From: Desulfuromonadales bacterium
Lineage (GTDB): Bacteria; Desulfobacterota; Desulfuromonadia; Desulfuromonadales; BM103
Length of the DNA stretch: 64,000 nt
Reading direction: 5' to 3'
Assembly: GCA_030145205.1 (NCBI GenBank)
Contig: JAQYVZ010000016.1
Span: 1-64,000, forward strand
Under the pieces are notes generated by a model. That model saw only the letters and a program-made list of their open reading frames with translations. It was not told the DNA's origin and searched no databases. Below are positions 1-64,000 of the stretch, in pieces (positions within the stretch are counted from its first letter, which is position 1; each line of letters begins with the position of its first letter). The position numbers were made by a program, and so were the translations under genes.

Positions 1-50
1 CACCCTTGATGAATACGTAGACTCTTCTGAGAAAGATTCATGTATGGTCA

Positions 51-113
51 CCCTCACCCCAACCCTCTCCTTTAGGCCCTGCGGGTCCGTCAAGGGAGAG
101 GGAGCTATTCGTT
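51..113. repeat. Interspersed palindromic (REP-like) element, copy 1
   Basis: A GC-rich imperfect palindrome: it opens with CCCTCACCCCAACCCTCTCC and closes with GGGAGAGGG around a middle section that pairs GGCCC with GGGTCC. A closely related copy lies at 40655-40708 and two more arms lie at 7778-7816 and 7899-7938. It sits just past the 3' end of livF, so it could also act as a transcript-stabilising or terminating hairpin. No open reading frame or T-run is attached. Confidence 0.6.
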
Positions 114-135
114 CAGAGTTTCAAACATCAGCGCC

Positions 136-861
136 TTAATGTGACTTCTTGCCGAGATAGGCTTCCTGAACTTTTGCCGAGGAGAGCAGTTCTTCCGAGG
201 TGCCTGAGAGGACGATCTTACCGACGTCGAGGACATAGCCGCGATCGGCGAGCTTCAGTGCCGCCTTGGCGTTCTGCTCCACCAGCAGGACGGTCACGCC
301 CTTGTTGGCAATTTCACGGATCTGCTTAAAGATCGCCTTGACCAGGATCGGCGCCAGGCCGAGGCTCGGTTCGTCAAGCAGCAGCACTTCCGGGTCACTC
401 ATCAGGGCCCGACCGATGGCCAGCATCTGCTGTTCGCCACCCGACAGGGTGCCGGCCAGCTGTTTGCGGCGCTCTGCGAGGCGCGGGAAGAGCTCGTAGA
501 CCCACTGCTGGGTGTCGCGATTGACCTTCTTCTGGGTATAGGCACCGAGCATCAGGTTCTCTTCCACCGTCAGGATACCGAATACCCGGCGACCTTCGGG
601 CGATTGACTGATGCCCATCGACACGATCTTGTGGGCCGGCACCTTGGTCAGGTCGACCCCCTTGAACAGAATCGCCCCCGACTTCGCCTTGAGCAGCTGG
701 CTGATGGTGCGCATGGTGGTCGTTTTGCCGGCGCCGTTCGCTCCGAGGATGGTCACGATCTCACCCTTGCGAACTTCCAGCGAAATCCCCTTGATGGCAT
801 CGATGCTGCCATAGGAGACTTCGAGGTCTTTTATCTCGAACAAAACCTCACGATCACTCAT
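136..861 (-). CDS. livF: LivF, branched-chain amino acid ABC transporter ATP-binding protein
   Basis: Cytoplasmic ATPase subunit that, with LivG, powers uptake of leucine, isoleucine and valine through LivH-LivM. About 241 residues, the normal LivF length. Walker A GANGAGKTT lies near residues 40-48, the ABC signature LSGGEQQ near 139-145 and Walker B LLLDEP near 160-165. It is the last gene of a minus-strand operon livK-livH-livM-livG-livF. The ATG at 861 is preferred over one three codons upstream; with it the gene overlaps the end of livG by 8 bases, which suggests translational coupling. Family assignment is firm; the exact substrate (branched-chain amino acids or a related amide) is inferred. 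Confidence 0.95.
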   Translation of the reverse strand: MSDREVLFEIKDLEVSYGSIDAIKGISLEVRKGEIVTILGANGAGKTTTMRTISQLLKAKSGAILFKGVDLTKVPAHKIVSMGISQSPEGRRVFGILTVEENLMLGAYTQKKVNRDTQQWVYELFPRLAERRKQLAGTLSGGEQQMLAIGRALMSDPEVLLLDEPSLGLAPILVKAIFKQIREIANKGVTVLLVEQNAKAALKLADRGYVLDVGKIVLSGTSEELLSSAKVQEAYLGKKSH

Positions 862-1633
862 CGTCATCATCCTCGCTGCCTAGGTAGGCTTCAATCACGG
901 CCGGATTGGCTTGCACTTCGACCGGCGTCCCTTCGGCGATCTTCTTGCCGAAGTTGATTACCGTCAGGTAGTCGGTAATTTCCATAACCATATCCATGTC
1001 GTGCTCAATGAGCAGCACGGTCACACCCTTTTCACGGATCTTGTAAATGGTTTCCACCAACCCGAGGGTTTCCTTGTCATTCAGGCCGGCAGCCGGTTCA
1101 TCAAGGATCAGCAGGGTCGGCTCCACCGCCATGGCCCGCGCTATCTCGACCCGGCGCTGGAGACCGTAGGGCAGGCTGTTGGTTGGAGTGGCCGCGAACT
1201 CGCCCAGATCGAAGAATTCCAGCTGTTCCTGCACTTTCAGCCAGTTTTCCTTTTCATCGCGCCGCGAGCCGAGCGTCGGCACGATGCCGTGCCACCAGCT
1301 TTGGGAGCTCTTGATGTGCCGGCCGCTCATGATGTTCTCGGCCACACTCATCTGACCGAACAGGCGGATAGTCTGGAAGGTCCGGACAATGCCGCGATCG
1401 ACAATCTGGTAGGGGGTCATCCCCCGGATCTCTTCGCCGCGCCACTGGACCGAGCCCTCTTCCGACTTGTAGATACCGGTGATGCAGTTGAACACGGTGG
1501 TCTTGCCGGCGCCGTTCGGGCCGATGACGCCGTAAATCTGGCCATCGGCGACCGTGAAGCTGAGATCGTCGACCGCCGTCAGACCGCCGAACCGTTTGGT
1601 CACATTGTTCAGGATCAGTTCATTATGCGCCAT
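854..1633 (-). CDS. livG: LivG, branched-chain amino acid ABC transporter ATP-binding protein
   Basis: Second ATPase of the LIV transporter, partner of LivF. 259 residues, with Walker A GPNGAGKTT near residues 38-46, Walker B LLILDEPAAGLN and the typical LivG C-terminus that carries an ELGSE-like tail, here ending in a run of aspartates (SEDDDDE). The signature region reads LPYGLQRRVEIARAM, the LivG-type variant of LSGGQ. The start overlaps the end of livM by 11 bases and the stop overlaps livF, so the four downstream genes appear to be co-translated. Confidence 0.95.
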   Translation of the reverse strand: MAHNELILNNVTKRFGGLTAVDDLSFTVADGQIYGVIGPNGAGKTTVFNCITGIYKSEEGSVQWRGEEIRGMTPYQIVDRGIVRTFQTIRLFGQMSVAENIMSGRHIKSSQSWWHGIVPTLGSRRDEKENWLKVQEQLEFFDLGEFAATPTNSLPYGLQRRVEIARAMAVEPTLLILDEPAAGLNDKETLGLVETIYKIREKGVTVLLIEHDMDMVMEITDYLTVINFGKKIAEGTPVEVQANPAVIEAYLGSEDDDDE

Positions 1634-2579
1634 GACGGGTTTCCTTGATCAAGAATTTGGGGATTTTGCCGAAGGTGGCCGGCCAGATGCCGCGCGGCCG
1701 CAGGATCATGGCCAGTATCATGGCAAAGCCGAAGACAAAGTAGCGCCAGGTGGCAAACTCGCGGAAGATCTCCGGCAGAACGAACATCACGAAGACCCCG
1801 AGCAACACGCCAGGGATCGAGGACCCGCCGACCAGTACGATACTGAAGAAAAGGACCGACACGATAAACTCGAACGCCTCGGGACTGACAGCCGCATACT
1901 GGGTGGCGAACACGGTGCCGGCCAGACCGGCGATACCGGCGCCGAGCCCGAACGCGAAGATCTTGTAGACCCTGGTGTTGATGCCGATACTCTCCGCCGC
2001 CAGATGATCTTCCCGCAGGTAGTGGAGCGCACGACCCGCCTTGCTCTTCTCCAGGTTATTCATCACCCAGAGAGTGAGCAGCAACACGATGAACGCAAAG
2101 TAGTAGACTGCCAGCTGGCTGGTCAATTGAGTCCCGAAAAAGCTTAAGGGATCGAGGCCGAAGATGCCATTCGGACCCCCGGTCACGCCGCCGAGGTTGT
2201 TCTGCAGCACCTGCACGAAGACAATATTGAAGCCGATGGTCACCACCAGCAGGTAGTCGCCGCGCAGATGGACGATCGGGGCGGCCAGCACAATCCCGAA
2301 CAGGGCCGGCAGCAGCACGGCCAGCGGGATGGTCGCCAGGATCGGCCAGCCGTAATGGGAGTTGAGGATCGCCGTGATGTAAGCACCCATGCCGAAGAAG
2401 AGCGCCTGCCCCATGTTGAACATGCCGGCCTTGCCGAGAATGATGTCCTGCGACAGGGCCACCACCGCAAAGATCAGGAAGGTGATCGCCACAGCCTGCC
2501 AGCGTGGATCGAGCAGCGTCGGCAGAATTGCCATCACGACGAAGAAAATCGGAAAAGCGTACCGTTCAAAATTCTTCAT
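1623..2579 (-). CDS. livM: LivM, branched-chain amino acid ABC transporter permease
   Basis: Inner-membrane permease subunit of the LIV system, 318 residues and strongly hydrophobic with many predicted membrane spans. It carries the family's central cytoplasmic loop GRALHYLREDHLAAESIGIN (coupling helix that contacts the ATPase) and the GGVTGGPNGI segment that is common in LivM proteins. Its ATG shares one base with the livH stop codon (TGATG arrangement), the tightest coupling in the operon. Confidence 0.94.
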   Translation of the reverse strand: MKNFERYAFPIFFVVMAILPTLLDPRWQAVAITFLIFAVVALSQDIILGKAGMFNMGQALFFGMGAYITAILNSHYGWPILATIPLAVLLPALFGIVLAAPIVHLRGDYLLVVTIGFNIVFVQVLQNNLGGVTGGPNGIFGLDPLSFFGTQLTSQLAVYYFAFIVLLLTLWVMNNLEKSKAGRALHYLREDHLAAESIGINTRVYKIFAFGLGAGIAGLAGTVFATQYAAVSPEAFEFIVSVLFFSIVLVGGSSIPGVLLGVFVMFVLPEIFREFATWRYFVFGFAMILAMILRPRGIWPATFGKIPKFLIKETRHGA

Positions 2580-3475
2580 CAGACTTTCTCCGCAACCCGC
2601 TCACCGAGCAATCCGGTGGGCCGGACGATCAGGATCACGATCAGAAGGATAAAGGTAAAGGCATCGGCCCAGGTACTCGACACATAGCCAGCAATAAACG
2701 CATTGAACAGACCGAGCAGCATGCCGCCCAGCATGGCGCCGGGGATATTGCCGATGCCGCCGAGGATGGCGGCAATAAAAGCGTACAGACCGTACTGCCA
2801 GCCCATGTTGAAAGTAATGCCGCGATAGTAGAGACCGATGAACAGGCCGCCGATCGCTCCGAGCGAGGAACCAATAATGAAGATCAGGGCAATGATCCTG
2901 TTGACGTTGACACCCATCAGCTTGGCCGCATCCTGATCGATGGAGCTGGCGCGGATCGCCGCGCCGATGCGGGTCTTCTCGACAAACAGGTAAAGGCTGA
3001 CCATCAGGATCAGGGAGAGCACCAGGATCAAAACCTGAATCAGGCTGATCACCACGCCGCCAATATCCCAGTACACCTGCGGCACCAACTCGGGGAAAAT
3101 CTTCATGCGCGGCCCCCAGATCAGCATGATGCCATTCTGGATGATCAGACTGGCCCCCAGCGCCGAAACCACCGCCGACAGCCGCGGCGCTTCCCTTAAG
3201 GGCCGGTAAGCCACCCGCTCGAGGATGATGCCGATACAGGCCATAACCGCTGCCGTCAGCAAGAAGATGACGACCACGGCGATCAGCGAGGTGGCCTGCC
3301 CCATCACCTGGGTGTAGATGGTCAGACCAACGAACGCCGAGGCTGCAACCATATCGCCATGCGCGAAGTTGATCAGCTTCATGACGCCGTAGACCATGGT
3401 GTAGCCGAGCGCCACCAGGGCAAACATGCTGCCGATGGTCAGGCCGTTGGCCAGCTGTTGCAGGAAAATATCCAT
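2579..3475 (-). CDS. livH: LivH, branched-chain amino acid ABC transporter permease
   Basis: Inner-membrane permease that pairs with LivM. The chosen ATG at 3475 gives 298 residues beginning MDIFLQQLANGL and has a strong ribosome-binding site (GGAGAAGG) just upstream; the longer reading frame beginning at 3520 adds 15 unlikely residues. The segment YTMVYGVMKLINFAHGD is a LivH hallmark, and RASSIDQDAAKLMGVN is the coupling loop. It follows livK after a gap of about 200 bases that holds an intrinsic terminator, so expression of livHMGF is probably lower than that of livK. Confidence 0.94.
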   Translation of the reverse strand: MDIFLQQLANGLTIGSMFALVALGYTMVYGVMKLINFAHGDMVAASAFVGLTIYTQVMGQATSLIAVVVIFLLTAAVMACIGIILERVAYRPLREAPRLSAVVSALGASLIIQNGIMLIWGPRMKIFPELVPQVYWDIGGVVISLIQVLILVLSLILMVSLYLFVEKTRIGAAIRASSIDQDAAKLMGVNVNRIIALIFIIGSSLGAIGGLFIGLYYRGITFNMGWQYGLYAFIAAILGGIGNIPGAMLGGMLLGLFNAFIAGYVSSTWADAFTFILLIVILIVRPTGLLGERVAEKV

Positions 3476-3623
3476 GAAACCTTCTCCGGGTTGGTGAACC
3501 GACTGCCTTTCAGAAGCCAAGGGAGGACGACGCTGTCCTCTGCTCGCGCCTGAGGGGCAGGCTTCACCCGCAAAAGCAGGCGGACCGCTTGCCCAGGAGG
3601 GTGAATTAAAATCTGTTCCGGGT

Positions 3624-3656
3624 AAAAAAGGGGGGAAGCCGAGTGCTTCCCCCCTT
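3624..3656 (-). terminator. Intrinsic terminator between livK and livH
   Basis: A 10-bp perfect stem (AAGC and six G on one arm, positions 3630-3639 paired with 3645-3654) with a 5-base loop; on the minus strand it is followed by six T. Placed after livK and before livHMGF, it should let most transcripts stop after the binding-protein gene and let some read through to the permease genes. Confidence 0.85.
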
Positions 3657-3673
3657 AAACAACTCAGGCCGTA

Positions 3674-4801
3674 TTACTGAACGTACTCGTGAGAGTACTC
3701 GCCATTCGCCTGAACTTTCTTGACGACATAGGCGCCGCCCTTACGGTTGCCGTCCTTGGCAAAAGCGATCGGACCGGTGATGCCGTCCAAAGGCTCTGCC
3801 ATGTTATGCAGGTAGTCAGCAGCCTTCTTGGTATCGAAACTTTTGGTCTGCTCCATGGCATGGATGATGGCACGCATGCCGTCAATATTCATCAGGCCCC
3901 AGATCGAAGGCGGCATTTCACCATACTTCTTCTGGTAGTCGGCGATGAAGGTCTTGGCGATGTCGTAAGGCAGCACGTCCGGCGAGGGGACGTTGACAAT
4001 AAAAGCGCCCGTGGCTGCCGAACCGGCCAGTTTGACGAAGTCAGGGTTGTCATTGGCGTCGCCGCCGATGAAGTCAGCCTTGATGCCGAGTGCCATCTGC
4101 TGGGCGCGCAGCTGGCCGCCGTCGGAGTAGTAACCGGCGAAGAAGATTGCGTCGGGTTTCTTCGACTTGATGTTGGTCAGGACTGGGGTGAAGTTCTGCG
4201 AATCTGCTTTGATCTTGTCGCGGGCGACCACGTTGCCGCCCAGTTTCTTGATAGCGGCTTCGGCAGCATTGCCCAGGCCGTCAGCATAGGTCGAGAAGTC
4301 GGACAGGACGACGATGCGCTTGTAGCCTTTGACGTTGACCATGTAGTTGGCAACAAACTCAGCTTCAGCACTGTTCGGGAAGGAGTTACGCAGGAAGGTC
4401 CAGTAACCCTTTTCGGTCAGCGCGTCAGCGGTGCCGTCGGAGGTCTGCAGAACGCCGGCGTCGAAGTAGGTCTTCTGAGCGGCTTCGGCACAAGTTGAAG
4501 TGTAAGAGCCGATAACCATCTTGACCCCTTTGTTGACCAGGTCCTTGGCGCAGATCGCAGCGGCCATGGCGGTACCCTGGTCATCGCAGGCGATGACTTC
4601 AATCTGGCTACCCAGCACGCCGCCAGCGGCATTGACTTGCTCGGCCAGCAGACGCACACCGTTCTCGATGCCCTGGCCTTCGTTGGCATAGCTGCCGGTA
4701 ATCGGTGCCTGAACACCAACCTTGAGTGTTTCGGCCATAGCCGGAACAGCAACGAGACAAACGGCCAGCAAGGCCACCATCAATTTAAAACCTTTGTGCA
4801 T
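3674..4801 (-). CDS. livK: LivK/LivJ-type periplasmic branched-chain amino acid-binding protein
   Basis: Periplasmic solute receptor that delivers ligand to LivHMGF. The ATG at 4801 is preceded by GAGGAG and gives 375 residues with a clear signal peptide (MHKGFK, hydrophobic core, predicted cleavage after AMA near residue 23). The mature protein opens with LKVGVQAPITGSYANEGQGI, the standard type I periplasmic binding-protein start, and has the ANEGQG.EN and KDLVNKGVK.VIGSYTS segments of Leu/Ile/Val receptors. The frame is open for 22 further codons upstream but these lack a signal-peptide character. First gene of the LIV operon. Confidence 0.93.
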   Translation of the reverse strand: MHKGFKLMVALLAVCLVAVPAMAETLKVGVQAPITGSYANEGQGIENGVRLLAEQVNAAGGVLGSQIEVIACDDQGTAMAAAICAKDLVNKGVKMVIGSYTSTCAEAAQKTYFDAGVLQTSDGTADALTEKGYWTFLRNSFPNSAEAEFVANYMVNVKGYKRIVVLSDFSTYADGLGNAAEAAIKKLGGNVVARDKIKADSQNFTPVLTNIKSKKPDAIFFAGYYSDGGQLRAQQMALGIKADFIGGDANDNPDFVKLAGSAATGAFIVNVPSPDVLPYDIAKTFIADYQKKYGEMPPSIWGLMNIDGMRAIIHAMEQTKSFDTKKAADYLHNMAEPLDGITGPIAFAKDGNRKGGAYVVKKVQANGEYSHEYVQ

Positions 4802-4943
4802 TGTGACTCTCCTCATGAAATAGGTTGAGAAAAACCTGCTCCCAACTGGAGCGAGTGACGTCATCAAAACGTCGCAATCGGCAAATTTCGTTAAAACGCT
4901 ATTTTACTCTCTTTAAGTGCAACTTGCCAGCGACAATCAGCAA

Positions 4944-5849
4944 TTATTGCGGCTTCCGAAGCATCTGCAACAATGCATGTTTGGCAATGCTGGGGTTCTC
5001 CTTGAGGCGCCGCCGCGAATAGGGCATCCAGTCCTTGCCGTAGGGGACATAAATGCGCAGACGATGCCCGCCATCCAGGATGATCTGGCGCAGCTGCTCA
5101 TCGACACCGAGCAGCATCTGGAATTCGTACTGGTCTGGCTTCAGCCCGTACTTGTCGATCAAACGCAACGACTCGAACACCAGCTTCTCGTCGTGGGTGG
5201 CGATGCCGACATAGGCGCCGTGATGGAACAGGCGATCGAGACTTTCGACAAAGTTGCGGTTAATAATCGAGCCATCCTTGTAGGCTGCCATGCGCGGCTC
5301 ATTGTAGATCCCCTTGCAGAGCCGGATATTCATCTTATCGTTGGCCAGTTCGTCGATGTCGGTCAGGTTGCGACGCAGGTACGCCTGCAGCACCGTGCCG
5401 ACATGGCCGGGGAACTCCGCCCGCAGGGAGCGATAGAGCTCCAGCGTATCATCGGTACAGGAGATGTCCTCCATATCGATCCGTACAAAGTTATTGAGTT
5501 CGCTCGCCTTCTTGACGATCTCGCGGATGTTCTCAAAAGCAAATTCCTTGTCGAGCGTTAAACCCATCTGGGTCGGCTTGAGGGAAAGGTTCCCCTCAAG
5601 GCCTTCCTGCTGGAGCGTCTCAAGCATGGTCAGGCATTCCTGCTTGAAGAAGGTCGCCTGCCCCTTGGTTGTGATGAATTCGCCAAGAATATCGAGCGTC
5701 ACCATGGCGCCCTGCTGGTTCAACTGCCGCGACACCTGGACCGCGTCGGACAGAGCGCTGCCGGCAATATAACCCTTGGCAAAGTAGCCGACGATCGGGC
5801 CAGGCACATGCATGATGGTTTTACTGACAAGCAGATTAAAGAGTGACAT
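4944..5849 (-). CDS. Monofunctional proline dehydrogenase
   Basis: FAD enzyme that oxidises proline to delta-1-pyrroline-5-carboxylate, passing electrons to the quinone pool. 301 residues, the size of single-domain enzymes (PutB/Thermus PRODH type) rather than the bifunctional PutA. The C-terminal YVPYGKDWMPYSRRRLKENP segment near residues 268-286 holds the arginine pair that binds the proline carboxylate, and the central RIDMEDISCTDDTLELYR matches the barrel. Its start lies 35 bases after the P5C dehydrogenase stop, with AAAGGA as ribosome-binding site, so the two steps of proline degradation are in one transcript. Confidence 0.93.
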   Translation of the reverse strand: MSLFNLLVSKTIMHVPGPIVGYFAKGYIAGSALSDAVQVSRQLNQQGAMVTLDILGEFITTKGQATFFKQECLTMLETLQQEGLEGNLSLKPTQMGLTLDKEFAFENIREIVKKASELNNFVRIDMEDISCTDDTLELYRSLRAEFPGHVGTVLQAYLRRNLTDIDELANDKMNIRLCKGIYNEPRMAAYKDGSIINRNFVESLDRLFHHGAYVGIATHDEKLVFESLRLIDKYGLKPDQYEFQMLLGVDEQLRQIILDGGHRLRIYVPYGKDWMPYSRRRLKENPSIAKHALLQMLRKPQ

Positions 5850-5884
5850 GATTCGTCCTTTCGTTCACCGTGGCCTGGTTCTGG

Positions 5885-7528
5885 TTATTCGGCGTCCATG
5901 AAAGGATAGTCGAAAGCTTCCGGGGCATCGAAGGTCTCTTTGATGGTCCGCGTAGAGACCCAGCGCTGCAGGTTCAGGTAAGAACCGGCCTTGTCGTTAG
6001 TGCCGGAAGCGCGAGCGCCGCCGAACGGCTGCTGGCCCACCACGGCGCCGGTCGGCTTGTCGTTGACGTAGAAGTTACCGGCAGCGTTCTCCAGTTTCTT
6101 CATGGCCTTGTTGACAGCATGCCGGTCGCTGGCGAACACGGCGCCGGTCAGGGCGTAGATCGAGGTCTTGTCACACACCTCCAGCATTTCGACAAACTCG
6201 GCATCCGGGTAGACATAGAGCGTGAGGACCGGGCCGAAGATCTCCTCTTCCATAGTCCGGAAGTGCGGGTCCTTGGCGTGGATGACAGTCGGCTCGATGT
6301 AGTAGCCGACGCTGTCGTCATAACCGCCGCCGAGGATGACGTCGGCATCATCCGCCGCCTTGGCGTAATCGATATACTCGGTGATGCTGGCAAAAGCCGA
6401 ACGGTCGATCACGGCATGGTGGAAGTTACGGAAGTCCGTAACCGGGCCCATCTTGATCCGACCAACTTCCGCAGCAAGCAGTTCCTGCACTTCACCCCAC
6501 AGAGATTCGGGGATATAGGCACGTGAAGCCGCCGAACACTTCTGCCCCTGGTATTCAAAGGAGCCGCGGATCATGGCGGTCACCAGTTTTTTCACATCGG
6601 CCGATGCATGAGCGAAGATAAAGTCTTTGCCGCCGGTCTCGCCGACAATACGCGGGTACGACTTGTAGTTGGCGATATTGGTGCCGATGGTCTTCCACAT
6701 ATCCTGGAACACCGCCGTCGACCCGGTGAAGTGCACGCCACCGAGGTCTTTGTGTGGCAGGCAAAGACCGCCGATCATCGCACCGGAGCCGGGGATGAAG
6801 TTGATGACGCCATCCGGCAGGCCGGCTTCCTTGAGAATTTGCATAAACAGGTAAGGTGTATAAACGCAGCTTGAAGCCGGCTTGAGCAGTACAGTATTGC
6901 CCATGATCGCCGGTGCGGTTGGCAAGTTGCCTGCAATCGCCGTAAAGTTGAACGGCGTGACCGCCAGCACAAAGCCTTCAAGGGGACGCTGCTGGACGTA
7001 GTTCCAGAGCCCCTTCGAAGAGTAGAGCGGCTGCTCCTTGTAAATCTGCTGGGCGTAGTAGACGTTGAAACGCAAAAAGTCGATCAGCTCACAAGCCGCA
7101 TCAATTTCCGCCTGGTAGGCGTTCTTGCCGGTGGTCAGCATGCTGGCGGCGTTGATCTGGTAGCGATACTTGCCGGAGAGCAGCTCAGCCGCTTTCAGGA
7201 AAATCGCGGCGCGATCTTCCCAGCGCAGCGCTTCCCAATCCTTTTTGGCGGCCATGGCTGCTTCAATTGCCATCTGAATCTCGGCCTCACCCGCCATGTG
7301 GTACTCAGCCATGACGTGCTGATGATCGTGCGGCATTACCACCTTGCCGAGTTTGCCGGTGCGGATTTCCTTGCCGCCGATGAGCAGGGGGATTTCAATC
7401 TTCTTCGAGGCCATCTCATTGAGGGCGGCCTTCAGTTTGGCACGCTCCGGACTGCCGGGGGCATAGTTGTAAACCGGCTCGTTCTCAGGCATAGGGACAT
7501 TGACGACAGCATTATTCATCAGGTTCAT
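5885..7528 (-). CDS. pruA: Delta-1-pyrroline-5-carboxylate dehydrogenase
   Basis: NAD-dependent aldehyde dehydrogenase that converts P5C/glutamate semialdehyde to glutamate, the second step of proline use. The ATG at 7528 (GGAGAG upstream) gives 547 residues, close to the eukaryote-like ALDH4 class rather than the shorter RocA class. Catalytic cysteine 331 is in EYQGQKCSAASRAYIP, the general-base glutamate 297 in GETGGKD, and the cofactor motif VHFTGSTAVF lies near 265-274. The C-terminal PFGGARASGTNDKAG is intact. First gene of a two-gene unit with proline dehydrogenase, behind a sigma-54-like promoter at 7598-7613. Confidence 0.95.
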   Translation of the reverse strand: MNLMNNAVVNVPMPENEPVYNYAPGSPERAKLKAALNEMASKKIEIPLLIGGKEIRTGKLGKVVMPHDHQHVMAEYHMAGEAEIQMAIEAAMAAKKDWEALRWEDRAAIFLKAAELLSGKYRYQINAASMLTTGKNAYQAEIDAACELIDFLRFNVYYAQQIYKEQPLYSSKGLWNYVQQRPLEGFVLAVTPFNFTAIAGNLPTAPAIMGNTVLLKPASSCVYTPYLFMQILKEAGLPDGVINFIPGSGAMIGGLCLPHKDLGGVHFTGSTAVFQDMWKTIGTNIANYKSYPRIVGETGGKDFIFAHASADVKKLVTAMIRGSFEYQGQKCSAASRAYIPESLWGEVQELLAAEVGRIKMGPVTDFRNFHHAVIDRSAFASITEYIDYAKAADDADVILGGGYDDSVGYYIEPTVIHAKDPHFRTMEEEIFGPVLTLYVYPDAEFVEMLEVCDKTSIYALTGAVFASDRHAVNKAMKKLENAAGNFYVNDKPTGAVVGQQPFGGARASGTNDKAGSYLNLQRWVSTRTIKETFDAPEAFDYPFMDAE

Positions 7529-7597
7529 GACGGTCTCTCCAGTCAGGATGTGAGGTTGGGTTGTTAAGTGCCCGGTGGTTCGGGACTCCTCAATAAT

Positions 7598-7613
7598 TGC
7601 GAAGGCTGTGCCA
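7598..7613 (-). promoter_or_regulatory. Candidate sigma-54 (-24/-12) promoter of the proline catabolic genes
   Basis: Read on the minus strand the site is TGGCAC-N5-TCGCA, one mismatch from the TGGCAC-N5-TTGCA consensus, with exactly ten bases between the invariant GG and GC. Expected transcription start is about 7586, some 58 bases before the P5C dehydrogenase ATG. The next gene upstream encodes a sigma-54 activator, which supports the reading. Confidence 0.6.
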
Positions 7614-7727
7614 ACGAGCAACAGGCACGGATCAACCTTATCGTTAAACCTCGCTATTTCAAGGGATTAACCTGATATTTTTTGTGGTGGGGCGTTGTGA
7701 TTTGACGGGGAAGGATGCTCAAACAGA

Positions 7728-7759
7728 AAAGCTATTATGCGTTTATGCATAATAGCTTT
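7728..7759 (-). terminator. Perfect 13-bp hairpin after the sigma-54 activator gene
   Basis: Arms 7728-7740 (AAAGCTATTATGC) and 7747-7759 are perfect reverse complements around a 6-base loop. On the minus strand the stem is followed by TTTTCTGTTT, a weak U-tract, so it could end the regulator transcript. The stem and loop also contain the 10-bp palindrome TTATGCATAA, similar to a palindrome upstream of the regulator gene, so an operator role is possible. Confidence 0.45.
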
Positions 7760-7777
7760 GACGATCACAACGATGTT

Positions 7778-7938
7778 CCCCCTCACCCTAGCCCTCTCCC
7801 GCCAGGGGAGAGGGAGTAATTTTGGAGGAAGAAAGACTTGAGGAGACTTTCTCGAAAACAAATGGAACAGTTCCCATTTTCTTGCAGAAGATAGAGAAGT
7901 CCCCTCTCCCCTGGCGGGAGAGGGTTGGGGTGAGGGGG
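7778..7938. repeat. REP-like element pair forming a long inverted repeat
   Basis: Left arm 7778-7816 (CCCCTCACCCTAGCCCTCTC and onward) and right arm 7899-7938 are nearly perfect reverse complements of about 38 bases, each internally palindromic through CTCTCCC-GCCAG-GGGAGAG, separated by about 85 bases of unique DNA. Same family as 51-113 and 40655-40708. The 459-base gap between the activator and P5C dehydrogenase genes holds this element, the hairpin at 7728-7759 and the sigma-54-like promoter. Small reading frames crossing the arms encode PSPLAGEG-type repeats typical of such elements and are not genes. Confidence 0.7.
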
Positions 7939-7987
7939 ATATTTCTTAAAAATTTCAGGAGGCTCGCCAAACAAATCTTTCTTCGAC

Positions 7988-9730
7988 TCAAGACAAACCA
8001 TGCTTACGCATCTTGCGGGCAATGGTCGACTGGTTGACCCCCAAAGCTTCCGCCATCTCGGTCTGGTTACCGAAGAGCTCGCGCGCCTCACTCAACAAGT
8101 TCTTTTCCACCTCATCCAGCACCTGCGGCAAGGTCTGGTCGGCGCGCCACTGCAGGCGCTGCAGCGCTTCCTCCTGGCTACCCACAGTCAACTCCGCTGG
8201 CAGGTCTGGCAGCCCGATCATCTCCGTATCGGTCATCACCACCAGCCGCTCGCAAAGGTTCATCAATTCCCGGACGTTGCCCGGATAGGAATGGTGCGTC
8301 AACACATCAAGGGCGGCACGGGTCAACCGCTTGGGCCGCCCAACGCTGGCGCTGAAGCGCTCGATGTAGTGTCGCAAAAGTGGCACTAGGCACTCCCGAC
8401 GTTCACGCAGCGGCGGCACGACAATCGGGATGACATTCAACCGGTAAAACAGGTCATGCCGGAACCGACCTTCCGCAACCATTTCGTCCAGATCGCGATG
8501 AGTCGCCGCAAGAATCCGCACATCGACGGTGCGGCTGCTGGTCCCTCCCAGACGCATGATCTGTCCATCTTCGAGAAAGCGTAGCAGCTTAACTTGTGAG
8601 GCGAGCGGAAGTTCGGCAATTTCATCCAGAAACAGGATGCCGCCATCAGCCAGCTCAAAGTGACCCGGCTTGCCCTTGGTTTGAGCACCGGTAAACGCAC
8701 CTTTTTCATAACCGAACAGCTCTGCCTCAATCAGCGATTCCGGAATGGCGCCACAATTGATCTTGATCAGAGGACTGTTGCGACGCGCGGAATGCTGGTG
8801 GATCAGATCGGCGATCAAGCCCTTGCCGACTCCCGATTCGCCCAGAAGCAGCACCGAGGAATCTGCCGTACTGACTTTGACTGCCTGGCCGAGCGCACGG
8901 ACCATCGCCGGGCTACGCGCGATCACACGACGGGCTTCCAGTTCGGCCTGTTGTTGTTCGAGGATCTGGTTGCGAAACTCATCTGCTTTCGCTTCCTGCA
9001 CTTCTATTTCCCGGTGCAACCGGTCGATTTCAGTGATATCCCGTTCACTGACAACAATCCGCTCCAACTCTCCTGTCTCGTTGAAGACCGGTGTGGCGAT
9101 CGACATCAGCTTGCGCCCTGCCTTGTTTTGCAGCAGGGTTGCCGGCTTGCCGCTCTGACTTGTTTCGAAGGCGGCTGAGCGGTCGATAAATCCATCCTCA
9201 ACCAACTCCTGCATATTGCGGCCGACAATATCTTCGGAGCTGGTCTGGTGGATCTTCTCCGACGCCGGATTCATCCTGATCACATTTGCCTGGCCGTCGC
9301 AGACAAACAGGCCATCCGACGATGAATTGATGATCACGTCCAGTTCGCGCGACAGAGAGGTCAGGGAAGGCAGCTGGCGACTCATATTTTCGACCTGACG
9401 GCTCTCTACCAGAACACAAATCGCCCCGGTGCGTTTCTCTCCCTGGATCACAGGATTGATCTGCACCAGAATCTCCCGGCCGTTCAACAGCAACGGCGAT
9501 TCATTGGCCGCCTGCTTCGCGCCCACCACTGGCGCAGCCAAAGCCCAGAACACTGGCAGCTCTTTTGAAATCCGCGCCCCTTCGGCAATCTCCAACCACT
9601 TACAGGCCAATCGGTTGACCAGAACCGCCCGACTTTCGCCGTCAATCAGTAGCAGTCCCCGCCCGGCAGCATCAAAAACTTTCTGCAGGAACCTGTGTGT
9701 CTCCAAATCGATCTGTTGCATGTTCAGCAT
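7988..9730 (-). CDS. Sigma-54-dependent transcriptional activator with PAS sensor
   Basis: Enhancer-binding protein of 580 residues from the ATG at 9730 (GGGAGAAG upstream). Residues about 1-110 form a PAS-like sensor, 125-235 a second PAS domain (IINSSSDGLFVCDGQANVIR), then a short coiled segment and a AAA+ domain with Walker A GESGVGKG at 297-304 and an intact sigma-54 contact loop GAFTGA at 344-349. The last 35 residues are a Fis-type helix-turn-helix (QTEMAEALGVNQSTIARKMRKH). There is no receiver domain, so it senses a ligand or redox signal directly, in the style of TyrR/RocR. Its position before the proline genes and their sigma-54-like promoter suggests it controls proline degradation; the ligand is unknown. 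Confidence 0.9.
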   Translation of the reverse strand: MLNMQQIDLETHRFLQKVFDAAGRGLLLIDGESRAVLVNRLACKWLEIAEGARISKELPVFWALAAPVVGAKQAANESPLLLNGREILVQINPVIQGEKRTGAICVLVESRQVENMSRQLPSLTSLSRELDVIINSSSDGLFVCDGQANVIRMNPASEKIHQTSSEDIVGRNMQELVEDGFIDRSAAFETSQSGKPATLLQNKAGRKLMSIATPVFNETGELERIVVSERDITEIDRLHREIEVQEAKADEFRNQILEQQQAELEARRVIARSPAMVRALGQAVKVSTADSSVLLLGESGVGKGLIADLIHQHSARRNSPLIKINCGAIPESLIEAELFGYEKGAFTGAQTKGKPGHFELADGGILFLDEIAELPLASQVKLLRFLEDGQIMRLGGTSSRTVDVRILAATHRDLDEMVAEGRFRHDLFYRLNVIPIVVPPLRERRECLVPLLRHYIERFSASVGRPKRLTRAALDVLTHHSYPGNVRELMNLCERLVVMTDTEMIGLPDLPAELTVGSQEEALQRLQWRADQTLPQVLDEVEKNLLSEARELFGNQTEMAEALGVNQSTIARKMRKHGLS

Positions 9731-9771
9731 AGGCTTCTCCCACACGCGGTCATCTCCGCCCAGACAACCAT

Positions 9772-9795
9772 TATGTCATATCGCATAATTTATGC
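9772..9795. promoter_or_regulatory. Paired palindromes upstream of the sigma-54 activator gene
   Basis: Two adjacent palindromes: TATGTCATA at 9772-9780 and GCATAATTTATGC at 9783-9795. They lie 40-65 bases before the activator start, where an operator would be expected. The GCATAA half-site recurs in the hairpin at 7728-7759 on the other side of the gene. A role in autoregulation is inference. Confidence 0.35.
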
Positions 9796-9842
9796 AAAAC
9801 AGAATAAATGTCTTCCTCTCTTTGGGGCCCAACCCTCTCCAC

Positions 9843-9882
9843 AAAAAAAGGCCGGAGACAATCGCGTCTCCGGCCGAAAAAA
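9843..9882 (-). terminator. Intrinsic terminator after proX
   Basis: A 10-bp perfect stem (GGCCGGAGAC at 9850-9859 with GTCTCCGGCC at 9866-9875) flanked by A-runs on both sides; on the minus strand the stem is followed by seven T. It closes the proVWX transcript and separates it from the activator gene. Confidence 0.9.
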
Positions 9883-9902
9883 CACTGAAATTTCAGCATA
9901 AA

Positions 9903-10922
9903 CTATTTGGCCGCAGCCCGCGCTGCTTCAAGCCAACCGTTCCAGGTTTCCTGGTTCTTGGCAATCCACTCTTTCACGTGGCGCTCAATGTCTTCCTGGG
10001 ACTTTTCACCATCCTGCATCTTGGTGTTCTGTTCGTTGATATCACCCAGCGGCAGGGTGAACAGTTCGAAGAATTTACTGGCGGCCGGGTTCTCGGCCAG
10101 GAATTTCTTGTTAGCAACAATCCGGATATCCGCAGCAACAAAGCCCATCTTGACCGGATCGGTGACGGCTCCCGTGACGCCGCTGACCGTCAAGCGTTCT
10201 ACCAGGTCCTGCTGTGCTTCGGTCGGCTTGATTTCAGGAACGTTCATCCAGAGAACATCTTCACCCGGCTTAAGTTTGAAGATGGTCCAGTTCGGTGCCC
10301 AGGTGTAGAAGAAGACCGGATTGCCAGACTGATAGCGCCCCAGAGCGTCCGCCATGCTGGCAGAGTAACCCGCCTTGATCGGATTGATGTGATCTTCGAG
10401 ATCATAGACGTCCATGTGGTGAGCAATGGTCTTCTCGCAGCCCCACCCGGCCGGGCAGGCCGTCAGATCGGCTTTGCCATCGCCATTGGCATCAAAGGCT
10501 TTTTTGACCTCAGGACGTTTAAAGTCCTCCAGTGATTGAATGTTGAATTGTTCAACTTCTTTTTTTGACACCAGGTACCCTTGCAGGCCGCCGGCTTTGA
10601 CCACATAACCGACCAGTTCAACTCTTTTATCGTAATTCTTGGGCATTTGCGCGTAGTGAATCGGGAACCAGCCATTGGTCCAGTAATCGAGGTCGCCCAG
10701 AGCTAGGGTCTGGTAGAACAGCGGGTTCTGGAGTTCCTTGGGGTCCTGCACCTCGTAGCCCAGTTCCTTCAGACCTGTTCGAACCAGTGCTTCCTGGAAA
10801 TAACCGGTATTCCAGGTGGCTCGACCAGGCTTCACGTCGACCCCTTTGCCGGGCATTTGGTCAACAGCAAAAGCCGGTATGGCCAGCGACAGCATCAGTA
10901 AAACCAACAAAAAACGTTTCAT
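9903..10922 (-). CDS. proX: ProX, glycine betaine/proline betaine periplasmic binding protein
   Basis: Periplasmic receptor of the ProU osmoprotectant transporter. The ATG at 10922, with GGAGGAACAG before it, gives 339 residues and a signal peptide of about 19 residues ending in AFA; the longer open frame runs back into proW in a different frame and is not coding. The mature protein starts DQMPGKGVDVKPGRATWNTG and has the aromatic residues expected for the betaine cage (W in NGWFPIHY and APNWTIF). The disulfide-type CPAGWGC segment also matches the ProX family. Last gene of proV-proW-proX. Confidence 0.93.
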   Translation of the reverse strand: MKRFLLVLLMLSLAIPAFAVDQMPGKGVDVKPGRATWNTGYFQEALVRTGLKELGYEVQDPKELQNPLFYQTLALGDLDYWTNGWFPIHYAQMPKNYDKRVELVGYVVKAGGLQGYLVSKKEVEQFNIQSLEDFKRPEVKKAFDANGDGKADLTACPAGWGCEKTIAHHMDVYDLEDHINPIKAGYSASMADALGRYQSGNPVFFYTWAPNWTIFKLKPGEDVLWMNVPEIKPTEAQQDLVERLTVSGVTGAVTDPVKMGFVAADIRIVANKKFLAENPAASKFFELFTLPLGDINEQNTKMQDGEKSQEDIERHVKEWIAKNQETWNGWLEAARAAAK

Positions 10923-10960
10923 CTGTTCCTCCTTTTCAAGATGGGATGTGAGTGAAAAAA

Positions 10961-11800
10961 CTACTTCATGGCAAAACCTTGAGTGATCCGGTCCAGCACC
11001 ATGGCCAGCAGAACGATCGCCAGACCGCCGATCGTCGCCAGGCCGATCTCCAGGGTGTTCAGGCCCTGCACCACCGGGTTGCCGAGACCGCCGGCCCCAA
11101 TCAGGGCGGCAATCACCACCATCGACAAGGCCATCATCAGCGTCTGGTTGAGACCCGCCATAATCGACGGCATGGCCAGCGGGAACTGCACCTTGCGCAG
11201 GACCTGCCAAGGGGTGGCGCCGAAAGCCAGGGCTGCCTCGATCAGCTCGGGATGCACCTGACGGATGCCGAGACTGGTCAAACGCACAATCGGCGGCAGG
11301 GCGAAAACAATAGTGGCCAGGATCCCCGAAACCGTGCCGATACTGAACAGCATGACCACCGGCACCAGGTAAACGAACGGCGGAATCGTCTGCATGGCGT
11401 CCAGCACCGGCCGAAGAAACATCTCGAATCGGTCGCTACGCCCCGACATAATGCCGAGCGGGATACCCATGAGGGCGCAGAAGAAGACGGAGCTGATGAC
11501 CATGGCCAGCGTGGTCATGGTGTCGTCCCAGAGGCCGAGATAGCCGACCAGCAGGAAGGTAACCACCGTAAAGAGGGTGACCCGCTTGCCGGCAAAGCGC
11601 CAGGCAGCGACCGCAAACAGCAGGATCACGACCACCGGCGGCAGAACAGTAAAAAACCACTCAAAGCTTTTCAGGCAAAGCTCGATCGGTGCTTTTATCG
11701 CCTGAAAAATGTCGCGATGATTGTAAACCAGCCAGTCGACCAGGTCCTGCACCCACTCGTCCAGGGGGATCAGTTTCTTTTTAAAGCTGAAAAAATTCAT
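10961..11800 (-). CDS. proW: ProW, glycine betaine ABC transporter permease
   Basis: Inner-membrane permease of the ProU system, 279 residues with a soluble N-terminal stretch of about 50 residues and then several membrane spans. The permease coupling loop is visible as ALAFGATPWQVLRKVQFPLAMPSI (EAA motif), and MGIPLGIMSGRSDRFEMFLRPVLDAMQTIP is typical of ProW/OpuAB. It starts 3 bases after the proV stop with its ribosome-binding site (GAGGGAG) inside the end of proV, so the two are coupled. Confidence 0.95.
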   Translation of the reverse strand: MNFFSFKKKLIPLDEWVQDLVDWLVYNHRDIFQAIKAPIELCLKSFEWFFTVLPPVVVILLFAVAAWRFAGKRVTLFTVVTFLLVGYLGLWDDTMTTLAMVISSVFFCALMGIPLGIMSGRSDRFEMFLRPVLDAMQTIPPFVYLVPVVMLFSIGTVSGILATIVFALPPIVRLTSLGIRQVHPELIEAALAFGATPWQVLRKVQFPLAMPSIMAGLNQTLMMALSMVVIAALIGAGGLGNPVVQGLNTLEIGLATIGGLAIVLLAMVLDRITQGFAMK

Positions 11801-11803
11801 CGG

Positions 11804-13051
11804 TTAGTGTGCTCCCTCTTCTGCTATCTCCGTGACGGGTGGTTCGTCGGCCTGGTTACGATGCAGGGTCTTCAAAAACAGGTTCTTGGAGACGGCTCCA
11901 AGGTATTCGCCCTGGTCGTTAAGAACCGGCAGCGCCCAGGGATGACGCGCCACTTCGGGCAGAATGTCCTGCATGGAATCGTCTGCTTTGGCCGTAACAA
12001 CATCAGCGAGGTACGCATTGCGTATCAAGTGCTCAACCTCTGTCTGGTCAATCAGTTCGCGCAAGGATTCGGTAGAGACAATTCCCTGGAAGCGGTCCTC
12101 GCTGTCCAGGACAAAGCCATATTCACGATCTTCCTTGATCAGGAGCTGCAGCGCCGCCCGGGGGTTCTTCCCGTCAGTAACCCGAACCGTCACCTGTTTC
12201 CGGCTGGCAATATCGCCGGCCGTAAGAATATTGGTCGGATCAACACCGCGGAAGAAAGCACGGACATAATCGTCGGCGGGGTTTTGCAGAATCTCTTCCG
12301 GGGTGCCAACCTGGACCACCCGGCCACCTTCCATGATTGCGATGCGGTCGCCGATGCGCATCGCCTCGTCAAGATCGTGAGAGATGAAAACGATGGTGCG
12401 TTTCGCCTTGGCTTGCAGTTTGAGCAGTTCATCCTGCATTTCGGTGCGGATCAACGGGTCGAGCGCCGAGAAGGCTTCGTCCATGAGCAGAATGTCGGGG
12501 TCGACCGCGAGACCACGGGCCAGACCGACCCGCTGCTGCATGCCGCCGGACAGCTCACTCGGCTGACTGTCGGCCCAGGCGTCCAGACCAACTTGCGCCA
12601 ACGCTTCCAGGGCACGCTTGTTCCGGGTGTCTTTGTCAACGCCGTCCATTTCCAGACCGAAAGCAGCGTTCTGCAGAACCGTCATGTGGGGCATCAGGGC
12701 AAAAGACTGGAAGACCATGCTCAACTTGGCCCGTCTGAGCTTGACCAGCTCCTCGTCTGACATGGTGACGATGTCTTCGCCATCGATCAGCACCTGGCCG
12801 GCGGTCGGCTCGATCAGCCGGTTGAGCATACGCACCATGGTCGACTTACCCGAGCCGGACAGCCCCATGATGACAAAGATTTCACCTTCGTAGATTTCGA
12901 AGGTCGCATCCTGCACGCCGACCGTCGTTTCGGTCTTTTCGAAGATCGCCTCTTTATCGAGGCCCTCCTCGAGCATTTTCATCGCTTTTTTGGGCTGGGG
13001 ACCGAAGATCTTGTAAAGATCCTTGATCTCCAGTTTGACGGATTGCTGCAT
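11804..13051 (-). CDS. proV: ProV, glycine betaine ABC transporter ATP-binding protein with CBS pair
   Basis: ATPase of the ProU system. The ATG at 13051 has AGGAG upstream and gives 415 residues starting [17 protein letters not shown], as in other ProV proteins. Walker [10 protein letters not shown] lies at 63-71, signature [15 protein letters not shown] and Walker [14 protein letters not shown] follow. The C-terminal 130 residues form two CBS domains ([11 protein letters not shown]... and [22 protein letters not shown]), the element that in OpuA senses ionic strength or nucleotides and gates transport. First gene of the operon, preceded by a long leader. Confidence 0.95.
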
Positions 13052-13179
13052 TATTACTCCTGTTACACCCGGCGTGTAGAAAAGAAAGATCTCGCGTGAA
13101 AGTCGTGAGACTTCGACACCAGGAAGAATAGCGGGATGCACCAGCAAGTGGCGTTCTTAATACAGCGTGAGAGCGGGGC

Positions 13180-13385
13180 CGCTTCGCGGACATCCCTGAT
13201 CGTGATTTTGTTTTCTAAAGGGCAGAGCACCCGCGACTGAGTTTAGCTGGGACAGCAATAAACTAGCGCTGCTCTGAATGATTAAGGAAATCTTCGAAGA
13301 AACACCCTGGGTGAACTTCTCAATGATTTCCTTACGGGATAAGGTCGGAACACCCTGGCAGGGTGCCGCCTTAATGTTTTTTTTT
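13180..13385 (+). ncRNA. Candidate small RNA ended by a strong plus-strand terminator
   Basis: Between proV and the TDT transporter gene (both minus strand) lies about 500 bases without a convincing gene. On the plus strand it contains a 9-bp perfect outer stem (AAGGAAATC 13284-13292 with GATTTCCTT 13325-13333) enclosing a CACCC/GGGTG hairpin, then a second hairpin (TAAGG..CGG..CACCC paired with GGGTG-CCG-CCTTA, 13340-13373) and nine T at 13377-13385. This is a terminator with no plus-strand gene before it. The 5' end is a guess. Alternatively the hairpins act in the minus-strand proV leader. Confidence 0.35.
13338..13385 (+). terminator. Intrinsic terminator on the plus strand
   Basis: A stem of about 13 bp with two small bulges, loop TGGCA, followed by ATG and nine T. 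There is no annotated plus-strand gene in the preceding 13 kb, so what it terminates is unclear; see the small RNA candidate. Confidence 0.65.
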
Positions 13386-13555
13386 GCAGAAACTCTATGA
13401 TACGTAGGATTAAGAAAAAGGTCAAGGGAGGGAAGGCCCGACCTTAAGCATGAGCCTTGCCTGCTGCTCTCATGCATAACAAACGACCCGTCGAAGAGCC
13501 CGGCGGCCGCCTATCCTTCTCCGACCAGGCAGAAGCCAGCAAACCAGGGAAAACT

Positions 13556-14641
13556 TTAGTGCGTCGGCGCGAAAATCTTTCCAGACAGCACGCCCTTGGC
13601 TGTCCGCAGAAACACCAGGCCCCAGACAACCAGCAGGAACAGCACTACGGCGTAATAGAAGTATTGGACACCGCTGAACCCGGTCACCTTCCAGGCCACG
13701 CCTGAAGACACGCAGAGCGCCCCAGATGGAAAAGTAAATGCCCACCAGGAGAGCGCATACGGCAATTCGACCACCCGCAGGTAGTACACGATAATGATCA
13801 GCGCCATCACAAACCACCAGGCCGAAAAACCCCAGGTAATGATGATACCGAGCTTGGCCATGGTCACGAACGCCTCAGCGCTGATACTGAAGTAGGCCTG
13901 ATGCTCAAACAGGTGAATCATCTTGAACAGAACCACCGAGATGATTGCGGTCGGGGCGATACCGATAAAGAAGGTTGCCGCAAACCGGCTCATCGGCAGC
14001 TCATGGTAGACGTAGCGATGATAGACCGCCGCACCCACGAACAGGAACAAGAAGAAGCCGACTCCGAGGCTAATCAGCGAAACCGTCAGGGCCATCTCTG
14101 CATGAACCGGCAGCTTCTGGGCCAGTTCAAATCCGGCAATCGGAATGATCAGCTTGGAGACCGGCGGAATGTACCAGCCGAAGTTGGCATGTTGCAGCTT
14201 GATTTCCTGGTGCCTGAAAATATGCCCAAGGATCACAAAGCCCATCAGGTAGATGCCGGTAGCGCCCGCCAACCAGAGGTAGTACGCCAGGGTCAACGAA
14301 ACCTGCTCGCTGAAAAACAGCGTCGGAAACTTCAGCAGGTTAAGCGCAAACAGGATCAGGGAGATCGGCATGGTCGGAAAAAAATTCGCCGCGACCGGAT
14401 GGTTCAGATCCTTCTTGACGCTCTGCGGGTACAAAAAAAACTTGGCCGTCCAGGGCAGCAAGAACAGCAGGAACAGCAGCACCGAAAAACCTAGAAAAAA
14501 TATGGACACCGGCATAACCCAGGGGGCCTTGACAAACGACAGCGCCAACGGGATGACTGCTGTCCCCATGATTGAGGCAAACCAGGCCGGGTTAAAGTGC
14601 TGGGTAATTGACGCAGGCGTCGCTTTAAATGGTTGAGACAC
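13556..14641 (-). CDS. TDT/SLAC1-family membrane transporter (TehA/Mae1-like)
   Basis: Integral membrane protein of the tellurite-resistance/dicarboxylate transporter family, about 361 residues and around ten membrane spans. HFNPAWFASIMGTAVIPLAL near the N-terminus and PPVSKLIIPIAGFELA mid-protein match the family. A GTG at 14641 is taken as the start because AAGGAG lies 6 bases upstream, while the ATG at 14686 has no ribosome-binding site. Family members export sulfite, transport malate or act as anion channels; the substrate here cannot be read from the sequence. It is separated by about 60 bases from the DUF302 gene upstream on the same strand. Confidence 0.8.
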   Translation of the reverse strand: MSQPFKATPASITQHFNPAWFASIMGTAVIPLALSFVKAPWVMPVSIFFLGFSVLLFLLFLLPWTAKFFLYPQSVKKDLNHPVAANFFPTMPISLILFALNLLKFPTLFFSEQVSLTLAYYLWLAGATGIYLMGFVILGHIFRHQEIKLQHANFGWYIPPVSKLIIPIAGFELAQKLPVHAEMALTVSLISLGVGFFLFLFVGAAVYHRYVYHELPMSRFAATFFIGIAPTAIISVVLFKMIHLFEHQAYFSISAEAFVTMAKLGIIITWGFSAWWFVMALIIIVYYLRVVELPYALSWWAFTFPSGALCVSSGVAWKVTGFSGVQYFYYAVVLFLLVVWGLVFLRTAKGVLSGKIFAPTH

Positions 14642-14698
14642 GTTCTTCTCCTTGCTACGACTGAAAAATTCAACCTGGCAGTTCAAACAGCAGACACA

Positions 14699-15136
14699 TC
14701 ACAGGGCTTCTGTCACCATCTCCTGCATCGTGGCAAAAGTCCCTTCCATCCGCTCACCGAAGGCATCGTCGCTGGGACCGCCATCGAAACTATTGTGGCC
14801 AAGCAGATCGGCGATCAGGTTTCCGGAAAAACCGAGGAAGCGGACCTCCGTTGCAGCCCCCTTAGTATAGACAAAAACAAACTTCTGAACAAAAACGCTC
14901 CGCTCGGGGTTCAGCAGCAACGACCCGCCAGACTGCTGCGGCTTGCAGATCTGCAGCATAACATGCTGGTAATTGTCCGGCAGCTCAACACCGGTACTGC
15001 GATAGAAGGCAACCAGATCGGACTTATCCTGATGATAGAGGACAAACCCCCGTTTCTCGGCCGCCCTGCTGAAATCAGCGACAAATTCACCTAGGGGCTT
15101 ATCTGTGCTGTTGCGAAAAATCTGGACGTCAGCCAT
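14699..15136 (-). CDS. DUF302 domain protein
   Basis: Small soluble protein of 145 residues from the ATG at 15136 (GAGAGG before it). The FVLYHQDKSDLVAFYRSTGV and YQHVMLQICKPQQSG segments match the DUF302 fold, a TATA-binding-like fold found in many bacteria, often beside redox or sulfur genes. No catalytic residue is obvious; one cysteine sits in ICKP. The adjacent TDT transporter on the same strand may be co-transcribed. Biochemical function unknown. The 250 bases upstream, up to the proC terminator, are AT-rich and probably hold its promoter. Confidence 0.7.
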   Translation of the reverse strand: MADVQIFRNSTDKPLGEFVADFSRAAEKRGFVLYHQDKSDLVAFYRSTGVELPDNYQHVMLQICKPQQSGGSLLLNPERSVFVQKFVFVYTKGAATEVRFLGFSGNLIADLLGHNSFDGGPSDDAFGERMEGTFATMQEMVTEAL

Positions 15137-15349
15137 TACAACCTCTCTTTTCTGCCGTTGGAAATCACCATTTCGAGACGACACATGGCCGCTCGAGATA
15201 AGCAGGCAATCGTCCCGCGACACATTTAAAACTCTACAAGCGACACCCGTAAACGCCACCCGTCCGCCAAAAAGTTATTTAAGCACCTTAATATTCAATA
15301 ATTCAAATGTCAATATATAATTTCTACAAAACTAACGAGACAATTAAAT

Positions 15350-15381
15350 CAAAAAAAGGCCGGTCAAACGACCGGCCCTCT
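15350..15381 (-). terminator. Intrinsic terminator after proC
   Basis: Perfect 8-bp stem GGCCGGTC (15358-15365) with GACCGGCC (15370-15377), loop AAAC, followed on the minus strand by seven T. It ends the proC transcript. Confidence 0.9.
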
Positions 15382-15406
15382 CAACTGACTTCAAGAAACT
15401 GCAGTT

Positions 15407-16222
15407 TTAGTTTTTCTCCCCCAGCTCCTTGGAACGCCTGGAGGCCGCAGCCACCGTCTCCATGATGGTCGAGCGCAGGCCGCGCTCCTCGAGCACCCGG
15501 ATGGCATTAATCGTGGTTCCGGCCGGCGAACAGACCTTGTCGCGCAGCAGGGCGGGATGCTCACCGCTTTCCTTAACCAGCAGCGCCGCACCGAGAACCG
15601 TCTGAATGGCAAGCTCCTGGGCAATGTCACGGCGCAAACCTTCCTGCACACCACCATCCGCCAGCGCTTCGATAAAGGTAAAGACAAACGCCGGGCCCGA
15701 ACCGGACAGGCCGGTCACTGCGTCCATCTGCATCTCTTCCACCTGCACCACCGAACCGATCATCGTGAACAGCGTCTTGGCGCGGTCGAGATCCTCCTGT
15801 GAGGTATAGGTGCCGGGACAGACGGCCGCTGCACCAGCGCCCACCAATGCCGGGGTGTTCGGCATGGCGCGCACAACGCGCGGCTTGCCGCCCAAAATCT
15901 GCTCGAGCTTCGCCGTCGGAATGCCCGCCAGGATCGAGATCAGCAGCTTGTCGTGATCGAATTCAGCGACGACGCCTTCCAACACCATTTCGACGATCTG
16001 CGGCTTGGTGGCCAGCACAACCGTTGCACACTGGCTGACCAACTCACGGTTGTCTGCCGTGACCAGGACGCCATACTGCTCGTGCATCAAATTGCGCCGG
16101 TCCTCACGGGGCTCAGACGCCATAATCTCGTCCGGCGAAACACCGCTGGCCAGCAACCCTTTAATAAAGGCTTCGGCCATATTGCCGCCGCCGATAAAAC
16201 CAATTTTTCCCGTTCGTGTCAT
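15407..16222 (-). CDS. proC: ProC, pyrroline-5-carboxylate reductase
   Basis: NADPH enzyme for the last step of proline synthesis, reducing P5C to proline. 271 residues, normal length. The nucleotide-binding start GKIGFIGGGNMAEAFIKG is intact, VVRAMPNTPALVGAGA and the C-terminal DAVTGLSGSGPAFVF and VCSPAGTTINAI motifs are all present. It lies in the same neighbourhood as the proline degradative genes but 8 kb away and transcribed alone, divergent from speE. The 190-base gap to speE holds both promoters. Confidence 0.95.
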   Translation of the reverse strand: MTRTGKIGFIGGGNMAEAFIKGLLASGVSPDEIMASEPREDRRNLMHEQYGVLVTADNRELVSQCATVVLATKPQIVEMVLEGVVAEFDHDKLLISILAGIPTAKLEQILGGKPRVVRAMPNTPALVGAGAAAVCPGTYTSQEDLDRAKTLFTMIGSVVQVEEMQMDAVTGLSGSGPAFVFTFIEALADGGVQEGLRRDIAQELAIQTVLGAALLVKESGEHPALLRDKVCSPAGTTINAIRVLEERGLRSTIMETVAAASRRSKELGEKN

Positions 16223-16309
16223 CTATATCCTCCTCACCCCTGTTCCAAGGTGCCCCAGTAAACCGAAAATGATCAATTTTGTCAAGAAAACCGCCAACAA
16301 ACAAAGATG

Positions 16310-16338
16310 TTGACTGCATACAGTCTTGAGAGTATTAA
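16310..16338 (+). promoter_or_regulatory. Sigma-70-type promoter of speE-speA
   Basis: TTGACT at 16310-16315 and TATTAA at 16333-16338 with a 17-base spacer, predicting a start near 16345, about 70 bases before speE. An inverted repeat GACTG-CATA-CAGTC (16312-16325) overlaps the -35 box and could be a repressor site. Confidence 0.6.
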
Positions 16339-16415
16339 GTCAGTTTTCAAAGAGAACATCGCAAAAGGCAATCATTCTTCCCGGCTGCCAGCAACACCGG
16401 GTTCAGCGAGGACAT

Positions 16416-17261
16416 ATGGATCTCTGGTATACGGAAAAACATACTGACGGCGCAGGCATCACCCTACGGGTCAAAAAAAGCCTGTTTTCCGGTGAAAGCG
16501 AATTCCAGAAGCTGGATATCGTCGACACTATGGACTACGGTCGCATGATGCTGCTCGACGGCCTGGTCATGGTCACCGAACGAGACGAGTTCATCTACCA
16601 CGACATGATCACCCACCCCGCCCTGTTCACCCACCCGAACCCGCAGAAGGTCCTGGTGATCGGTGGCGGCGACGGCGGCACCATCCGAGAGATCGTCCGT
16701 CATCCCGAGGTCGAGCTGGCGGTTCTGTGTGAAATTGATGGACTGGTCATCGAAAAATCGATCGAACTGCTGCCGAGCATGGCCAGCGCCATCGATGGCA
16801 GCAACCCCAAGGTCAAGCTGCATATAGACGACGGCATCGCCTACATCAAGGAGCACCAGGGAGAATTCGACGTGATCCTGGTCGATTCGACCGACCCGAT
16901 CGGCCCGGCCGTCGGCCTGTTTGAAGAAGACTTCTACCAGACGGTGTTCGCTGCCCTGAAAGAGGACGGCATCATGGTCGCGCAGAGCGAGTCCCCCTTC
17001 TATCATGCCGACATCCAGAAAGAGATGTTCGGCAACCTGCGCGCCGTATTTCCGATTGTCGAGATGTACCAGGCGTTCATCCCGACCTACCCGAGCGGCT
17101 TCTGGAGTTTTGCCTTCGCCAGCAAGCAGTACCATCCGGTCAAGGACTTCGACCGCAAACGTGCCGCCAACCGGGAGTTCCACACCCGCTACTACAACGA
17201 AGACCTGCATCTTGGCGCTTTCATGCTGCCGACCTTCGCACAGGAAAACATTGCGGAGTGA
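16416..17261 (+). CDS. speE: SpeE, spermidine synthase (polyamine aminopropyltransferase)
   Basis: Transfers an aminopropyl group from decarboxylated S-adenosylmethionine to putrescine. The ATG at 16416 with GAGG upstream gives 281 residues starting MDLWYTEKH, as in other SpeE proteins; 30 extra codons upstream are not family-like. The cofactor motif VIGGGDGGTIREI lies at 81-92 and the catalytic LVDSTDPIGPA at 155-165. The downstream speA start is 8 bases after the speE stop and its ribosome-binding site overlaps the end of speE. Confidence 0.95.
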   Translation: MDLWYTEKHTDGAGITLRVKKSLFSGESEFQKLDIVDTMDYGRMMLLDGLVMVTERDEFIYHDMITHPALFTHPNPQKVLVIGGGDGGTIREIVRHPEVELAVLCEIDGLVIEKSIELLPSMASAIDGSNPKVKLHIDDGIAYIKEHQGEFDVILVDSTDPIGPAVGLFEEDFYQTVFAALKEDGIMVAQSESPFYHADIQKEMFGNLRAVFPIVEMYQAFIPTYPSGFWSFAFASKQYHPVKDFDRKRAANREFHTRYYNEDLHLGAFMLPTFAQENIAE

Positions 17262-17268
17262 TACTGCC

Positions 17269-19173
17269 ATGACCACAGCCGCCCGACAGAACTGGACCCC
17301 GGAAGATTCTGCAGCTTTGTACGGCATCCGCAACTGGGGTGCGGGATTTTTCGACCTGAATGATCAGGGCGAGGTCGTGGTCAAGGTCCCTTTCCCGGAG
17401 GGTTCGGCCAGTGTGTCCCTGATGGACATCGTCACCGGCATCGAACAGCGCGGCCACGTCATGCCGCTGCTGCTGCGCATCGAGAATCTGCTGGACATCT
17501 CTCTCTCGCAGCTGAATGAAGCGTTTAGGCGCGCCATCACCGACGCAGGCTACACCGGCACCTACCGCGGCGTCTTCCCGATTAAGGTCAACCAGCAGTG
17601 CCAGGTCATCGAAGAGCTTACGGCGTTCGGCGCCCGCTACAGCCACGGTCTCGAGGCGGGCAGCAAGGCTGAGCTGCTGCTGGCCTTAGCGCACCTCAAG
17701 AATGATGGCCTGCTGATTCTCAACGGCTCGAAGGACCGGGAGTTTATTGACCTGGGGCTCTGGGCCGACAAACTCGGCATCCGCTGCTTTTTCGTGGTCG
17801 AATCGCCAAAAGAGCTGGCCCTGCTGATCGAACGCAGCAAGTCCCTCGGCATCCGGCCGCTGATCGGGGTCCGTGTCAAGGTGTCGAGCAAAGTCGGCGG
17901 GCTCTGGACGGAGACCACCGGTGATCGCAGCAGCTTCGGCCTGAGCACGGCGCAACTGGTCGCGGTGGTCGATACCCTGAGGCAGGCGGGCATGCTCGAC
18001 TGTCTGCAGCTGCTGCACTGCCACCTCGGCTCACAGATTCCGGATCTCGACGACATCCGCGCCGGCGTCAACGAGGCCTGTCGCTTCTATGCCGGGCTGG
18101 TGGCCGAAGGCGCCCCGATGGGCTACCTCGACCTCGGTGGCGGTCTGGCGGTCGATTACATGGGCGCTGGCGACAACCACCTCCAGTCACGCAACTATAC
18201 GCTTGATGACTATTGTGCCGCGTTGGTTGCCACCACAGCCAAGGCGCTCGACCCGCTCAAGATCGCGCACCCCAACCTGGTCACGGAATCGGGCCGCGCC
18301 ACCGTCGCCTACTCCTCGCTCCTCCTGTTCAACATCCTCGATGTGATGCGTTTTGCGCCGATTGCCTTGCCGGAGCAGCCGGACGAGGCAGACCCTGAGC
18401 CAATCCACGCGCTCTTCCGCATGCACACCGACGATCAATCGATTGTTGATTACACCGAGGCGCTCAAATGCCGCGATGCAATGCGCGCCCTCTTCCGCAA
18501 CGGCACAACCAGTCTGCGTCAACGCGCCGCCGCCGAGAACCTGTTCCTCGCCGTTGCCGGCAAAGCGTTTCACACCCAACAGAGCAACGACGCCCTGCCC
18601 GCCGAGCTGGCAGAATTGAAACAGGGGCTCGCCGATATCTACTACGGCAACTTCAGCGTCTTTCAGTCGCTGCCCGACACCTGGGCCATCGACCAAGTTT
18701 TTCCGGTGATGCCGCTACACCGCCACACCGAATGCCCGGACCGCGAAGCCACCCTCTCCGACCTGACCTGCGACTGCGACGGCAAGCTCGACCGCTTCTT
18801 CGTCGAAAATGACATCCGGGGCACCCTGCCGGTGCATGGACTGCGTGATGGGGAAAACTACCTGCTCGGCGTTTTTCTAATGGGAGCCTACCAGGAGACC
18901 TTGGGTGACCTGCACAACCTGTTCGGCGACACCCACGTCGCCAGCGTGCGCATTAACGCCAACGGCAGCTTCGATGTAATGAAGGAGATCAGCGGTGACA
19001 CGATCGGTGATGTTCTGGAAATGGTTGAATACCGTGCAGACGATCTGTTCGAGACTTTCCGGGAGCGCACCGAAGAAGCCGTCCGTCAGGGAAAAATCAA
19101 CATCCGGGAGCGGCAGACAATTGTCGAGGAATATGCCGCCAACCTGCGAGGTTATACCTACTACGAGGACTAG
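17269..19173 (+). CDS. speA: SpeA, biosynthetic arginine decarboxylase
   Basis: PLP enzyme (fold III) that converts arginine to agmatine, the entry to putrescine by the agmatine route. 634 residues from the ATG at 17269, preceded by GCGGAG. The PLP lysine is in YRGVFPIKVNQQ (Lys 106), HCHLGSQIPD is the conserved cofactor segment, and the C-terminal catalytic pattern LTCDCDGKLDRF carries the active-site cysteine. The open frame extends upstream into speE in another frame, which is not coding. No agmatinase is seen nearby, so agmatine processing must be encoded elsewhere. Confidence 0.95.
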   Translation: MTTAARQNWTPEDSAALYGIRNWGAGFFDLNDQGEVVVKVPFPEGSASVSLMDIVTGIEQRGHVMPLLLRIENLLDISLSQLNEAFRRAITDAGYTGTYRGVFPIKVNQQCQVIEELTAFGARYSHGLEAGSKAELLLALAHLKNDGLLILNGSKDREFIDLGLWADKLGIRCFFVVESPKELALLIERSKSLGIRPLIGVRVKVSSKVGGLWTETTGDRSSFGLSTAQLVAVVDTLRQAGMLDCLQLLHCHLGSQIPDLDDIRAGVNEACRFYAGLVAEGAPMGYLDLGGGLAVDYMGAGDNHLQSRNYTLDDYCAALVATTAKALDPLKIAHPNLVTESGRATVAYSSLLLFNILDVMRFAPIALPEQPDEADPEPIHALFRMHTDDQSIVDYTEALKCRDAMRALFRNGTTSLRQRAAAENLFLAVAGKAFHTQQSNDALPAELAELKQGLADIYYGNFSVFQSLPDTWAIDQVFPVMPLHRHTECPDREATLSDLTCDCDGKLDRFFVENDIRGTLPVHGLRDGENYLLGVFLMGAYQETLGDLHNLFGDTHVASVRINANGSFDVMKEISGDTIGDVLEMVEYRADDLFETFRERTEEAVRQGKINIRERQTIVEEYAANLRGYTYYED

Positions 19174-19220
19174 CCGTCAGCTCACGGGGAGTTCGACAGG
19201 CGGCCAGACTGTTCTCTTGA

Positions 19221-20150
19221 TCAACCCGCCTGCAACCGTTGGCTGACAAACTGCGTCAACGAGTCAGACAGATCTCCCGCGGCCAGGGCCTGCAGATAGG
19301 CCTTGCGCGCATCATCCAACAGGCCCTGTTTCTCCAGGGCCCTTCCCAGACCGACCCAGAAAGCTCCGGCCTTCGGCCAGGCCGCCAGTAGATTGCGATA
19401 GGTTTGCGCGGCCAAAAAGGATTCGTCCAGCTGCAGGTAGTAACCCGCCAGCAGGGCATGGATCTCTGGAGCCTGCCCGATCCTGGGCAGACCGGACTGC
19501 AGCAGGAGGTTGACGGCACCGGGCAGGTCTCCCTGCTCGACCATCAGGGCCGCCGCCCGCTGTTTAAAGACAACATGCTCAGGCGCCAGAGTCACCCCGT
19601 CCCTGAGGACAAGAATGGCGGCATCAAAGTGCCCTGCCATTTCGTAAAGATCCGCCAGAAATGCGCGGGCGGCAAACTGTTGCGGGTCCAGCTCAAGGCA
19701 GATCTGCAAAGCCGCCACAGCCGAACTTTCACGATTGTCCCGATAAAAAACCTGCGCCGCCTGAAAAGCCTCTGCGGCCGTCTGGTAAACACCAAGACCG
19801 CCGACCGGCGCCTGCCCAGCGGAAACACCGCCAGGCAAAGTCTCCGGCCGAAGCAGCACGGGCTTCACCTTTGGCGGGGGCACCGGTTCTGTCTGCTGAA
19901 CAGCAACCACGGGGGCCGGGCCGGCACCTGCCGGCGCGTTTACGACCTTGGGGGAGGAAGGGAGCCAGGCGGTCATCTGTCCAGCCAGCCACCAGAGCAG
20001 CAGGGCGCCGCCCGCACCGGCAATCAGCAGAACGAACGGCAAAGACCGCTGACGCGCCCGGGTCGCCGGAGGGACTGCGTGCCGCTCGGTGGAAGCCTCG
20101 TCACCCTGGCGTTCCTGCAGATCCCGCAACATCTGGTTGATCAGGCTCAC
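19221..20150 (-). CDS. mshN: MshN-like pilus/secretion biogenesis protein with TPR repeats
   Basis: 309-residue inner-membrane protein. The N-terminus MSLINQMLRDLQERQ is a signature of MSHA biogenesis protein MshN; one membrane span follows (SLPFVLLIAGAGGALLLWWL, about 37-56), then a Pro/Val-rich linker of about 60 residues and a periplasmic TPR region from about residue 125 to the end. It overlaps the mshM stop by 4 bases. MshM-MshN act in assembly of MSHA-type type IV pili; the other msh genes are not in this window. It converges with speA with only about 50 bases between them. Confidence 0.75.
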   Translation of the reverse strand: MSLINQMLRDLQERQGDEASTERHAVPPATRARQRSLPFVLLIAGAGGALLLWWLAGQMTAWLPSSPKVVNAPAGAGPAPVVAVQQTEPVPPPKVKPVLLRPETLPGGVSAGQAPVGGLGVYQTAAEAFQAAQVFYRDNRESSAVAALQICLELDPQQFAARAFLADLYEMAGHFDAAILVLRDGVTLAPEHVVFKQRAAALMVEQGDLPGAVNLLLQSGLPRIGQAPEIHALLAGYYLQLDESFLAAQTYRNLLAAWPKAGAFWVGLGRALEKQGLLDDARKAYLQALAAGDLSDSLTQFVSQRLQAG

Positions 20151-21064
20151 AACAAAATCCTCTGCAAAAGATAAACAACAATCACCAGCTCAACCAGGGT
20201 CGCCGCGCCTACCGCCCAATAAAATGGCTGCTGCAGCCGGGACAACGAAGCCGCTGTCACGTCATCCGTATCGGCACAAGCCGCCCGAACATGGTTGGGT
20301 CCGACCGAAGCCAGCCCCTGCCCATAAGCCGCCATCAAAGCCTTGTGGCTGAGCACATTGACCAATCGCGGGATACCGCGACTCGAACGATACAGCAGGT
20401 CAAGCGCGTTCTGACTGAACAGGCAACCGCTCTTCATTCCCGCAATCTCCAAGCGATGCTCAACATAGCCTTCCACACCCTGACGGTCCAGAGGCGGCAA
20501 CTCGTAACGGAAAGTGATCCGCTGGCGCAGTTGACGTAGATCGGAACGCTCCAGCAACACATTCAGCTCCGGCTGCGCAAAGACCACAATCTGCAGCAGC
20601 TTTTGTTTCTCGGTCTCCAGGTTGCTCAACAGGCGTAGGGCTTCCAGGCTTTCGCGCGGCATCGCCTGGGCCTCATCGATACAGAGAACCGCCCTCTGGC
20701 CCTCACTCTGAAGCTGAACCAGGTTCCCGGTGATCAGCTTCACCAGATCATGGGTGGTCGCCCCGACGGCAACCTCCAGGCCCAGCTCTTCCGCCAAAGC
20801 CTTGTGCAACTCGAATGGAGAGAGCAGCGGATTGGGGAGGTAGGCGGCACGGTACTGTCCCGCCATGGCCGCCAACAGCTTGCGGCACAGCAGCGTCTTG
20901 CCTGTGCCAACCTCGCCGGTGATCTTAATAAACCCTTCACCACTCTCCAGGGCAACCTGGAGAACGTTCAGGGCTTGCTGATGACCGACAAATTGATAGA
21001 AAAAGTCAGGATCAGGCGTCAGAGAGAAAGGCGACTCCTGCAGCCCGAAATGGTTCAGATACAT
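20147..21064 (-). CDS. mshM: MshM/ExeA-like AAA ATPase
   Basis: 305-residue ATPase of the ExeA/GspA family. It opens MYLNHFGLQESPFSLTPDPDFFY, the family start, has Walker A GEVGTGKT at 50-57, Walker B AVLCIDEAQAMP, and a C-terminal membrane span (YWAVGAATLVELVIVVYLLQ) that would anchor it in the inner membrane beside MshN. The ATG at 21064 has GAGGGGG upstream; 38 upstream codons in the same frame are not family-like. In MSHA and type II secretion systems this pair places the secretin or pilus machine through the peptidoglycan. A GATACAA-T-TTGTATC palindrome lies just upstream. Confidence 0.85.
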   Translation of the reverse strand: MYLNHFGLQESPFSLTPDPDFFYQFVGHQQALNVLQVALESGEGFIKITGEVGTGKTLLCRKLLAAMAGQYRAAYLPNPLLSPFELHKALAEELGLEVAVGATTHDLVKLITGNLVQLQSEGQRAVLCIDEAQAMPRESLEALRLLSNLETEKQKLLQIVVFAQPELNVLLERSDLRQLRQRITFRYELPPLDRQGVEGYVEHRLEIAGMKSGCLFSQNALDLLYRSSRGIPRLVNVLSHKALMAAYGQGLASVGPNHVRAACADTDDVTAASLSRLQQPFYWAVGAATLVELVIVVYLLQRILL

Positions 21065-21082
21065 CCCACACCCCCTCGGCAG

Positions 21083-21119
21083 GATACAATTTGTATCGCG
21101 CGGCAAAACATTATATATT
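21083..21119 (+). promoter_or_regulatory. Palindrome and promoter between mshM and the cytochrome b5-like gene
   Basis: GATACAA-T-TTGTATC (21083-21097) is a perfect palindrome. Its right arm overlaps a possible -35 TTGTAT (21091-21096) followed 17 bases later by TATATT (21114-21119), which would serve the plus-strand cytochrome b5-like gene. A regulator bound here could affect both divergent genes. Confidence 0.4.
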
Positions 21120-21176
21120 TTCCGAGTAAGAAAATACCAGATATTTTCATCCCATCTTTTTGTACCGGAGGTATCC

Positions 21177-21497
21177 ATGACCCGCGACGAACTCAGCCAG
21201 CACGACGGCCAGGACGGCAGACGCGCCTATGTGGCCGTCAACAAGATCGTGTACGATGTCACCGACAGCCCACTTTGGCAGAACGGCCTGCATCCCCCCA
21301 ACCATAAGGCCGGTCAGGATCTGTCCGAGGAAATCCTTTCGGCCCCGCACGTCAAGACAGTCGTCACGCGTTTCCCTGTCGTTGGGCAGCTGGAGGAAGA
21401 GTCCTCATCGGCTGGCCAGAAGGGTGGCGGCAAGCTACTTGCCATCATCGCGATTGTCGCGATCATCTCTATCATCGGCCTGGTTCTGCTGCTCTAG
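21177..21497 (+). CDS. Tail-anchored cytochrome b5-like heme/steroid-binding protein
   Basis: 106 residues, with GGAGG placed 6 bases before the ATG. Residues about 3-70 match the short cytochrome b5-like heme-binding fold (YVAVNKIVYDVTDSPLWQNG, then HPPNHKAGQDLSEEI); the second ligand could be the histidine in SAPHVKTV. A glycine-rich linker is followed by a C-terminal hydrophobic helix (LLAIIAIVAIISIIGLVLLL) that ends the protein, so it looks tail-anchored with the heme domain in the cytoplasm. A role as a small electron carrier at the membrane is inferred from the fold only. Confidence 0.75.
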   Translation: MTRDELSQHDGQDGRRAYVAVNKIVYDVTDSPLWQNGLHPPNHKAGQDLSEEILSAPHVKTVVTRFPVVGQLEEESSSAGQKGGGKLLAIIAIVAIISIIGLVLLL

Positions 21498-21546
21498 CAG
21501 TCTGTTGGATAATAGGCAGCAAAGACCCCTTGTGCATCGCTCCCTT

Positions 21547-21580
21547 GTGCCCGTCCCGCCCGACGGGCACGGGGGGGGGG
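21547..21580. repeat. Hairpin with a G10 homopolymer
   Basis: GTGCCCGTC (21547-21555) pairs perfectly with GACGGGCAC (21562-21570) and is directly followed by ten G. The 308-base gap between the cytochrome b5-like gene and yhcC holds this hairpin, a minus-strand terminator and a 39-codon reading frame. The G-run could slip in replication, but it lies outside any clear gene. Confidence 0.5.
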
Positions 21581-21589
21581 ATCGGCCAC

Positions 21590-21622
21590 AAAAAACCTGA
21601 ATCAGCCCTTGCTTTTTCAGGT
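21590..21622 (-). terminator. Probable terminator after yhcC
   Basis: On the minus strand ACCTGAA pairs with TTCAGGT around a 14-base loop and is followed by six T. It lies about 185 bases past the yhcC stop. The stem is short, so strength is uncertain. Confidence 0.45.
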
Positions 21623-21644
21623 CATCTTGTCTATTCTCCACGCC

Positions 21645-21764
21645 ATGTTACGTTTTCTTCTTCTCATGACAGGGATTGTCTGGGCCGCCTTGCTGCTCGT
21701 CTCCTGGAGCGGCCCCATTGACGCCTCCTCGACCCGGCCCCCGTCACAACAGGACGCCTCCTGA
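21645..21764 (+). CDS. Possible 39-residue hydrophobic peptide
   Basis: An ATG-initiated frame of 39 codons: MLRFLLLMTGIVWAALLLVS forms one membrane helix, followed by a short polar Ser/Pro tail. No good ribosome-binding site is visible and it converges on yhcC, so this may be chance. Listed because the hydrophobic core and polar tail look like a small membrane peptide. Confidence 0.2.
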   Translation: MLRFLLLMTGIVWAALLLVSWSGPIDASSTRPPSQQDAS

Positions 21765-21805
21765 TCTCCCCCAGCTCCGCTGACGACTCACTGTTCAGCA
21801 ACACC

Positions 21806-22732
21806 TCACTCATCACACAGCACAGCCTTACACCCCTGGATTGATCCTCGCCGGACCAGTTCATCATCGATCGCATTGAGCACCTCCCACTTGTTCAACG
21901 ACCAGAGTGGTGCCAACAACTGCTCCCGGGGACCGTCGCCTGTCAGACGATGGATCAGCGTGTCAGTCGGCAGCCGCTCGATCACATCCGCAACGAGACC
22001 GACATAAGCGGGCTGCGACAGGGTTTCGAATTCACCCGCCTGGTACAGCGCGCCCAAAGGGGTATTGTCGAGCACATGTAACAGGTGCAGTTTGACGCCG
22101 TCGACACCGAGGCGAGCCAGCTCGTCAATCGTGGCCAGCATGGCGGCACGGTCTTCGCCGGGCAGCCCGAGAATCACATGCACACACACCCGGATTCCCC
22201 GCTGTTTCGCCCGTTGGTAAGCATCCAGGAAAGCGGCATAGTCATGGCCGCGCTGCAGCCAGGCCAGCGTTCGGTCATGCATCGACTGCAACCCGAGCTC
22301 CAGCCAGAAGTAGGTGCGCTGATGGTAGCTCTCCAGCAGCGCCATCACCGGCTCGGGAACGCAGTCGGGCCGGGTGCCGACCATCAAGCCGACCACATCC
22401 GGCACAGCGAGGGCTTCATCATAAAGCCGGCGCAAAGTTTCAACCGGCGCAAACGTGTTCGAAAAGGGTTGGAAATAGGCCAGAAACTGCCGGGCCTTGT
22501 ACTTGCGCGTCATCACCTCTTTGCCCGCCTCAATCTGGGCGGCAATCTCGGCCTGACGAGCAATTCCCGTGGCCCCCGAACCACCCGGGTCGCAGAACAG
22601 GCAGCCGGCTCGGTCCCGCCCGCCGCCCCGGTTCGGACAACCAAACCCGGCATCCACGGAGATCTTGTGCACACGACCACCAAAATGCTCCTTGAGGTGT
22701 GCGGAAAACATCTGGTAAGGTTTGTTCGACAT
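21806..22732 (-). CDS. yhcC: YhcC-like radical SAM protein (TIGR01212 family)
   Basis: Radical SAM protein of 308 residues from the ATG at 22732, the length of E. coli YhcC; the 39 upstream codons are not conserved-looking. The cluster motif is extended, CPNRGGGRDRAGCLFC, with DAGFGCP before it as in the family. VGTRPDCVPEPVMALL, ELGLQSMHDRTL and KLHLLHVLDNTPLG are typical barrel segments. Elp3-type radical SAM fold; the substrate is not established for the family. It is divergent from the response-regulator gene, whose start is about 115 bases away. Confidence 0.88.
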   Translation of the reverse strand: MSNKPYQMFSAHLKEHFGGRVHKISVDAGFGCPNRGGGRDRAGCLFCDPGGSGATGIARQAEIAAQIEAGKEVMTRKYKARQFLAYFQPFSNTFAPVETLRRLYDEALAVPDVVGLMVGTRPDCVPEPVMALLESYHQRTYFWLELGLQSMHDRTLAWLQRGHDYAAFLDAYQRAKQRGIRVCVHVILGLPGEDRAAMLATIDELARLGVDGVKLHLLHVLDNTPLGALYQAGEFETLSQPAYVGLVADVIERLPTDTLIHRLTGDGPREQLLAPLWSLNKWEVLNAIDDELVRRGSIQGCKAVLCDE

Positions 22733-22847
22733 AAACAGACTATGCCATTCTCCCCAGGGCAAGAGCAAGGGGCAACAAAGCCTTTGCAGGTGGCAGGGCG
22801 GCTGGTATACTGAGCGTATTGATTGCTGAACTTGAAGGAGAGTGTGC

Positions 22848-23213
22848 ATGGCCCGCTTACTGGTTGTTGATGATGAAGGCGATATTCGCCACCTTTATGC
22901 CGCAGAACTGGAAGACGAGGGTTATGATGTCGCCACCGCCGGCAACAGCGCCGACGCCCTGACTCTGCTTGAACAGCAGACCTTCGATCTGGTGGTTCTC
23001 GACATCCAACTTGACCAGGAAAGCGGCCTGGAACTGCTGCAGGCAATCACCCGCAAGCAGGAGAACCTCCCGGTCATTCTCTGCACGGCCTTCAGCTCCT
23101 ATCGGGATGATTTTTCATCCTGGCTGGCGGATGCCTACGTGGTCAAAAGTTCGGACCTGAATGAACTGAAACAGGAAGTCAAACACATACTAAACAAACA
23201 GCGTCCATCCTGA
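22848..23213 (+). CDS. Stand-alone receiver-domain response regulator
   Basis: 121 residues, a single CheY-like receiver. Acidic pocket D8-D9, phospho-acceptor D52 in VVLDIQL, the switch threonine in ILCTAFSS and the lysine in YVVKSSD are all present. AAGGAG precedes the ATG. There is no output domain, so it must signal by protein contact. It is followed after 69 bases by the nucleotidyltransferase fusion gene on the same strand, and the arrangement suggests it is the first gene of the sugar-nucleotide/glycogen operon. No partner kinase is in the window. Confidence 0.88.
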   Translation: MARLLVVDDEGDIRHLYAAELEDEGYDVATAGNSADALTLLEQQTFDLVVLDIQLDQESGLELLQAITRKQENLPVILCTAFSSYRDDFSSWLADAYVVKSSDLNELKQEVKHILNKQRPS

Positions 23214-23282
23214 GCACCTGGTGAAAGCCCCGACATCCGTTCAAACTGACATTTTTTCCGCGACCAGCCGGGAGGAGTTCCA

Positions 23283-25802
23283 TTGAAAGCCGTCATTATG
23301 GCGGGAGGCTTCGGCACCCGCATCCACCCCCTGACGATCAACCAGCCGAAACCGATGATTCCGCTGATCAACCGACCGATCATGGAACACATCATCCGGC
23401 TGCTCAAAAAACATGGTATTTCGGAACTGGTTCTGCTGCTCTACCATCAACCGGAAGACATCCGCAAATATTTTGGAGATGGCAGCGAATTCGGCATGCG
23501 GATCACCTACGTCGTCCCGCTGGAAGATTTCGGCACCGCCGGCGCGGTCAAAGCGGCGGCCCGGCATCTCGATGAACGCTTCATAATCATCAGCGGTGAC
23601 CTGCTGACCGATTTTGACCTGTCCAAAGCGATCTCTTTTCACGAAGAGAACCAGGCCCTGGCGACCCTGACCCTGACCTCGGTCACCGACCCGTTGCAGT
23701 TCGGCGTGGTTATTACCGATAAGCGGGGACGCATCACCAAATTTCTGGAGAAACCGGGCTGGGGCGAGGTCTTTTCCGACACCATCAACACCGGAATCTA
23801 CGTGCTCGAGCCGGAAGTACTCGATCTGATCCCGGACGGAGAAAATCGTGACTGGGCCAAAGATGTCTTTCCGCAAATGCTCGCGGAAGAAGCACCCCTG
23901 TTCGGCTGCTGTCTGGAAGGCTACTGGGCGGACATCGGCAACACGGACGCCTACCTGGAAGCCTGCCAGGACATTTTCAACGGCAAAGTCAGCGTGCATA
24001 TCTCCGAGCCCTCCCGCCACGCGGGAGAAACCATATACGTCAGCCGCGATGCCAAGGTGGATGAGCAGACGGAACTGCACGGGATGGTTGTGCTTGGCGA
24101 CAACACCCGGGTGTACGGCAAGACCCGCCTGAGCAACTGCTCGGTGGGGCGCAACTGCCTGATCGAGGATGGCGTCATTCTGGAAGACACCGTTCTCTGG
24201 GACAACGTCTATGTCAAGAGCGGCGCACGGATCAAAGGTGCCACCATCTGCAACCAGGTCCGCATCGGGCAGGATGTCCAGATCGAAACCGGAGCCGTCA
24301 TCGCTGACGAAACCACGATCGGCGACCAGGTTCACCTCAAACCCGACGTCAAGATCTGGCCGCGCAAGGTCGTGGAGAGCGGTGCCACCGTCACCGGCAA
24401 CCTGATCTGGGGAGAGAAGTGGCGCAAAAGCCTGTTTGAAGGCGCGGTCGTCCGGGGACTGACCAATATTGAGATGACCCCTGAATTTTCGGCCCGATTG
24501 GGCGCGGCCTACGGCTCGACCCTGCCGAAGGGCAGCTGTGTCCTTGGCGGGCGGGACGCGATCCGCTCGTCACGTATGCTGAAACGCTCCTTTGTTGGCG
24601 GGCTGTTGTCTGCCGGCATCAATGTGCGCGACATCACCATGGTCTCGCTGCCGGTCCTGCGCTACAAGCTGACCACCTTTGGCGAGTCAGGCGGTTTCCA
24701 CTTCCGCCAGTCGCCGCAGGATCCGGCCGCAACGGAAATTATTTTCTGCGAAGAGGACGGCAATGAGTTCTCTGCCACCACCGGCAAGAACGTGGAGCGG
24801 GTTTATTTCAAAGAGAATTTCCGGCGCGCCCATCATTCCGAGCCGGGCGGCATCGAGGAATTGCCACAAATTTACGACTTCTACCGCGAGGGGTTTCTGC
24901 GAGGTCTTGACGGCGAAACCCTGAAACGCCGCGCCCCGAAGCTGGTCCTCGACCTGAACCACTCGCCGGCGGCCGACCTGCTGCCCGACCTGTTGGCCAA
25001 ACTCGGCTTTGCCGTCACGGAACTGAACTCACATGTCCAGGAGAAGGGCGTCGCCCCTTCGAAGGAGGAACTGGAGCAGGCTCTTGACCAACTGAGCCGC
25101 ATTGTCATGACTCTGGGTGCCGATGCCGGCTTCTGGCTCGGGCCCTCCGGGGAAAAAGTCAAGATGGTTGGTGCCGGGGGAAGAATCTTCTCCGACCTCG
25201 AAGCCTTGAACGTCATGACAACCCTGGTTGCTGCTGCGAACAAGTCCGGCTCGATTGTTGTCCCCATGGCGGCACCGGGCACGATCGACAACCTGGCTGA
25301 AGCCTACGGCATGTCGGTCAAACGGACCCGTTCCGACGGCCGCTCACTGGTTGAGGCCGGCCAGGATCGTCAGGTCCGGATGATCGGTTCACTGGACGGC
25401 CGCTTCGGCTTCCCGGCGTTCCAGGCGAACTTCGACGGGCTGTTCACCATCGCCAAAGCAATGGAACTGTGTGCCTTGACCGGCCTCTCTCTGGACGAAG
25501 CCTACCAAGAAGTACCAGAACGCAGTTATCATCACCTGCAACTGCCCTGTTCCTGGGAATACAAAGGCGGCCTGATGCGCCGAATGAGCGAGGATGCTGT
25601 TGACAAAGACGCCTCCTTTGTTGACGGCGTGCGGATCAACGATGGACAAAGCTGGATCCTGGTTCTCCCCGACCCCTACCGCCCCCTGGCCCACCTCTAT
25701 TGCGAATCGCCGGACCAAGCTGTCGCCGAGAAGCTGAAAGAGGAGTATCAGGAGAAAATCACCACCTGGCTGAACGAAATGGCTGAGGACAACAAAGGGT
25801 AA
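23283..25802 (+). CDS. Sugar-1-phosphate nucleotidyltransferase fused to a degenerate phosphomannomutase
   Basis: 839 residues. Residues 1-235 form a nucleotidyltransferase (AVIMAGGFGTRIHPLT, SGDLLTDFDL, EKPGWGEVFSDTINTGIYV), 250-375 a left-handed beta-helix of hexapeptide repeats, and 385-835 a phosphoglucomutase/phosphomannomutase-like region. The mutase half looks inactive: where a TASHNP serine loop is expected the protein has GESGGFHFRQSPQDP (about 467-480), and the metal loop DGDADR is replaced by GADAGFWLGPSG (about 611-622). The start is a TTG with GGAGG upstream. The family is annotated as mannose-1-phosphate guanylyltransferase; glucose-1-phosphate activity is equally possible given the glycogen genes downstream. 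Confidence 0.85.
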   Translation: MKAVIMAGGFGTRIHPLTINQPKPMIPLINRPIMEHIIRLLKKHGISELVLLLYHQPEDIRKYFGDGSEFGMRITYVVPLEDFGTAGAVKAAARHLDERFIIISGDLLTDFDLSKAISFHEENQALATLTLTSVTDPLQFGVVITDKRGRITKFLEKPGWGEVFSDTINTGIYVLEPEVLDLIPDGENRDWAKDVFPQMLAEEAPLFGCCLEGYWADIGNTDAYLEACQDIFNGKVSVHISEPSRHAGETIYVSRDAKVDEQTELHGMVVLGDNTRVYGKTRLSNCSVGRNCLIEDGVILEDTVLWDNVYVKSGARIKGATICNQVRIGQDVQIETGAVIADETTIGDQVHLKPDVKIWPRKVVESGATVTGNLIWGEKWRKSLFEGAVVRGLTNIEMTPEFSARLGAAYGSTLPKGSCVLGGRDAIRSSRMLKRSFVGGLLSAGINVRDITMVSLPVLRYKLTTFGESGGFHFRQSPQDPAATEIIFCEEDGNEFSATTGKNVERVYFKENFRRAHHSEPGGIEELPQIYDFYREGFLRGLDGETLKRRAPKLVLDLNHSPAADLLPDLLAKLGFAVTELNSHVQEKGVAPSKEELEQALDQLSRIVMTLGADAGFWLGPSGEKVKMVGAGGRIFSDLEALNVMTTLVAAANKSGSIVVPMAAPGTIDNLAEAYGMSVKRTRSDGRSLVEAGQDRQVRMIGSLDGRFGFPAFQANFDGLFTIAKAMELCALTGLSLDEAYQEVPERSYHHLQLPCSWEYKGGLMRRMSEDAVDKDASFVDGVRINDGQSWILVLPDPYRPLAHLYCESPDQAVAEKLKEEYQEKITTWLNEMAEDNKG

Positions 25803-25809
25803 ATAAACA

Positions 25810-26850
25810 TTGTCAGACTTTCGATGGGATCCCCTGAAAAACACCTGGACGATTACCGCCAACCACCGGGAACGACACCCGCGCGAATTTTTTATCGAGC
25901 GTCAGCAGATCACCATGACCACCTGTCCCTTCTGTCCGGGACTGGAGGAGCGCACTCCACCGGAAGTGTTTGCCATCCGCCCCCCCGGCAGCCCGACGAA
26001 TGGCCCCGACTGGCAGGTTCGGGTCGTGCCGAACAAGTTCCCACTACTGCGAATTGAAGGTCATCTTGACCGCCATACCGAGGGGCTGTATCAGGCGATG
26101 CAGGGCATTGGTGCGCACGAAGTTATTATCGAAACCCCGGAGCATGCGCCATGGCTCTCCGACCTCGAACTGGGCCAGATGGTCCGCGTGTTCCAGGCTT
26201 ACCGGGAGCGACTGCTCGATTTGCGTCGTGACAAGCGCTTTCGCTACCTGCAGATTTTCAAGAATCATGGCATAGAAGCAGGGTCACCCGTACCGCATTC
26301 ACATTCCCAGCTCATCGCGGTACCGATCACCCCGCCTGTGCTCAAAACGGAGTTAAATGCCTGTCGGAGTTACTTCCAGACCAACGAGCGCTGCCTGATC
26401 TGCGACATGATCGCCCAGGAGCTGACGGACGGTCGACGGGTCGTGTACAGCGACGAGCACTTCCTCGTGGTCACGCCTTATGCCTCGTCCTCCCCTTTCG
26501 AAATGCGCTTGTTCCCACTGCAGCACAACCATGACTTTGCCCTGCAGAACGACACTGAGCTGGCAAACTTTGCCGTCGCCTTGCAAAGCACCCTGTTAAA
26601 GCTGCGCAGCCTGTTGCGGGACCCGCCTTACAATTTCATTTTGCACACGGCACCGCCGGCGCACCCACGACCCGGCCTGCCGGACTACTGGAGTTCACTG
26701 GCGAATGATTACCACTGGCACCTCGAACTGGTCCCCCGCCTCAACCGGATTGCCGGCTTCGAATGGGGCAGCGGCCTGCACATCAACCCCATGCCTCCCG
26801 AGGCTGCGGCACGCCATCTGCGCAATACCGACCCATCACCCGGGCTGTGA
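25810..26850 (+). CDS. galT: Galactose-1-phosphate uridylyltransferase-like (GalT, HIT superfamily)
   Basis: 346 residues, nucleotidyl transfer between a sugar phosphate and a nucleotide sugar. The zinc pair CPFC near residue 39 and the C-terminal YHWHLELVPRL are typical. The active-site motif is PHSHSQ rather than HPHGQ; the nucleophilic His-x-His pair is kept, and this variant is seen in GalT relatives that work on other nucleotides. It starts with TTG 7 bases after the fusion gene, with a weak AAAGGG ribosome-binding site. Given its glycogen neighbours it may exchange glucose-1-phosphate and ADP-glucose; that is inference. Confidence 0.82.
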   Translation: MSDFRWDPLKNTWTITANHRERHPREFFIERQQITMTTCPFCPGLEERTPPEVFAIRPPGSPTNGPDWQVRVVPNKFPLLRIEGHLDRHTEGLYQAMQGIGAHEVIIETPEHAPWLSDLELGQMVRVFQAYRERLLDLRRDKRFRYLQIFKNHGIEAGSPVPHSHSQLIAVPITPPVLKTELNACRSYFQTNERCLICDMIAQELTDGRRVVYSDEHFLVVTPYASSSPFEMRLFPLQHNHDFALQNDTELANFAVALQSTLLKLRSLLRDPPYNFILHTAPPAHPRPGLPDYWSSLANDYHWHLELVPRLNRIAGFEWGSGLHINPMPPEAAARHLRNTDPSPGL

Positions 26851-26871
26851 CCGGCGAGGACCCTGATTGCC

Positions 26872-29800
26872 ATGACGGCTCCCACCCACACAAACACTGC
26901 CCAACAGGGCCGCCCGAGATTGCTGGTCAATCACGCCAGCCGACAACGCCTGACGACGGCCGGCCTGCAGCATCACCATGACGCCCCGCTCGACCTGACC
27001 GCGGTCCGCCAGATTGCCCATCAACTCGAGGTCAACGGCACGCGGCTTTTCCTGCTGGCACAGTTAAATACCGCCCTGCAGTGGCTCTGCCTGCACTATC
27101 TGTCGCATCACGCAATCGAACCCCATTGGCAGGACGTCCGTTTCGGAGCGAACCGCCACCCTTATCCGAGCCTGGGCCAAACCTTTTGTCTGTTTCAGAA
27201 GGCCTACGCTTTACGCGACCTGCCGGACGCAGCGCTGCAGCCACAAGGTCACGGCGACGCGGTGGCCACGGCACGCCGCAACCTTGTCGCAGCGATCTGC
27301 CTGCTCGACATTCAACTGGACAATCCGGCCCTGGACGACCTTGCGCCCCTGTTCACGGAACAAACACCCGCGCACAGACTGCGTTACAAGGAAGTCCTCG
27401 ACCGCCTGACCGCCATGCGGCCCGGGCAACCAGGGGCAACGCCCTTCGAACAGCCGCTGCGCGCCCTGCTCGAAGCGCCGCGCAAGGCGGCACCACAGGA
27501 CTTGGCGGGGCAACTCGATTACGCTGTCGCCCACTGGGGCGATCTGCTGCCAGCAGAGCTGGTTCGAAATCTCACGGTGGCGCAGGCGATTGCCCGGGAA
27601 GAAGCACAACAACGCGCACCCGGCCCCGGCCCGGTGGCCGCACCCCGGTTCAGCAGTACTCCGGAGACCTGGGAGCCGGCCGCCTTTACCCCGGACACCG
27701 ACTGGATGCCGAACGCCGTCCTGCTGGCCAAGTCGATTCATGTCTGGCTGGGACAGCTCAGTCGTCAGTACGATACCACGATCGCTACCCTGGAACAGAT
27801 TCCCGACGCCGAGCTCGACCGCCTGGCCGGATGGGGCATCAACGCTCTCTGGCTAATCGGCATCTGGCAGCGTTCACAGGCGTCACGCACCATCAAGCAG
27901 ATGCGCGGCAACCCGGAAGCGGAGGCCTCGGCCTACGCCCTGAGCAACTACCGGGTCGCGATCGACCTGGGCGGCGAAGCGGCCCTCACTAATCTGGAGG
28001 CACGTTGCGCAGCTCGTGGCATCCGTCTCGCCTGCGACGTAGTCCCCAACCATACCGGCATCGATTCGGAGTGGGTGCGACAACATCCCGACTGGTTTAT
28101 CCAAAGCGACCATGCGCCCTACCCCGCCTACCGTTTTTCCGGGCCGGACCTTTGCGATGATCCGGCGGTCAGCATCCGTATCGAAGACGGTTACTGGGAT
28201 CACAGCGATGCCGCCGTAACCTTCGAGCACCTCGATCACCGGACCGGGCAACGGCGCTATGTTTACCATGGCAACGACGGCACCCACATGCCCTGGAACG
28301 ATACGGCCCAGCTCAACTTCCTGCTGCCTGAGGTGCGCCGGGTGATGAGCGACCTGATCATTGATGTCGCCAGGCGTTTCCGACTGATCCGCTTCGATGC
28401 CGCCATGACCCTGGCGCGCAAACATTTCCGGCGACTCTGGTTCCCGCCGCCCGGCGGCAGCGCCGGCGTCCCCTCTCGTTCGGGGTGGTGGCTCTCGGAT
28501 GAAGACTTCGATCGCGCCTTCCCGGTCGAGTTCTGGCGGGAAGTGGTCGACCGCATCAACCGCGAAGCGCCCGACACGCTGTTGATCGCCGAAGCCTTCT
28601 GGCTGATGGAGAGTTACTTCGTCCGCACCCTCGGTATGCACCGGGTCTACAACAGCGCCTTTATGCACCTGTTGAAACGGGAAGAGAACGCCAAATACCG
28701 TCGGATTCTGAAGGATGTCCTCGCTTACAATCCCGAAATCCTGAAACGCTACGTCAACTTCATGAACAACCCCGACGAAGCAACCGCCGTAGAACAATTC
28801 GGCAAGGACGACAAGTACTTCGGCACGGCGGTCCTGCTGGCCACCCTGCCGGGACTGCCGATGTTCGGCCATGGTCAGATCGAAGGCTATCGAGAAAAAT
28901 ACGGGATGGAATTCCGGCAGGCCTACTGGGATGAAACGCCGGACACCGCCTTCATTGCGCATCATGAGGCCCAGATCTGTCCCCTGTTGCGGCAGCGACA
29001 GCTGTTCTCCGAGGTGCAGCATTTCGCCCTGTATGATCTGTTGACCGCCCAGGACGTCAACGAGAACCTGTTCATCTACAGCAACGGCTGCGGTGAAGAA
29101 CGCTGTCTGGTAGTCTACAACAACAGCCCTGAACCGGCGAACGGCCGACTCTCCGCCTCCGCGCCCAAAGCACGTCCTGAACAGGAAGGACAGACCGAAC
29201 CGGGGCGGCCGCTGGCCGAGGAGCTTGGTCTTTCTGCCGCGAATACACCCTTCTGTCGCTTTCGCGACCATCGGGACAACCGGGAGCACCTGAGGCCGCT
29301 CAGCGCCTTGCAGAACGGCCTTGAGATCTCCCTGGACGCCTACCAGTATCACGTGTTCTACGATTTCCAACCCCTGCCGGACCCTGACGGGATCTGGGCA
29401 CGGCTGTATCGTCACCTGAACGGAAGGGCGGTTCCCAATCTGGACGCGGCCGCGCTACGCTTTAAACAGCCCGCACTCTGGCAAGCTACGCAGCAGCTGT
29501 TTGCACCCAACCGCCTGCAAAAACTCGCCCGGAGCCTGCCCGATTTCCCCCTGTCGACAGACGTTCGCGCCCAGCTTGACACACTGGTCGCTGACTTCGA
29601 GGGCTGGCTTAACATCTTTACCTCTGCAGCACAGCTGACCATCGCCGGCAGTGGCCCTGCCTTGCAGGACCGGTTGACGGCCATATTCAGCCGCGTCAAG
29701 CAGGGGCTGAACCAACAGGACGATGGACAGCGTCTCGCACGCCTCTGGTCTGGCACCGATGCTCTGGATGGGCTGACCTATCCGCTGCTCTGCTGGCAGC

Positions 29801-30240
29801 TGTGTGAAGAGTTCATGCAGCAGCTCTACCAGCAACGCGACCCACAGCGCCTGCGCAAGGACTTCAAGCGTTTCGGGCTCGATCAAGCTTGGCAGGAGAC
29901 CCTGCCCACAGCGGAAACAGCGGAGGATTTCACCCTGGTTGAACTGCTATTGCTGACCGCAGAGACCTTACCGCATCCGGCCGCAAACCTGTCAGCATTG
30001 CAGCAATTGACAGACCAGCCGCAGGCTCACGACTGGTTGCAGATCAACCAGTATGAGGAAGACACCTGGTTTGACCATGATCACATGCAGCGGCTGTGCG
30101 CCGCCCTGGTTCTGCAAAGATTGTGCTTACCGACCGGCTCGCCGGTACAGCTGACAACTGACCTTGAGCGTCTCCAGCGACGAGCTGAACGCGTTGAAGC
30201 TGGCGGCTGCCGGCTGGATAAATTTCTGACGGTGGGCTAG
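26872..30240 (+). CDS. Large GH13 alpha-amylase-family protein
   Basis: 1122 residues, about twice the usual alpha-amylase length. A mainly helical N-terminal region (1-270) precedes a GH13 barrel with DVVPNHTG, the nucleophile Asp 509 in LIRFDAAMTL, the acid/base Glu 574 in LIAEAFW and the third Asp 635 in MNNPDEATAVEQ, so the catalytic triad is present although region IV reads NPDE rather than NHDE. About 330 residues of helical C-terminal sequence follow residue 800. There is no signal peptide, so it acts in the cytoplasm on glycogen or maltooligosaccharides. It sits 21 bases after galT and 55 bases before glgA. Exact specificity is not readable. Confidence 0.85.
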   Translation: MTAPTHTNTAQQGRPRLLVNHASRQRLTTAGLQHHHDAPLDLTAVRQIAHQLEVNGTRLFLLAQLNTALQWLCLHYLSHHAIEPHWQDVRFGANRHPYPSLGQTFCLFQKAYALRDLPDAALQPQGHGDAVATARRNLVAAICLLDIQLDNPALDDLAPLFTEQTPAHRLRYKEVLDRLTAMRPGQPGATPFEQPLRALLEAPRKAAPQDLAGQLDYAVAHWGDLLPAELVRNLTVAQAIAREEAQQRAPGPGPVAAPRFSSTPETWEPAAFTPDTDWMPNAVLLAKSIHVWLGQLSRQYDTTIATLEQIPDAELDRLAGWGINALWLIGIWQRSQASRTIKQMRGNPEAEASAYALSNYRVAIDLGGEAALTNLEARCAARGIRLACDVVPNHTGIDSEWVRQHPDWFIQSDHAPYPAYRFSGPDLCDDPAVSIRIEDGYWDHSDAAVTFEHLDHRTGQRRYVYHGNDGTHMPWNDTAQLNFLLPEVRRVMSDLIIDVARRFRLIRFDAAMTLARKHFRRLWFPPPGGSAGVPSRSGWWLSDEDFDRAFPVEFWREVVDRINREAPDTLLIAEAFWLMESYFVRTLGMHRVYNSAFMHLLKREENAKYRRILKDVLAYNPEILKRYVNFMNNPDEATAVEQFGKDDKYFGTAVLLATLPGLPMFGHGQIEGYREKYGMEFRQAYWDETPDTAFIAHHEAQICPLLRQRQLFSEVQHFALYDLLTAQDVNENLFIYSNGCGEERCLVVYNNSPEPANGRLSASAPKARPEQEGQTEPGRPLAEELGLSAANTPFCRFRDHRDNREHLRPLSALQNGLEISLDAYQYHVFYDFQPLPDPDGIWARLYRHLNGRAVPNLDAAALRFKQPALWQATQQLFAPNRLQKLARSLPDFPLSTDVRAQLDTLVADFEGWLNIFTSAAQLTIAGSGPALQDRLTAIFSRVKQGLNQQDDGQRLARLWSGTDALDGLTYPLLCWQLCEEFMQQLYQQRDPQRLRKDFKRFGLDQAWQETLPTAETAEDFTLVELLLLTAETLPHPAANLSALQQLTDQPQAHDWLQINQYEEDTWFDHDHMQRLCAALVLQRLCLPTGSPVQLTTDLERLQRRAERVEAGGCRLDKFLTVG

Positions 30241-30295
30241 AATACGCTGGCCGATCAAACATCACCACCTGGCAACGAAAACGGTCTAAATCCTT

Positions 30296-31765
30296 ATGCG
30301 CAATACACCGTTGAACATCCTGATGGTCGCATCCGAAGCGGCACCCTTTGCCAAAACCGGCGGACTGGCTGATGTCGTCGGCGCCCTGCCACAGGCTCTG
30401 CAGGCCCAGGGACACGATGTCCGCCTGGTGATGCCCTGGTACCGCTCGGTCCGAAAAAACAGCGGCCCGGTGCGCAAGAACCGGAGCAGCCTTGCAGTCC
30501 CGATGGGCGGTGCGGTTGACACCGTGGCCTTCCGGCAGGGGGCTCTTGGAGCGGTTCCAGTCTACTTCATCGACGCCCCAGAGCTTTACGACCGGGCGGG
30601 ACTGTATGGAGAAGAGGGTCAGGATTACCCAGACAACGCCCTGCGCTTCGGGCTGCTCAGCCGGGCCGCCCTGGAGCTGACACGGAAGATCTCTTTTGTG
30701 CCGGACATCGTGCACGCCCATGACTGGCAAGCCGGCCTGGTACCGGTTTACCTGAATCAGCATCTCTGGCGGGATGCCCATTTCGCCAAAACCGGCAGCC
30801 TGTTTTCTATTCACAACCTCGGCTATCAGGGGCAGTTTGCAACGGAAGCTCTGGTCGGGCTCGGCCTGGATTCCTCTTTGGCCGCTCCGGACAGGCTCGA
30901 ATATTTCGGCCGCATCTCCCTGCTCAAGGGCGGCATCCGCTATGCGGACCGGATCAGCACCGTTTCGCCAACCTACTGCCGGGAGATCCAGACGCCAGAA
31001 TTCGGCATGGGCCTGGATGGTCTGCTGACCTCGCGGCAAACCCATTTGCACGGCATTCTGAACGGCCTTGATGATGATCTCTGGAGCCCGGCCACCGACC
31101 CGGCCCTGCCGGAGAATTACTCGACCTCAAACCTCCGCGGCAAGGCGGTCTGTAAGGCGGCCCTACAGGATGAGCTCGGCCTGCAGCCGGACCCGGCCGT
31201 ACCGATTGTCGCAATGGTCACCCGACTGGACTCACAAAAAGGGATCGATCTGCTGATTGACACGTGGCAGACCCTGCTCGACCGTAAAATTCAGCTGGTC
31301 ATTCTCGGCTCGGGAGCCCCCGACTACGAGCGGGCCCTGACCACCCAGGGTCAGGCCTACCCCGGCCGGGTTGCTTTCTCACGCCGCTTTGACGACAAGT
31401 TGGCCCGCCGCATCTATGCCGGCAGCGACCTGTTCCTCATGCCGAGCCGTTACGAACCCTGCGGCCTCGGGCAATTGATCGCCCTGCGCTACGGCTGTGT
31501 TCCGCTGGTCCGAGCGACCGGTGGCCTGGCAGACACCATCGTCGACCCATGCGATCGCACCGCGCCGGCTAACGGTTTTCTGTTTCAGGAGCAGACCGGC
31601 ACGGCCCTGATCGAAGGTCTCGACCGGGCCCTGTCAACATATCACCAGGCGAAAGCATGGCAGACCCTGCTCCGCTACGGCATGCAGCAGGATTTTTCCT
31701 GGCAACGCGCGGCCGCAGCCTACTCGGATCTTTACAGGAGAATTCTCAGTGACCGATCAGGCTGA
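30296..31765 (+). CDS. glgA: GlgA, glycogen synthase
   Basis: GT5 family enzyme that extends alpha-1,4-glucan from ADP-glucose. 489 residues. The N-terminal NILMVASEAAPFAKTGGLADVVGALP holds the KTGGL nucleotide-sugar motif (Lys 20), DIVHAHDWQAGLVP is intact, and the C-terminal PSRYEPCGLGQLIALRYG with RATGGLADTI completes the active site. An unusually basic insert (RSVRKNSGPVRKNRSSL) follows the first 50 residues. Its 3' end overlaps the start of the small acidic gene by 17 bases. Confidence 0.95.
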   Translation: MRNTPLNILMVASEAAPFAKTGGLADVVGALPQALQAQGHDVRLVMPWYRSVRKNSGPVRKNRSSLAVPMGGAVDTVAFRQGALGAVPVYFIDAPELYDRAGLYGEEGQDYPDNALRFGLLSRAALELTRKISFVPDIVHAHDWQAGLVPVYLNQHLWRDAHFAKTGSLFSIHNLGYQGQFATEALVGLGLDSSLAAPDRLEYFGRISLLKGGIRYADRISTVSPTYCREIQTPEFGMGLDGLLTSRQTHLHGILNGLDDDLWSPATDPALPENYSTSNLRGKAVCKAALQDELGLQPDPAVPIVAMVTRLDSQKGIDLLIDTWQTLLDRKIQLVILGSGAPDYERALTTQGQAYPGRVAFSRRFDDKLARRIYAGSDLFLMPSRYEPCGLGQLIALRYGCVPLVRATGGLADTIVDPCDRTAPANGFLFQEQTGTALIEGLDRALSTYHQAKAWQTLLRYGMQQDFSWQRAAAAYSDLYRRILSDRSG

Positions 31766-31961
31766 CAAACCACAAACGGAGCCGGACGTTCCGGCAGCTG
31801 AGCCGAATCCGCTGGATGAGCTGGCAGAGTTGGAGCAGACCATTCGTCGCCGACTGCGCCGCAACCAGCTATTCCTCGAGCGGTTTATGGATGAGGATTT
31901 TGAGGAGGACGAAAAGGACCTCGATGATCCGGAACCAGAGGACATTCAGGAGTCCGACTGA
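31749..31961 (+). CDS. Small acidic protein coupled to glgA
   Basis: 70 residues starting at a GTG inside the last codons of glgA, with AGGAG 8 bases upstream, a good translation signal. The composition is extreme: an N-terminal Pro/Glu/Asp stretch, a central helix LAELEQTIRRRLRRNQLFLERF that is basic, and an Asp/Glu-rich tail (FEEDEKDLDDPEPEDIQ). No catalytic motif. It may be a regulatory partner of glycogen synthase or a nucleoid-type small protein; neither can be shown. I do not recognise a named family. Confidence 0.6.
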   Translation: MTDQADKPQTEPDVPAAEPNPLDELAELEQTIRRRLRRNQLFLERFMDEDFEEDEKDLDDPEPEDIQESD

Positions 31962-32022
31962 CCCGACTGCCGGGGTTTCAGCCGCTTGCCACCCTCCAAA
32001 ACTGAATCAATCGGGACTAGAA

Positions 32023-32913
32023 TTATTGGATACAGCGCCCACTCAGGCACCTTGCTCCGCGGTCACACAAACAGTCCCTCGGGCAGGTGCTGCAGTTCTC
32101 ACCGGCAGTTGGATCACAACGGCCATCGCCGCATGCTGAGACACCGAGACATCTGCCGCTGATACACCTTTCATCGCTGGCACACGAGCAGTCCCGTGGG
32201 CAGGTGCTGCAGTTCTCACCGGCAGTTGGATCACAGCGGCCATCGCCGCATGCTGAAACGCCGAGACATCTGCCGCTGATACACCTTTCATCGCTGGCAC
32301 ACGAGCAGTCCCGTGGGCAGGTGCTGCAGTTCTCGCCGGCAGTTGGATCACAACGGCCATCGCCGCATGCTGAAACGCCGAGACATCTGCCGCTGATACA
32401 TCTTTCATCGCTGGCACACGAGCAGTCCCGTGGGCAGGTGCTGCAGTTCTCGCCGGCAGTTGGATCACAGCGGCCATCGCCGCATGCTGAAACACCGAGA
32501 CATCTGCCGCTAACACATCTTTCCCCACCGGCACACGAGCAATCGACCGGGCAGGTGCTGCAGTTCTCGCCGGCATGAGCATCACAGTTGCGGTCGCCAC
32601 ATGCAGGCTCTGAGCTACGGTCTATATTTTCAGGGACGTCTTTTTTGCCCTTGCCCGGACGCGGGCTTTCGGGAGTGGGGGTTGCTGGTCCTGTCTTTCT
32701 ACCGCAGAACCGTTCGGCCTTTTCCAGACCTTTAAAAAACCATCCACCAGCTTGTTTGCAGTCTGTGGGGAGTGCATCAAAAACATGCCCGTCTTTGCAG
32801 CACCAGCCTATCTCAACTTGCTTGGCAGTGGCAGGTGTGACACCGCAAACAACGAACTGAGTGAGCGCAACGAGAACAAGGCCACAAAACAGATGCGGAA
32901 TTGGCAGCTTCAT
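32023..32913 (-). CDS. Secreted Cys-rich protein with five tandem CGDGxC repeats
   Basis: 296 residues from the ATG at 32913 (GGAGGG upstream). A signal peptide of about 31 residues (hydrophobic core GLVLVALTQFVVCGV, ends ATA) leads into a small Cys domain (IGWCCKDGHVF...CKQAGGWFF) and a Pro/Lys linker. Five repeats of 39 residues follow, pattern ACGDGRCDPTAGENCSTCP then RDCSCASDERCISGRCLGVS, eight or nine cysteines each. This CGDGxC..GENCSTCPxDC pattern is common in exported deltaproteobacterial proteins. The repeats probably form disulfide-bonded or metal-binding modules outside the cytoplasm. Function unknown. Confidence 0.75.
   Translation of the reverse strand: MKLPIPHLFCGLVLVALTQFVVCGVTPATAKQVEIGWCCKDGHVFDALPTDCKQAGGWFFKGLEKAERFCGRKTGPATPTPESPRPGKGKKDVPENIDRSSEPACGDRNCDAHAGENCSTCPVDCSCAGGERCVSGRCLGVSACGDGRCDPTAGENCSTCPRDCSCASDERCISGRCLGVSACGDGRCDPTAGENCSTCPRDCSCASDERCISGRCLGVSACGDGRCDPTAGENCSTCPRDCSCASDERCISGRCLGVSACGDGRCDPTAGENCSTCPRDCLCDRGARCLSGRCIQ
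32040..32624. repeat. Five tandem 117-bp repeats inside the Cys-rich gene
   Basis: The string CAGGTGCTGCAGTTCTC starts at 32084, 32201, 32318, 32435 and 32552, an exact 117-base period (39 codons). Units two to four are nearly identical even at silent positions, while the outer units differ more, which points to recent expansion by slippage or recombination. Repeat number is likely to vary between strains. Confidence 0.9.
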
Positions 32914-33049
32914 GATCCCTCCCACTGGTGCGGTTAACTCTTGATGTTTGTTGCTCAGCCGATATTTTTAATGGTTTCAGACGCCCGATAATTGAAGTCA
33001 AATAAAGTATAAATGGCGTTGGTAGAAAGTCCAGATATGAGGGGGAAGT

Positions 33050-33358
33050 TCATTCGGCGTCATCACTCTCCTGCAAGCGTCGCAAGTAGTCTTTCCATTC
33101 AACCGGCAACAGATCTTTCTTGTGGCTATTACAGGTTTTACACGCTGGCACGCAGTTGCCTTTAGTTGTGCGACCACCGCGTACCAGAGGGACCACATGA
33201 TCCAGAGTCAACTCGGCAGCCGGCACCTTCGCATGGCAATAGTAACATTCACCGGCAGCGATCCGATTGCGCCACCACTGGCTACGGCGCAGTTCCCGTG
33301 CCTTCTGTCGCTCCTTTTTGAGATGTTCTTCCGAGGCCCCGCCCCAGTCATCAATCAT
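33050..33358 (-). CDS. HNH endonuclease domain protein
   Basis: 102 residues from the ATG at 33358 (AGGA upstream). A basic, charged N-terminal helix (EEHLKKERQKARELRRSQWW) precedes an HNH domain: CYYC near residue 38, LTLDHVVPLVRGG with the catalytic DH, then GNCVPACKTCNSHK with the second zinc pair. Such small HNH proteins occur alone and in defence or mobile contexts; here there is no phage or restriction gene beside it. It lies between the Cys-rich gene and trkA, transcribed opposite to trkA. Confidence 0.8.
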   Translation of the reverse strand: MIDDWGGASEEHLKKERQKARELRRSQWWRNRIAAGECYYCHAKVPAAELTLDHVVPLVRGGRTTKGNCVPACKTCNSHKKDLLPVEWKDYLRRLQESDDAE

Positions 33359-33540
33359 GGCTTGTCCTACTTCTGATGGGCTTAAATTGGAGGACCATTT
33401 TATACACACCCATGATATAATGTCGATTTTTAATAATCGATTCGTTCATGGTAAGACAGCATGACAGTACAATCACGTCCGTCATGTGAAGATGGGCCAA
33501 CTCCTCGAAGAGAGGGCTCATTCAAAGGTCGTCATCACTT

Positions 33541-34893
33541 ATGAATATTCTGATTGTTGGCGCGGGGCAGGTTGGCCAGTTTCTGTCGGAACGGCTCTCC
33601 CTTGAGGGTCACGACGTTACTCTGCTCGACCGCGACCAGGAACATCTCACTGAAGCCCAGGATCGCCTCAATGTCATGACGGTGCTCGGCAACGGCGCCA
33701 GCGCCGAGGCGATGGAACAGGCCGGCATCAAGAATATGGACATCGTCATGGCAGTCACTGACTTTGACGAAGTCAATATCCTCGCCTGCCTGCTGGCCAG
33801 GGAATACGGCGTCCACCGGCGCATCGCCCGCATCAAGAGCATCGACTACCAGAGCCACGGCGCGGTCCTGTCGAAAGAAAAACTCGGCATCGACCTGATG
33901 ATCAACCCGGACGATGCCGTTGCCGACGAACTGGCCAACCTGGCCGGCCGGGCCGGCACCTTTGACGTCGCCGAGTTCGTCGAGGGCAAGGTCCAGTTTC
34001 TCGGTTACCGGATCACCGAGCAGAGCCCCTTGTGCAACCTGACCCTGCGTGAGCTGGGCGAGATCCGCGGCATGTACCGCTTCGTGGTGGTCGCGATTGC
34101 CCGCCAGGGCCAGACCATCATCCCGCGCGGCGACGACACCATCCAGGTCGGTGACAGCATCTTCATTTTCGCACATAAGGAAGAGCTACCAGCGATCCAG
34201 TACCTGCTGAAGATCGAGCAGGAGCCGAAACGCAAAAACCGTCGGGCCTTCATCCTGGGTGGCGGGCGCATCGGTCTAAGGTTGGCACAACACCTCGAAG
34301 AACGTCACTTCAATGTCAGGCTGGTGGAACGCGACCAGGAGCGCTGCGAGGTCTTGTCGGCGAAACTCCAGAAGACCATGGTGATCCAGGCGGAAGGTGC
34401 CGACATCCGCACCCTGCTGGATGAGGGTGTCGGCGAAGCGGATGTCTTCATCGCTGTCACCGAAAACGATGAGACCAACATCCTCTGTTCGCTGCTCTGC
34501 CGTCATCATGGCACCCAACGCACCCTCGCGCTGGTCAGCCGACCTGAACTGCTTGACCTGGCACCCTCGTTGGGGATTGACGCCTGTGTGTCACCGCGTC
34601 TGTCGGCTGCCGGAGCGATTCTGAAATATGTCCGCCGCGGTGATGTCATCTCCCTGGCGGCAGTGGAAGGCAGTAACTCCGAAGTTCTGGAGATTCTGAT
34701 CAAGGAGCAGAGCCCGATCATTGGCACCCCTCTGAAAGAGCTGCATATTCCGCGTGGTGCCATCATCGGCGCCATCGTCCACGGCGACAACTACGAAATC
34801 GCTGACGGCGACAGTTGCCTGAAAGTCGGCGACCGGGTGCTGGTGTTTGCGTTACCGACCGCCCTGGCCAAAGTCGAGCGGTTCTTTGAGTAA
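33541..34893 (+). CDS. trkA: TrkA, potassium uptake regulatory subunit
   Basis: Cytoplasmic gating subunit of the Trk potassium channel, 450 residues with two tandem RCK units. The first nucleotide site is NILIVGAGQVGQFL (residues 2-15), the second FILGGGRIGLRLAQHL (about 237-252); each is followed by a TrkA-C domain, the second ending DRVLVFALP. NAD(H)/NADP binding regulates TrkH. The downstream trkH starts 9 bases later, so they form one operon. The upstream 130 bases are AT-rich and probably hold the promoter. Confidence 0.95.
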   Translation: MNILIVGAGQVGQFLSERLSLEGHDVTLLDRDQEHLTEAQDRLNVMTVLGNGASAEAMEQAGIKNMDIVMAVTDFDEVNILACLLAREYGVHRRIARIKSIDYQSHGAVLSKEKLGIDLMINPDDAVADELANLAGRAGTFDVAEFVEGKVQFLGYRITEQSPLCNLTLRELGEIRGMYRFVVVAIARQGQTIIPRGDDTIQVGDSIFIFAHKEELPAIQYLLKIEQEPKRKNRRAFILGGGRIGLRLAQHLEERHFNVRLVERDQERCEVLSAKLQKTMVIQAEGADIRTLLDEGVGEADVFIAVTENDETNILCSLLCRHHGTQRTLALVSRPELLDLAPSLGIDACVSPRLSAAGAILKYVRRGDVISLAAVEGSNSEVLEILIKEQSPIIGTPLKELHIPRGAIIGAIVHGDNYEIADGDSCLKVGDRVLVFALPTALAKVERFFE

Positions 34894-34902
34894 ACATACG
34901 CC

Positions 34903-36345
34903 ATGAACATTACTCTGACCCTGCGCATTCTCGGCGCCTTATTGATCTTTCTCGCGGGCGCCCTGCTTCTGCCTATCCCCTTCTCCCTCTTTTACGGCGA
35001 CGGCGCGGCCATGGCGTTCATCTTCTCCGCGCTCATTTCGCTGGTCGTCGGCGGGGGTCTGTTCACAGGCTGTATTTCGAGCAAGGAGATGTCGGTGCGC
35101 GAAGGGTTTGCCGTGGTCACCTTCGGTTGGACCTTCTTCGCCCTGTTCGGCGCACTCCCTTTCGTGATCTCCGGAGCCATTCCCTCCTACCTGGATGCCT
35201 TTTTCGAAACCATGAGTGGGTTCACCACGACCGGCTCAACCATTTTGACCAATATCGAAGCGATGCCGGCCAGTCTGCTGCTCTGGCGCTCCATGACCCA
35301 GTGGTTCGGCGGCATGGGGATTATCGTACTCTCTCTGGCCATCCTGCCGATGCTGGGCGTCGGCGGCATGCAGCTGTTCAAGGCGGAGGTCCCCGGACCG
35401 ACCGCCGACCGGCTGAAACCACGTATTCAGGATACCGCCAAACTGCTCTGGGGCGTCTATGCGCTGCTGACCATCGCTGAAATCATCCTGCTGATGGCCG
35501 GCAACATGGGCTTCTTCGATGCCCTCAATCATGCCTTCACCACCATGGCGACCGGCGGTTTCTCTACCCGCAACGCCTCCATAGCGGCCTACAACAGCGC
35601 CTACATCGACTGGGTGATCACACTGTTCATGTTCCTCGCCGGGGTCAATTTCTCCCTGCATTACCTCGGCCTGCGCGGCCGTTTCATGGACTACCTCCGC
35701 AACGAGGAGTTCCGTTTCTACCTGGTCCTAGTGGTTGCCGGTATAGCCCTGATAGCCATTTTCAACGCTGGCGGCAGCTATCCCACATTTTGGGAGAACC
35801 TGCGTTACAGCGCCTTCCAGATGGTCTCGATCATAACCACCACCGGTTTCGGCACGGCGGACTACGAACTCTGGCCAGTGCTCTGCCAGTACCTGCTGGT
35901 GATCGCCATGTTTGTCGGTGGCTGCGCCGGATCAACCGGCGGTGGCATAAAAGTCGCGCGCCTGCTGCTGCTGGCCAAACACGCCCAGACGCAACTGTTC
36001 CGCCTGATCCATCCGCGGGCGGTCCGCCTAGTCAAACTGGGGGACCGGCCGGTTGACAAGGAAGTGATGCAGTCGATTCTCGGCTTTTTCGCCCTTTACA
36101 TGGCAGTGTTCGTGATTGCCTCATTCATCATGGCCGGCACCGGTATGGACCTGGTCTCCGCCGGTGGGGCCGTCGTCGCCACGCTCAGCAACATCGGTCC
36201 CGGGGTCGGCAGCGTCGGCCCAGCCGACAACTTTGCCCACGTCCCTGCTTTGGGCAAAGTCACCCTGTCGCTCTGCATGCTGCTCGGCCGACTCGAACTG
36301 TTTACTGTCCTGGTTCTGGTTTTTCCGACTTTCTGGCATAAATAA
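34903..36345 (+). CDS. trkH: TrkH, potassium uptake membrane subunit
   Basis: Inner-membrane potassium channel subunit, 480 residues. All four pore loops are visible: TTTGSTIL, MATGGFST, TTTGFGTAD and SNIGPGVGSVG, with the first three keeping the selectivity glycine. The C-terminal LGRLELFTVLVLVFPTFW is the usual TrkH ending. Works with TrkA encoded immediately upstream. Confidence 0.96.
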   Translation: MNITLTLRILGALLIFLAGALLLPIPFSLFYGDGAAMAFIFSALISLVVGGGLFTGCISSKEMSVREGFAVVTFGWTFFALFGALPFVISGAIPSYLDAFFETMSGFTTTGSTILTNIEAMPASLLLWRSMTQWFGGMGIIVLSLAILPMLGVGGMQLFKAEVPGPTADRLKPRIQDTAKLLWGVYALLTIAEIILLMAGNMGFFDALNHAFTTMATGGFSTRNASIAAYNSAYIDWVITLFMFLAGVNFSLHYLGLRGRFMDYLRNEEFRFYLVLVVAGIALIAIFNAGGSYPTFWENLRYSAFQMVSIITTTGFGTADYELWPVLCQYLLVIAMFVGGCAGSTGGGIKVARLLLLAKHAQTQLFRLIHPRAVRLVKLGDRPVDKEVMQSILGFFALYMAVFVIASFIMAGTGMDLVSAGGAVVATLSNIGPGVGSVGPADNFAHVPALGKVTLSLCMLLGRLELFTVLVLVFPTFWHK

Positions 36346-36468
36346 ATGTGAGGTAAGAATTATTGGTTAAACTGAATAAGCAGTCCGGTGCTTCTCCTCC
36401 TGACAGAGTCCAAGCTTCCACTCTCTGGAAACTGACGGAGGCTCCCTGATGCAAACAAGGCCGCCGCA

Positions 36469-37311
36469 ATGTCACTCGCAAAAAAGATTCTGCGCTACCC
36501 CGTTTTGTGGCTTACCATCGGAGCCTTGCTACTGATGACGTCGCCGGTCCGATCAGGCCTTGAGCACTATTTCCTCTACTTCCCCGACCCTCACCTGGTC
36601 GCCACCCCGCAGCTCTACGACCTGCCCTACGAAGACCTCCATTTCGAAGCGGACGACGGCACGGCCCTGCACGGCTGGCTGATCCCCGGCCAGACCGAAG
36701 CGCCGCTGGTGCTCTTCTTCATGGGCAACGCGGGCAACATGTCCCACCGACTCGACAACCTCCGTTTTCTGCATCGCCTGGGTGTCAGTGTTTGTATTTT
36801 TGATTACCGGGGCTACGGCACAAGTAGCGGCAAGGCGAGTGAGCAGGGTCTCTACAGTGATGCACGCGGACTGGTCGCAACGCTCCGGCAGCGCGGCTGG
36901 GAGCCTGACCGGATGGTTTTGTTTGGCCGCTCCATCGGCGCCGCGGTGGCCTTACAGATGGCCCTTGAGCATCCCCCGGCGGGCCTGGTGCTGGAATCGT
37001 CCTTTACATCTATTGAGGCAATGGGCAAAACCCACAATCCGATTCTCTATACGCTGTTCGGCTGGGCGATTGACGCCGCCTACGATAATCTCGGCAAGAT
37101 TGACCAGATCAAGACACCTTTACTGATTTTTCACGGGGAGAAGGACACCATCTGCCCACCGGAGATGGTCCGACAACTGTATGCACAGGCTCCGGAGCCA
37201 AAGCAGCTGGTCTGGATTGCTGACGCCGACCACAATGACACTTTCGACATGGGCGGACAGGAATATCTGGAGCACTGGACACTTTTTTTGAAACAATCTG
37301 TCGCGCCCTAA
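36469..37311 (+). CDS. Membrane-anchored alpha/beta hydrolase (Bem46/ABHD13-like)
   Basis: 280 residues with one N-terminal membrane helix (VLWLTIGALLLMTSP) and an alpha/beta-hydrolase domain. Nucleophile serine in VLFGRSIGAAVAL, acid in FHGEKDTICPP and histidine in ADADHNDTFD form the triad; GNAGNMSHR gives the oxyanion hole. The family includes lipid thioesterases and peptidases but no bacterial substrate is fixed. It stands between trkH and the phosphate transporter, on the same strand, with gaps of about 120 and 145 bases. Confidence 0.85.
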   Translation: MSLAKKILRYPVLWLTIGALLLMTSPVRSGLEHYFLYFPDPHLVATPQLYDLPYEDLHFEADDGTALHGWLIPGQTEAPLVLFFMGNAGNMSHRLDNLRFLHRLGVSVCIFDYRGYGTSSGKASEQGLYSDARGLVATLRQRGWEPDRMVLFGRSIGAAVALQMALEHPPAGLVLESSFTSIEAMGKTHNPILYTLFGWAIDAAYDNLGKIDQIKTPLLIFHGEKDTICPPEMVRQLYAQAPEPKQLVWIADADHNDTFDMGGQEYLEHWTLFLKQSVAP

Positions 37312-37359
37312 TACAAAGCTAACAAAGGGCGAACAGAATAAGCCTGTTTTTTTAATCAA

Positions 37360-37389
37360 TTGACAACACATAAGAACTGCACGTATTTT
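37360..37389 (+). promoter_or_regulatory. Possible promoter of the PiT gene
   Basis: TTGACA at 37360-37365 matches the -35 consensus fully; TATTTT at 37384-37389 is a weak -10 with an 18-base spacer. The start would be near 37396, about 60 bases before the gene. Confidence 0.4.
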
Positions 37390-37455
37390 CCGAAAAAACA
37401 GCGCACAGGTCACCTGGTCATAAGGGTTGATCTCAGCTAAAAGGTAATAAGCTCT

Positions 37456-39720
37456 ATGGGCACTGAAATCTTTCTGGTAGGCGTCGGCATCCTGGTCATC
37501 ATCGCGATTTTCGACATCATGGTCGGAGTCAGCAACGACGCGGTAAACTTTCTCAATTCTTCCATCGGTTCGAGGGTTGCGTCCCGTGCCACAATCATGA
37601 CGATCGCCAGCTTTGGCATCATGGCCGGCGTCACCTTCTCCGGTGGCATGATGGAGGTGGCCCGAAAAGGGATTTTCCACCCCAACTTCTTCACCATGCC
37701 GGAGTTGCTGACCATTTTCCTCGCGGTCATGATTGCCGACATCATCCTGCTCGACCTGTTCAATACTTACGGGCTGCCAACCTCAACCACCGTCTCCATC
37801 GTCTTTGAACTGCTCGGCGCCGCCGTCGCAGTATCCCTGATGAAATTGCTTTCTGCAGGCGACAGCCTGATGAATGTCGTGCAGTACATCAATACCGGCA
37901 AGGCGATGATGATCATCATGGGCATCCTGCTCTCGGTGGCGATCGCCTTCATCTGCGGAGCAGTCGTACAGTTTCTGTCCCGCATCCTGTTCACTTTCAA
38001 TTACGAGCAGAAACTCGCTCGCTACGGCGCCCTGTGGGGCGGGGTAGCGCTGTCATCGATCACCTACTTTATTCTGGTCAAAGGCGCCAAAGGGGCGACC
38101 TTTATCTCGGCCGAACAAGTGGTCTGGATCAAGGGACACACCCTGCTGATCCTCGCCGCCATTTTTGTGGTTTCGGCGGTAGCTCTGCAGCTGCTGCTCT
38201 TATTTAGAGTCAATATTCTCAAACCGATTGTGCTGATCGGCACGTTTGCTTTGGCGATGGCGTTTGCCGCCAATGACCTGGTCAACTTCATTGGGGTTCC
38301 GCTTGCCGGCATCCACGCCTACGAGGCAGCAATCGCTTCTAGCGATCCCCTGACCATCACCATGGGCGTGCTCAGCAAAAAGGTCCAATCAGAGACCCTG
38401 TTCCTGCTGATTGCCGGCGGTATCATGGTCGCGACCTTGTGGTTTTCCCGCAAAGCGAGGACCGTCACCGAAACGGAGGTCAGCTTGGGGCAGCAGGAAG
38501 AAGGGGATGAAAAGTTTGAGTCCATTGCCCTCTCCCGGGCGATTGTGCGACTGGCCTTGAACATTTCCGACCTGGTGAAACACGTGGTGCCACGCCGCCT
38601 CCGGGTACTGGCCAACCGGCGCACCGACCCGCGTGCTTACCGCTCCCCCCTGGACGGTGAACGCAAGCCCTCTTTCGACCTGGTCCGTGCTTCAGTCAAC
38701 CTGATGGTCGCCAGCGCCGTGGTCTCCTATGCCACCTCGAACAAGCTGCCGCTATCGACGACTTATGTGACCTTCATGGTCGCCATGGGCAGCTCCTTTG
38801 CCGACCACGCCTGGGGCCGGGAGAGCGCAGTTTACCGCATCACCGGCGTTTTGACCGTAGTCGGCGGTTGGTTTATGACTGCCATTATGGCGTTTACCTT
38901 TGCCGGTCTGTTTGCCGTCGTGATCTTTTACGGCCAGGCTCTTGGTGTTGTCGGTCTTTTATCCCTGGGCGTTCTGCTGATCTGGAACGCCCACCGTAAG
39001 CACCGGACCTTGTCGGAGGAAGCGGCAAAGCAGAAGATTTTCAATCTGCAAAAGGTCGAAAATGCCGAAGAAAGTGTTGCCACCAGCTTTGAACACATGG
39101 GGACCTTCCTCAGGGAGCTTCGAGAATCCCTCGAAGAAACCCTCGAGGCCTTGTTCGTTCAGGATTACGACCGTCTGGCAGTGCAGCGTAAGCGTCTCAA
39201 GCAGTTCCAGAGCTGGTCAAACATCATCAGTGCCAACATCCTGAAAACCATGCGTCTGCTACAGCAGAACAATCTCTCCATCTCGCCCCAATACCCGCAG
39301 ACGGTCAGGCGGTTGCAGAAGCTCACCAATGGCCATCGGGACATTGTCCTGCGGGCCTACACCCATGTCGGCAACCACCACAAGGGGTTACTCGCCATCC
39401 AGATCGGAGACTTGGAGAAGGTTTGGGCGCTGCTGGATGAGATTCTGCGCGATGTCGAGGCGACCTTTGAACAACTCGGCCCTGCCGACTTGCAAAGTCT
39501 CTCCGACAAGTACCAGCAACTCAGGGATATGGCTGGCGACCTGAATGAACTCCAGATGGAGCGAATTCATGACAACACCTCAAAGACCCGCCTGAGTATC
39601 CTGTTTTACGCTATCGTCGGCGACGCCATCATGCTCTCCAAGCAGAATCTCAAGCTGCTCGAAATTTTCAATACATCCTTCGGGCAATTGGAGCAGGAAA
39701 AAGACCCAGCGGAGAACTGA
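37456..39720 (+). CDS. pit: PiT-family inorganic phosphate transporter with long C-terminal cytoplasmic domain
   Basis: 754 residues. Two PiT signature halves are clear: FDIMVGVSNDAVNFLNSSIG near residue 20 and MAFAANDLVNFIGVPLAG near 270, plus a late LPLSTTYVTFMVAMGSSFAD. A soluble insert lies between the spans (about 335-410). The last 240 residues after KHRTLSEEAAKQK are soluble and rich in helices (SFEHMGTFLRELRESLEETLEALF), resembling a PhoU-like four-helix bundle. Most PiT proteins end with the membrane region, and their PhoU-like partner is a separate protein, so this appears to be a built-in regulatory domain. Confidence 0.88.
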   Translation: MGTEIFLVGVGILVIIAIFDIMVGVSNDAVNFLNSSIGSRVASRATIMTIASFGIMAGVTFSGGMMEVARKGIFHPNFFTMPELLTIFLAVMIADIILLDLFNTYGLPTSTTVSIVFELLGAAVAVSLMKLLSAGDSLMNVVQYINTGKAMMIIMGILLSVAIAFICGAVVQFLSRILFTFNYEQKLARYGALWGGVALSSITYFILVKGAKGATFISAEQVVWIKGHTLLILAAIFVVSAVALQLLLLFRVNILKPIVLIGTFALAMAFAANDLVNFIGVPLAGIHAYEAAIASSDPLTITMGVLSKKVQSETLFLLIAGGIMVATLWFSRKARTVTETEVSLGQQEEGDEKFESIALSRAIVRLALNISDLVKHVVPRRLRVLANRRTDPRAYRSPLDGERKPSFDLVRASVNLMVASAVVSYATSNKLPLSTTYVTFMVAMGSSFADHAWGRESAVYRITGVLTVVGGWFMTAIMAFTFAGLFAVVIFYGQALGVVGLLSLGVLLIWNAHRKHRTLSEEAAKQKIFNLQKVENAEESVATSFEHMGTFLRELRESLEETLEALFVQDYDRLAVQRKRLKQFQSWSNIISANILKTMRLLQQNNLSISPQYPQTVRRLQKLTNGHRDIVLRAYTHVGNHHKGLLAIQIGDLEKVWALLDEILRDVEATFEQLGPADLQSLSDKYQQLRDMAGDLNELQMERIHDNTSKTRLSILFYAIVGDAIMLSKQNLKLLEIFNTSFGQLEQEKDPAEN

Positions 39721-39749
39721 TACAACCTTTTAGTCGCACTTCGAACAGT

Positions 39750-39803
39750 CCGTTCTACAGAAATGGCCCAGGCTTGATAGCCCGGGCCATTTCTGTAGAA
39801 CGG
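39750..39803. repeat. Perfect 20-bp inverted repeat forming a 25-bp hairpin
   Basis: Left arm 39750-39769 and right arm 39784-39803 are perfect reverse complements (CCGTTCTACAGAAATGGCCC), and after one mismatch four more pairs GGCT/AGCC close on a TGAT loop. It lies 30 bases past the PiT gene stop. There is no T-run on either strand, so it is not a classic terminator; transcript protection or a small mobile-element remnant are options. Confidence 0.7.
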
Positions 39804-39919
39804 AGGCAGGAGAACTCCCTGCACCCTCTTTATAGCAGACGCCTCTCACAAATCTCTCACAGCACACCATAGCCGGCTGTGCTAAAATAAATCTTCTGAA
39901 CAATCCTTGGGAGAATGTC

Positions 39920-40615
39920 GTGGGACAGCTAGATCAAGTTGCATCGATTATCGCCCTCAGCATGGGCGTAGCCTGGGCCAGCGGAATCAACCTGTACGCC
40001 GCGATTCTGACCCTCGGTCTGCTCGGCTACAGCGGCAACCTGACGCTACCAACCGACCTGCAGGTCCTCGCCAACCCAGTGGTGCTGTTTGCGGCGGGCG
40101 CCATGTACCTGATCGAATTCGCGGCAGACAAGGTCCCCGGCGTTGATAATGCCTGGGACACCCTGCACACCTTCATCCGCATCCCGGCTGGTGCCGCGCT
40201 CGCCGCCGGAGCCGTCGGTGCAGTCGATCCGGCGGTGACTTTGGCCGCAGCCCTGGTCGGCGGCAGTCTGGCCGCCAGCACCCATGCCACCAAGGCGGGC
40301 TCTCGCGCCCTGATCAACACCTCACCGGAGCCTTTCAGTAACTGGGCAGCCTCCCTGTCGGAAGACGCTCTGGCGATCGCCGGCATCTGGACGGCCCTGC
40401 ACTACCCCTGGCTGTTCATTGTTTTTTTGACCCTGTTCATCATCTTGATGATCTGGCTGCTGCCGAAAATCTGGCGTGGTGTCTCCCGACTTATTTCCGC
40501 GCTCAAAGCCTTTTTCCGAAGCGATCAAAAAACATCGACCCCTTGGGAAGCCTTCAAACTTACACCACCGGAATCTCCCGATGGGCAGGATCTGACGTCC
40601 CGGAACAACTCGTAA
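39920..40615 (+). CDS. DUF4126 membrane protein
   Basis: 231 residues from a GTG with GGGAG upstream. Several hydrophobic spans; ASGINLYAAILTLGLLGYSG near the N-terminus and LVGGSLAASTHATKAGSRALINTSPEPFSNW in the middle are DUF4126 hallmarks. The C-terminal 50 residues are soluble and end in a Pro/Ser-rich tail. Function of the family is unknown. It appears to be transcribed alone. Confidence 0.8.
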   Translation: MGQLDQVASIIALSMGVAWASGINLYAAILTLGLLGYSGNLTLPTDLQVLANPVVLFAAGAMYLIEFAADKVPGVDNAWDTLHTFIRIPAGAALAAGAVGAVDPAVTLAAALVGGSLAASTHATKAGSRALINTSPEPFSNWAASLSEDALAIAGIWTALHYPWLFIVFLTLFIILMIWLLPKIWRGVSRLISALKAFFRSDQKTSTPWEAFKLTPPESPDGQDLTSRNNS

Positions 40616-40654
40616 CATCCGACGACTTCTATTTTTTGAGATAAAATCTGCGCT

Positions 40655-40708
40655 CCCCCTCACCCGAACCTCTCCTTTAGGCCCCGTGGGTCCGCCAAGG
40701 GAGAGGGG
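40655..40708. repeat. REP-like element, copy near the DUF4126 gene
   Basis: CCCTCACCCGAACCTCTCC, then TTTAGGCCCCGTGGGTCCGCC, then AAGGGAGAGGGG: the same internal layout as the copy at 51-113, with a few substitutions. It sits in the convergent gap between the DUF4126 gene and the response regulator. Confidence 0.65.
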
Positions 40709-40745
40709 CCTCACTTGTATCTCTTGAGTAATGTCACCCTACAAA

Positions 40746-40778
40746 CAAAAAAAAGCCCCCGCCAAACGGCGGGGGCCC
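40746..40778 (-). terminator. Intrinsic terminator after the REC-BTAD regulator gene
   Basis: Perfect 9-bp stem GCCCCCGCC (40755-40763) with GGCGGGGGC (40768-40776), loop AAAC, followed by eight T on the minus strand. The 160 bases between it and the gene are AT-rich with no other feature. Confidence 0.85.
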
Positions 40779-40940
40779 CTCCAAAATAAAATCAACATGC
40801 TCTCTATGCTACCTAGATGGCCTGCAAACCAACTGTTATATCTTAACCATCAGTATACAGACCGTTTCTCACAATTCTCTCAAAATTGGGTCTTTCGAAA
40901 GAAAAAAATTATTTTAAACTACATTCCCGGAGGCCTGATG

Positions 40941-42158
40941 CTAACACAGAGTTGTCAACCAATCCCCCTCCGGCACGCTGGCTGGAAACTCGGCAAGAAT
41001 CGCGGCAATCTCTTCCGCATTGTACTTCTCCCGCTCCAGCAGATCACGATAGGCTTCAAGCAGCCCATGCGCCCTGGAGGATTGTTTTCTGGCCAGAAGC
41101 AGGAGGTAATGCAGATGGACCAGGTCATCGTTGAGCATGTCATAACGGCGGGCGTATTCAACGATTTTGATTGCTTCATCCAAACGACCGCTGTGTGCTA
41201 GTATCCGTGAGAACCGCTCACTCGCTTCAAGGTAGAGTTGCTCCATCTCATCCTGGTAACGAGCCGCAGCCTCATTGCCGAAGTCTCCAGGTAGAAAAGT
41301 CCCCTGCCACAAACTGAAAGCCGCTGAGAATGAGATTTCAGCTTGCCAGGAATTGCCGGCGGAGACCTGTTGCAGCCCGCGTTGGCACAACTTCTGGAAC
41401 TCATGCACGTCAACCTGGACATGTTCCAGACTCAAGGTCCCGCGGCGAATAACCAGGTAGAGTTTACTGTCGATGCCAGGAAAACTTTGCTCCAGAGTCT
41501 TGCGCACCCGAGACAACAGGGAATCGAAACTGGAACGAGCGCGGGCTTCGGAGCTCTCCGGCCAGAACGCCAGTTGTACGGCTTCCTGCGACAAAGCCCC
41601 TGATGGTGAAACCAGCAGCATGGCCAGCAATTGCCGCTGCGCCGGACTGAACTGTTCCGAGCAGTGAAGATTCGTTTCTTCCAGACGGATTTCACATTTA
41701 CCGAGTGTCTTCAGAACCAGCTTGGGAATGGAAGGTGTGGCGGTTGTCTCAGTGCCGGCAATGCTGACTACTTCAACGGACGAACGCCCGCGGCGCAAGA
41801 GGGCCTTAACCCGCGCATCCAGAACTTTGGCGGAAAAAGGCTTGGTCATATAATCGTCAGCACCGCCCTCGAGCCCGGCAATCATATCCTCTTCCTCGGT
41901 CTGACCGGTAAGCATCAAGACCGGGATACGACTCATCCAGGGATCGCGGCGCATGCTCCGACAGACGTCGAGACCGTTCATCCCGGGCAGCATCAGGTCA
42001 AGGATGACCAGATCGGGCGGGTCTGTTTCTATCAGGCTCAGGCCCTCCTCACCAAACTGCGTAGCCGTCGGGCGGAAGCCTGCTTTCTTCATGCGCGAGA
42101 ACAGTAACTCGCAGATACTCGGATCATCTTCGATGATCAGAACATGTGAACGCTCCAT
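40941..42158 (-). CDS. Response regulator with SARP-type output (receiver + winged helix + BTAD)
   Basis: 405 residues. Receiver domain 1-120 with phospho-acceptor D54 in LVILDLMLPGMNG and lysine in YMTKPFSAK; a winged-helix DNA-binding region from about 160 to 240 (FSPAQRQLLAMLLVSPSGALSQ, WPESSEARARSSFDSLLSRVRKTL); then a bacterial transcriptional activator domain of TPR-like helices to the end (ERFSRILAHSGRLDEAIKIVEYARRYD). This order is uncommon outside Actinobacteria SARPs. No histidine kinase is adjacent. A GAGAGGG lies before the ATG. Target genes cannot be read. Confidence 0.82.
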   Translation of the reverse strand: MERSHVLIIEDDPSICELLFSRMKKAGFRPTATQFGEEGLSLIETDPPDLVILDLMLPGMNGLDVCRSMRRDPWMSRIPVLMLTGQTEEEDMIAGLEGGADDYMTKPFSAKVLDARVKALLRRGRSSVEVVSIAGTETTATPSIPKLVLKTLGKCEIRLEETNLHCSEQFSPAQRQLLAMLLVSPSGALSQEAVQLAFWPESSEARARSSFDSLLSRVRKTLEQSFPGIDSKLYLVIRRGTLSLEHVQVDVHEFQKLCQRGLQQVSAGNSWQAEISFSAAFSLWQGTFLPGDFGNEAAARYQDEMEQLYLEASERFSRILAHSGRLDEAIKIVEYARRYDMLNDDLVHLHYLLLLARKQSSRAHGLLEAYRDLLEREKYNAEEIAAILAEFPASVPEGDWLTTLC

Positions 42159-42189
42159 ATCGAGACCCTCTCGGTTCGAATGAGCCCGT

Positions 42190-42984
42190 CTACTTTAACA
42201 ACACAAACCCCATCTGACGACCTGTCTGCCCCTGGTCCCTGCGGTGAGAAAAGAATTTCTCCTTGTGGCAGCAGGTGCACTCCTGAACGACGTCAACCGA
42301 CGCCCGTGCAATCCCGGCCTGCTCAAGCTGCAGCAGGCAGCTCATCTTGAGATCAAGTAGCCAATGGCCGAGACGGGTCTCCTCGGCGATCCGCGACCAC
42401 TGGCCGCTGCCCTGCCGAAAGGCGTCACGCACCGGGCGGTCGACTTCGTACTTGTGGGCGCCGATACCTGGTCCGATGGCCGCCTTCATCTGTTCCGGGC
42501 GACATCCAAACAGGTCCTGCATTGCCTGTACGGTCTGACCGATCAAACCAGCGGCCGCGCCCTTCCAACCAGCATGGACCACTCCGGCAGCCGACACCTT
42601 CGGATCATACAGAATGACCGGGTAGCAGTCGGCAACCAGAACACCCATGAGAATCCCCGGTTGATTGGTCACAATCGCGTCGCTCTCGACCTTCTGAAAG
42701 TGGGCCAGATCGAAATTCGGTTCGGTTACAGCCAGGATATTGCTGCCATGAACCTGCCTGACCGTCAGCAGCAAATGAGGAGGCAGATCAAACGCCCGGG
42801 CAACAGCCGCCCGGTTCGTTTCGACATGCGCTTCGGGGTCGTTGGTGTTCAAGCCAAGGTTCAAGGAGTTGAACGGCGCCCGGCTGACACCACCGTGACG
42901 CGTCGTGAAGCCCATGGCGACAGGCTGACCGATGGCCCAATCAGGCTGCAGATAATTAATTTTTGCTTGGCGCGCTGTTTTCAT
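42190..42984 (-). CDS. pgeF: PgeF/YfiH multicopper-oxidase-fold purine nucleoside phosphorylase-like protein
   Basis: 264 residues from the ATG at 42984; an upstream GTG at 43002 is also possible and neither has a strong ribosome-binding site. Laccase-domain protein (DUF152): GFTTRHGGVSRAPFNSLNLG, the zinc ligands in LLLTVRQVHGSNI, MGVLVADCYPVILYD and GVVHAGWKGAAAGL, and the C-terminal QECTCCHKEKFFSHRRDQGQTGRQMGF are all intact. YfiH proteins are linked to peptidoglycan precursor editing and purine nucleoside phosphorolysis. It follows rluD closely, an arrangement found widely (rluD-pgeF). Confidence 0.92.
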   Translation of the reverse strand: MKTARQAKINYLQPDWAIGQPVAMGFTTRHGGVSRAPFNSLNLGLNTNDPEAHVETNRAAVARAFDLPPHLLLTVRQVHGSNILAVTEPNFDLAHFQKVESDAIVTNQPGILMGVLVADCYPVILYDPKVSAAGVVHAGWKGAAAGLIGQTVQAMQDLFGCRPEQMKAAIGPGIGAHKYEVDRPVRDAFRQGSGQWSRIAEETRLGHWLLDLKMSCLLQLEQAGIARASVDVVQECTCCHKEKFFSHRRDQGQTGRQMGFVLLK

Positions 42985-43005
42985 AATGTCTGGCTGCCGC
43001 ACTTT

Positions 43006-43995
43006 CTAAAAAGAGTCAGGCCCGTTGGGGTCACGGGCATATTTCCTGTCGAGAAAATCGATAATCTGCTGCAGTTCGGGAGGCATCGGCGCATGAAACA
43101 CCAACGACTCGCCGGTCTCGGGATGTTCAAAACCGAGCAGCCGGGCGTGCAGAAATTGGCGACTAAGCCCACGCAGCAAGCCGGCCAGTTCCACGTCGGC
43201 ACAGGCCCGGTCTCTGCGGGGTTGTCCATACAGTGGGTCCCCCACGACGGGATACCCCAGAGACGCCAAGTGCACCCTGATCTGATGGGTGCGCCCGGTT
43301 TCCAGTTTCAACTCTACCAGGCTCAGACGATCCTGGTCATACTGCTTCAGGACTCGCCAATGGGTCACCGCTCTTCGGCCCCGCCTGCAGTTGACACTCA
43401 TTTTCTTACGATGAACGGGATGCCGACCGATCGCTTGGTCGACTGTTCCTTCCGCCGGCTTCATCAACCCATGCACCAGGGCGCGATAACGCCGCTGAAT
43501 GGAGTGACTTTTGAACTGGCTGGCAAGGGCGAGATGGGTCTGGTCATTTTTACTGGCAACCAGCACCCCTGAAGTGTCCTTATCGAGCCGATGGACAATA
43601 CCGGGCCGCAACTCGCCACCAATCCCAGCCAGGTCATCACAATGATGCAACAAGGCATTGACCAGGGTCCCCCCCGGATGACCCGGCGCGGGATGTACAA
43701 CCAGCCCGGCCGGTTTATCAATCACAATCAGCGCGGCGTCCTCGTAAAGAACCGTAAGAGGAATCGCCTCCGGTGCAGCCTCAATCGGCTCCGGTTCGTG
43801 CAGAACGACTGAAATCTGCTCGCCGCCGCGCAGTTTAAAGCTGGCCTTGACATCGCTCCCCGTCAGGCTCACCGCGCCTTCATCGATCAGCCGCTTGACC
43901 TGGGAACGGGTAAGATCCGGGAAAGCGTCGGCCAGGAATCTGTCGAGACGAACCGGTCCGGCAGCAAAGGGCACTTCAAGTGTCCGTCTTTCCAA
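43006..43995 (-). CDS. rluD: RluD-family 23S rRNA pseudouridine synthase
   Basis: 329 residues. N-terminal S4 RNA-binding domain (RLDRFLADAFPDLTRSQVKRLIDEGAV) and a catalytic domain with the Asp in GIVHRLDKDTSGVLV; LETGRTHQIRVHLASLGYPVVGD completes the motif set. The start is a TTG at 43995; a later GTG would cut into the S4 domain. It starts 6 bases before the stop region of the small upstream gene and ends next to pgeF. Likely targets are helix 69 uridines of 23S rRNA. Confidence 0.93.
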   Translation of the reverse strand: MERRTLEVPFAAGPVRLDRFLADAFPDLTRSQVKRLIDEGAVSLTGSDVKASFKLRGGEQISVVLHEPEPIEAAPEAIPLTVLYEDAALIVIDKPAGLVVHPAPGHPGGTLVNALLHHCDDLAGIGGELRPGIVHRLDKDTSGVLVASKNDQTHLALASQFKSHSIQRRYRALVHGLMKPAEGTVDQAIGRHPVHRKKMSVNCRRGRRAVTHWRVLKQYDQDRLSLVELKLETGRTHQIRVHLASLGYPVVGDPLYGQPRRDRACADVELAGLLRGLSRQFLHARLLGFEHPETGESLVFHAPMPPELQQIIDFLDRKYARDPNGPDSF

Positions 43996-44000
43996 AACGT

Positions 44001-44270
44001 TTACCAGATCGAGCTTTCGATTTTTCCAGCCTGCCGAATCATGACATCGACAATGGCACGATCGAACAGGTGGTCCCGATCATCCATGTCAGGAGAAACC
44101 CTGCCGAGGAAATGATCCCGCCCCTCCTGCAGCTCTTCAGTCAAAACATCGAAGATCGAATCGTTCTTGATGCCTTCCTTGACCTTCTCCGGATTGTAGA
44201 GCGCAATATCAGAAACAATTGCACGCGCCAGCCGGAATGCCAGCTTGGGGTTGTCTACCAATTTGGCCAT
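44001..44270 (-). CDS. Small conserved protein of unknown function
   Basis: 89 residues from the ATG at 44270 with GGAGG just upstream. Sequence is soluble and charged: KLAFRLARAIVSDIALYNPEKVKEGIKNDSIFDVLTEELQEGRDHFLGRV. The pattern resembles a small family found next to rluD in Desulfuromonadales. No motif suggests a reaction. It lies between the HtrA-type gene and rluD, 70 bases from the former, and probably belongs to the same transcript. Confidence 0.65.
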   Translation of the reverse strand: MAKLVDNPKLAFRLARAIVSDIALYNPEKVKEGIKNDSIFDVLTEELQEGRDHFLGRVSPDMDDRDHLFDRAIVDVMIRQAGKIESSIW

Positions 44271-44340
44271 ACATCCTCCATTACGGGGCAGCACATCTCT
44301 TCAACCTCGGAATGCACCGCATTCATTGTTCAGAAAAGCG

Positions 44341-45759
44341 TTACTCTCCCCTGGGAACCGGTAACGACACATACAGCATCGTCTTGCCCCGGCGCAACAG
44401 GAGAGCCACATTTCGGCCCGGCTTCAATTCCCGACGGCGTTGTTGCAGGTCATCCAGGTCGTTCAGCTCCTGGTCGTTGACCGAGAACAGAATATCTTCC
44501 AACTGAACGCCGCTGACTTCAGCAACACTGCCAGGTTCAATCTCAATAACACGAAGGCCGCCTTGGTCCTCTTTCAGACGCATGCCCAACCAGAGGTCTT
44601 CAGGTTGCCCGTCGGGCGACACCGCCGTCTCGTCGCCACGTGTGGTGAGGGAAACCTGCAACGTGAGCAAGGTGCCATCACGTTGAACAACCACCGGCAC
44701 TTCAGCCCCGATTGGAGTACTCGCAACCAGCAACTGCAGCTGCCGGACCCCCCGGACTTCCTTACCGTTGAAGCTGAGCAGGACATCACCACGCTGCACC
44801 CCGGCCCGATCCGCGGGAGTGTCGGGCAGAACCTTGTTGACCAGAGCGCCGGTCACCCGGTCGAGCCCGAAAGATTCCGCCAGCCCCGGATCGAGCGGCT
44901 GGATGCTGACCCCGAGCCAGCCGCGGGTCACTTCGCCGCGGGTCATCAACTGGTCGGCGATCAGGCTGGCCAGGTTGACCGGGATGGCAAAACCGATTCC
45001 CTGGCCGGCGGCGACGATCGCTGTATTGATGCCGACCACTTCACCATAAATATTCAGCAGCGGTCCACCGGAGTTGCCCGGATTGATCGACGCATCCGTC
45101 TGGATGAAGTCCTCGTAGTCTTCAATACCGACATTCGCCCGCCCGGTCGCCGAGATCACGCCAACCGTCAGAGTGCTGTCGAGCCCGAACGGGTTACCGA
45201 TCGCCAGCGCCCACTGCCCGACCTTCAGCCGGTCAGAATCACCGAGCACAGCCACCGGCAGCGGTTCAGACGACTCGATCTTAATAACCGCGACATCGGT
45301 CTTGGCATCAACCCCGACCACTTCACCCGGGAACACCCGCTGGTCCGTCAGCTGGACCTTGATCTCTTCGGCGCCCGCCACAACATGCTCGTTGGTCAGA
45401 ATGTAGCCATCGGCCGATATAATAAAACCGGAGCCAAGGCTCTGTTCGCGCCGCTCCTGACGCGGGGCACGAAACAGGTCCCCGAAAAACTCCTCGAACA
45501 ACGGGCTGATACGCGACATGCTCCGGACGCGTTCCGCCCGAATGTTGACGACCACCGGTGTCACCTTTTCAGAGACATCGACAAACGCACGCTGGGCAGC
45601 CAACAGCCCGGCCGGTGGCGTCTCAACCGGCGGCGCAACTTCAGTTTTGCGCACAGACGTTGTAACCTTGGTCGACTCACCTTCATCGCAGCCGACAACC
45701 CAGAGAAGCAGAAAAAAACAGAGCCACGGGAGCAGGCGTCTTATCACAACATATGACAT
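44341..45759 (-). CDS. degP: HtrA/DegP-type serine protease, predicted lipoprotein, two PDZ domains
   Basis: 472 residues. The N-terminal signal ends in WVVGC with Cys 24 as lipidation site, and Asp follows it; Asp at +2 is the inner-membrane retention signal in E. coli. Catalytic triad His 125 (LTNEHVVAG), Asp 155 (KTDVAVIK) and Ser 230 (PGNSGGPLL). Two PDZ domains follow (VTRGWLGVSIQPLD... and DLWLGMRLKEDQGGLRVI). A periplasmic protease and chaperone in envelope quality control. The ATG at 45759 is preferred to a TTG one codon upstream; AAGGAG lies about 13 bases before it. Confidence 0.92.
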   Translation of the reverse strand: MSYVVIRRLLPWLCFFLLLWVVGCDEGESTKVTTSVRKTEVAPPVETPPAGLLAAQRAFVDVSEKVTPVVVNIRAERVRSMSRISPLFEEFFGDLFRAPRQERREQSLGSGFIISADGYILTNEHVVAGAEEIKVQLTDQRVFPGEVVGVDAKTDVAVIKIESSEPLPVAVLGDSDRLKVGQWALAIGNPFGLDSTLTVGVISATGRANVGIEDYEDFIQTDASINPGNSGGPLLNIYGEVVGINTAIVAAGQGIGFAIPVNLASLIADQLMTRGEVTRGWLGVSIQPLDPGLAESFGLDRVTGALVNKVLPDTPADRAGVQRGDVLLSFNGKEVRGVRQLQLLVASTPIGAEVPVVVQRDGTLLTLQVSLTTRGDETAVSPDGQPEDLWLGMRLKEDQGGLRVIEIEPGSVAEVSGVQLEDILFSVNDQELNDLDDLQQRRRELKPGRNVALLLRRGKTMLYVSLPVPRGE

Positions 45760-45811
45760 CAAATCTATGGGTCTCCTTGTGTTCGCAGATTAGCGAAAAC
45801 AGGGGGTTCTG

Positions 45812-46627
45812 TCAATCGGCAGTCATGAATTGTGTCGGCCCCGCAGGGTCATCTGCACAGACCTTCCCGGCCTGATTGCTCAAAACAGCCAACAACTCTT
45901 TATGAGTCCCTTCCCAGTCCGCCGGAAAGCAGGGGTCCCGATGATCAATCAGCCATGGCGTCAGCAGACAGGTCGACAGCCCCGCCAACCCCGCAGCCAT
46001 GTCATGCTGGGTGTCGTTGCCCACCATCAGGCAGGCTTCGGGCGGCAGGTCCAGGCGGCCCAGGACCTCATGGAAATATTCCCGGTGGGGCTTGCAGTGT
46101 CGGGAGGTTTCATAGTCGGTCACAAAGGTAAACCGGTCGGCATCCAGTCCGGCCCAGGCGATCCGGGCGTCAATCACCCGGCGTGGGAAAATCGGATTGG
46201 TGGCCAGAACGATCTGCCAGCCCCGCGCCTGACACGCTGTCAATAGCTGTTGCGCCAGGGGATGACCCTGAATCAAAGGCTCCAATCCATCCAGACTCTC
46301 CCGGCAAAACGCGTCAAGCGCCGCCTGGTAACGCTCCCCCGGCAACGCCAGGTGATCTGCCAGGTAAGCCAGCATCCGCTGTTCAAGCGTCGTCTGACCA
46401 TCCACCCGGGTCAGCATATCGACCACTGCCGCCCGCATTACCCTGACTACCTGGCGCCTGTGGGCCAAGTCTGTCAGACGGGTAGCGAGGCCGTCAAGGT
46501 ACTCCGGAATAAATTCCTGCATATCCACCCCGAGCAGGGTTCCGTCCAGATCGAACAGGACGGCACGCACCTTATCCAGAGACAAAGTCTGTCGGGTCGC
46601 AGCAGGATGGCAATGCGAATGTTTCAT
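45812..46627 (-). CDS. HAD-superfamily hydrolase
   Basis: 271 residues from the ATG at 46627 (GGTGG upstream); upstream codons in frame are AT-rich and unlikely to be coding. Motif I VLFDLDGTLLGVDM, motif II LATNPIFP, motif III K in HCKPHREYF and motif IV VGNDTQHDMAAG are all present, with a helical cap between I and II. A phosphatase of small metabolites is likely; substrate unknown. It overlaps nothing and diverges from elbB, whose promoter lies in the 110-base gap. Confidence 0.85.
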   Translation of the reverse strand: MKHSHCHPAATRQTLSLDKVRAVLFDLDGTLLGVDMQEFIPEYLDGLATRLTDLAHRRQVVRVMRAAVVDMLTRVDGQTTLEQRMLAYLADHLALPGERYQAALDAFCRESLDGLEPLIQGHPLAQQLLTACQARGWQIVLATNPIFPRRVIDARIAWAGLDADRFTFVTDYETSRHCKPHREYFHEVLGRLDLPPEACLMVGNDTQHDMAAGLAGLSTCLLTPWLIDHRDPCFPADWEGTHKELLAVLSNQAGKVCADDPAGPTQFMTAD

Positions 46628-46676
46628 TTTGCCACCATAACATGACATCCGGATCAAAAACCAACAGGATCGCCTC

Positions 46677-46704
46677 TTGACAAGACAGCCTTTTTCAATA
46701 ATTC
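46677..46704 (+). promoter_or_regulatory. Probable promoter of elbB
   Basis: TTGACA (46677-46682), a perfect -35, and TAATTC (46699-46704) with a 16-base spacer. The start would be near 46711, about 30 bases before the ATG, which is preceded by GAGGAGG. Confidence 0.5.
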
Positions 46705-46739
46705 TTTCAAGATGACACTTATCCATTGAGGAGGCGAAC

Positions 46740-47408
46740 ATGGCAAAAAAGATTGGTGTAATCTTGGCGGGATGCGGTGTTTACGACGGCAGCGAGATTC
46801 ATGAAGCCGTCATCACCTTGCTGGCCATCGACCGGGCCGGCGCGGAAGCGGTCTGTATGGCACCGGATATCGACCAGATGCATGTGGTTAATCATCTCAC
46901 CGGCGATGTCGCCGAAAGGGAATCGCGCAACGTTCTGGTCGAATCTGCCCGCATCGCCCGAGGCAACATCGGCAACCTGGCGGATGCCCAGGCGGCAGAT
47001 ATTGACGCCCTGATCCTGCCCGGTGGTTTCGGTGCGGCCAAAAACCTGTGCGATTTTGCCGTCAAGGGCCCCGATTGCGAAGTCAACGCAGACGTCGCCC
47101 GACTTATCCGGGAAATGTTTGCGGCCAAGAAACCAGTGGCCGCTGTGTGTATCGCCCCGGCTATCCTCTCAAAAGTTCTCGGTACGGACCAGGTCCCCCA
47201 TGAACTGACCATCGGGACCGACGAAGGAACAGCCGCGGCCCTGAGCAAGATGGGATCGTCTCATGTCCAGTGTCCGGCACGTGACTTCGTCATCGATGAA
47301 TCGATCAAACTGGTTTCGTCACCCGCCTACATGCTGGCCGGGTCGATTGCTGAAGCAGCAGAAGGCATTGATAAAACCGTCAATGCACTGATCGGCCTTA
47401 TCGATTGA
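46740..47408 (+). CDS. elbB: ElbB, DJ-1/PfpI-family glyoxalase-like protein
   Basis: 222 residues. DJ-1 superfamily: [28 protein letters not shown] at the N-terminus and the nucleophile elbow [10 protein letters not shown] with its cysteine. [12 protein letters not shown] and [21 protein letters not shown] are ElbB-specific segments. In E. coli the protein has weak glyoxalase activity and is linked to isoprenoid synthesis by genetics. Strong ribosome-binding site GAGGAGG. The downstream rubredoxin gene is about 100 bases away. Confidence 0.9.
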
Positions 47409-47508
47409 CACAACCACGGCTTACAGGCCGTTGTACCAGACACCCGCCACGTATTCCCGGGTGTTTCAGACCGGCCATCGGGCCACTCACCTCCAAGGAG
47501 AGACCACT

Positions 47509-47667
47509 ATGACCAAGTACCGTTGCGTAATCTGTGATTACATCTACGACCCGGCAGAAGGGGACCCCTCAAACGGCATCGATCCGGGAACTGCCTTCGA
47601 AGATATTCCGGAGGACTGGGTTTGCCCGCTGTGCGGTGCAGACAAGAGCAATTTTGAACCGGTGTGA
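47509..47667 (+). CDS. Rubredoxin
   Basis: 52 residues from the ATG at 47509, with AAGGAG upstream. Both iron-binding pairs are present: [12 protein letters not shown] and [15 protein letters not shown]. The aromatic and acidic core ([21 protein letters not shown]) is standard. A cytoplasmic one-electron carrier, common in anaerobes for oxygen and peroxide detoxification. It is followed with 7 bases by the start proposed for lipB. Confidence 0.95.
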
Positions 47668-47674
47668 TCACACC

Positions 47675-48385
47675 TTGAAATCGCGGTTGCCGGCAGAGCA
47701 GTCACGTCTGCCGGCAACCACCGGTTTCCGCACCCTCCAGGCCGGCCGCATGGCCTACCGGCCAGCTCTCGATCTACAAGAGAGGCTGCTCTCTGAACGC
47801 CCGACATGGAACCACGATCTACTGATTCTGCTGGAGCATGATCCGGTCGTCACTGCCGGACGCAGCACTCGCCAGCAGCATCTCCTGCTCTCACCACAAC
47901 AACTGGCCGCACACAGCATTGACTATCAGGAGACCGGCCGCGGCGGCGACCTGACCTACCACGGCCCCGGCCAGCTGGTTGGTTACCCGCTGTTTGACCT
48001 GTCACTTTGCAACCGCGATCTCCACCTGTACCTTAGAAAACTGGAAACCGTCATTATCGAAACCCTGGCAGAGTTCGGCCTGACCGGGCAGCTATCTGCC
48101 GGCCGCACCGGCGTCTGGGTGGGAGAGCGCAAAATCGCCTCCATCGGGGTCGCCGTGCGCCGCTGGATTTCCTGGCACGGCTTCGCCCTGAACATTGCCA
48201 ATGATCTGCAGGGCTTTGATACAATCATTCCCTGCGGCTTGCACGATACCCGCATGACCTCCATGTCAGAATGCCTGCAGCGCGAAGTTGACCTGACCCG
48301 GGTGACTCAGTGTATTATTGAAAAGTTTTCCGAGGTCTTTGCCTTACCCTACCTCGGGGACTATCATGAGAAGAGGGAGTCGTAA
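47675..48385 (+). CDS. lipB: LipB, octanoyl-ACP:protein octanoyltransferase
   Basis: Transfers octanoyl from acyl carrier protein to lipoyl domains. 236 residues if the TTG at 47675 is used; the next ATG at 47750 would lose part of the first helix (QAGRMAYRPALDLQERLL). GRGGDLTYHGPGQLVGYPLFD, catalytic Lys in GERKIASIGVAV and catalytic Cys in TIIPCGLHDTRM are intact. A 13-bp perfect inverted repeat (47685-47719) lies in the first codons and may affect translation. lipA starts 80 bases downstream. Confidence 0.9.
   Translation: MKSRLPAEQSRLPATTGFRTLQAGRMAYRPALDLQERLLSERPTWNHDLLILLEHDPVVTAGRSTRQQHLLLSPQQLAAHSIDYQETGRGGDLTYHGPGQLVGYPLFDLSLCNRDLHLYLRKLETVIIETLAEFGLTGQLSAGRTGVWVGERKIASIGVAVRRWISWHGFALNIANDLQGFDTIIPCGLHDTRMTSMSECLQREVDLTRVTQCIIEKFSEVFALPYLGDYHEKRES
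47685..47719 (+). promoter_or_regulatory. Perfect 13-bp hairpin at the start of lipB
   Basis: GGTTGCCGGCAGA (47685-47697) and TCTGCCGGCAACC (47707-47719) are exact reverse complements around a 9-base loop, starting 18 bases after the rubredoxin stop. There is no T-run. It could stop or stabilise the rubredoxin transcript, or modulate lipB translation. Confidence 0.55.
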
Positions 48386-48465
48386 CAGCCTGCTGTCTCA
48401 GTCTGTAACGTGTCGCTCCCTGACGGCGAATCCGCCACACAACCATTTACCTTACGGCGGCACCG

Positions 48466-49338
48466 ATGAAATCACGACCCTTACGCAAACCGCCCTGGTT
48501 GAAAGTCCGTTTCCCGGCCGGTCCAAGCTACGCCCGCATCGATCGGATGCATCGTGACCTGGGCTTGAACTCGGTCTGTCGCAGTGCAGCCTGCCCCAAC
48601 CAGGGTGAATGCTGGAGCCAGGGGACAGCGACCTTCATGATTCTCGGTGACCGTTGTACCCGGGACTGCCGTTTTTGCAACGTCACTGCAGCAACACCAG
48701 ACGCCCCTGACATCAACGAGCCACAGCGGGTTGCCACGGCAGTGGCCGAACTGGAACTGACCCACGCTGTCATCACCTCGGTCACCCGCGATGACCTCAA
48801 TGACGGCGGCGCTCAACAGTTCGCCGCCGTGACGCGCAACCTCCGGGAGCAGAGTCCAGATTGCCGGGTGGAACTTCTGATCCCCGACTTACAGGGTGAT
48901 TCGGCGGCCTTGCGAACGATTCTGGATACCCGCCCCGACATCCTCGGCCACAATCTGGAAACCGTGCCGCGCCTTTACCCGGTCGCCCGCCGAGGCGCCG
49001 ATTACCAGCGCTCCCTGCAGCTTTTGAGAGCCGCCGCCGTGCTGGCTCCCAGTATCCCGACCAAGTCGGGCCTGATGCTCGGCATGGGGGAGGCCTGGGA
49101 AGAAGTCCTCGCCGTCATGCAGGACATCCACGCCACCGGATGCACGATGCTGACCCTAGGGCAATACCTGCAACCGAGCCGCGAGCATCTGCCGGTTGAA
49201 CGCTACCTGAGCCCGGATGAGTTTTCCCAGTTAAAAGAGGCCGGCCAACAGATCGGGTTCCGCCATGTCGAAGCCGGCCCCCTGGTCAGGTCCTCTTATC
49301 ATGCTGCCGAGCAGTACGAGGAGTGTGCTCATGACTGA
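48466..49338 (+). CDS. lipA: LipA, lipoyl synthase
   Basis: Radical SAM enzyme that inserts two sulfurs into octanoyl groups. 290 residues. Auxiliary cluster cysteines C38, C43 and C49 (CRSAACPNQGEC), radical SAM cysteines C64, C68 and C71 (CTRDCRFC), and the C-terminal VRSSYHA serine ligand of the auxiliary cluster. It follows lipB and overlaps trxB by 8 bases (ATGACTGA), so lipoate synthesis and thioredoxin reductase appear co-translated. Confidence 0.96.
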   Translation: MKSRPLRKPPWLKVRFPAGPSYARIDRMHRDLGLNSVCRSAACPNQGECWSQGTATFMILGDRCTRDCRFCNVTAATPDAPDINEPQRVATAVAELELTHAVITSVTRDDLNDGGAQQFAAVTRNLREQSPDCRVELLIPDLQGDSAALRTILDTRPDILGHNLETVPRLYPVARRGADYQRSLQLLRAAAVLAPSIPTKSGLMLGMGEAWEEVLAVMQDIHATGCTMLTLGQYLQPSREHLPVERYLSPDEFSQLKEAGQQIGFRHVEAGPLVRSSYHAAEQYEECAHD

Positions 49339-50326
49339 CAACAACCTGATTTACGAAACCGTGATTCTCGGCTCCGGCCCCGCCGGCCTGACTGCAGCAA
49401 TCTACGCCGGACGGAGTCGCTGCTGTCCGTTGGTGATTCATGGTCACCAGCCTGGTGGTCAGTTGACCACCACCACGCAGATTGACAACTTTCCCGGTTT
49501 CCCGCAAGGGATCGATGGCAACGAACTGATGGAGAATATGCGGCTCCAGGCGGAACGCTTCGGCGCCAACTTTGTCACCGGCAATGTCACCCGGGTTGAT
49601 CTCCGGGAGCGGCCGTTTCGGATCTATGTCGATGACCATGCCTATCGCTGCCTCACCCTGATTGTTGCCACCGGCGCATCTCCCAAGCTGCTCGGCCTGG
49701 GCAACGAGGAATCGCTCTACGGCCGCGGCGTCTCGGTGTGCGCCACCTGCGATGGGTTTTTCTATCGAGACAAGCAGGTCGTGGTCGTGGGCGGCGGCGA
49801 CACTGCCATGGAGGAAGCGGTCTTTCTAACCCGCTTTGCCAGCAAGGTCACGGTAGTACATCGCCGGGATTCCCTGCGAGCGACCCCGGTGCTGGCCGAA
49901 CGCGCCCTGTCCAACAGGCAGGTCGATTTCCACTGGGACTCTGCAGTCAGCGAGATCATTGCGGACGCATCGGGTGTCACGGGCGTCCGCATCAAGGATG
50001 TCAAATCGGATGAAGAAACCGAACTGGCTTGCGACGGTGTTTTTATCGCGATCGGCCATCAACCAAACACGCAACTGTTCGAAGGACAGCTGGAGATGGA
50101 CACGGAGGGTTACATCCAAACCCGCAACGGCACCGAGACCAGCATGCGCGGCGTCATGGCGGCCGGCGATGTGCAGGACCCGCAATTCCGCCAGGCTGTC
50201 ACCGCCGCAGGTAGCGGCTGCATGGCAGCGATCCAGGCGGAACGCTACCTCGATGACCTGCCTTACGACCCGAATTTGAGTTGTCAGAAAGGGGTTTGCC
50301 GGGAAGCAGGGAAATCCGAGGGATAG
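49331..50326 (+). CDS. trxB: TrxB, thioredoxin reductase
   Basis: FAD/NADPH enzyme, 331 residues from the ATG at 49331 (GAGGAG upstream). ILGSGPAGLTAAIYAGR binds FAD, the redox-active CATC is at 137-140, VVVGGGDTAMEEAVFLT binds NADPH, and GVMAAGDVQDPQFRQAVTAAGSGCMAA is the C-terminal FAD motif. A C-terminal extension of about 20 residues carries two extra cysteines (NLSCQKGVC). Pairing with lipA suggests a link between reductant supply and lipoate or cluster repair. Confidence 0.95.
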   Translation: MTDNNLIYETVILGSGPAGLTAAIYAGRSRCCPLVIHGHQPGGQLTTTTQIDNFPGFPQGIDGNELMENMRLQAERFGANFVTGNVTRVDLRERPFRIYVDDHAYRCLTLIVATGASPKLLGLGNEESLYGRGVSVCATCDGFFYRDKQVVVVGGGDTAMEEAVFLTRFASKVTVVHRRDSLRATPVLAERALSNRQVDFHWDSAVSEIIADASGVTGVRIKDVKSDEETELACDGVFIAIGHQPNTQLFEGQLEMDTEGYIQTRNGTETSMRGVMAAGDVQDPQFRQAVTAAGSGCMAAIQAERYLDDLPYDPNLSCQKGVCREAGKSEG

Positions 50327-50476
50327 AGACCGTTCACGACAATACTGGTCGGCCGCTACCGATCAGCGTCTTACGAAACCTGTCTCACAAAGACCCTCGA
50401 TAAGACGGCAGACGAACCAACTGAGGGGAGAAGGCGGATTCACGCTCTTTATAATCCGCCTTCCGGGGACCATTTA

Positions 50477-52096
50477 ATGCGACACTCACACAACACCTTC
50501 TGTTTTGTTTTGGTGTGCCTGCTCCTGTACGGCCTGAGCGTGCCAGTGAGCAGCCGTGCTGTAACACTGGACAGAATGGAACTGGTGAGAGCCTCCCTCG
50601 ACTACCAGCTGCACCAGACGGACGGGCAAGCCACAACCCGAACGGTATCGGACCGTTTCTATGCCGACCGCGACTACCGGCCCGTGTGGCTGACCCGCAA
50701 TGGGGTTAGGCCCGAAGGCTACCTGCTACTCGAGCAGCTTAAAGACTGCCGTTCGCATGGTTTGTCTTCAGAGCGTTACGCGGTTTCCCGCATCCAGAAG
50801 CTTATCGACCAACGGGAGATCGCCTCCCTGACGACCTTGGAGCTCCTGCTCACCCAGAACTATTACCGTTACAGCCTGGACCTGCAAGCAGGGAGAACTG
50901 CTCCAGGCGAAATGGATCCCCGGCAAAAGACCATACACACAGCAACTGACCCTTTGAAGGATCTTGCACGTTCGCTGGAAGATGGGACGTTTTTCTCGGC
51001 CCTGAACCGATCATTCCCACAGGGTTCAGGCTACCAGAAATTGCGTCAGGCACTCGAGACCTACAGGCAATTGCAAACCAAGGGCAGCTGGCCCAGCGTT
51101 GCAACAGACGGGAAGATTCTGGCGTACGGCGACACACACCCAGCGATCCCCCAACTGCGGATCCGTTTGGCGCTGACGAACGACTACCAAACCCCGTTTA
51201 CGCACACCGACCTTTTCGACCAACCGCTGGTTACGGCTCTCAAGCACTTCCAGGCACGCCACGGCCTGCAGTCCAGCGGCCGCCTCGACACAAAGACGCT
51301 TGACGCGCTGAATGTCCCGATCAACCGGCGAATTGAGCAGATCCAGGCCAACCTGGAACGCCTCCGCTGGGGCCCCAGGCGACTTGAGTCCTATTATGTC
51401 TTGGTCAACATGGCAGATTTTCGTTTAAACGTCATCGATCAGAATCGCCAGGCCCTGTCGATGAAAGTCATCGTCGGCAAACCGTATCGCAGCACTCCCG
51501 CTTTCAGTCAGAAATTAACGCACCTGGTCGTCAACCCTTACTGGTACGTACCACGTTCCATTGCTGTCCACGACATCCTTCCCCGAGTCCGTCGCGACCC
51601 GGGTTATCTTGCCAGGCAGAAGTTCCAGGTCTTTCAGACCACCGGGACAGAAACCACCCGGATCGATCCGGCCAAGGTTGACTGGTCGGCATTACGCTCC
51701 GACAGGTTCGACTTTTCTTTCCGTCAGGATCCCGGGCCGGGCAATGCCTTGGGACGCATCAAATTTATTCTCCCTAACCCGTATTCCGTTTTTTTACATG
51801 ATACACCGCAACAGGGCCTGTTTAATCGGGAGGCCAGGACCTACAGTTCTGGCTGCGTCCGCTTGGAAAAGCCCTTTGAGCTGGCGCGCTATCTGCTCAA
51901 AAGAGAGACCCATGGCAGGGGTGATTTTCTCGACAAGACACTGTCAAGCCAGACGCCGCAGGTCATCAAGCTGGAAGAAGCGACACCTGTCCACCTAGTC
52001 TACTGGACAGTCTGGGTCGACCAGAGCGATGCCTTGCAATTTCGGGATGATGTGTACGACCGCAACAGGAAGCTGCGGTTGGCGTTCCGGAGTTAG
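50477..52096 (+). CDS. YcbB/LdtD-type L,D-transpeptidase
   Basis: 539 residues with a signal peptide (MRHSHNTFCFVLVCLLLYGLSVPVSS). N-terminal scaffold domain about 30-230, a peptidoglycan-binding domain near 230-280 (PQLRIRLALTN...LKHFQARHGLQSSGRLDTKTLDALN) and a YkuD-type catalytic domain with FLHDTPQQGLFNREARTYSSGCVRLEKP, including the His and the active-site Cys. It forms 3-3 cross-links in peptidoglycan in the periplasm. Its stop overlaps the stop of the convergent iscU-like gene. Confidence 0.93.
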   Translation: MRHSHNTFCFVLVCLLLYGLSVPVSSRAVTLDRMELVRASLDYQLHQTDGQATTRTVSDRFYADRDYRPVWLTRNGVRPEGYLLLEQLKDCRSHGLSSERYAVSRIQKLIDQREIASLTTLELLLTQNYYRYSLDLQAGRTAPGEMDPRQKTIHTATDPLKDLARSLEDGTFFSALNRSFPQGSGYQKLRQALETYRQLQTKGSWPSVATDGKILAYGDTHPAIPQLRIRLALTNDYQTPFTHTDLFDQPLVTALKHFQARHGLQSSGRLDTKTLDALNVPINRRIEQIQANLERLRWGPRRLESYYVLVNMADFRLNVIDQNRQALSMKVIVGKPYRSTPAFSQKLTHLVVNPYWYVPRSIAVHDILPRVRRDPGYLARQKFQVFQTTGTETTRIDPAKVDWSALRSDRFDFSFRQDPGPGNALGRIKFILPNPYSVFLHDTPQQGLFNREARTYSSGCVRLEKPFELARYLLKRETHGRGDFLDKTLSSQTPQVIKLEEATPVHLVYWTVWVDQSDALQFRDDVYDRNRKLRLAFRS

Positions 52097-52488
52097 TTTT
52101 CGTCCTTGGTCTCGACGGGAGGGGCCTGGGGCTTGCGGTATTCATTGACAGCTGCATGAAACGCAGTCGCCGCCAGGTTGGAACAGTGCATCTTGTCAGC
52201 CGGAAGACCATGCAGGGCTGCGGCAATTTTCGCGTCAGTCACTTCCAACACCTCATCCAGCGTCTTGCCCTTGACCATCTCGCTGGCAATCGACGATGTG
52301 GCGATTGCGGCACCGCAGCCGAAAATTTTATATTTAACATCTTCAACCCGGTCATCCACGATCTTGAAAAAGACCAACAGCGCGTCGCCACAACCCGGAT
52401 CACCGACCTTAACGACCACGTTGGCATCCTTGATGACACCGACATTTCGCGGATTCTTGAAATGTTCCATCACGATATCTGAGTACAT
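52093..52488 (-). CDS. iscU: IscU/NifU-type iron-sulfur cluster scaffold
   Basis: 131 residues, SUF-independent IscU-like scaffold. Ligands Cys 33 and Asp 35 in DPGCGDALLVF, Cys 58 in IFGCGAAIATSS and Cys 102 in MHCSNLAATAF are all present, with AGGAG before the ATG. A Pro-rich tail follows residue 115. No iscS or hscA is adjacent; the DUF134 and NifX-like genes upstream on the same strand suggest a cluster for iron-sulfur or metal-cofactor assembly. Confidence 0.9.
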   Translation of the reverse strand: MYSDIVMEHFKNPRNVGVIKDANVVVKVGDPGCGDALLVFFKIVDDRVEDVKYKIFGCGAAIATSSIASEMVKGKTLDEVLEVTDAKIAAALHGLPADKMHCSNLAATAFHAAVNEYRKPQAPPVETKDEN

Positions 52489-52517
52489 GCGTTTACTCCT
52501 GCTACGCCCGGTTCTGT

Positions 52518-52805
52518 TTAATCCGCTTCAATAATCAGTGCGTGCCCTTCGACAACAGCAGTGATCAATTTCTTGCGACCACTGGTCACCAGCCGCTGGA
52601 CTGTCCCTCTGGACACACCTATCTTCTGCCCGGCTTCCTCCTGAGTCAAGCCCTGGCCGTCACACAACAGCAAGGCCTCAACCTCATCATGTTCGAGGAC
52701 CACGCGCATCAGCTCGCTCATCGGCACCGAAGCTGGTTTATACAGCCCTTCGGTCCGCTGCATGGGACAGTGGCATCTGCGCGGTTTCTTGGGACGCGGG
52801 GACAT
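52518..52805 (-). CDS. DUF134 DNA-binding protein
   Basis: 95 residues. It begins MSPRPKKPRRCHC, the DUF134 start with its Cys-His pair, and a helix-turn-helix follows (LTQEEAGQKIGVSRGTVQRLVTSGRKKL). AGGAGA precedes the ATG. DUF134 proteins commonly sit next to NifX-like or NifB-domain genes, as here on the upstream side. It is a likely regulator of the neighbouring genes, perhaps through a bound metal; direct evidence is lacking. Confidence 0.85.
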   Translation of the reverse strand: MSPRPKKPRRCHCPMQRTEGLYKPASVPMSELMRVVLEHDEVEALLLCDGQGLTQEEAGQKIGVSRGTVQRLVTSGRKKLITAVVEGHALIIEAD

Positions 52806-52871
52806 AGTTTCTCCTGAAAAGGTGCAGGCTGCGTGTCAGCAGCCTGCACGAAAGTAACGCGAACCAAGGCA

Positions 52872-53366
52872 TCAGTAGCGATTACCGCGCCCGAACCCGA
52901 GACCGGCGCCACGGCCAGTGCCCCGCCCTCGTCCGGAACCACGGCCCAGACCGCAACGGACACCGCGGCCGGCACCAAACCCTGCGCCGGCACCAAAACC
53001 AACGCCGCGACCTCTTCCGGTCTCACCGACCTCATCCAGATCAACCGCATCGGTCAATTCCGGAAGACCGGATTTTGCCATAGATTCGAGGTTATCTGCA
53101 ACAGTTGACTTTTGAGCCTGAAAGACTTTCATGCCACGTCGTTCCAGTTCGAACAGCGAACGGGCGCCGATGTTGCCGACCACAACCGCATCCGCACCAG
53201 CGGTGGACAGGTTCCAGAACGGGCCGTCGGCTGGATCGCAAGGGATGACATGTTCAACCTGGCGAGTGTCACTGTCAACCAGCAGGAACAGCTTGGCCGT
53301 TCCAAACCGACCATGCACGCGGCTCTCAATGCTCTGATTTTCGACTACGGGGAAACAGATTTTCAT
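52872..53366 (-). CDS. NifX/NifB-domain (dinitrogenase iron-molybdenum cofactor) protein with Gly/Arg-rich tail
   Basis: 164 residues from the ATG at 53366, six bases after GGAGG. Residues 1-105 match the ribonuclease-H-like NifX/NafY fold (KICFPVVENQSIESRVHGRFGTAKLFLLVD, AGADAVVVGNIGARSLFELERRGMKVFQA). The last 45 residues are a low-complexity Gly/Arg tail with Gly-Phe and Arg-Gly-x repeats (GAGAGFGAGRGVRCGLGRGS) and only one Cys. Such proteins outside nif clusters often bind iron-sulfur or Mo-Fe-S species. It has its own promoter with a 14-bp palindrome. Confidence 0.85.
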   Translation of the reverse strand: MKICFPVVENQSIESRVHGRFGTAKLFLLVDSDTRQVEHVIPCDPADGPFWNLSTAGADAVVVGNIGARSLFELERRGMKVFQAQKSTVADNLESMAKSGLPELTDAVDLDEVGETGRGRGVGFGAGAGFGAGRGVRCGLGRGSGRGRGTGRGAGLGFGRGNRY

Positions 53367-53396
53367 CATAGACCTCCATTGCTAGGCAATAAGTTT

Positions 53397-53442
53397 TGTG
53401 CATATGCACATTACAATATAAGACAGATCCCTGACAAGTCAA
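53397..53442 (-). promoter_or_regulatory. Promoter and operator-like palindrome of the NifX-like gene
   Basis: On the minus strand TTGACT (53442-53437) and TATATT (53420-53415) are spaced 16 bases. A perfect 14-bp palindrome TGTGCATATGCACA at 53397-53410 covers the expected start of transcription, about 40 bases before the gene. It is the right place for a repressor site, and the DUF134 protein is a candidate binder. Confidence 0.6.
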
Positions 53443-53497
53443 CCCCTGATGCCGCTCTTCAGCAAAAAAACAGTGGAAACATTTAATAATTCGCATT

Positions 53498-53513
53498 TGG
53501 CATTGTCTGTGCA
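53498..53513 (+). promoter_or_regulatory. Weak sigma-54-like site upstream of the membrane protein gene
   Basis: TGGCAT-N5-GTGCA has exactly ten bases between GG and GC but two mismatches from consensus. It lies about 110 bases before the plus-strand gene. With no known activator nearby it may be chance. The rest of the 250-base gap before the membrane protein gene is AT-rich. Confidence 0.25.
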
Positions 53514-53621
53514 GAGAATAAACACAAAGAAACTCAAAAAGGCCCTTAAATTCAGCTAGTTATAAATTTTTAATATTGGCAAGTCGGAACAAAACGAGAC
53601 AAGAGCACACGGGAGATTCCC

Positions 53622-54113
53622 ATGAAACCTGACCTCGAAAGCAACGAGACCGCCAAAGCAGCCATGACGCCAAACAGCCTGCTCTCTGCTCAGGCACAAC
53701 TGGATGCCGCCCCCTGGACGGGTACGAACTACCAGGAGATGCTCGGTTCGCTGGTTTTCCTGTTGCTGAGCGGCGGTGCCATTTGGGGGATGCAATTTCA
53801 GACTGCCGTACCGCACGAAATCAGGGCTTTTCTGGGGTCCGCACCCCCGGTCCGATTGATTAATATTGCTCTCGTGGTCTATTTCTCCTGCGCACTGATC
53901 CAGATTCTGCCCCGCACGCTGGATACTACGTTCCGCTATAAGGGCTGGTCACACATTGCTTATCTCGGCGGGTTCTATTTCTTCTATTTCTTTGCTCAAG
54001 CCCTGGAAGCCAACATGACTGCCCTGTTTGCCATTGGCGTGATCCTGCTCACCTTTGAGATCATTGCACTGCAGCTGCGCAAACGCCGTGGGCTGGTTGA
54101 AGTCGAAGAGTAA
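53622..54113 (+). CDS. Unrecognised integral membrane protein
   Basis: 163 residues with four likely membrane spans after a polar N-terminal stretch of about 35 residues: EMLGSLVFLLLSGGAIWGM, LINIALVVYFSCALIQILP, HIAYLGGFYFFYFFAQAL and ALFAIGVILLTFEIIAL. It ends in a basic and acidic tail (RKRRGLVEVEE). Similar proteins in Desulfuromonadales are sometimes labelled menaquinol oxidoreductases, but no heme or quinone motif is visible. Transcribed alone, ending at a strong terminator. Confidence 0.6.
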   Translation: MKPDLESNETAKAAMTPNSLLSAQAQLDAAPWTGTNYQEMLGSLVFLLLSGGAIWGMQFQTAVPHEIRAFLGSAPPVRLINIALVVYFSCALIQILPRTLDTTFRYKGWSHIAYLGGFYFFYFFAQALEANMTALFAIGVILLTFEIIALQLRKRRGLVEVEE

Positions 54114-54136
54114 AAACGCTCAACACATCATTGAAC

Positions 54137-54178
54137 GAAAAGCGGGCTGTCACAAAAAGTGACAGCCCGCTTTCATTT
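54137..54178 (+). terminator. Intrinsic terminator after the membrane protein gene
   Basis: A 15-bp perfect stem AAAGCGGGCTGTCAC (54139-54153) with GTGACAGCCCGCTTT (54159-54173), loop AAAAA, followed by a short T-rich stretch. Stable in both directions, so it may also protect the convergent channel transcript. Confidence 0.8.
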
Positions 54179-54328
54179 GGTCTTTTCACCACAGGTTGGT
54201 CAAAAAACAGTTTTATCCGAAAAACTGTGTGGGAATACGCCAACCACCAACAAACTAAACCCGCCAATTAACGAGACTTGACACTCGGACCGCACAATCT
54301 CAAATGAGACAGCGAGGCTCAGCCACCC

Positions 54329-55132
54329 TCAGAGTTTCGCCCCACAGAATTTACAATGCGCAGCGTCCACGTCATGCCCCTCGGCGCTGCATTCCGGACA
54401 GGCTTGTGTACTGACGGCCCGCATGCGCTTGCCGATCTCGGCGGTAAAAATACCGGTCGGCACAGCGATAATGCTGTAGCCGAGGATCATGACGCCGGTC
54501 GCCAGGAACTGGCCGAGGCTGGTTTGCGGTGAAATATCCCCATAGCCAACCGTCGTCAACGTGACAACCGCCCAGTAGATGCTCCGTGGAATGCTGGTGA
54601 AGCCATTCGCTTCGCCCTCCACCAGGTACATTATCGAGCCGATGATCACAACAAGTGTCATGATCGTGTACAGGAAGACAGAAATTTTACGGCTGCTGGC
54701 ACGGAGGGAACGAACCAGAAGATTCGCCTCATCAAGGTAGTTCATCAGCTTGAGCACCCGGAAAATCCGCAAAACCCTGAGGATGCGAATGGCAAGCAGG
54801 TAGCGCGACCCGGGAAGAAGCAGGCTGAGGTAGGTCGGCAGAATGCTGAGCAGATCAACGATGCCGTAAAAGCTGACTGCATATTTGAGGGGACGACCGA
54901 CGCAGCTCAACCGGAGAAAGTACTCGATTGTGAAAAGCAGGGTAAAGAACCATTCAACGCCGAGCAACAAACCCCCGTAGGCCAGGCGAATGCCGCTGAC
55001 GCTGTCAAGCATGACCGCCAGAACACTCAACACGATGCTCAGAATCAGCAGCAGATCAAAGAGTTTCCCTGCCGGCGTGTCCGCTTCAAAAATAATCTCG
55101 TGCAGGCGGTTACGATGTCTCTGTTCTGTCAT
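54329..55132 (-). CDS. Kv-type voltage-gated potassium channel with C-terminal zinc ribbon
   Basis: 267 residues. Six spans are readable, with a charged S4 (RYLLAIRILRVLRIFRVLKL, arginine every third residue) and the selectivity filter VTLTTVGYGDIS. The C-terminus is an added zinc-ribbon-like motif CPECSAEGHDVDAAHCKFCG with two CxxC pairs. Prokaryotic channels of the KvAP type are common; a CxxC finger on the cytoplasmic tail is less usual and could sense redox or metal. It has no visible operon partner. Confidence 0.9.
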   Translation of the reverse strand: MTEQRHRNRLHEIIFEADTPAGKLFDLLLILSIVLSVLAVMLDSVSGIRLAYGGLLLGVEWFFTLLFTIEYFLRLSCVGRPLKYAVSFYGIVDLLSILPTYLSLLLPGSRYLLAIRILRVLRIFRVLKLMNYLDEANLLVRSLRASSRKISVFLYTIMTLVVIIGSIMYLVEGEANGFTSIPRSIYWAVVTLTTVGYGDISPQTSLGQFLATGVMILGYSIIAVPTGIFTAEIGKRMRAVSTQACPECSAEGHDVDAAHCKFCGAKL

Positions 55133-55250
55133 GGAAGCCCCGAAAAAGTCGATTAAATGACCTGATCATGGGATGAATGGTTAAGGATGTCAAGACCAAG
55201 GAAACGACAGGGGGGCTCGACAAAGCGGGTGCCTGCCCCGACAGAGGGCT

Positions 55251-55934
55251 TCAGACGAAATGCCATCGATGCACCGAGGTCACTCGGCCTGCGGTAGCAA
55301 AAGCGCCAGGATAATCGCGATCAACCGTAAACGACCGGATCCACCATTTTGCATCTGTCATGACTGTAGCGGAGACGGAGAACCCGCAGCCCTGGCCCTT
55401 CAACCAAGCCTCCTTACGGGTCCACAACCGGTAAAAGCCTCGCCGACGGTGCGTGACATGATATCGCATCAACTGAGCCGTCTCTTCAGCGGAGAAGAAC
55501 CGTGTGGCGATGTTTTCACAATCCAGACCGAGATCAATCTTCTCGACATCGACCCCAATGTCGACACCCGAAGCCACAGCGAGCAAGCCCCAGCAGCCGG
55601 CATGAGACAGGTTGAACTGCAACGCCTCGCCGGCGGCACCTACCAGACGCGGTTTACCATGCGCGCCGTAGGCAAAAGAGAGCTCCTCGGGGGGATGATC
55701 AAGATATCGAGATAGGACCTGCCGCAGTCGCCCACGAGCGACCACAAAATGGTGCGCCTTGGCAGGGTCAAGCAAACGTTCGGCCCGCGCCAGTTCGTCG
55801 CGGCTCAACAGCCGTTGCAACCCAGCCGCCTCCGCAGCCAAAAGATCAAGGCGAAAACGCCAGAGGTGCACCTGACTCTTTGCCAAAGTGACATGAGAAG
55901 GAGAGTTTTCCCAAGGGACCAGAGAAGGAGCCAT
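55251..55934 (-). CDS. Sfp-type 4'-phosphopantetheinyl transferase
   Basis: 227 residues from the ATG at 55934; a longer frame overlaps oleD out of frame. Motifs are intact: NLSHAGCWGLLAVAS, GVDVEKID and the core FYRLWTRKEAWLKGQGCGFS. It attaches phosphopantetheine from CoA to carrier proteins. The two sequence blocks and a length near 230 point to the Sfp rather than AcpS class. It starts about 40 bases after the oleD stop on the same strand, and appears to be the last gene of the ole operon. No carrier protein is encoded here. The start lacks a strong ribosome-binding site. Confidence 0.85.
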   Translation of the reverse strand: MAPSLVPWENSPSHVTLAKSQVHLWRFRLDLLAAEAAGLQRLLSRDELARAERLLDPAKAHHFVVARGRLRQVLSRYLDHPPEELSFAYGAHGKPRLVGAAGEALQFNLSHAGCWGLLAVASGVDIGVDVEKIDLGLDCENIATRFFSAEETAQLMRYHVTHRRRGFYRLWTRKEAWLKGQGCGFSVSATVMTDAKWWIRSFTVDRDYPGAFATAGRVTSVHRWHFV

Positions 55935-55974
55935 CAAGAAGTCCACGTAAAGAGACTGAACCTGTTCGATCAGT

Positions 55975-56967
55975 TCAATCCGTTGTTGCCAGCCATTCCT
56001 TGAGACGGACCATGCCCTCATCAAAGGAGACTTCCGGCGCATAGCCGAAATCGGCCCGTGCTGCCGCAAGATCGAACCAGTGCGCCGTGGAGAGCTCACG
56101 GGCCACAAAACGGGTCATGCGCGGCTCGCCCGGCAGTTTCAGCAGACCGTAGATTTTTTCCAGCAGCCAGCCCACCGTATAGGCCAGCCCCGGTGAAATG
56201 GTTCCGGAGACCGGTGCAACCCCACCGGCTGCGAGGATGCGGTTGACAACATCCCAGAGTGGCAGCGGCTCTCCCTGCGAAAGGAAGTACGCCTTGCCGG
56301 CAACAGCTGAACCAACATCCAGATGCTCTGCAGCCTGCAGATGGGCCCGCGCGGCGTTGTCAATGTAGATGGTATCCACCAGGCATTCCCGGGTGCCGAT
56401 GCGGCGCAAGGCGCCTTTACGACCACGTTCGAGAATCCGTGGCACCAGGTGGTTGTCTTCCGGGCCCCAGATCAGATGAGGCCGCAAGGCGACGGTCGCT
56501 AAAGCCGGCCCGTTGGCCTGCAGGACAAACTGCTCTGCCACGGACTTGGTCTGCGGGTAAAAAGCGTGGTAATGGTCCGGGTAAGGTACCGATTCGTTGA
56601 CGCCCTCCATGTCGCGACCATCAAACACCACACTCGGGGAGCTGGTATAAACCAGACGCCGGATGCTGTGGGTACGGCAGGCCTGGATCACATTCTCTGT
56701 CCCGAGGACGTTCGCACGGTAGAACTCCCGATAGGGCCCCCAGACGCCCGCCTTGGCAGCAACATGGTAGACAATATCGCAATCGGCGGTGGCCGCTACA
56801 ACAGCGTTGCCATCAGCCAGATCGCCAAGACGTTGCTCAACTCCCAAGGTCTCCAGTTCGGCATGGGACACACGTGAGAAGGAACAGACCTCTGTTCCCT
56901 GCCCCAGCAGCATGCGCACGATCGCCTTGCCGAGAAAACCGCCGCCGCCTGTCACCAGCGCTTTCAT
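55975..56967 (-). CDS. oleD: OleD, NAD(P)H-dependent 3-keto acid reductase (SDR superfamily)
   Basis: 330 residues. Cofactor site VTGGGGFLGKAIVRML at 5-20, YTSSPSVVFDG in the core and the catalytic Tyr 137 and Lys 141 in YPQTKSVAEQ. Extended SDR of the 3-beta-hydroxysteroid dehydrogenase type. In long-chain olefin synthesis OleD reduces the 2-alkyl-3-keto acid from OleA to the 3-hydroxy acid. The start overlaps the oleC stop by 4 bases (ATGA). GGAG lies upstream. Confidence 0.92.
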   Translation of the reverse strand: MKALVTGGGGFLGKAIVRMLLGQGTEVCSFSRVSHAELETLGVEQRLGDLADGNAVVAATADCDIVYHVAAKAGVWGPYREFYRANVLGTENVIQACRTHSIRRLVYTSSPSVVFDGRDMEGVNESVPYPDHYHAFYPQTKSVAEQFVLQANGPALATVALRPHLIWGPEDNHLVPRILERGRKGALRRIGTRECLVDTIYIDNAARAHLQAAEHLDVGSAVAGKAYFLSQGEPLPLWDVVNRILAAGGVAPVSGTISPGLAYTVGWLLEKIYGLLKLPGEPRMTRFVARELSTAHWFDLAAARADFGYAPEVSFDEGMVRLKEWLATTD

Positions 56968-58631
56968 GCTAACTCCTTCGCCGCCCAAACCGCCAGCTTC
57001 TCGCGGAAGATTTTGGCGTTGTGTCGGATATCCACCGGAAACGCCGGGTGGAACAGAATCTGATCAATCCCCCGGGTGATTGCGAAGCCTTGCCCGATTT
57101 CCAGCAACTGCCGATGGATCGTGGCCTGCGCCGACTGCGGCGTCTCCGCCTCAAGCTCAACGCAGAGCACCGGGCGCTGCTGCCCCGGTTCACCAAGGCC
57201 AACCAGCGCCGCACGGAACACCTCTGGGTGGGTGTTAAAAATCGCCTCACACGGAATTGTGAACAGATCGCCCTCTGCCGTCGTCACCCGATGTGACTTG
57301 CGGCCGCAGAACCAGAGACGGCCAGCGTCATCGCAATAGCCCAGGTCCCCCATGCGGTGAAAAAACCCGCCCTGCCTGGAATCGGCAATCTTGCTCAGCC
57401 GGGTCGATTCTTCGCGATTGAAATAACTGGCAGTGACCTGGGGACCCTTGACGACAATTTCGCCGATCTCTCCGGGAGAAACCTTGAGAGTGTCGCTCCA
57501 GGTGTGGATCGGTTCATCGCTGATGTCGATCACCTCCACCTGAATGCCGGGCACCGGCCGGCCGATGCAAACCCCTTTGCCGGCATCCGTCAAGGCCCGG
57601 GTTTTTGCAAGGATTTCATGGCTGCCGATTGAGCAGACCGGCAGCGATTCCGTCGCTCCGTATGGGGTGAAAATTTGAGTTTCAGGTGTCAGCATACTGG
57701 CGAACCGAGCCATGACACGAGCCGGCACCGGCGCACCGGCCGAGATCACCCGCCTCAGGCTCGGCAAGCGGGTCGCGTGCTCTGCACCGTACAGACCAAC
57801 CCGGTTGATCAAGGCCGGCGAACCGAACATGTTGGTGACCTTGAACTGCTCTACCGCAGAAATAATCTTCACGGGGTCAACGCTGGCAGGCCGGGTAAAA
57901 TCCATATCGGGAATCACCGAGGACATGCCCAGGGCGGGAGCGAACAGTGCAAACAAGGGAAAGGTCGGCAAGTCAACTTCGCCAGGCTGAATGGCATAGA
58001 CCTGTTGCAGCGCCTCAACCTGGGCGAGAAAGTTGCCGTGAGAGTAGACCGCCCCTTTCGGCACGCCGGTGCTGCCGCTGGTAAACAGGATGGCCGCCAT
58101 CTCCTCACAGTCAGGTTGGGCCATTTGGTAGGCGGAACCGAGCGGAAAGGGTGCTGTCAACTTTTCGAGAGTTGTGCCCCCCCAACCGAAGCGTCGTCCG
58201 ACCGTGACCAAGGTTTTGAGGGAGTCTTTCGCCCAACCGAGCAGGACCCGCGCCAGATGAGCAGTCGGGATACCGATGAAGGCGTGTGGTTGCGCTTCGG
58301 CCAGACAGACCTTGAGGTTCTTCACCCCCATGCCCGGATCGACCAACACCGGCACTGCGCCAACCTTGAACAGAGCAAAGGTCAACGCAAAAAACTCCGG
58401 GCCTGGCTTGACCATCAGGACGGTTCGCACGCCCCGGCCGACGCCGACAGCCTCGAGTCCCAGGGCGGCGCGGTTGCTCTGCTGTTCCAACTCCCTGAAG
58501 GTCCAGCTGACGTAGCGCGTTTTTCCCTGACTATCTTGACCGACCGGGCAGTGGATGGCCGGCGTATCGGGCTGCCGCCTGGCCATTTCGGGGAGGTACG
58601 CCGCGATATTGGTCAGGGGTTGCTGGGTCAT
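56964..58631 (-). CDS. oleC: OleC, beta-lactone synthetase (ANL superfamily)
   Basis: 555 residues. The AMP/ATP-binding core is AAILFTSGSTGVPKGAVYSHGN, with TPYGATESLPVC and GDLGYCDDAGRLWFCGRKSHR in the adenylating domain. In olefin synthesis OleC uses ATP to close 2-alkyl-3-hydroxy acids into a beta-lactone. Start overlaps the oleB stop by 4 bases. The N-terminal MTQQPLTNIAAYLPEMARRQPDTPAI matches OleC starts. Confidence 0.93.
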   Translation of the reverse strand: MTQQPLTNIAAYLPEMARRQPDTPAIHCPVGQDSQGKTRYVSWTFRELEQQSNRAALGLEAVGVGRGVRTVLMVKPGPEFFALTFALFKVGAVPVLVDPGMGVKNLKVCLAEAQPHAFIGIPTAHLARVLLGWAKDSLKTLVTVGRRFGWGGTTLEKLTAPFPLGSAYQMAQPDCEEMAAILFTSGSTGVPKGAVYSHGNFLAQVEALQQVYAIQPGEVDLPTFPLFALFAPALGMSSVIPDMDFTRPASVDPVKIISAVEQFKVTNMFGSPALINRVGLYGAEHATRLPSLRRVISAGAPVPARVMARFASMLTPETQIFTPYGATESLPVCSIGSHEILAKTRALTDAGKGVCIGRPVPGIQVEVIDISDEPIHTWSDTLKVSPGEIGEIVVKGPQVTASYFNREESTRLSKIADSRQGGFFHRMGDLGYCDDAGRLWFCGRKSHRVTTAEGDLFTIPCEAIFNTHPEVFRAALVGLGEPGQQRPVLCVELEAETPQSAQATIHRQLLEIGQGFAITRGIDQILFHPAFPVDIRHNAKIFREKLAVWAAKELA

Positions 58632-59527
58632 TTTGACGGACCTTGCAGGGGGTGGTCTTTGAGGAACTGCTGGATAATCGGGATCACTTCATCCTGGGCG
58701 TCCTCAAGGATGTAGTGCCCGCAATCGGCAAAGGCATGGACCTCGGCCTGGGGGAAGCGCTGCCGCCACTCATTGAGAAAGTGACGATCAAACACGAAGT
58801 CCTTTTCGCCCCAGCAGATGGTCATCGGCAGGTGAGCGAAACGGTTCAGACCGTCAGCCACTTCGGTCACCAGGTCGTAACCACGATCCTCAGGACCCAA
58901 GGGGATGTCCTGTACAAAGCGCAGGACGGCCACACGATCGTGCCAGGACCCGTAAGGCGAGCAATACGCCCTGCGTAAATCGGCCGACAGCGGGTTGCGT
59001 TTGCAGCCGATGCGGGCCGCCACCAGGGCGAAAGCGTTCAATCCCTGGATCAGAAAAGCACCGACCTGGGTCTCGCGACCGACTTTCAAGGCCAGCGGCA
59101 AAGGCTTGTCCGACGGCAACGGGAAGGCCGCCGTGTTCAGGATCACCAGGCGGGCGATCCGTTCCGGATGGCGTGAGGCGTAAGCCATACCGATCATGCC
59201 ACCCCAGTCGTGCAGCACCAGGGTGATCTTCTCACGAATTTTCAGCGATTCCAGCAGCGCTTCGAGATCATCGACCCGTTGTTCAAAGCTGAAGGAATAA
59301 TAGGAGTCGGCAGGCTTGTCCGACAGGCCACAACCGATGTGATCGGGAACAATGGTCCGATACGTGGGCCGCAACGCCTTGACCAGGTTGCGATAGTAGA
59401 AAGACCAGGTCGGGTTGCCGTGCACCATGACCACCGGGTCACCTTTACCTTCGTCGAGGTAGTGGTACTTCAGCCCGTTCAGATCGAGAAAATGACTTTT
59501 GAAAGGATAGGAGGAATGAATCACCAC
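58628..59527 (-). CDS. oleB: OleB, beta-lactone decarboxylase (haloalkane dehalogenase-like)
   Basis: 299 residues, alpha/beta hydrolase. HGNPTWSFYYRNL gives the oxyanion hole, nucleophile Asp 107 in LVLHDWGGMIGM, and the late histidine in DCGHYILED. In the ole pathway OleB removes carbon dioxide from the beta-lactone to give a cis-olefin. Overlaps oleA by 7 bases. Its closest fold relatives are haloalkane dehalogenases, so the Asp nucleophile rather than Ser supports OleB. Confidence 0.93.
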   Translation of the reverse strand: MVIHSSYPFKSHFLDLNGLKYHYLDEGKGDPVVMVHGNPTWSFYYRNLVKALRPTYRTIVPDHIGCGLSDKPADSYYSFSFEQRVDDLEALLESLKIREKITLVLHDWGGMIGMAYASRHPERIARLVILNTAAFPLPSDKPLPLALKVGRETQVGAFLIQGLNAFALVAARIGCKRNPLSADLRRAYCSPYGSWHDRVAVLRFVQDIPLGPEDRGYDLVTEVADGLNRFAHLPMTICWGEKDFVFDRHFLNEWRQRFPQAEVHAFADCGHYILEDAQDEVIPIIQQFLKDHPLQGPSK

Positions 59528-60564
59528 TGAATCCCCAACATCAGGCAGTTCAGGCCGCTACCAATTCCCAGGAAACCGACCATATCGCCCGGCAGCAGGA
59601 TGTCCCGCTCCTTGGCGAGGGCCGCCGTCACCGGCAGGGACACTGTCCCCATATTACCGAGAAACTCAAAGGTGGTGAAATCCTTCTCTGGCGGCACACC
59701 GATGGTCTGCAGAATCAGTTTCTGGTGAGCATCGCCGACCTGGTGGCAGATCACTTTGTCAATCCGATCGGTCGACAGGTCCAGTTCCGCAAGCAGGGCA
59801 GCCCAGGTTCTCTTGCCCAGTTCGACCCCGTGCTTCATGACGGCGACGGCATCGGTCTGCATGTAGGGCACGTGGTTTTCGACGGAATCCGCCTTGATCC
59901 CCCAACGACACAGGGTGTGATGCTGCGGTTCCGCAATATTGACGCCCCCCAGCAGCTTCGGTCGTCGCGAGGGAGTAAACGAACCATCTGTCAGCAACAC
60001 CGCGGCCGCACCCGACCCGCCGGTAAAGGTCGCCAAAGAGGTTGTAAACAGCTCCATGTCCGGATGTTCAAGCAGACGCCGCAAGGTAATTTCGTTAATT
60101 TCCCGGGAACTTTCACAGGCGACCACCAGGCCGGCCCGAATCTGCCCGAGCTCAATCCGGTTGGCAATATCAAGGACACCATTGAGGATGCCAAGACAGG
60201 CATTCGAGATATCGTAAACGGCCGCACTGCCATGCACACCGAGGGCGGAGGCCACCTGACACGCCGTGGCCGGCTCAAAATGTTCGCGACAAACACCAGC
60301 GTAGATCACCGCGCCGATGTCAGGCGGGGTGATATTCCGACCTTGCAGCGCTTTCCGGGCCGCCGCAATGGCGCCCTGCGAAATCGGCGTGTTCGGCTTC
60401 CACCAGCGCCGCTCACGGATGCCGGTAAGCGTTTCCAACTGCCCCGGCGGGATATGCAGAGCTTCGTAAACCGGCTTTAGCCGATTTTCCAGTTCGCTCG
60501 ACGTCACCACGATCGGCGCCAGCTCATAACCAACAGATTCGATATAAACCCTAGAATACTTCAT
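59521..60564 (-). CDS. oleA: OleA, thiolase-superfamily acyl-CoA condensing enzyme
   Basis: 347 residues. Catalytic cysteine 123 in YDISNACLGILNG, histidine in KVICHQVGDAHQ and asparagine in EFLGNMGTVS. It joins two long-chain acyl-CoAs head to head to give 2-alkyl-3-keto acids. The start has GGTGG upstream. First gene of the cluster oleA-oleB-oleC-oleD. The 170-base region between it and the helicase probably holds the promoter. Confidence 0.94.
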   Translation of the reverse strand: MKYSRVYIESVGYELAPIVVTSSELENRLKPVYEALHIPPGQLETLTGIRERRWWKPNTPISQGAIAAARKALQGRNITPPDIGAVIYAGVCREHFEPATACQVASALGVHGSAAVYDISNACLGILNGVLDIANRIELGQIRAGLVVACESSREINEITLRRLLEHPDMELFTTSLATFTGGSGAAAVLLTDGSFTPSRRPKLLGGVNIAEPQHHTLCRWGIKADSVENHVPYMQTDAVAVMKHGVELGKRTWAALLAELDLSTDRIDKVICHQVGDAHQKLILQTIGVPPEKDFTTFEFLGNMGTVSLPVTAALAKERDILLPGDMVGFLGIGSGLNCLMLGIQW

Positions 60565-60657
60565 TGACCACCATGACTCTTGGAAATGACAACTTTCACA
60601 AGTTGATCATGTTACCCGTTGCGCCGCAGTGAGGCAAGCATTCAGGGCGCAAAAGCT

Positions 60658-60684
60658 AAAAAAATGAGCGGGTTTAATCCCCGT
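60658..60684 (-). terminator. Weak terminator after the helicase gene
   Basis: A short CGGG/CCCG stem with a 7-base loop, followed after a few bases on the minus strand by seven T. It lies about 50 bases past the helicase stop and before the oleA start region. Confidence 0.35.
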
Positions 60685-60736
60685 CAATGCCATGCAAAAT
60701 CTGGAGACTCTCCCTCCAGGAAAGCATCAATTCGCT

Positions 60737-62506
60737 TTATTTTTTCTCTTCATTTTTACTGCCACCCCGGTTCTTCCTGCCGCCCTTATATGGCGGCTTC
60801 GACCCGGTCCAGGATTTTCCCGACTTGCCGGCAGGGCGGCGCTTGAAGGGTGCACGGCCGCCATGGGTTGGCGCAGCGGCACTGATCCGCAGCCGCTGGC
60901 CACAGACCCAGACCGTCTGCAGCCTTTTCAGAATGTGCGGTGCCAGGTCTCTGGGCAGGTCAACCAGACAATGGTCGTCAAGGATCTGGATATGACCGAT
61001 CTCCTGGCTGGTGATGCGCGCCTCGTTGGCGATGGCACCAACGATATGCTTCGGTTCAACACCGTGGCTGCGGCCAACTTCGATACGGTAGCTCTGCAGG
61101 TTGGCATCGGAGCTTTTCCTGTCGCGACCAGACCGCTCGCGCTGCGGCGGTTCATGGTCCGGCTCAGGCAACCTCTCTGCCGGCAGCTCCGGCGGTTGCA
61201 GCGGCTTATCCTTCTGGGCCAGGTAAGCCAGGGCGGCAGCAATTCTGCGATGGCCGGTATTGTGTTCATGCTGGTACTGATCGATCAATTCCTCGAAAAA
61301 CTCCATCTCCTGCGACTGCAGCGCTTCAGTGATCTGGTCGTTGAACAAGCTGATGCGACGGTCGGCGATTGCCTGGCGACTCGGCAGACTCATCGGTGTT
61401 ATCGTCTGACGGGTGGCACGTTCGATGCTGGCGAGCATGCGCCGCTCCCGTGGTGTGACAAACAGGATTGCCTGACCGTCGCGGCCGGCGCGACCGGTGC
61501 GGCCGATACGATGGACGTAAGCCTCGGTATCGTAGGGGATATCATAGTTAACCACGTGGCTGATGCGCTTGACATCGAGACCGCGAGCAGCAACATCGGT
61601 GGCAACCACGATGTCGAGGCCACCGTTCTTCAGCCGCTCGACCGTCTTCTCGCGCATTGCCTGAGTCATGTCGCCATTCAGTGCCGCGCAGGCAAAACCG
61701 CGGGCCTCAAGCCGTTCAGCCAGATCCACGGTTGTGATTTTGGTGCGGACAAAAACCAGCATGCCGTCGATCTCCTCCGCCTCCAGGATACGGGTCAGAG
61801 CATCGAGTTTGTGCAGACCCTTGACCTGCCAGAAACGCTGGTTGATGGTCTCGACCGTCGACGTCTTGGCCTTGATCCGGATCTCCTCGGGGTCGTTGAG
61901 GTGGCGCCGGGCAACCTTCAGCACCTCCTTCGGCATGGTTGCCGAAAAGAGTGCCGTTTGCCGGGTCGACGGGGTCTCGGCGAGGATCTGCTCAACCTCA
62001 TCAACAAAACCCATTTTCAGCATCTCGTCGGCCTCATCGAGGACGACTGTCCGGATTTGATCGAGCTTGAGGGTGCCGCGACGCAGGTGATCCTGAATCC
62101 GTCCCGGCGTGCCGACCACCGCCTGAACCCCACGGGCCAGTTGACGCAGCTGCTGCCCCATGTTCTGGCCACCGTAAACAGGTAGCACCTGGAAGCCCTT
62201 CAGATGCCGGGCATAGGTCTGCATCGCATCGGCCACCTGCAGCGCCAGTTCGCGTGTCGGCGTCAGCACCAGCAGCTGCGGCTGTTTCTGTTTCACGTCG
62301 ATCCGGCTCAGCAGCGGCAGAGCGAATGCTGCGGTCTTGCCAGTACCGGTCTGGGCCTGGCCGAGCAGATCCCGTCCGTCCAAAAGCGGCGGAATACTGC
62401 GGGCCTGGATCGGTGAAGGGGTTTCGTAACCGACTTCGTCAATCACCTTGAATACAGCAGGTGCAAGACCGAGGTCCTCGAAGTTAACCTGAATATCTTC
62501 AGTCAT
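60737..62506 (-). CDS. deaD: DeaD/CsdA-type DEAD-box RNA helicase with DbpA RNA-binding domain
   Basis: 589 residues. Q motif FEDLGLAPAVFKVIDEVGYETPSPIQA, AQTGTGKT, PTRELALQV, DEAD box VLDEADEMLKMGF, SAT, ARGLDVKRISHVV and HRIGRTGRAGRDG are all intact. Residues about 480-550 form the DbpA/CsdA RNA-binding domain (QSYRIEVGRSHGVEPKHIVGAIANEA), and a basic Lys/Arg/Gly tail follows. Cold-shock and ribosome-assembly helicase. AGGA before the ATG. Confidence 0.94.
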   Translation of the reverse strand: MTEDIQVNFEDLGLAPAVFKVIDEVGYETPSPIQARSIPPLLDGRDLLGQAQTGTGKTAAFALPLLSRIDVKQKQPQLLVLTPTRELALQVADAMQTYARHLKGFQVLPVYGGQNMGQQLRQLARGVQAVVGTPGRIQDHLRRGTLKLDQIRTVVLDEADEMLKMGFVDEVEQILAETPSTRQTALFSATMPKEVLKVARRHLNDPEEIRIKAKTSTVETINQRFWQVKGLHKLDALTRILEAEEIDGMLVFVRTKITTVDLAERLEARGFACAALNGDMTQAMREKTVERLKNGGLDIVVATDVAARGLDVKRISHVVNYDIPYDTEAYVHRIGRTGRAGRDGQAILFVTPRERRMLASIERATRQTITPMSLPSRQAIADRRISLFNDQITEALQSQEMEFFEELIDQYQHEHNTGHRRIAAALAYLAQKDKPLQPPELPAERLPEPDHEPPQRERSGRDRKSSDANLQSYRIEVGRSHGVEPKHIVGAIANEARITSQEIGHIQILDDHCLVDLPRDLAPHILKRLQTVWVCGQRLRISAAAPTHGGRAPFKRRPAGKSGKSWTGSKPPYKGGRKNRGGSKNEEKK

Positions 62507-62728
62507 AGCTGATCCTGAATGAAAAGGACCCCAACAGGGATCCGGTAATTTCTAACGCGTTGAAAAACAAGCAAAAAGACCGCAAACATTAACCCACCTC
62601 GAGGAGGAAAGCAAGTAAACATACCAACACGGTCATCATGACCGCCTCTGGCAGCAAAGGGTGGAATAATCGTCGCTTTTCTGATAAGAAGAGCGCCAGA
62701 CTAAAAACACCCACGGAAGGATTTAAAA

Positions 62729-63214
62729 ATGCCCAGTTTCGATATTGCCTCCAAAGTCGACATGCAGGAAGTTGACAACGCCGTCAACCAGACCATTAAA
62801 GAGGTCAGTCAGCGCTATGACTTCAAGGGAACCCACAACGAGATCGAGCTGGCCAATGAAGCGATCACCATTCTTGCTTCAGATGACTATAAGCTGAAAG
62901 CAATCGTTGATATCCTGATCGGCAAGCTGGTAAGACGCCAGGTTTCAGCCAAAGCCCTCGACTATGGCAAAGTGGAATCAGCCTCGCATAATGCCGTACG
63001 CCAGAGGATCGCCATTGTCCAAGGCGTTGACAAGGAGAAGGCGAAAACGATCGTCAAGGAGATCAAGGCAAGCAAGCTCAAGGTGCAGGCCCAGATCATG
63101 GATGACCAAGTTCGGGTCAGCGGCAAAAAACTTGACGATCTGCAGGCAGTGATCCAGTTGCTCAAAGGGAAGGATTTCGACCTGGATCTGCAGTTTATCA
63201 ATATGCGGAGTTAA
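62729..63214 (+). CDS. yajQ: YajQ-family nucleotide-binding protein
   Basis: 161 residues, the whole family length. [21 protein letters not shown] start, RYDFKG, and [35 protein letters not shown]. YajQ proteins bind nucleotides or RNA, and a Xanthomonas relative binds cyclic di-GMP. Good ribosome-binding site GGAAGGA. Transcribed alone, divergent from the helicase gene with about 220 bases between starts. Confidence 0.93.
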
Positions 63215-63311
63215 GCGAGTTTTGGTCTTTCCAGTCGGCCGGATATCACCTTAAAACTGGCTGAAGCTCTCCCGCCTTCGGCTCCTGGTTTCGTCCTTTA
63301 AGTCAGAAGAA

Positions 63312-64000
63312 TTATTGTCCGGGGGCCTCTGTGTACTCTTGCCAGGTCACGTCGGGATCGAAACGGGTCATCGCTGCGGCCATTGCGGCCGTTTCCTCAC
63401 CCAGGTCTTTTTCATAAATCACCCCTTCATGGTTCACGATGAAGGTCATGATGCCTGAAGCCCCATATCTGGCGGGATAGGCGACCAAGCCAAAGCCGAG
63501 GATCATTTTACCATCGGCAACATAGTCAAAAGCGCCACCGCTGGCATGCGGACCCTGTTCTTTGAGGATCTTGAAATAATAACCCCGGAAAGCTTCGGGA
63601 GGGTCCTGATCAAAACCGCCCACATATCCCTGTTCGACGGCCCTTGCGATCAATGGACCGAATGGACTCTCCTTCTCACCTTCCCCAACCTTCCAATAGA
63701 GACCGTCCTGCCGGTCCTCGCTACTGGCAAGCTTCTGGGCAAACTCCGTCGGCCCGCCGCCGTTACGTTTCATACAGGCATATTCACGTTGGGCCTCGGT
63801 ATAGGCATGCATCACTTCGATGGTGTGCAGCTCGTTTCTACCGACCCGACGGTTGAGGATTTCCTCCATACCCGCTGCGGTATCGTACCGCCAGACTCCG
63901 CCCTGGCGCACGAGAGGAATCGGGAAAGGATACTCTTTGTTGCCAATCAGGAGGGTTGTGCGGCCCTCCTCCTGCTCGAGACCATTCTTTTCTACGTAGG
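63312..64000 (-). CDS. DUF2950 protein, 5' end beyond the window
   Basis: The frame is open from the stop at 63312 to the edge, at least 228 codons, with the translation running YVEKNGLEQEEGRTTLL on to RRVGRNELHTIEVMHAYTEAQREYA. An internal GTG at 63911 is not the likely start, since the family sequence continues through it. DUF2950 proteins are usually exported and about 300 residues long; GIMTFIVNHEGVIYEKDLGEET near the C-terminus is a family signature. Function unknown. Confidence 0.8.
   Translation of the reverse strand, partial: YVEKNGLEQEEGRTTLLIGNKEYPFPIPLVRQGGVWRYDTAAGMEEILNRRVGRNELHTIEVMHAYTEAQREYACMKRNGGGPTEFAQKLASSEDRQDGLYWKVGEGEKESPFGPLIARAVEQGYVGGFDQDPPEAFRGYYFKILKEQGPHASGGAFDYVADGKMILGFGLVAYPARYGASGIMTFIVNHEGVIYEKDLGEETAAMAAAMTRFDPDVTWQEYTEAPGQ

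Follow-up and report, generated by a model that had tools for sequence, protein, structure and literature searches.

The six-gene locus at positions 22848 to 31961 of the window (the whole stretch of 64,000 nucleotides that was analysed) may encode a glycogen synthesis module of a non-classical type placed under two-component control, an interpretation for and against which the scales appear evenly balanced. All six open reading frames were confirmed on the + strand, in the order first described:

22848..23213, +, stand-alone receiver, a CheY-like response regulator without output domain (ATG start; PF00072 86.9 bits)
23283..25802, +, sugar-1-phosphate nucleotidyltransferase joined to a left-handed beta-helix and a degenerate phosphohexomutase, 839 aa, hereafter the fusion protein (TTG start; PF00483 177 bits, PF02878 67 bits)
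25810..26850, +, GalT-superfamily protein of the ADP-glucose-phosphorylase type, 346 aa (PF01087 42 bits; HSHSQ motif)
26872..30240, +, large GH13 protein, 1122 aa, with extra helical regions at the N- and C-terminus (PF00128 40 bits; Asp509, Glu574, Asp635)
30296..31765, +, GlgA, glycogen/starch synthase (GT5) of the ADP-glucose type, 489 aa (PF08323 285 bits; TIGR02095)
31749..31961, +, acidic microprotein, 70 aa (GTG start; N-x-x-F-L-E, then an acidic tail)

Layout and conservation of the locus

Genes 1 to 5 are separated in turn by 69, 7, 21 and 55 nt, and the start of the acidic ORF overlaps the end of glgA by 17 nt. Scans of the locus for promoters and terminators stayed near background (5 versus 3.1 in shuffled sequences, and 8 versus 9.9, respectively). 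Relatives were compared by means of two collections of loci that overlap in part (L006-L084, and L088-L167 from named records). Removal of repeats, recognised by the C-terminal 400 residues of the fusion protein, left 113 distinct loci, 110 of which have at least 700 bases upstream and hence room for a receiver call. Repeats were kept in the counts of the GH13 triad, of the H-x-H-x-Q motif and of the GlgA motifs, as well as in the 67-locus microprotein set. The fusion protein and GH13 are found together at 37 distinct loci. Since the same gene order recurs in relatives, the six-gene arrangement goes beyond chance; it is kept across the host's order and occurs in a reduced form in the host's class. 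Thus, the head-to-tail layout with small gaps of the sequence-only reading is real, the synteny survey that it proposed reveals a conserved order, and its remark that signalling and glucan genes lie side by side, unlike in glgBXCAP, is borne out. Among its gene labels, GH13 and GlgA stood; "lone" for the receiver, and "mutase" and "GalT" taken as functions, did not.

With the classical glgBXCAP or GlgC-GlgA operon, the locus shares a GlgA of the ADP-glucose type, a neighbouring GH13 enzyme and a likely role in storage. However, it is not a classical operon. The genes glgB, glgC, glgP and glgX are absent from it, leaving glgA as the only one in common, and instead the locus carries the dead-mutase nucleotidyltransferase, the ADP-glucose-phosphorylase-type protein, the receiver and the microprotein.

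Glucan enzymes and the acidic microprotein

The GH13 protein reaches 40.3 bits with PF00128 (cut-off 22), and its Asp/Glu/Asp catalytic triad is invariant in 81/81 sequences. Region IV, which in GH13 enzymes typically carries a His (N-H-D), reads N-P-D-E, with the Pro in 81/81. TIGR01515 (GlgB) is not among the five curated models matched by the protein, and neither is any other branching-enzyme model. An AlphaFold model obtained with 16 sequences (mean pLDDT 71.2, barrel partly <50) does not have the quality needed to assign a fold; Foldseek matches of this model, with TM of 0.14-0.19 on the query, indicate a GH13-like protein and nothing finer. In the host genome, PF00128 matches are limited to this GH13 and to GlgX, which like GlgC is encoded on another contig; no match to TIGR01515 was obtained at E<=1e-60, and a search for GH57 found none. 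Because no other branching enzyme was found there, the GH13 protein becomes the prime branching candidate, and it is this absence of competitors that points to the formation of alpha-1,6 branches, or to an equivalent transglycosylation.

The distribution of the protein may be considered in this light. Of 70 genomes from the host's order, at least 13 have its ortholog as their sole GH13. GlgB exceeds its cut-off in 3/52 genomes with GH13 versus 9/18 without it, the latter being unevenly spread, since a single family accounts for 7 of the 9. At 11 of the 37 distinct loci, GH13 is fused to GlgA and occupies the N-terminal side. Among 39 phylum loci, GH13 is located in the cluster only in L022, beside the fusion protein, the GalT-type protein and GlgA, and in L037, beside the GalT-type protein and in an ORF that is also GlgA. 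Both loci belong to the host's order, and the remaining 37 show weak GH13 paralogs only. An exception outside the order is Geobacter argillaceus, a member of the host's class, in which a GH13 homolog begins some 2 kb beyond glgA in the same orientation (L119, L120).

Alternatively, it may be imagined that this GH13 is a 4-alpha-glucanotransferase, an amylase or a debranching-like enzyme, branching being left to an unrecognised enzyme or the polymer being linear. We place this possibility a little below an even chance. It would agree with the missing branching-enzyme match and with the unusual region IV; furthermore, the operon of relatives includes a GH57 that could branch, and in P. aeruginosa a linear GlgA product feeds trehalose, according to an alpha-glucan review (PMC11046441). 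On the other hand, the host keeps a debranching GlgX, yet neither GH57 nor a further GH13 was found in its genome, and direct fusion of GH13 with GlgA fits action on the growing chain.

The third protein had been read as GalT-like. The superfamily is correct, but the nearest relative is an Arabidopsis ADP-glucose phosphorylase and not GalT. The best PDB matches are 1z84 and 2h39 (212 and 207 bits; 211.8 bits for 1z84, over query residues 3-339), whereas GalT 1hxp, of the E. coli type, obtains 83 bits. We take 1z84 and 2h39 to represent the Arabidopsis At5g18200 product, with ADP-glucose phosphorylase activity. The H-S-H-S-Q and CxFCxG motifs are common to the At5g18200 protein and the cluster protein; the latter differs by being bacterial, by its setting in a glycogen cluster and by an activity that is here predicted. 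H-x-H-x-Q is present in 73/78 homologues, so that motif and similarity both agree with the ADP-glucose-phosphorylase type. An identity as true GalT was rejected, the scores remaining below the cut-offs of TIGR00209 (99.2 versus 102.1 bits) and PRK11720 (123 versus 448).

GlgA itself is well above the cut-off of TIGR02095 (569.2 versus 328.45 bits). Its translation displays KTGGL and EPCGL, found in only 50/68 and in 64/68 of the GlgA sequences, respectively. Directly after glgA, an acidic ORF is present at 50/59 distinct loci, with the motif N..FL[ED] in 36 (56/67 and 41/67 when repeats are kept). It yields nothing above any Pfam or NCBIfam cut-off. The pN/pS values are mixed (0.14-0.29 for the lowest pairs, with a median of 0.63 over 53 pairs), and it is therefore by motif and position that the family is defined. 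Judged by these two features, the acidic small protein noticed earlier is a member of a conserved microprotein family coupled to glgA and devoid of a library model.

The fusion protein and the neighbouring receiver

In the fusion protein, the nucleotidyltransferase motifs are retained and those of the mutase are lost. The degenerate phosphohexomutase domain covers about residues 384-830. An AF2 model (mean pLDDT 82.7) displays the four-domain phosphohexomutase fold, with Foldseek TMt of 0.85-0.87 to the PGM/PMM structures 9du5 (0.87), 1wqa and 2f7l. However, the phosphoserine (TASHNP), metal (DGDxDR) and phosphate (RxSGTEP) loops were each recovered in 0/84 sequences (80 from named loci, 3 from plasmid-collection records, and the protein of the window itself); as a positive control, all three patterns are present in 3/3 genuine mutases. 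"Mutase" may thus be retained for the fold, not for the function. The sugar-loop pattern GExSGH is also found in 0/84, but as it is equally missed in 3/3 genuine mutases it is uninformative. By alignment, this loop is altered in the host's class and GE-x-x-GG-like in the distant L163, L165 and L167, where mutase decay would therefore be incomplete. Conversion of the old loops into a new conserved pocket is not supported, since four loops of 10 residues are no more conserved than the rest of the domain (mean entropy 1.093 versus 1.158 in random windows for the class set, P=0.42; 1.449 versus 1.469 for all 84, P=0.48).

The labels GlgC (110.6 versus 424.9 bits for TIGR02091) and mannose-1-phosphate guanylyltransferase were rejected, both lying below curated cut-offs. 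We infer that the fusion protein would activate glucose-1-phosphate, probably to ADP-glucose. It may also be envisaged that its product is UDP-glucose or GDP-mannose, destined for cell-surface sugars, and that it shares an operon with glycogen genes by chance, which is possible, if on the doubtful side. The nucleotidyltransferase indeed scores nearest to the UDP-glucose enzyme 8x7s and to GDP-mannose enzymes, the closest solved structures being pyrophosphorylases for these two sugar nucleotides. In addition, several class loci with the fusion protein are without glgA, copies in Streptomyces and Sulfuricurvum lie away from glycogen genes (the Streptomyces one near a phosphomannomutase gene), and GlgC accompanies the fusion protein in 104/155 class genomes having the latter; a normal, unlinked GlgC also exists in the host genome (L169). 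In contrast, alpha-glucan genes (GH57, GalT-type, GH13, GlgA) flank the fusion protein in the host's class, and GH57 does so in Aquificota, Deferribacteres and Coprothermobacterota loci. Moreover, a GlgC search at E<=1e-60 gave nothing in 51 of the 155 genomes, and in one of these (G267) the locus is reduced to fusion protein, GlgA and microprotein. The opposite case also occurs (G178), where the fusion protein is absent, GlgC is present and GH57-GalT-GH13~GlgA is kept. A class-wide mutual exclusion of GlgC and fusion protein was nonetheless rejected in 194 genomes (both in 104, a single one in 51 and 29, neither in 10, p=0.44), the two genome sets having been drawn by the same rule and taken as identical. 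Among the 94 order genomes listed, GlgC is found in 26/59 with the fusion protein versus 29/35 without it.

The most constant neighbour of the fusion protein is the receiver, adjoining it at 101/110 distinct loci, Aquificota and Deferribacteres included. One of the 9 loci without a tagged receiver (L124) reveals one by tblastn. The receiver consists of a single CheY-like domain without output domain (PF00072 over residues 7-113 of 123), with Asp52 as phospho-acceptor, Asp8/Asp9 and Lys100. The 111 receivers that adjoin the fusion protein, from 103 distinct loci, all carry D52, D88, W92, K100 and S101; this set includes the distant cluster receivers of L157, L159, L160 and L161. The 25 receivers located elsewhere in these loci likewise all keep D52 and K100, whereas D88 is found in 1/25, and W92 and S101 in 0/25. 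D88, W92 and S101 map to alpha4-beta5, and the fixity of this face indicates one conserved partner. The receiver would act through direct contact with another protein, the nucleotidyltransferase/pseudo-mutase being the most likely target. The description as a lone receiver holds for the host's family, where the kinase neighbour is absent, but not for relatives, since a GAF-HisKA-HATPase kinase lies directly upstream at 67/88 distinct loci having a receiver and enough room. From this distribution, the receiver is not ancestrally lone, its orphan state being limited to the host's family.

That the receiver makes no contact with these enzymes, and serves as a phosphorelay or phosphate-sink element with a target elsewhere, adjacency reflecting co-expression, seems rather unlikely. 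Many histidine kinases could feed it, as the host genome has 18 matches to the relatives' kinase (E<=1e-20), and the best full-length matches in six genomes of the host's family are only 30-32% identical to that kinase. Nevertheless, the alpha4-beta5 face is fixed, and among the 12 most distant loci, with 41-50% identity, 7 retain the adjacency although neither glgA, GH13 nor other cluster genes are tagged there.

Proposed pathway and known systems

In the proposed module, the nucleotidyltransferase/pseudo-mutase would convert glucose-1-phosphate probably into ADP-glucose, the donor for GlgA. The GalT-type enzyme would interconvert ADP-glucose plus phosphate and ADP plus glucose-1-phosphate, so that the donor pool could be drained or refilled. 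GlgA would elongate the glucan, and GH13, fused to it in several families, would branch or transglycosylate in the absence of GlgB. The microprotein would be co-produced with GlgA, its probable binding partner. Finally, the phosphorylated receiver would contact most likely the nucleotidyltransferase, via its dead mutase domain, thereby switching storage flux.

In fungal alpha-glucan synthases, which are membrane wall-glucan synthases, GH13 precedes GT5 in one chain; the bacterial fusions, known from sequence, have the same domain order. GlmM has a regulatory role in its complexes with CdaA. There, a phosphohexomutase fold is the binding partner of another enzyme (PDB 7olh, 9g69), as may be the case here, but the proteins are separate, the mutase is active and c-di-AMP is synthesised. 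According to PMC7761743, PGM5 is an inactive phosphoglucomutase with substrate binding kept. It thus resembles the fusion protein, which has a phosphohexomutase fold and, as predicted from motif loss, no mutase activity; the latter differs by the loss of the phosphoserine, metal and phosphate loops and by its junction to a nucleotidyltransferase. In Criblamydiaceae and Waddliaceae, glycogen synthase is likewise joined to a GH13 enzyme, in a glgA-glgB fusion with an inactive GlgB branching domain (PMC11046441), whereas the GH13 of the cluster is of another type, has an intact triad and stands N-terminal to GlgA.

That this is an ordinary glycogen cluster, with known families rearranged and no new mechanism, is quite improbable: GlgA, GH13, the GalT fold and the receiver do belong to known families, but three mutase motifs are gone in 84/84 fusion proteins, the microprotein family has no library model, GH13~GlgA fusions occur, and none of these three features is described in the available passages of PMC11046441. 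At title, abstract and passage level, the open-access papers searched gave no description of the module, PMC10010611, PMC2825233 and PMC11239784 containing nothing decisive at that level.

In its boldest form, the proposal would be that a phospho-receiver docks on the dead phosphohexomutase domain of a sugar-nucleotide pyrophosphorylase and so switches this enzyme directly. Such a two-component output would be metabolic, would bypass transcription and would be conserved in several phyla; in the host's order, it would be accompanied by a new GH13 branching-enzyme class that fused with GlgA and by a GlgA-binding microprotein. Taken as a whole, this is unlikely. In line with a glycogen synthesis module, Geobacter sulfurreducens, a relative of the host, builds up glycogen on fumarate but does not do so on Fe(III) hydroxide (PMC10424081); the open-access papers searched, at title and abstract level, gave no account of the control of this accumulation. 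The cluster suggests, from its gene content, an unrecognised control route for carbon storage. If the proposal is true, signals would reach carbon storage directly, from a sensor kinase through a receiver to the donor-making enzyme. The gains would further include a regulatory domain derived from a dead mutase, a candidate branching enzyme among the unclassified GH13 proteins and a family of microproteins.

A non-classical glycogen cluster and its conservation

The six genes described by the sequence-only reading were all found at the place and on the strand claimed, and their layout, said to be unlike classical glgBXCAP, was borne out by a synteny survey in which it proved conserved in relatives. 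It is a genuine and conserved glycogen cluster of non-classical type, accompanied by signalling:

22848-23213 (+), receiver
23283-25802 (+), 839-aa fusion protein: sugar-1-phosphate nucleotidyltransferase plus degenerate phosphohexomutase (PGM/PMM) domain
25810-26850 (+), GalT-type enzyme
26872-30240 (+), GH13 protein
30296-31765 (+), GlgA
31749-31961 (+), 70-aa acidic ORF (microprotein)
32023-32925 (-), predicted protein rich in Cys, over a tandem repeat of 117 bp (4.4 copies, 94% matches), between cluster and trkA
33050-33409 (-), small ORF with a CxxC...DHVVP...C..CN..K pattern, HNH-like by eye
33541-36345 (+), trkA and the next gene

The receiver and fusion protein genes are separated by 69 nt, the next three gaps measure 7, 21 and 55 nt, and the acidic ORF overlaps the end of glgA by 17 nt. 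From spacing and conservation, co-transcription of the six genes may be inferred; consensus promoter and terminator scans of the cluster were uninformative. The upstream neighbour is a radical-SAM gene in divergent orientation (TIGR01212, 361 bits), and downstream trkA is followed by a putative trkH, presumed from the usual trkA-trkH pairing and its position. These two genes also follow the cluster in several relatives (e.g. loci L046, L047, L049, L055, L058, L059). Among the matches listed, the closest named record is a Desulfuromonadales MAG (L088; 81% identity in the fusion protein).

The survey covered 39 loci of the phylum (GH13 match at E<=1e-20 in 44 of 297 genomes), 40 loci of the order and class picked around the fusion protein or GH13, and 80 loci of named genomes. 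The fullest order, as in L059, is histidine kinase, receiver, fusion protein, GH57, GalT-type enzyme, GH13, GlgA and acidic ORF. Among 113 distinct loci, with counts biased towards the class by the way loci were ranked, the receiver lies directly upstream of the fusion protein in 101 of the 110 with room, although one scored as missing was found by tblastn (L124). The kinase directly precedes the receiver in 67 of the 88 distinct loci that have a receiver and sufficient room, and the 68 with at least 9 kb downstream contain GH57 (46), GalT-type enzyme (47), GH13 (29) and GlgA (41). Outside the order, 37 phylum loci were checked and GH13 stands apart from the other cluster genes in all of them, but in two loci of other class members (L119, L120) a GH13 homolog starts roughly 2 kb past glgA. 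GH13 is usually missing from the cluster in the class's other orders, and glgA is also absent from some loci.

Both the cluster kinase and GH57 are missing from the window's family: PF03065 (GH57) has no match in the three of its genomes checked (G000, the window's own, G322 and G306), and the closest full-length kinases of six family genomes share 30-32% identity with the relatives' cluster kinase.

Two Aquificota loci (L150, L151) carry kinase, receiver and fusion protein, a 656/658-aa ORF and a GalT-type gene; in L150 the ORF is of GH57 4-alpha-glucanotransferase type by Pfam, and a gene for a PHO4 phosphate transporter is found upstream. In family f111 of the same order (G344, G334, G366, G358, G325, G312), no match to fusion protein or GH13 is listed, and glgC, glgB and glgP are close together in the classical fashion.

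The receiver and the dead mutase domain

Receivers that lack an output domain typically act by contact. The cluster's receiver is one of these, with its phosphorylation residues present, and should therefore act in this way. Residues D88, W92 and S101 of its alpha4-beta5 face occur in 111/111 receivers adjoining the fusion protein, from 103 distinct loci, and in 1/25, 0/25 and 0/25 non-adjacent receivers of the same loci, a small control set. Among the 12 most divergent loci, at 41-50% identity and with eight under other phylum names, seven have the receiver beside the fusion protein: two Aquificota, three Deferribacteres/Deferribacteraceae, L157 and L159. Because this face is fixed and adjacency persists at such distances, the fusion protein would be the likeliest candidate partner.

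The nucleotidyltransferase motifs of the fusion protein are intact (GGFGTR, PKP, EKP, YW-x-D). Its second half adopts a predicted phosphohexomutase fold (AF2 mean pLDDT 82.7; TMt 0.87 to 9du5), yet 84/84 full-length homologs searched lack the motifs for phosphoserine, metal and phosphate; these homologs include records named Aquificota, Deferribacteres, Elusimicrobia, Coprothermobacterota, Campylobacterota and Actinomycetota; the same patterns were found in 3/3 genuine mutases. By alignment, Ser is often kept at the phosphoserine position despite motif loss, and the fourth, sugar loop is changed in the class and GE-x-x-GG-like in L163, L165 and L167. Mutase activity is available elsewhere, since G000 has three other PGM/PMM-type matches and, in three distant loci (L162, L165, L167), a mutase carrying the phosphoserine, metal and phosphate motifs lies just downstream. 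The former mutase loops are not unusually conserved; conserved residues lie elsewhere in the domain (e.g. R424, R431, R435, K502, R515, K761, R766), and this would fit a putative binding surface.

On a Streptomyces plasmid, the dead-mutase fusion gene (L087:4624-7505) is preceded by an overlapping gene for a STAS-domain protein, another small signalling-type protein. On Sulfuricurvum plasmid pSULKU01 (L085:6220-12290), the fusion protein is flanked by HD-domain/phospholipase A and patatin-like genes, and the 20-kb stretch shows no annotated glycogen gene.

Sugar nucleotide and GalT-type enzyme

A GlgC identity for the fusion protein was rejected (110.6 versus 424.9 bits, below cut-off); the best solved relatives of its nucleotidyltransferase are UDP-glucose and GDP-mannose enzymes. 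Genomic context argues for glucose and GlgA as its pathway, because GlgC has no match at E<=1e-60 in 51 of the 155 class genomes that encode the fusion protein and because one of these, G267, has a minimal locus (fusion protein, GlgA, microprotein), with no PF00128 match at all in the genome. Against this reading, the other 104, G000 included, also have GlgC. The classical GlgC of G000 (L169:4282-5598, -) is unlinked and lies close to genes for an RtcB-like protein and NiFe hydrogenase.

The GalT label was likewise rejected for the GalT-type protein, which scores below the GalT cut-off. It gives 212 bits to the Arabidopsis protein 1z84 (At5g18200, an ADP-glucose phosphorylase) versus 83 bits to 1hxp, and H-x-H-x-Q is present in 73/78 such proteins. 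For an enzyme in a GlgA cluster, a reaction of ADP-glucose with Pi is the most economical reading.

GH13, branching and the microprotein

The GH13 protein is weakly similar to solved GH13 proteins (three chains, E 3e-6 to 2e-5; two chains at E<=1e-6 in a profile search). Asp509, Glu574 and Asp635 are invariant in 81/81 aligned sequences, repeats included, and region IV has Pro in place of His. Among the 37 distinct loci that contain fusion protein and GH13 together, 11 encode the GH13 as the N-terminal part of a GlgA fusion; in L059, Pfam verified this fusion as well as the kinase and GH57.

In G000, the sole further PF00128 match is GlgX (TIGR02100, 698 versus 641 bits), no GH57 was found, and no glycogen phosphorylase was found at E<=1e-30. 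As no other branching enzyme was found, the GH13 is, by elimination and not by homology, the candidate branching enzyme of G000, whose 317-contig assembly may miss a gene. Across the order, 12/70 genomes have GlgB over the TIGR01515 cut-off (five more have sub-cut-off matches): 3/52 with GH13 versus 9/18 without, GH13 presence being taken from the match search and, for G491 and G496, from PF00128. The Fisher p=1.1e-4 overstates independence, because seven of these nine belong to one family. The ortholog of the cluster's GH13 is the only GH13 in at least 13/70 genomes, including G299, G314 and G318 (single contig), G345 (two contigs) and G313 (six); G314 and G318 have one GH57 each, likewise inside the locus.

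In 50/59 distinct loci the next ORF after glgA is acidic and 40-130 aa long, with N-x-x-F-L-[ED] in 36, an EEL end in 38 and both in 27 (56/67, 41 and 41 with repeats). The same procedure applied to six other genes finds the motif in 1/78 (GalT-type), 0/121, 0/72, 0/16, 0/37 and 0/80; where acidic ORFs follow the kinase, they are most probably the receivers. The start, chosen by acidity and length, lies within 8 nt of the glgA stop in 33/41 cases, repeats included. The window's copy has N-x-x-F-L-E and lacks the EEL end. Four copies gave no match over cut-off in Pfam/NCBIfam (best E 0.05, chance level).

Three parts of this cluster deserve biochemistry: the dead-mutase fusion, the unclassified GH13 and the microprotein.
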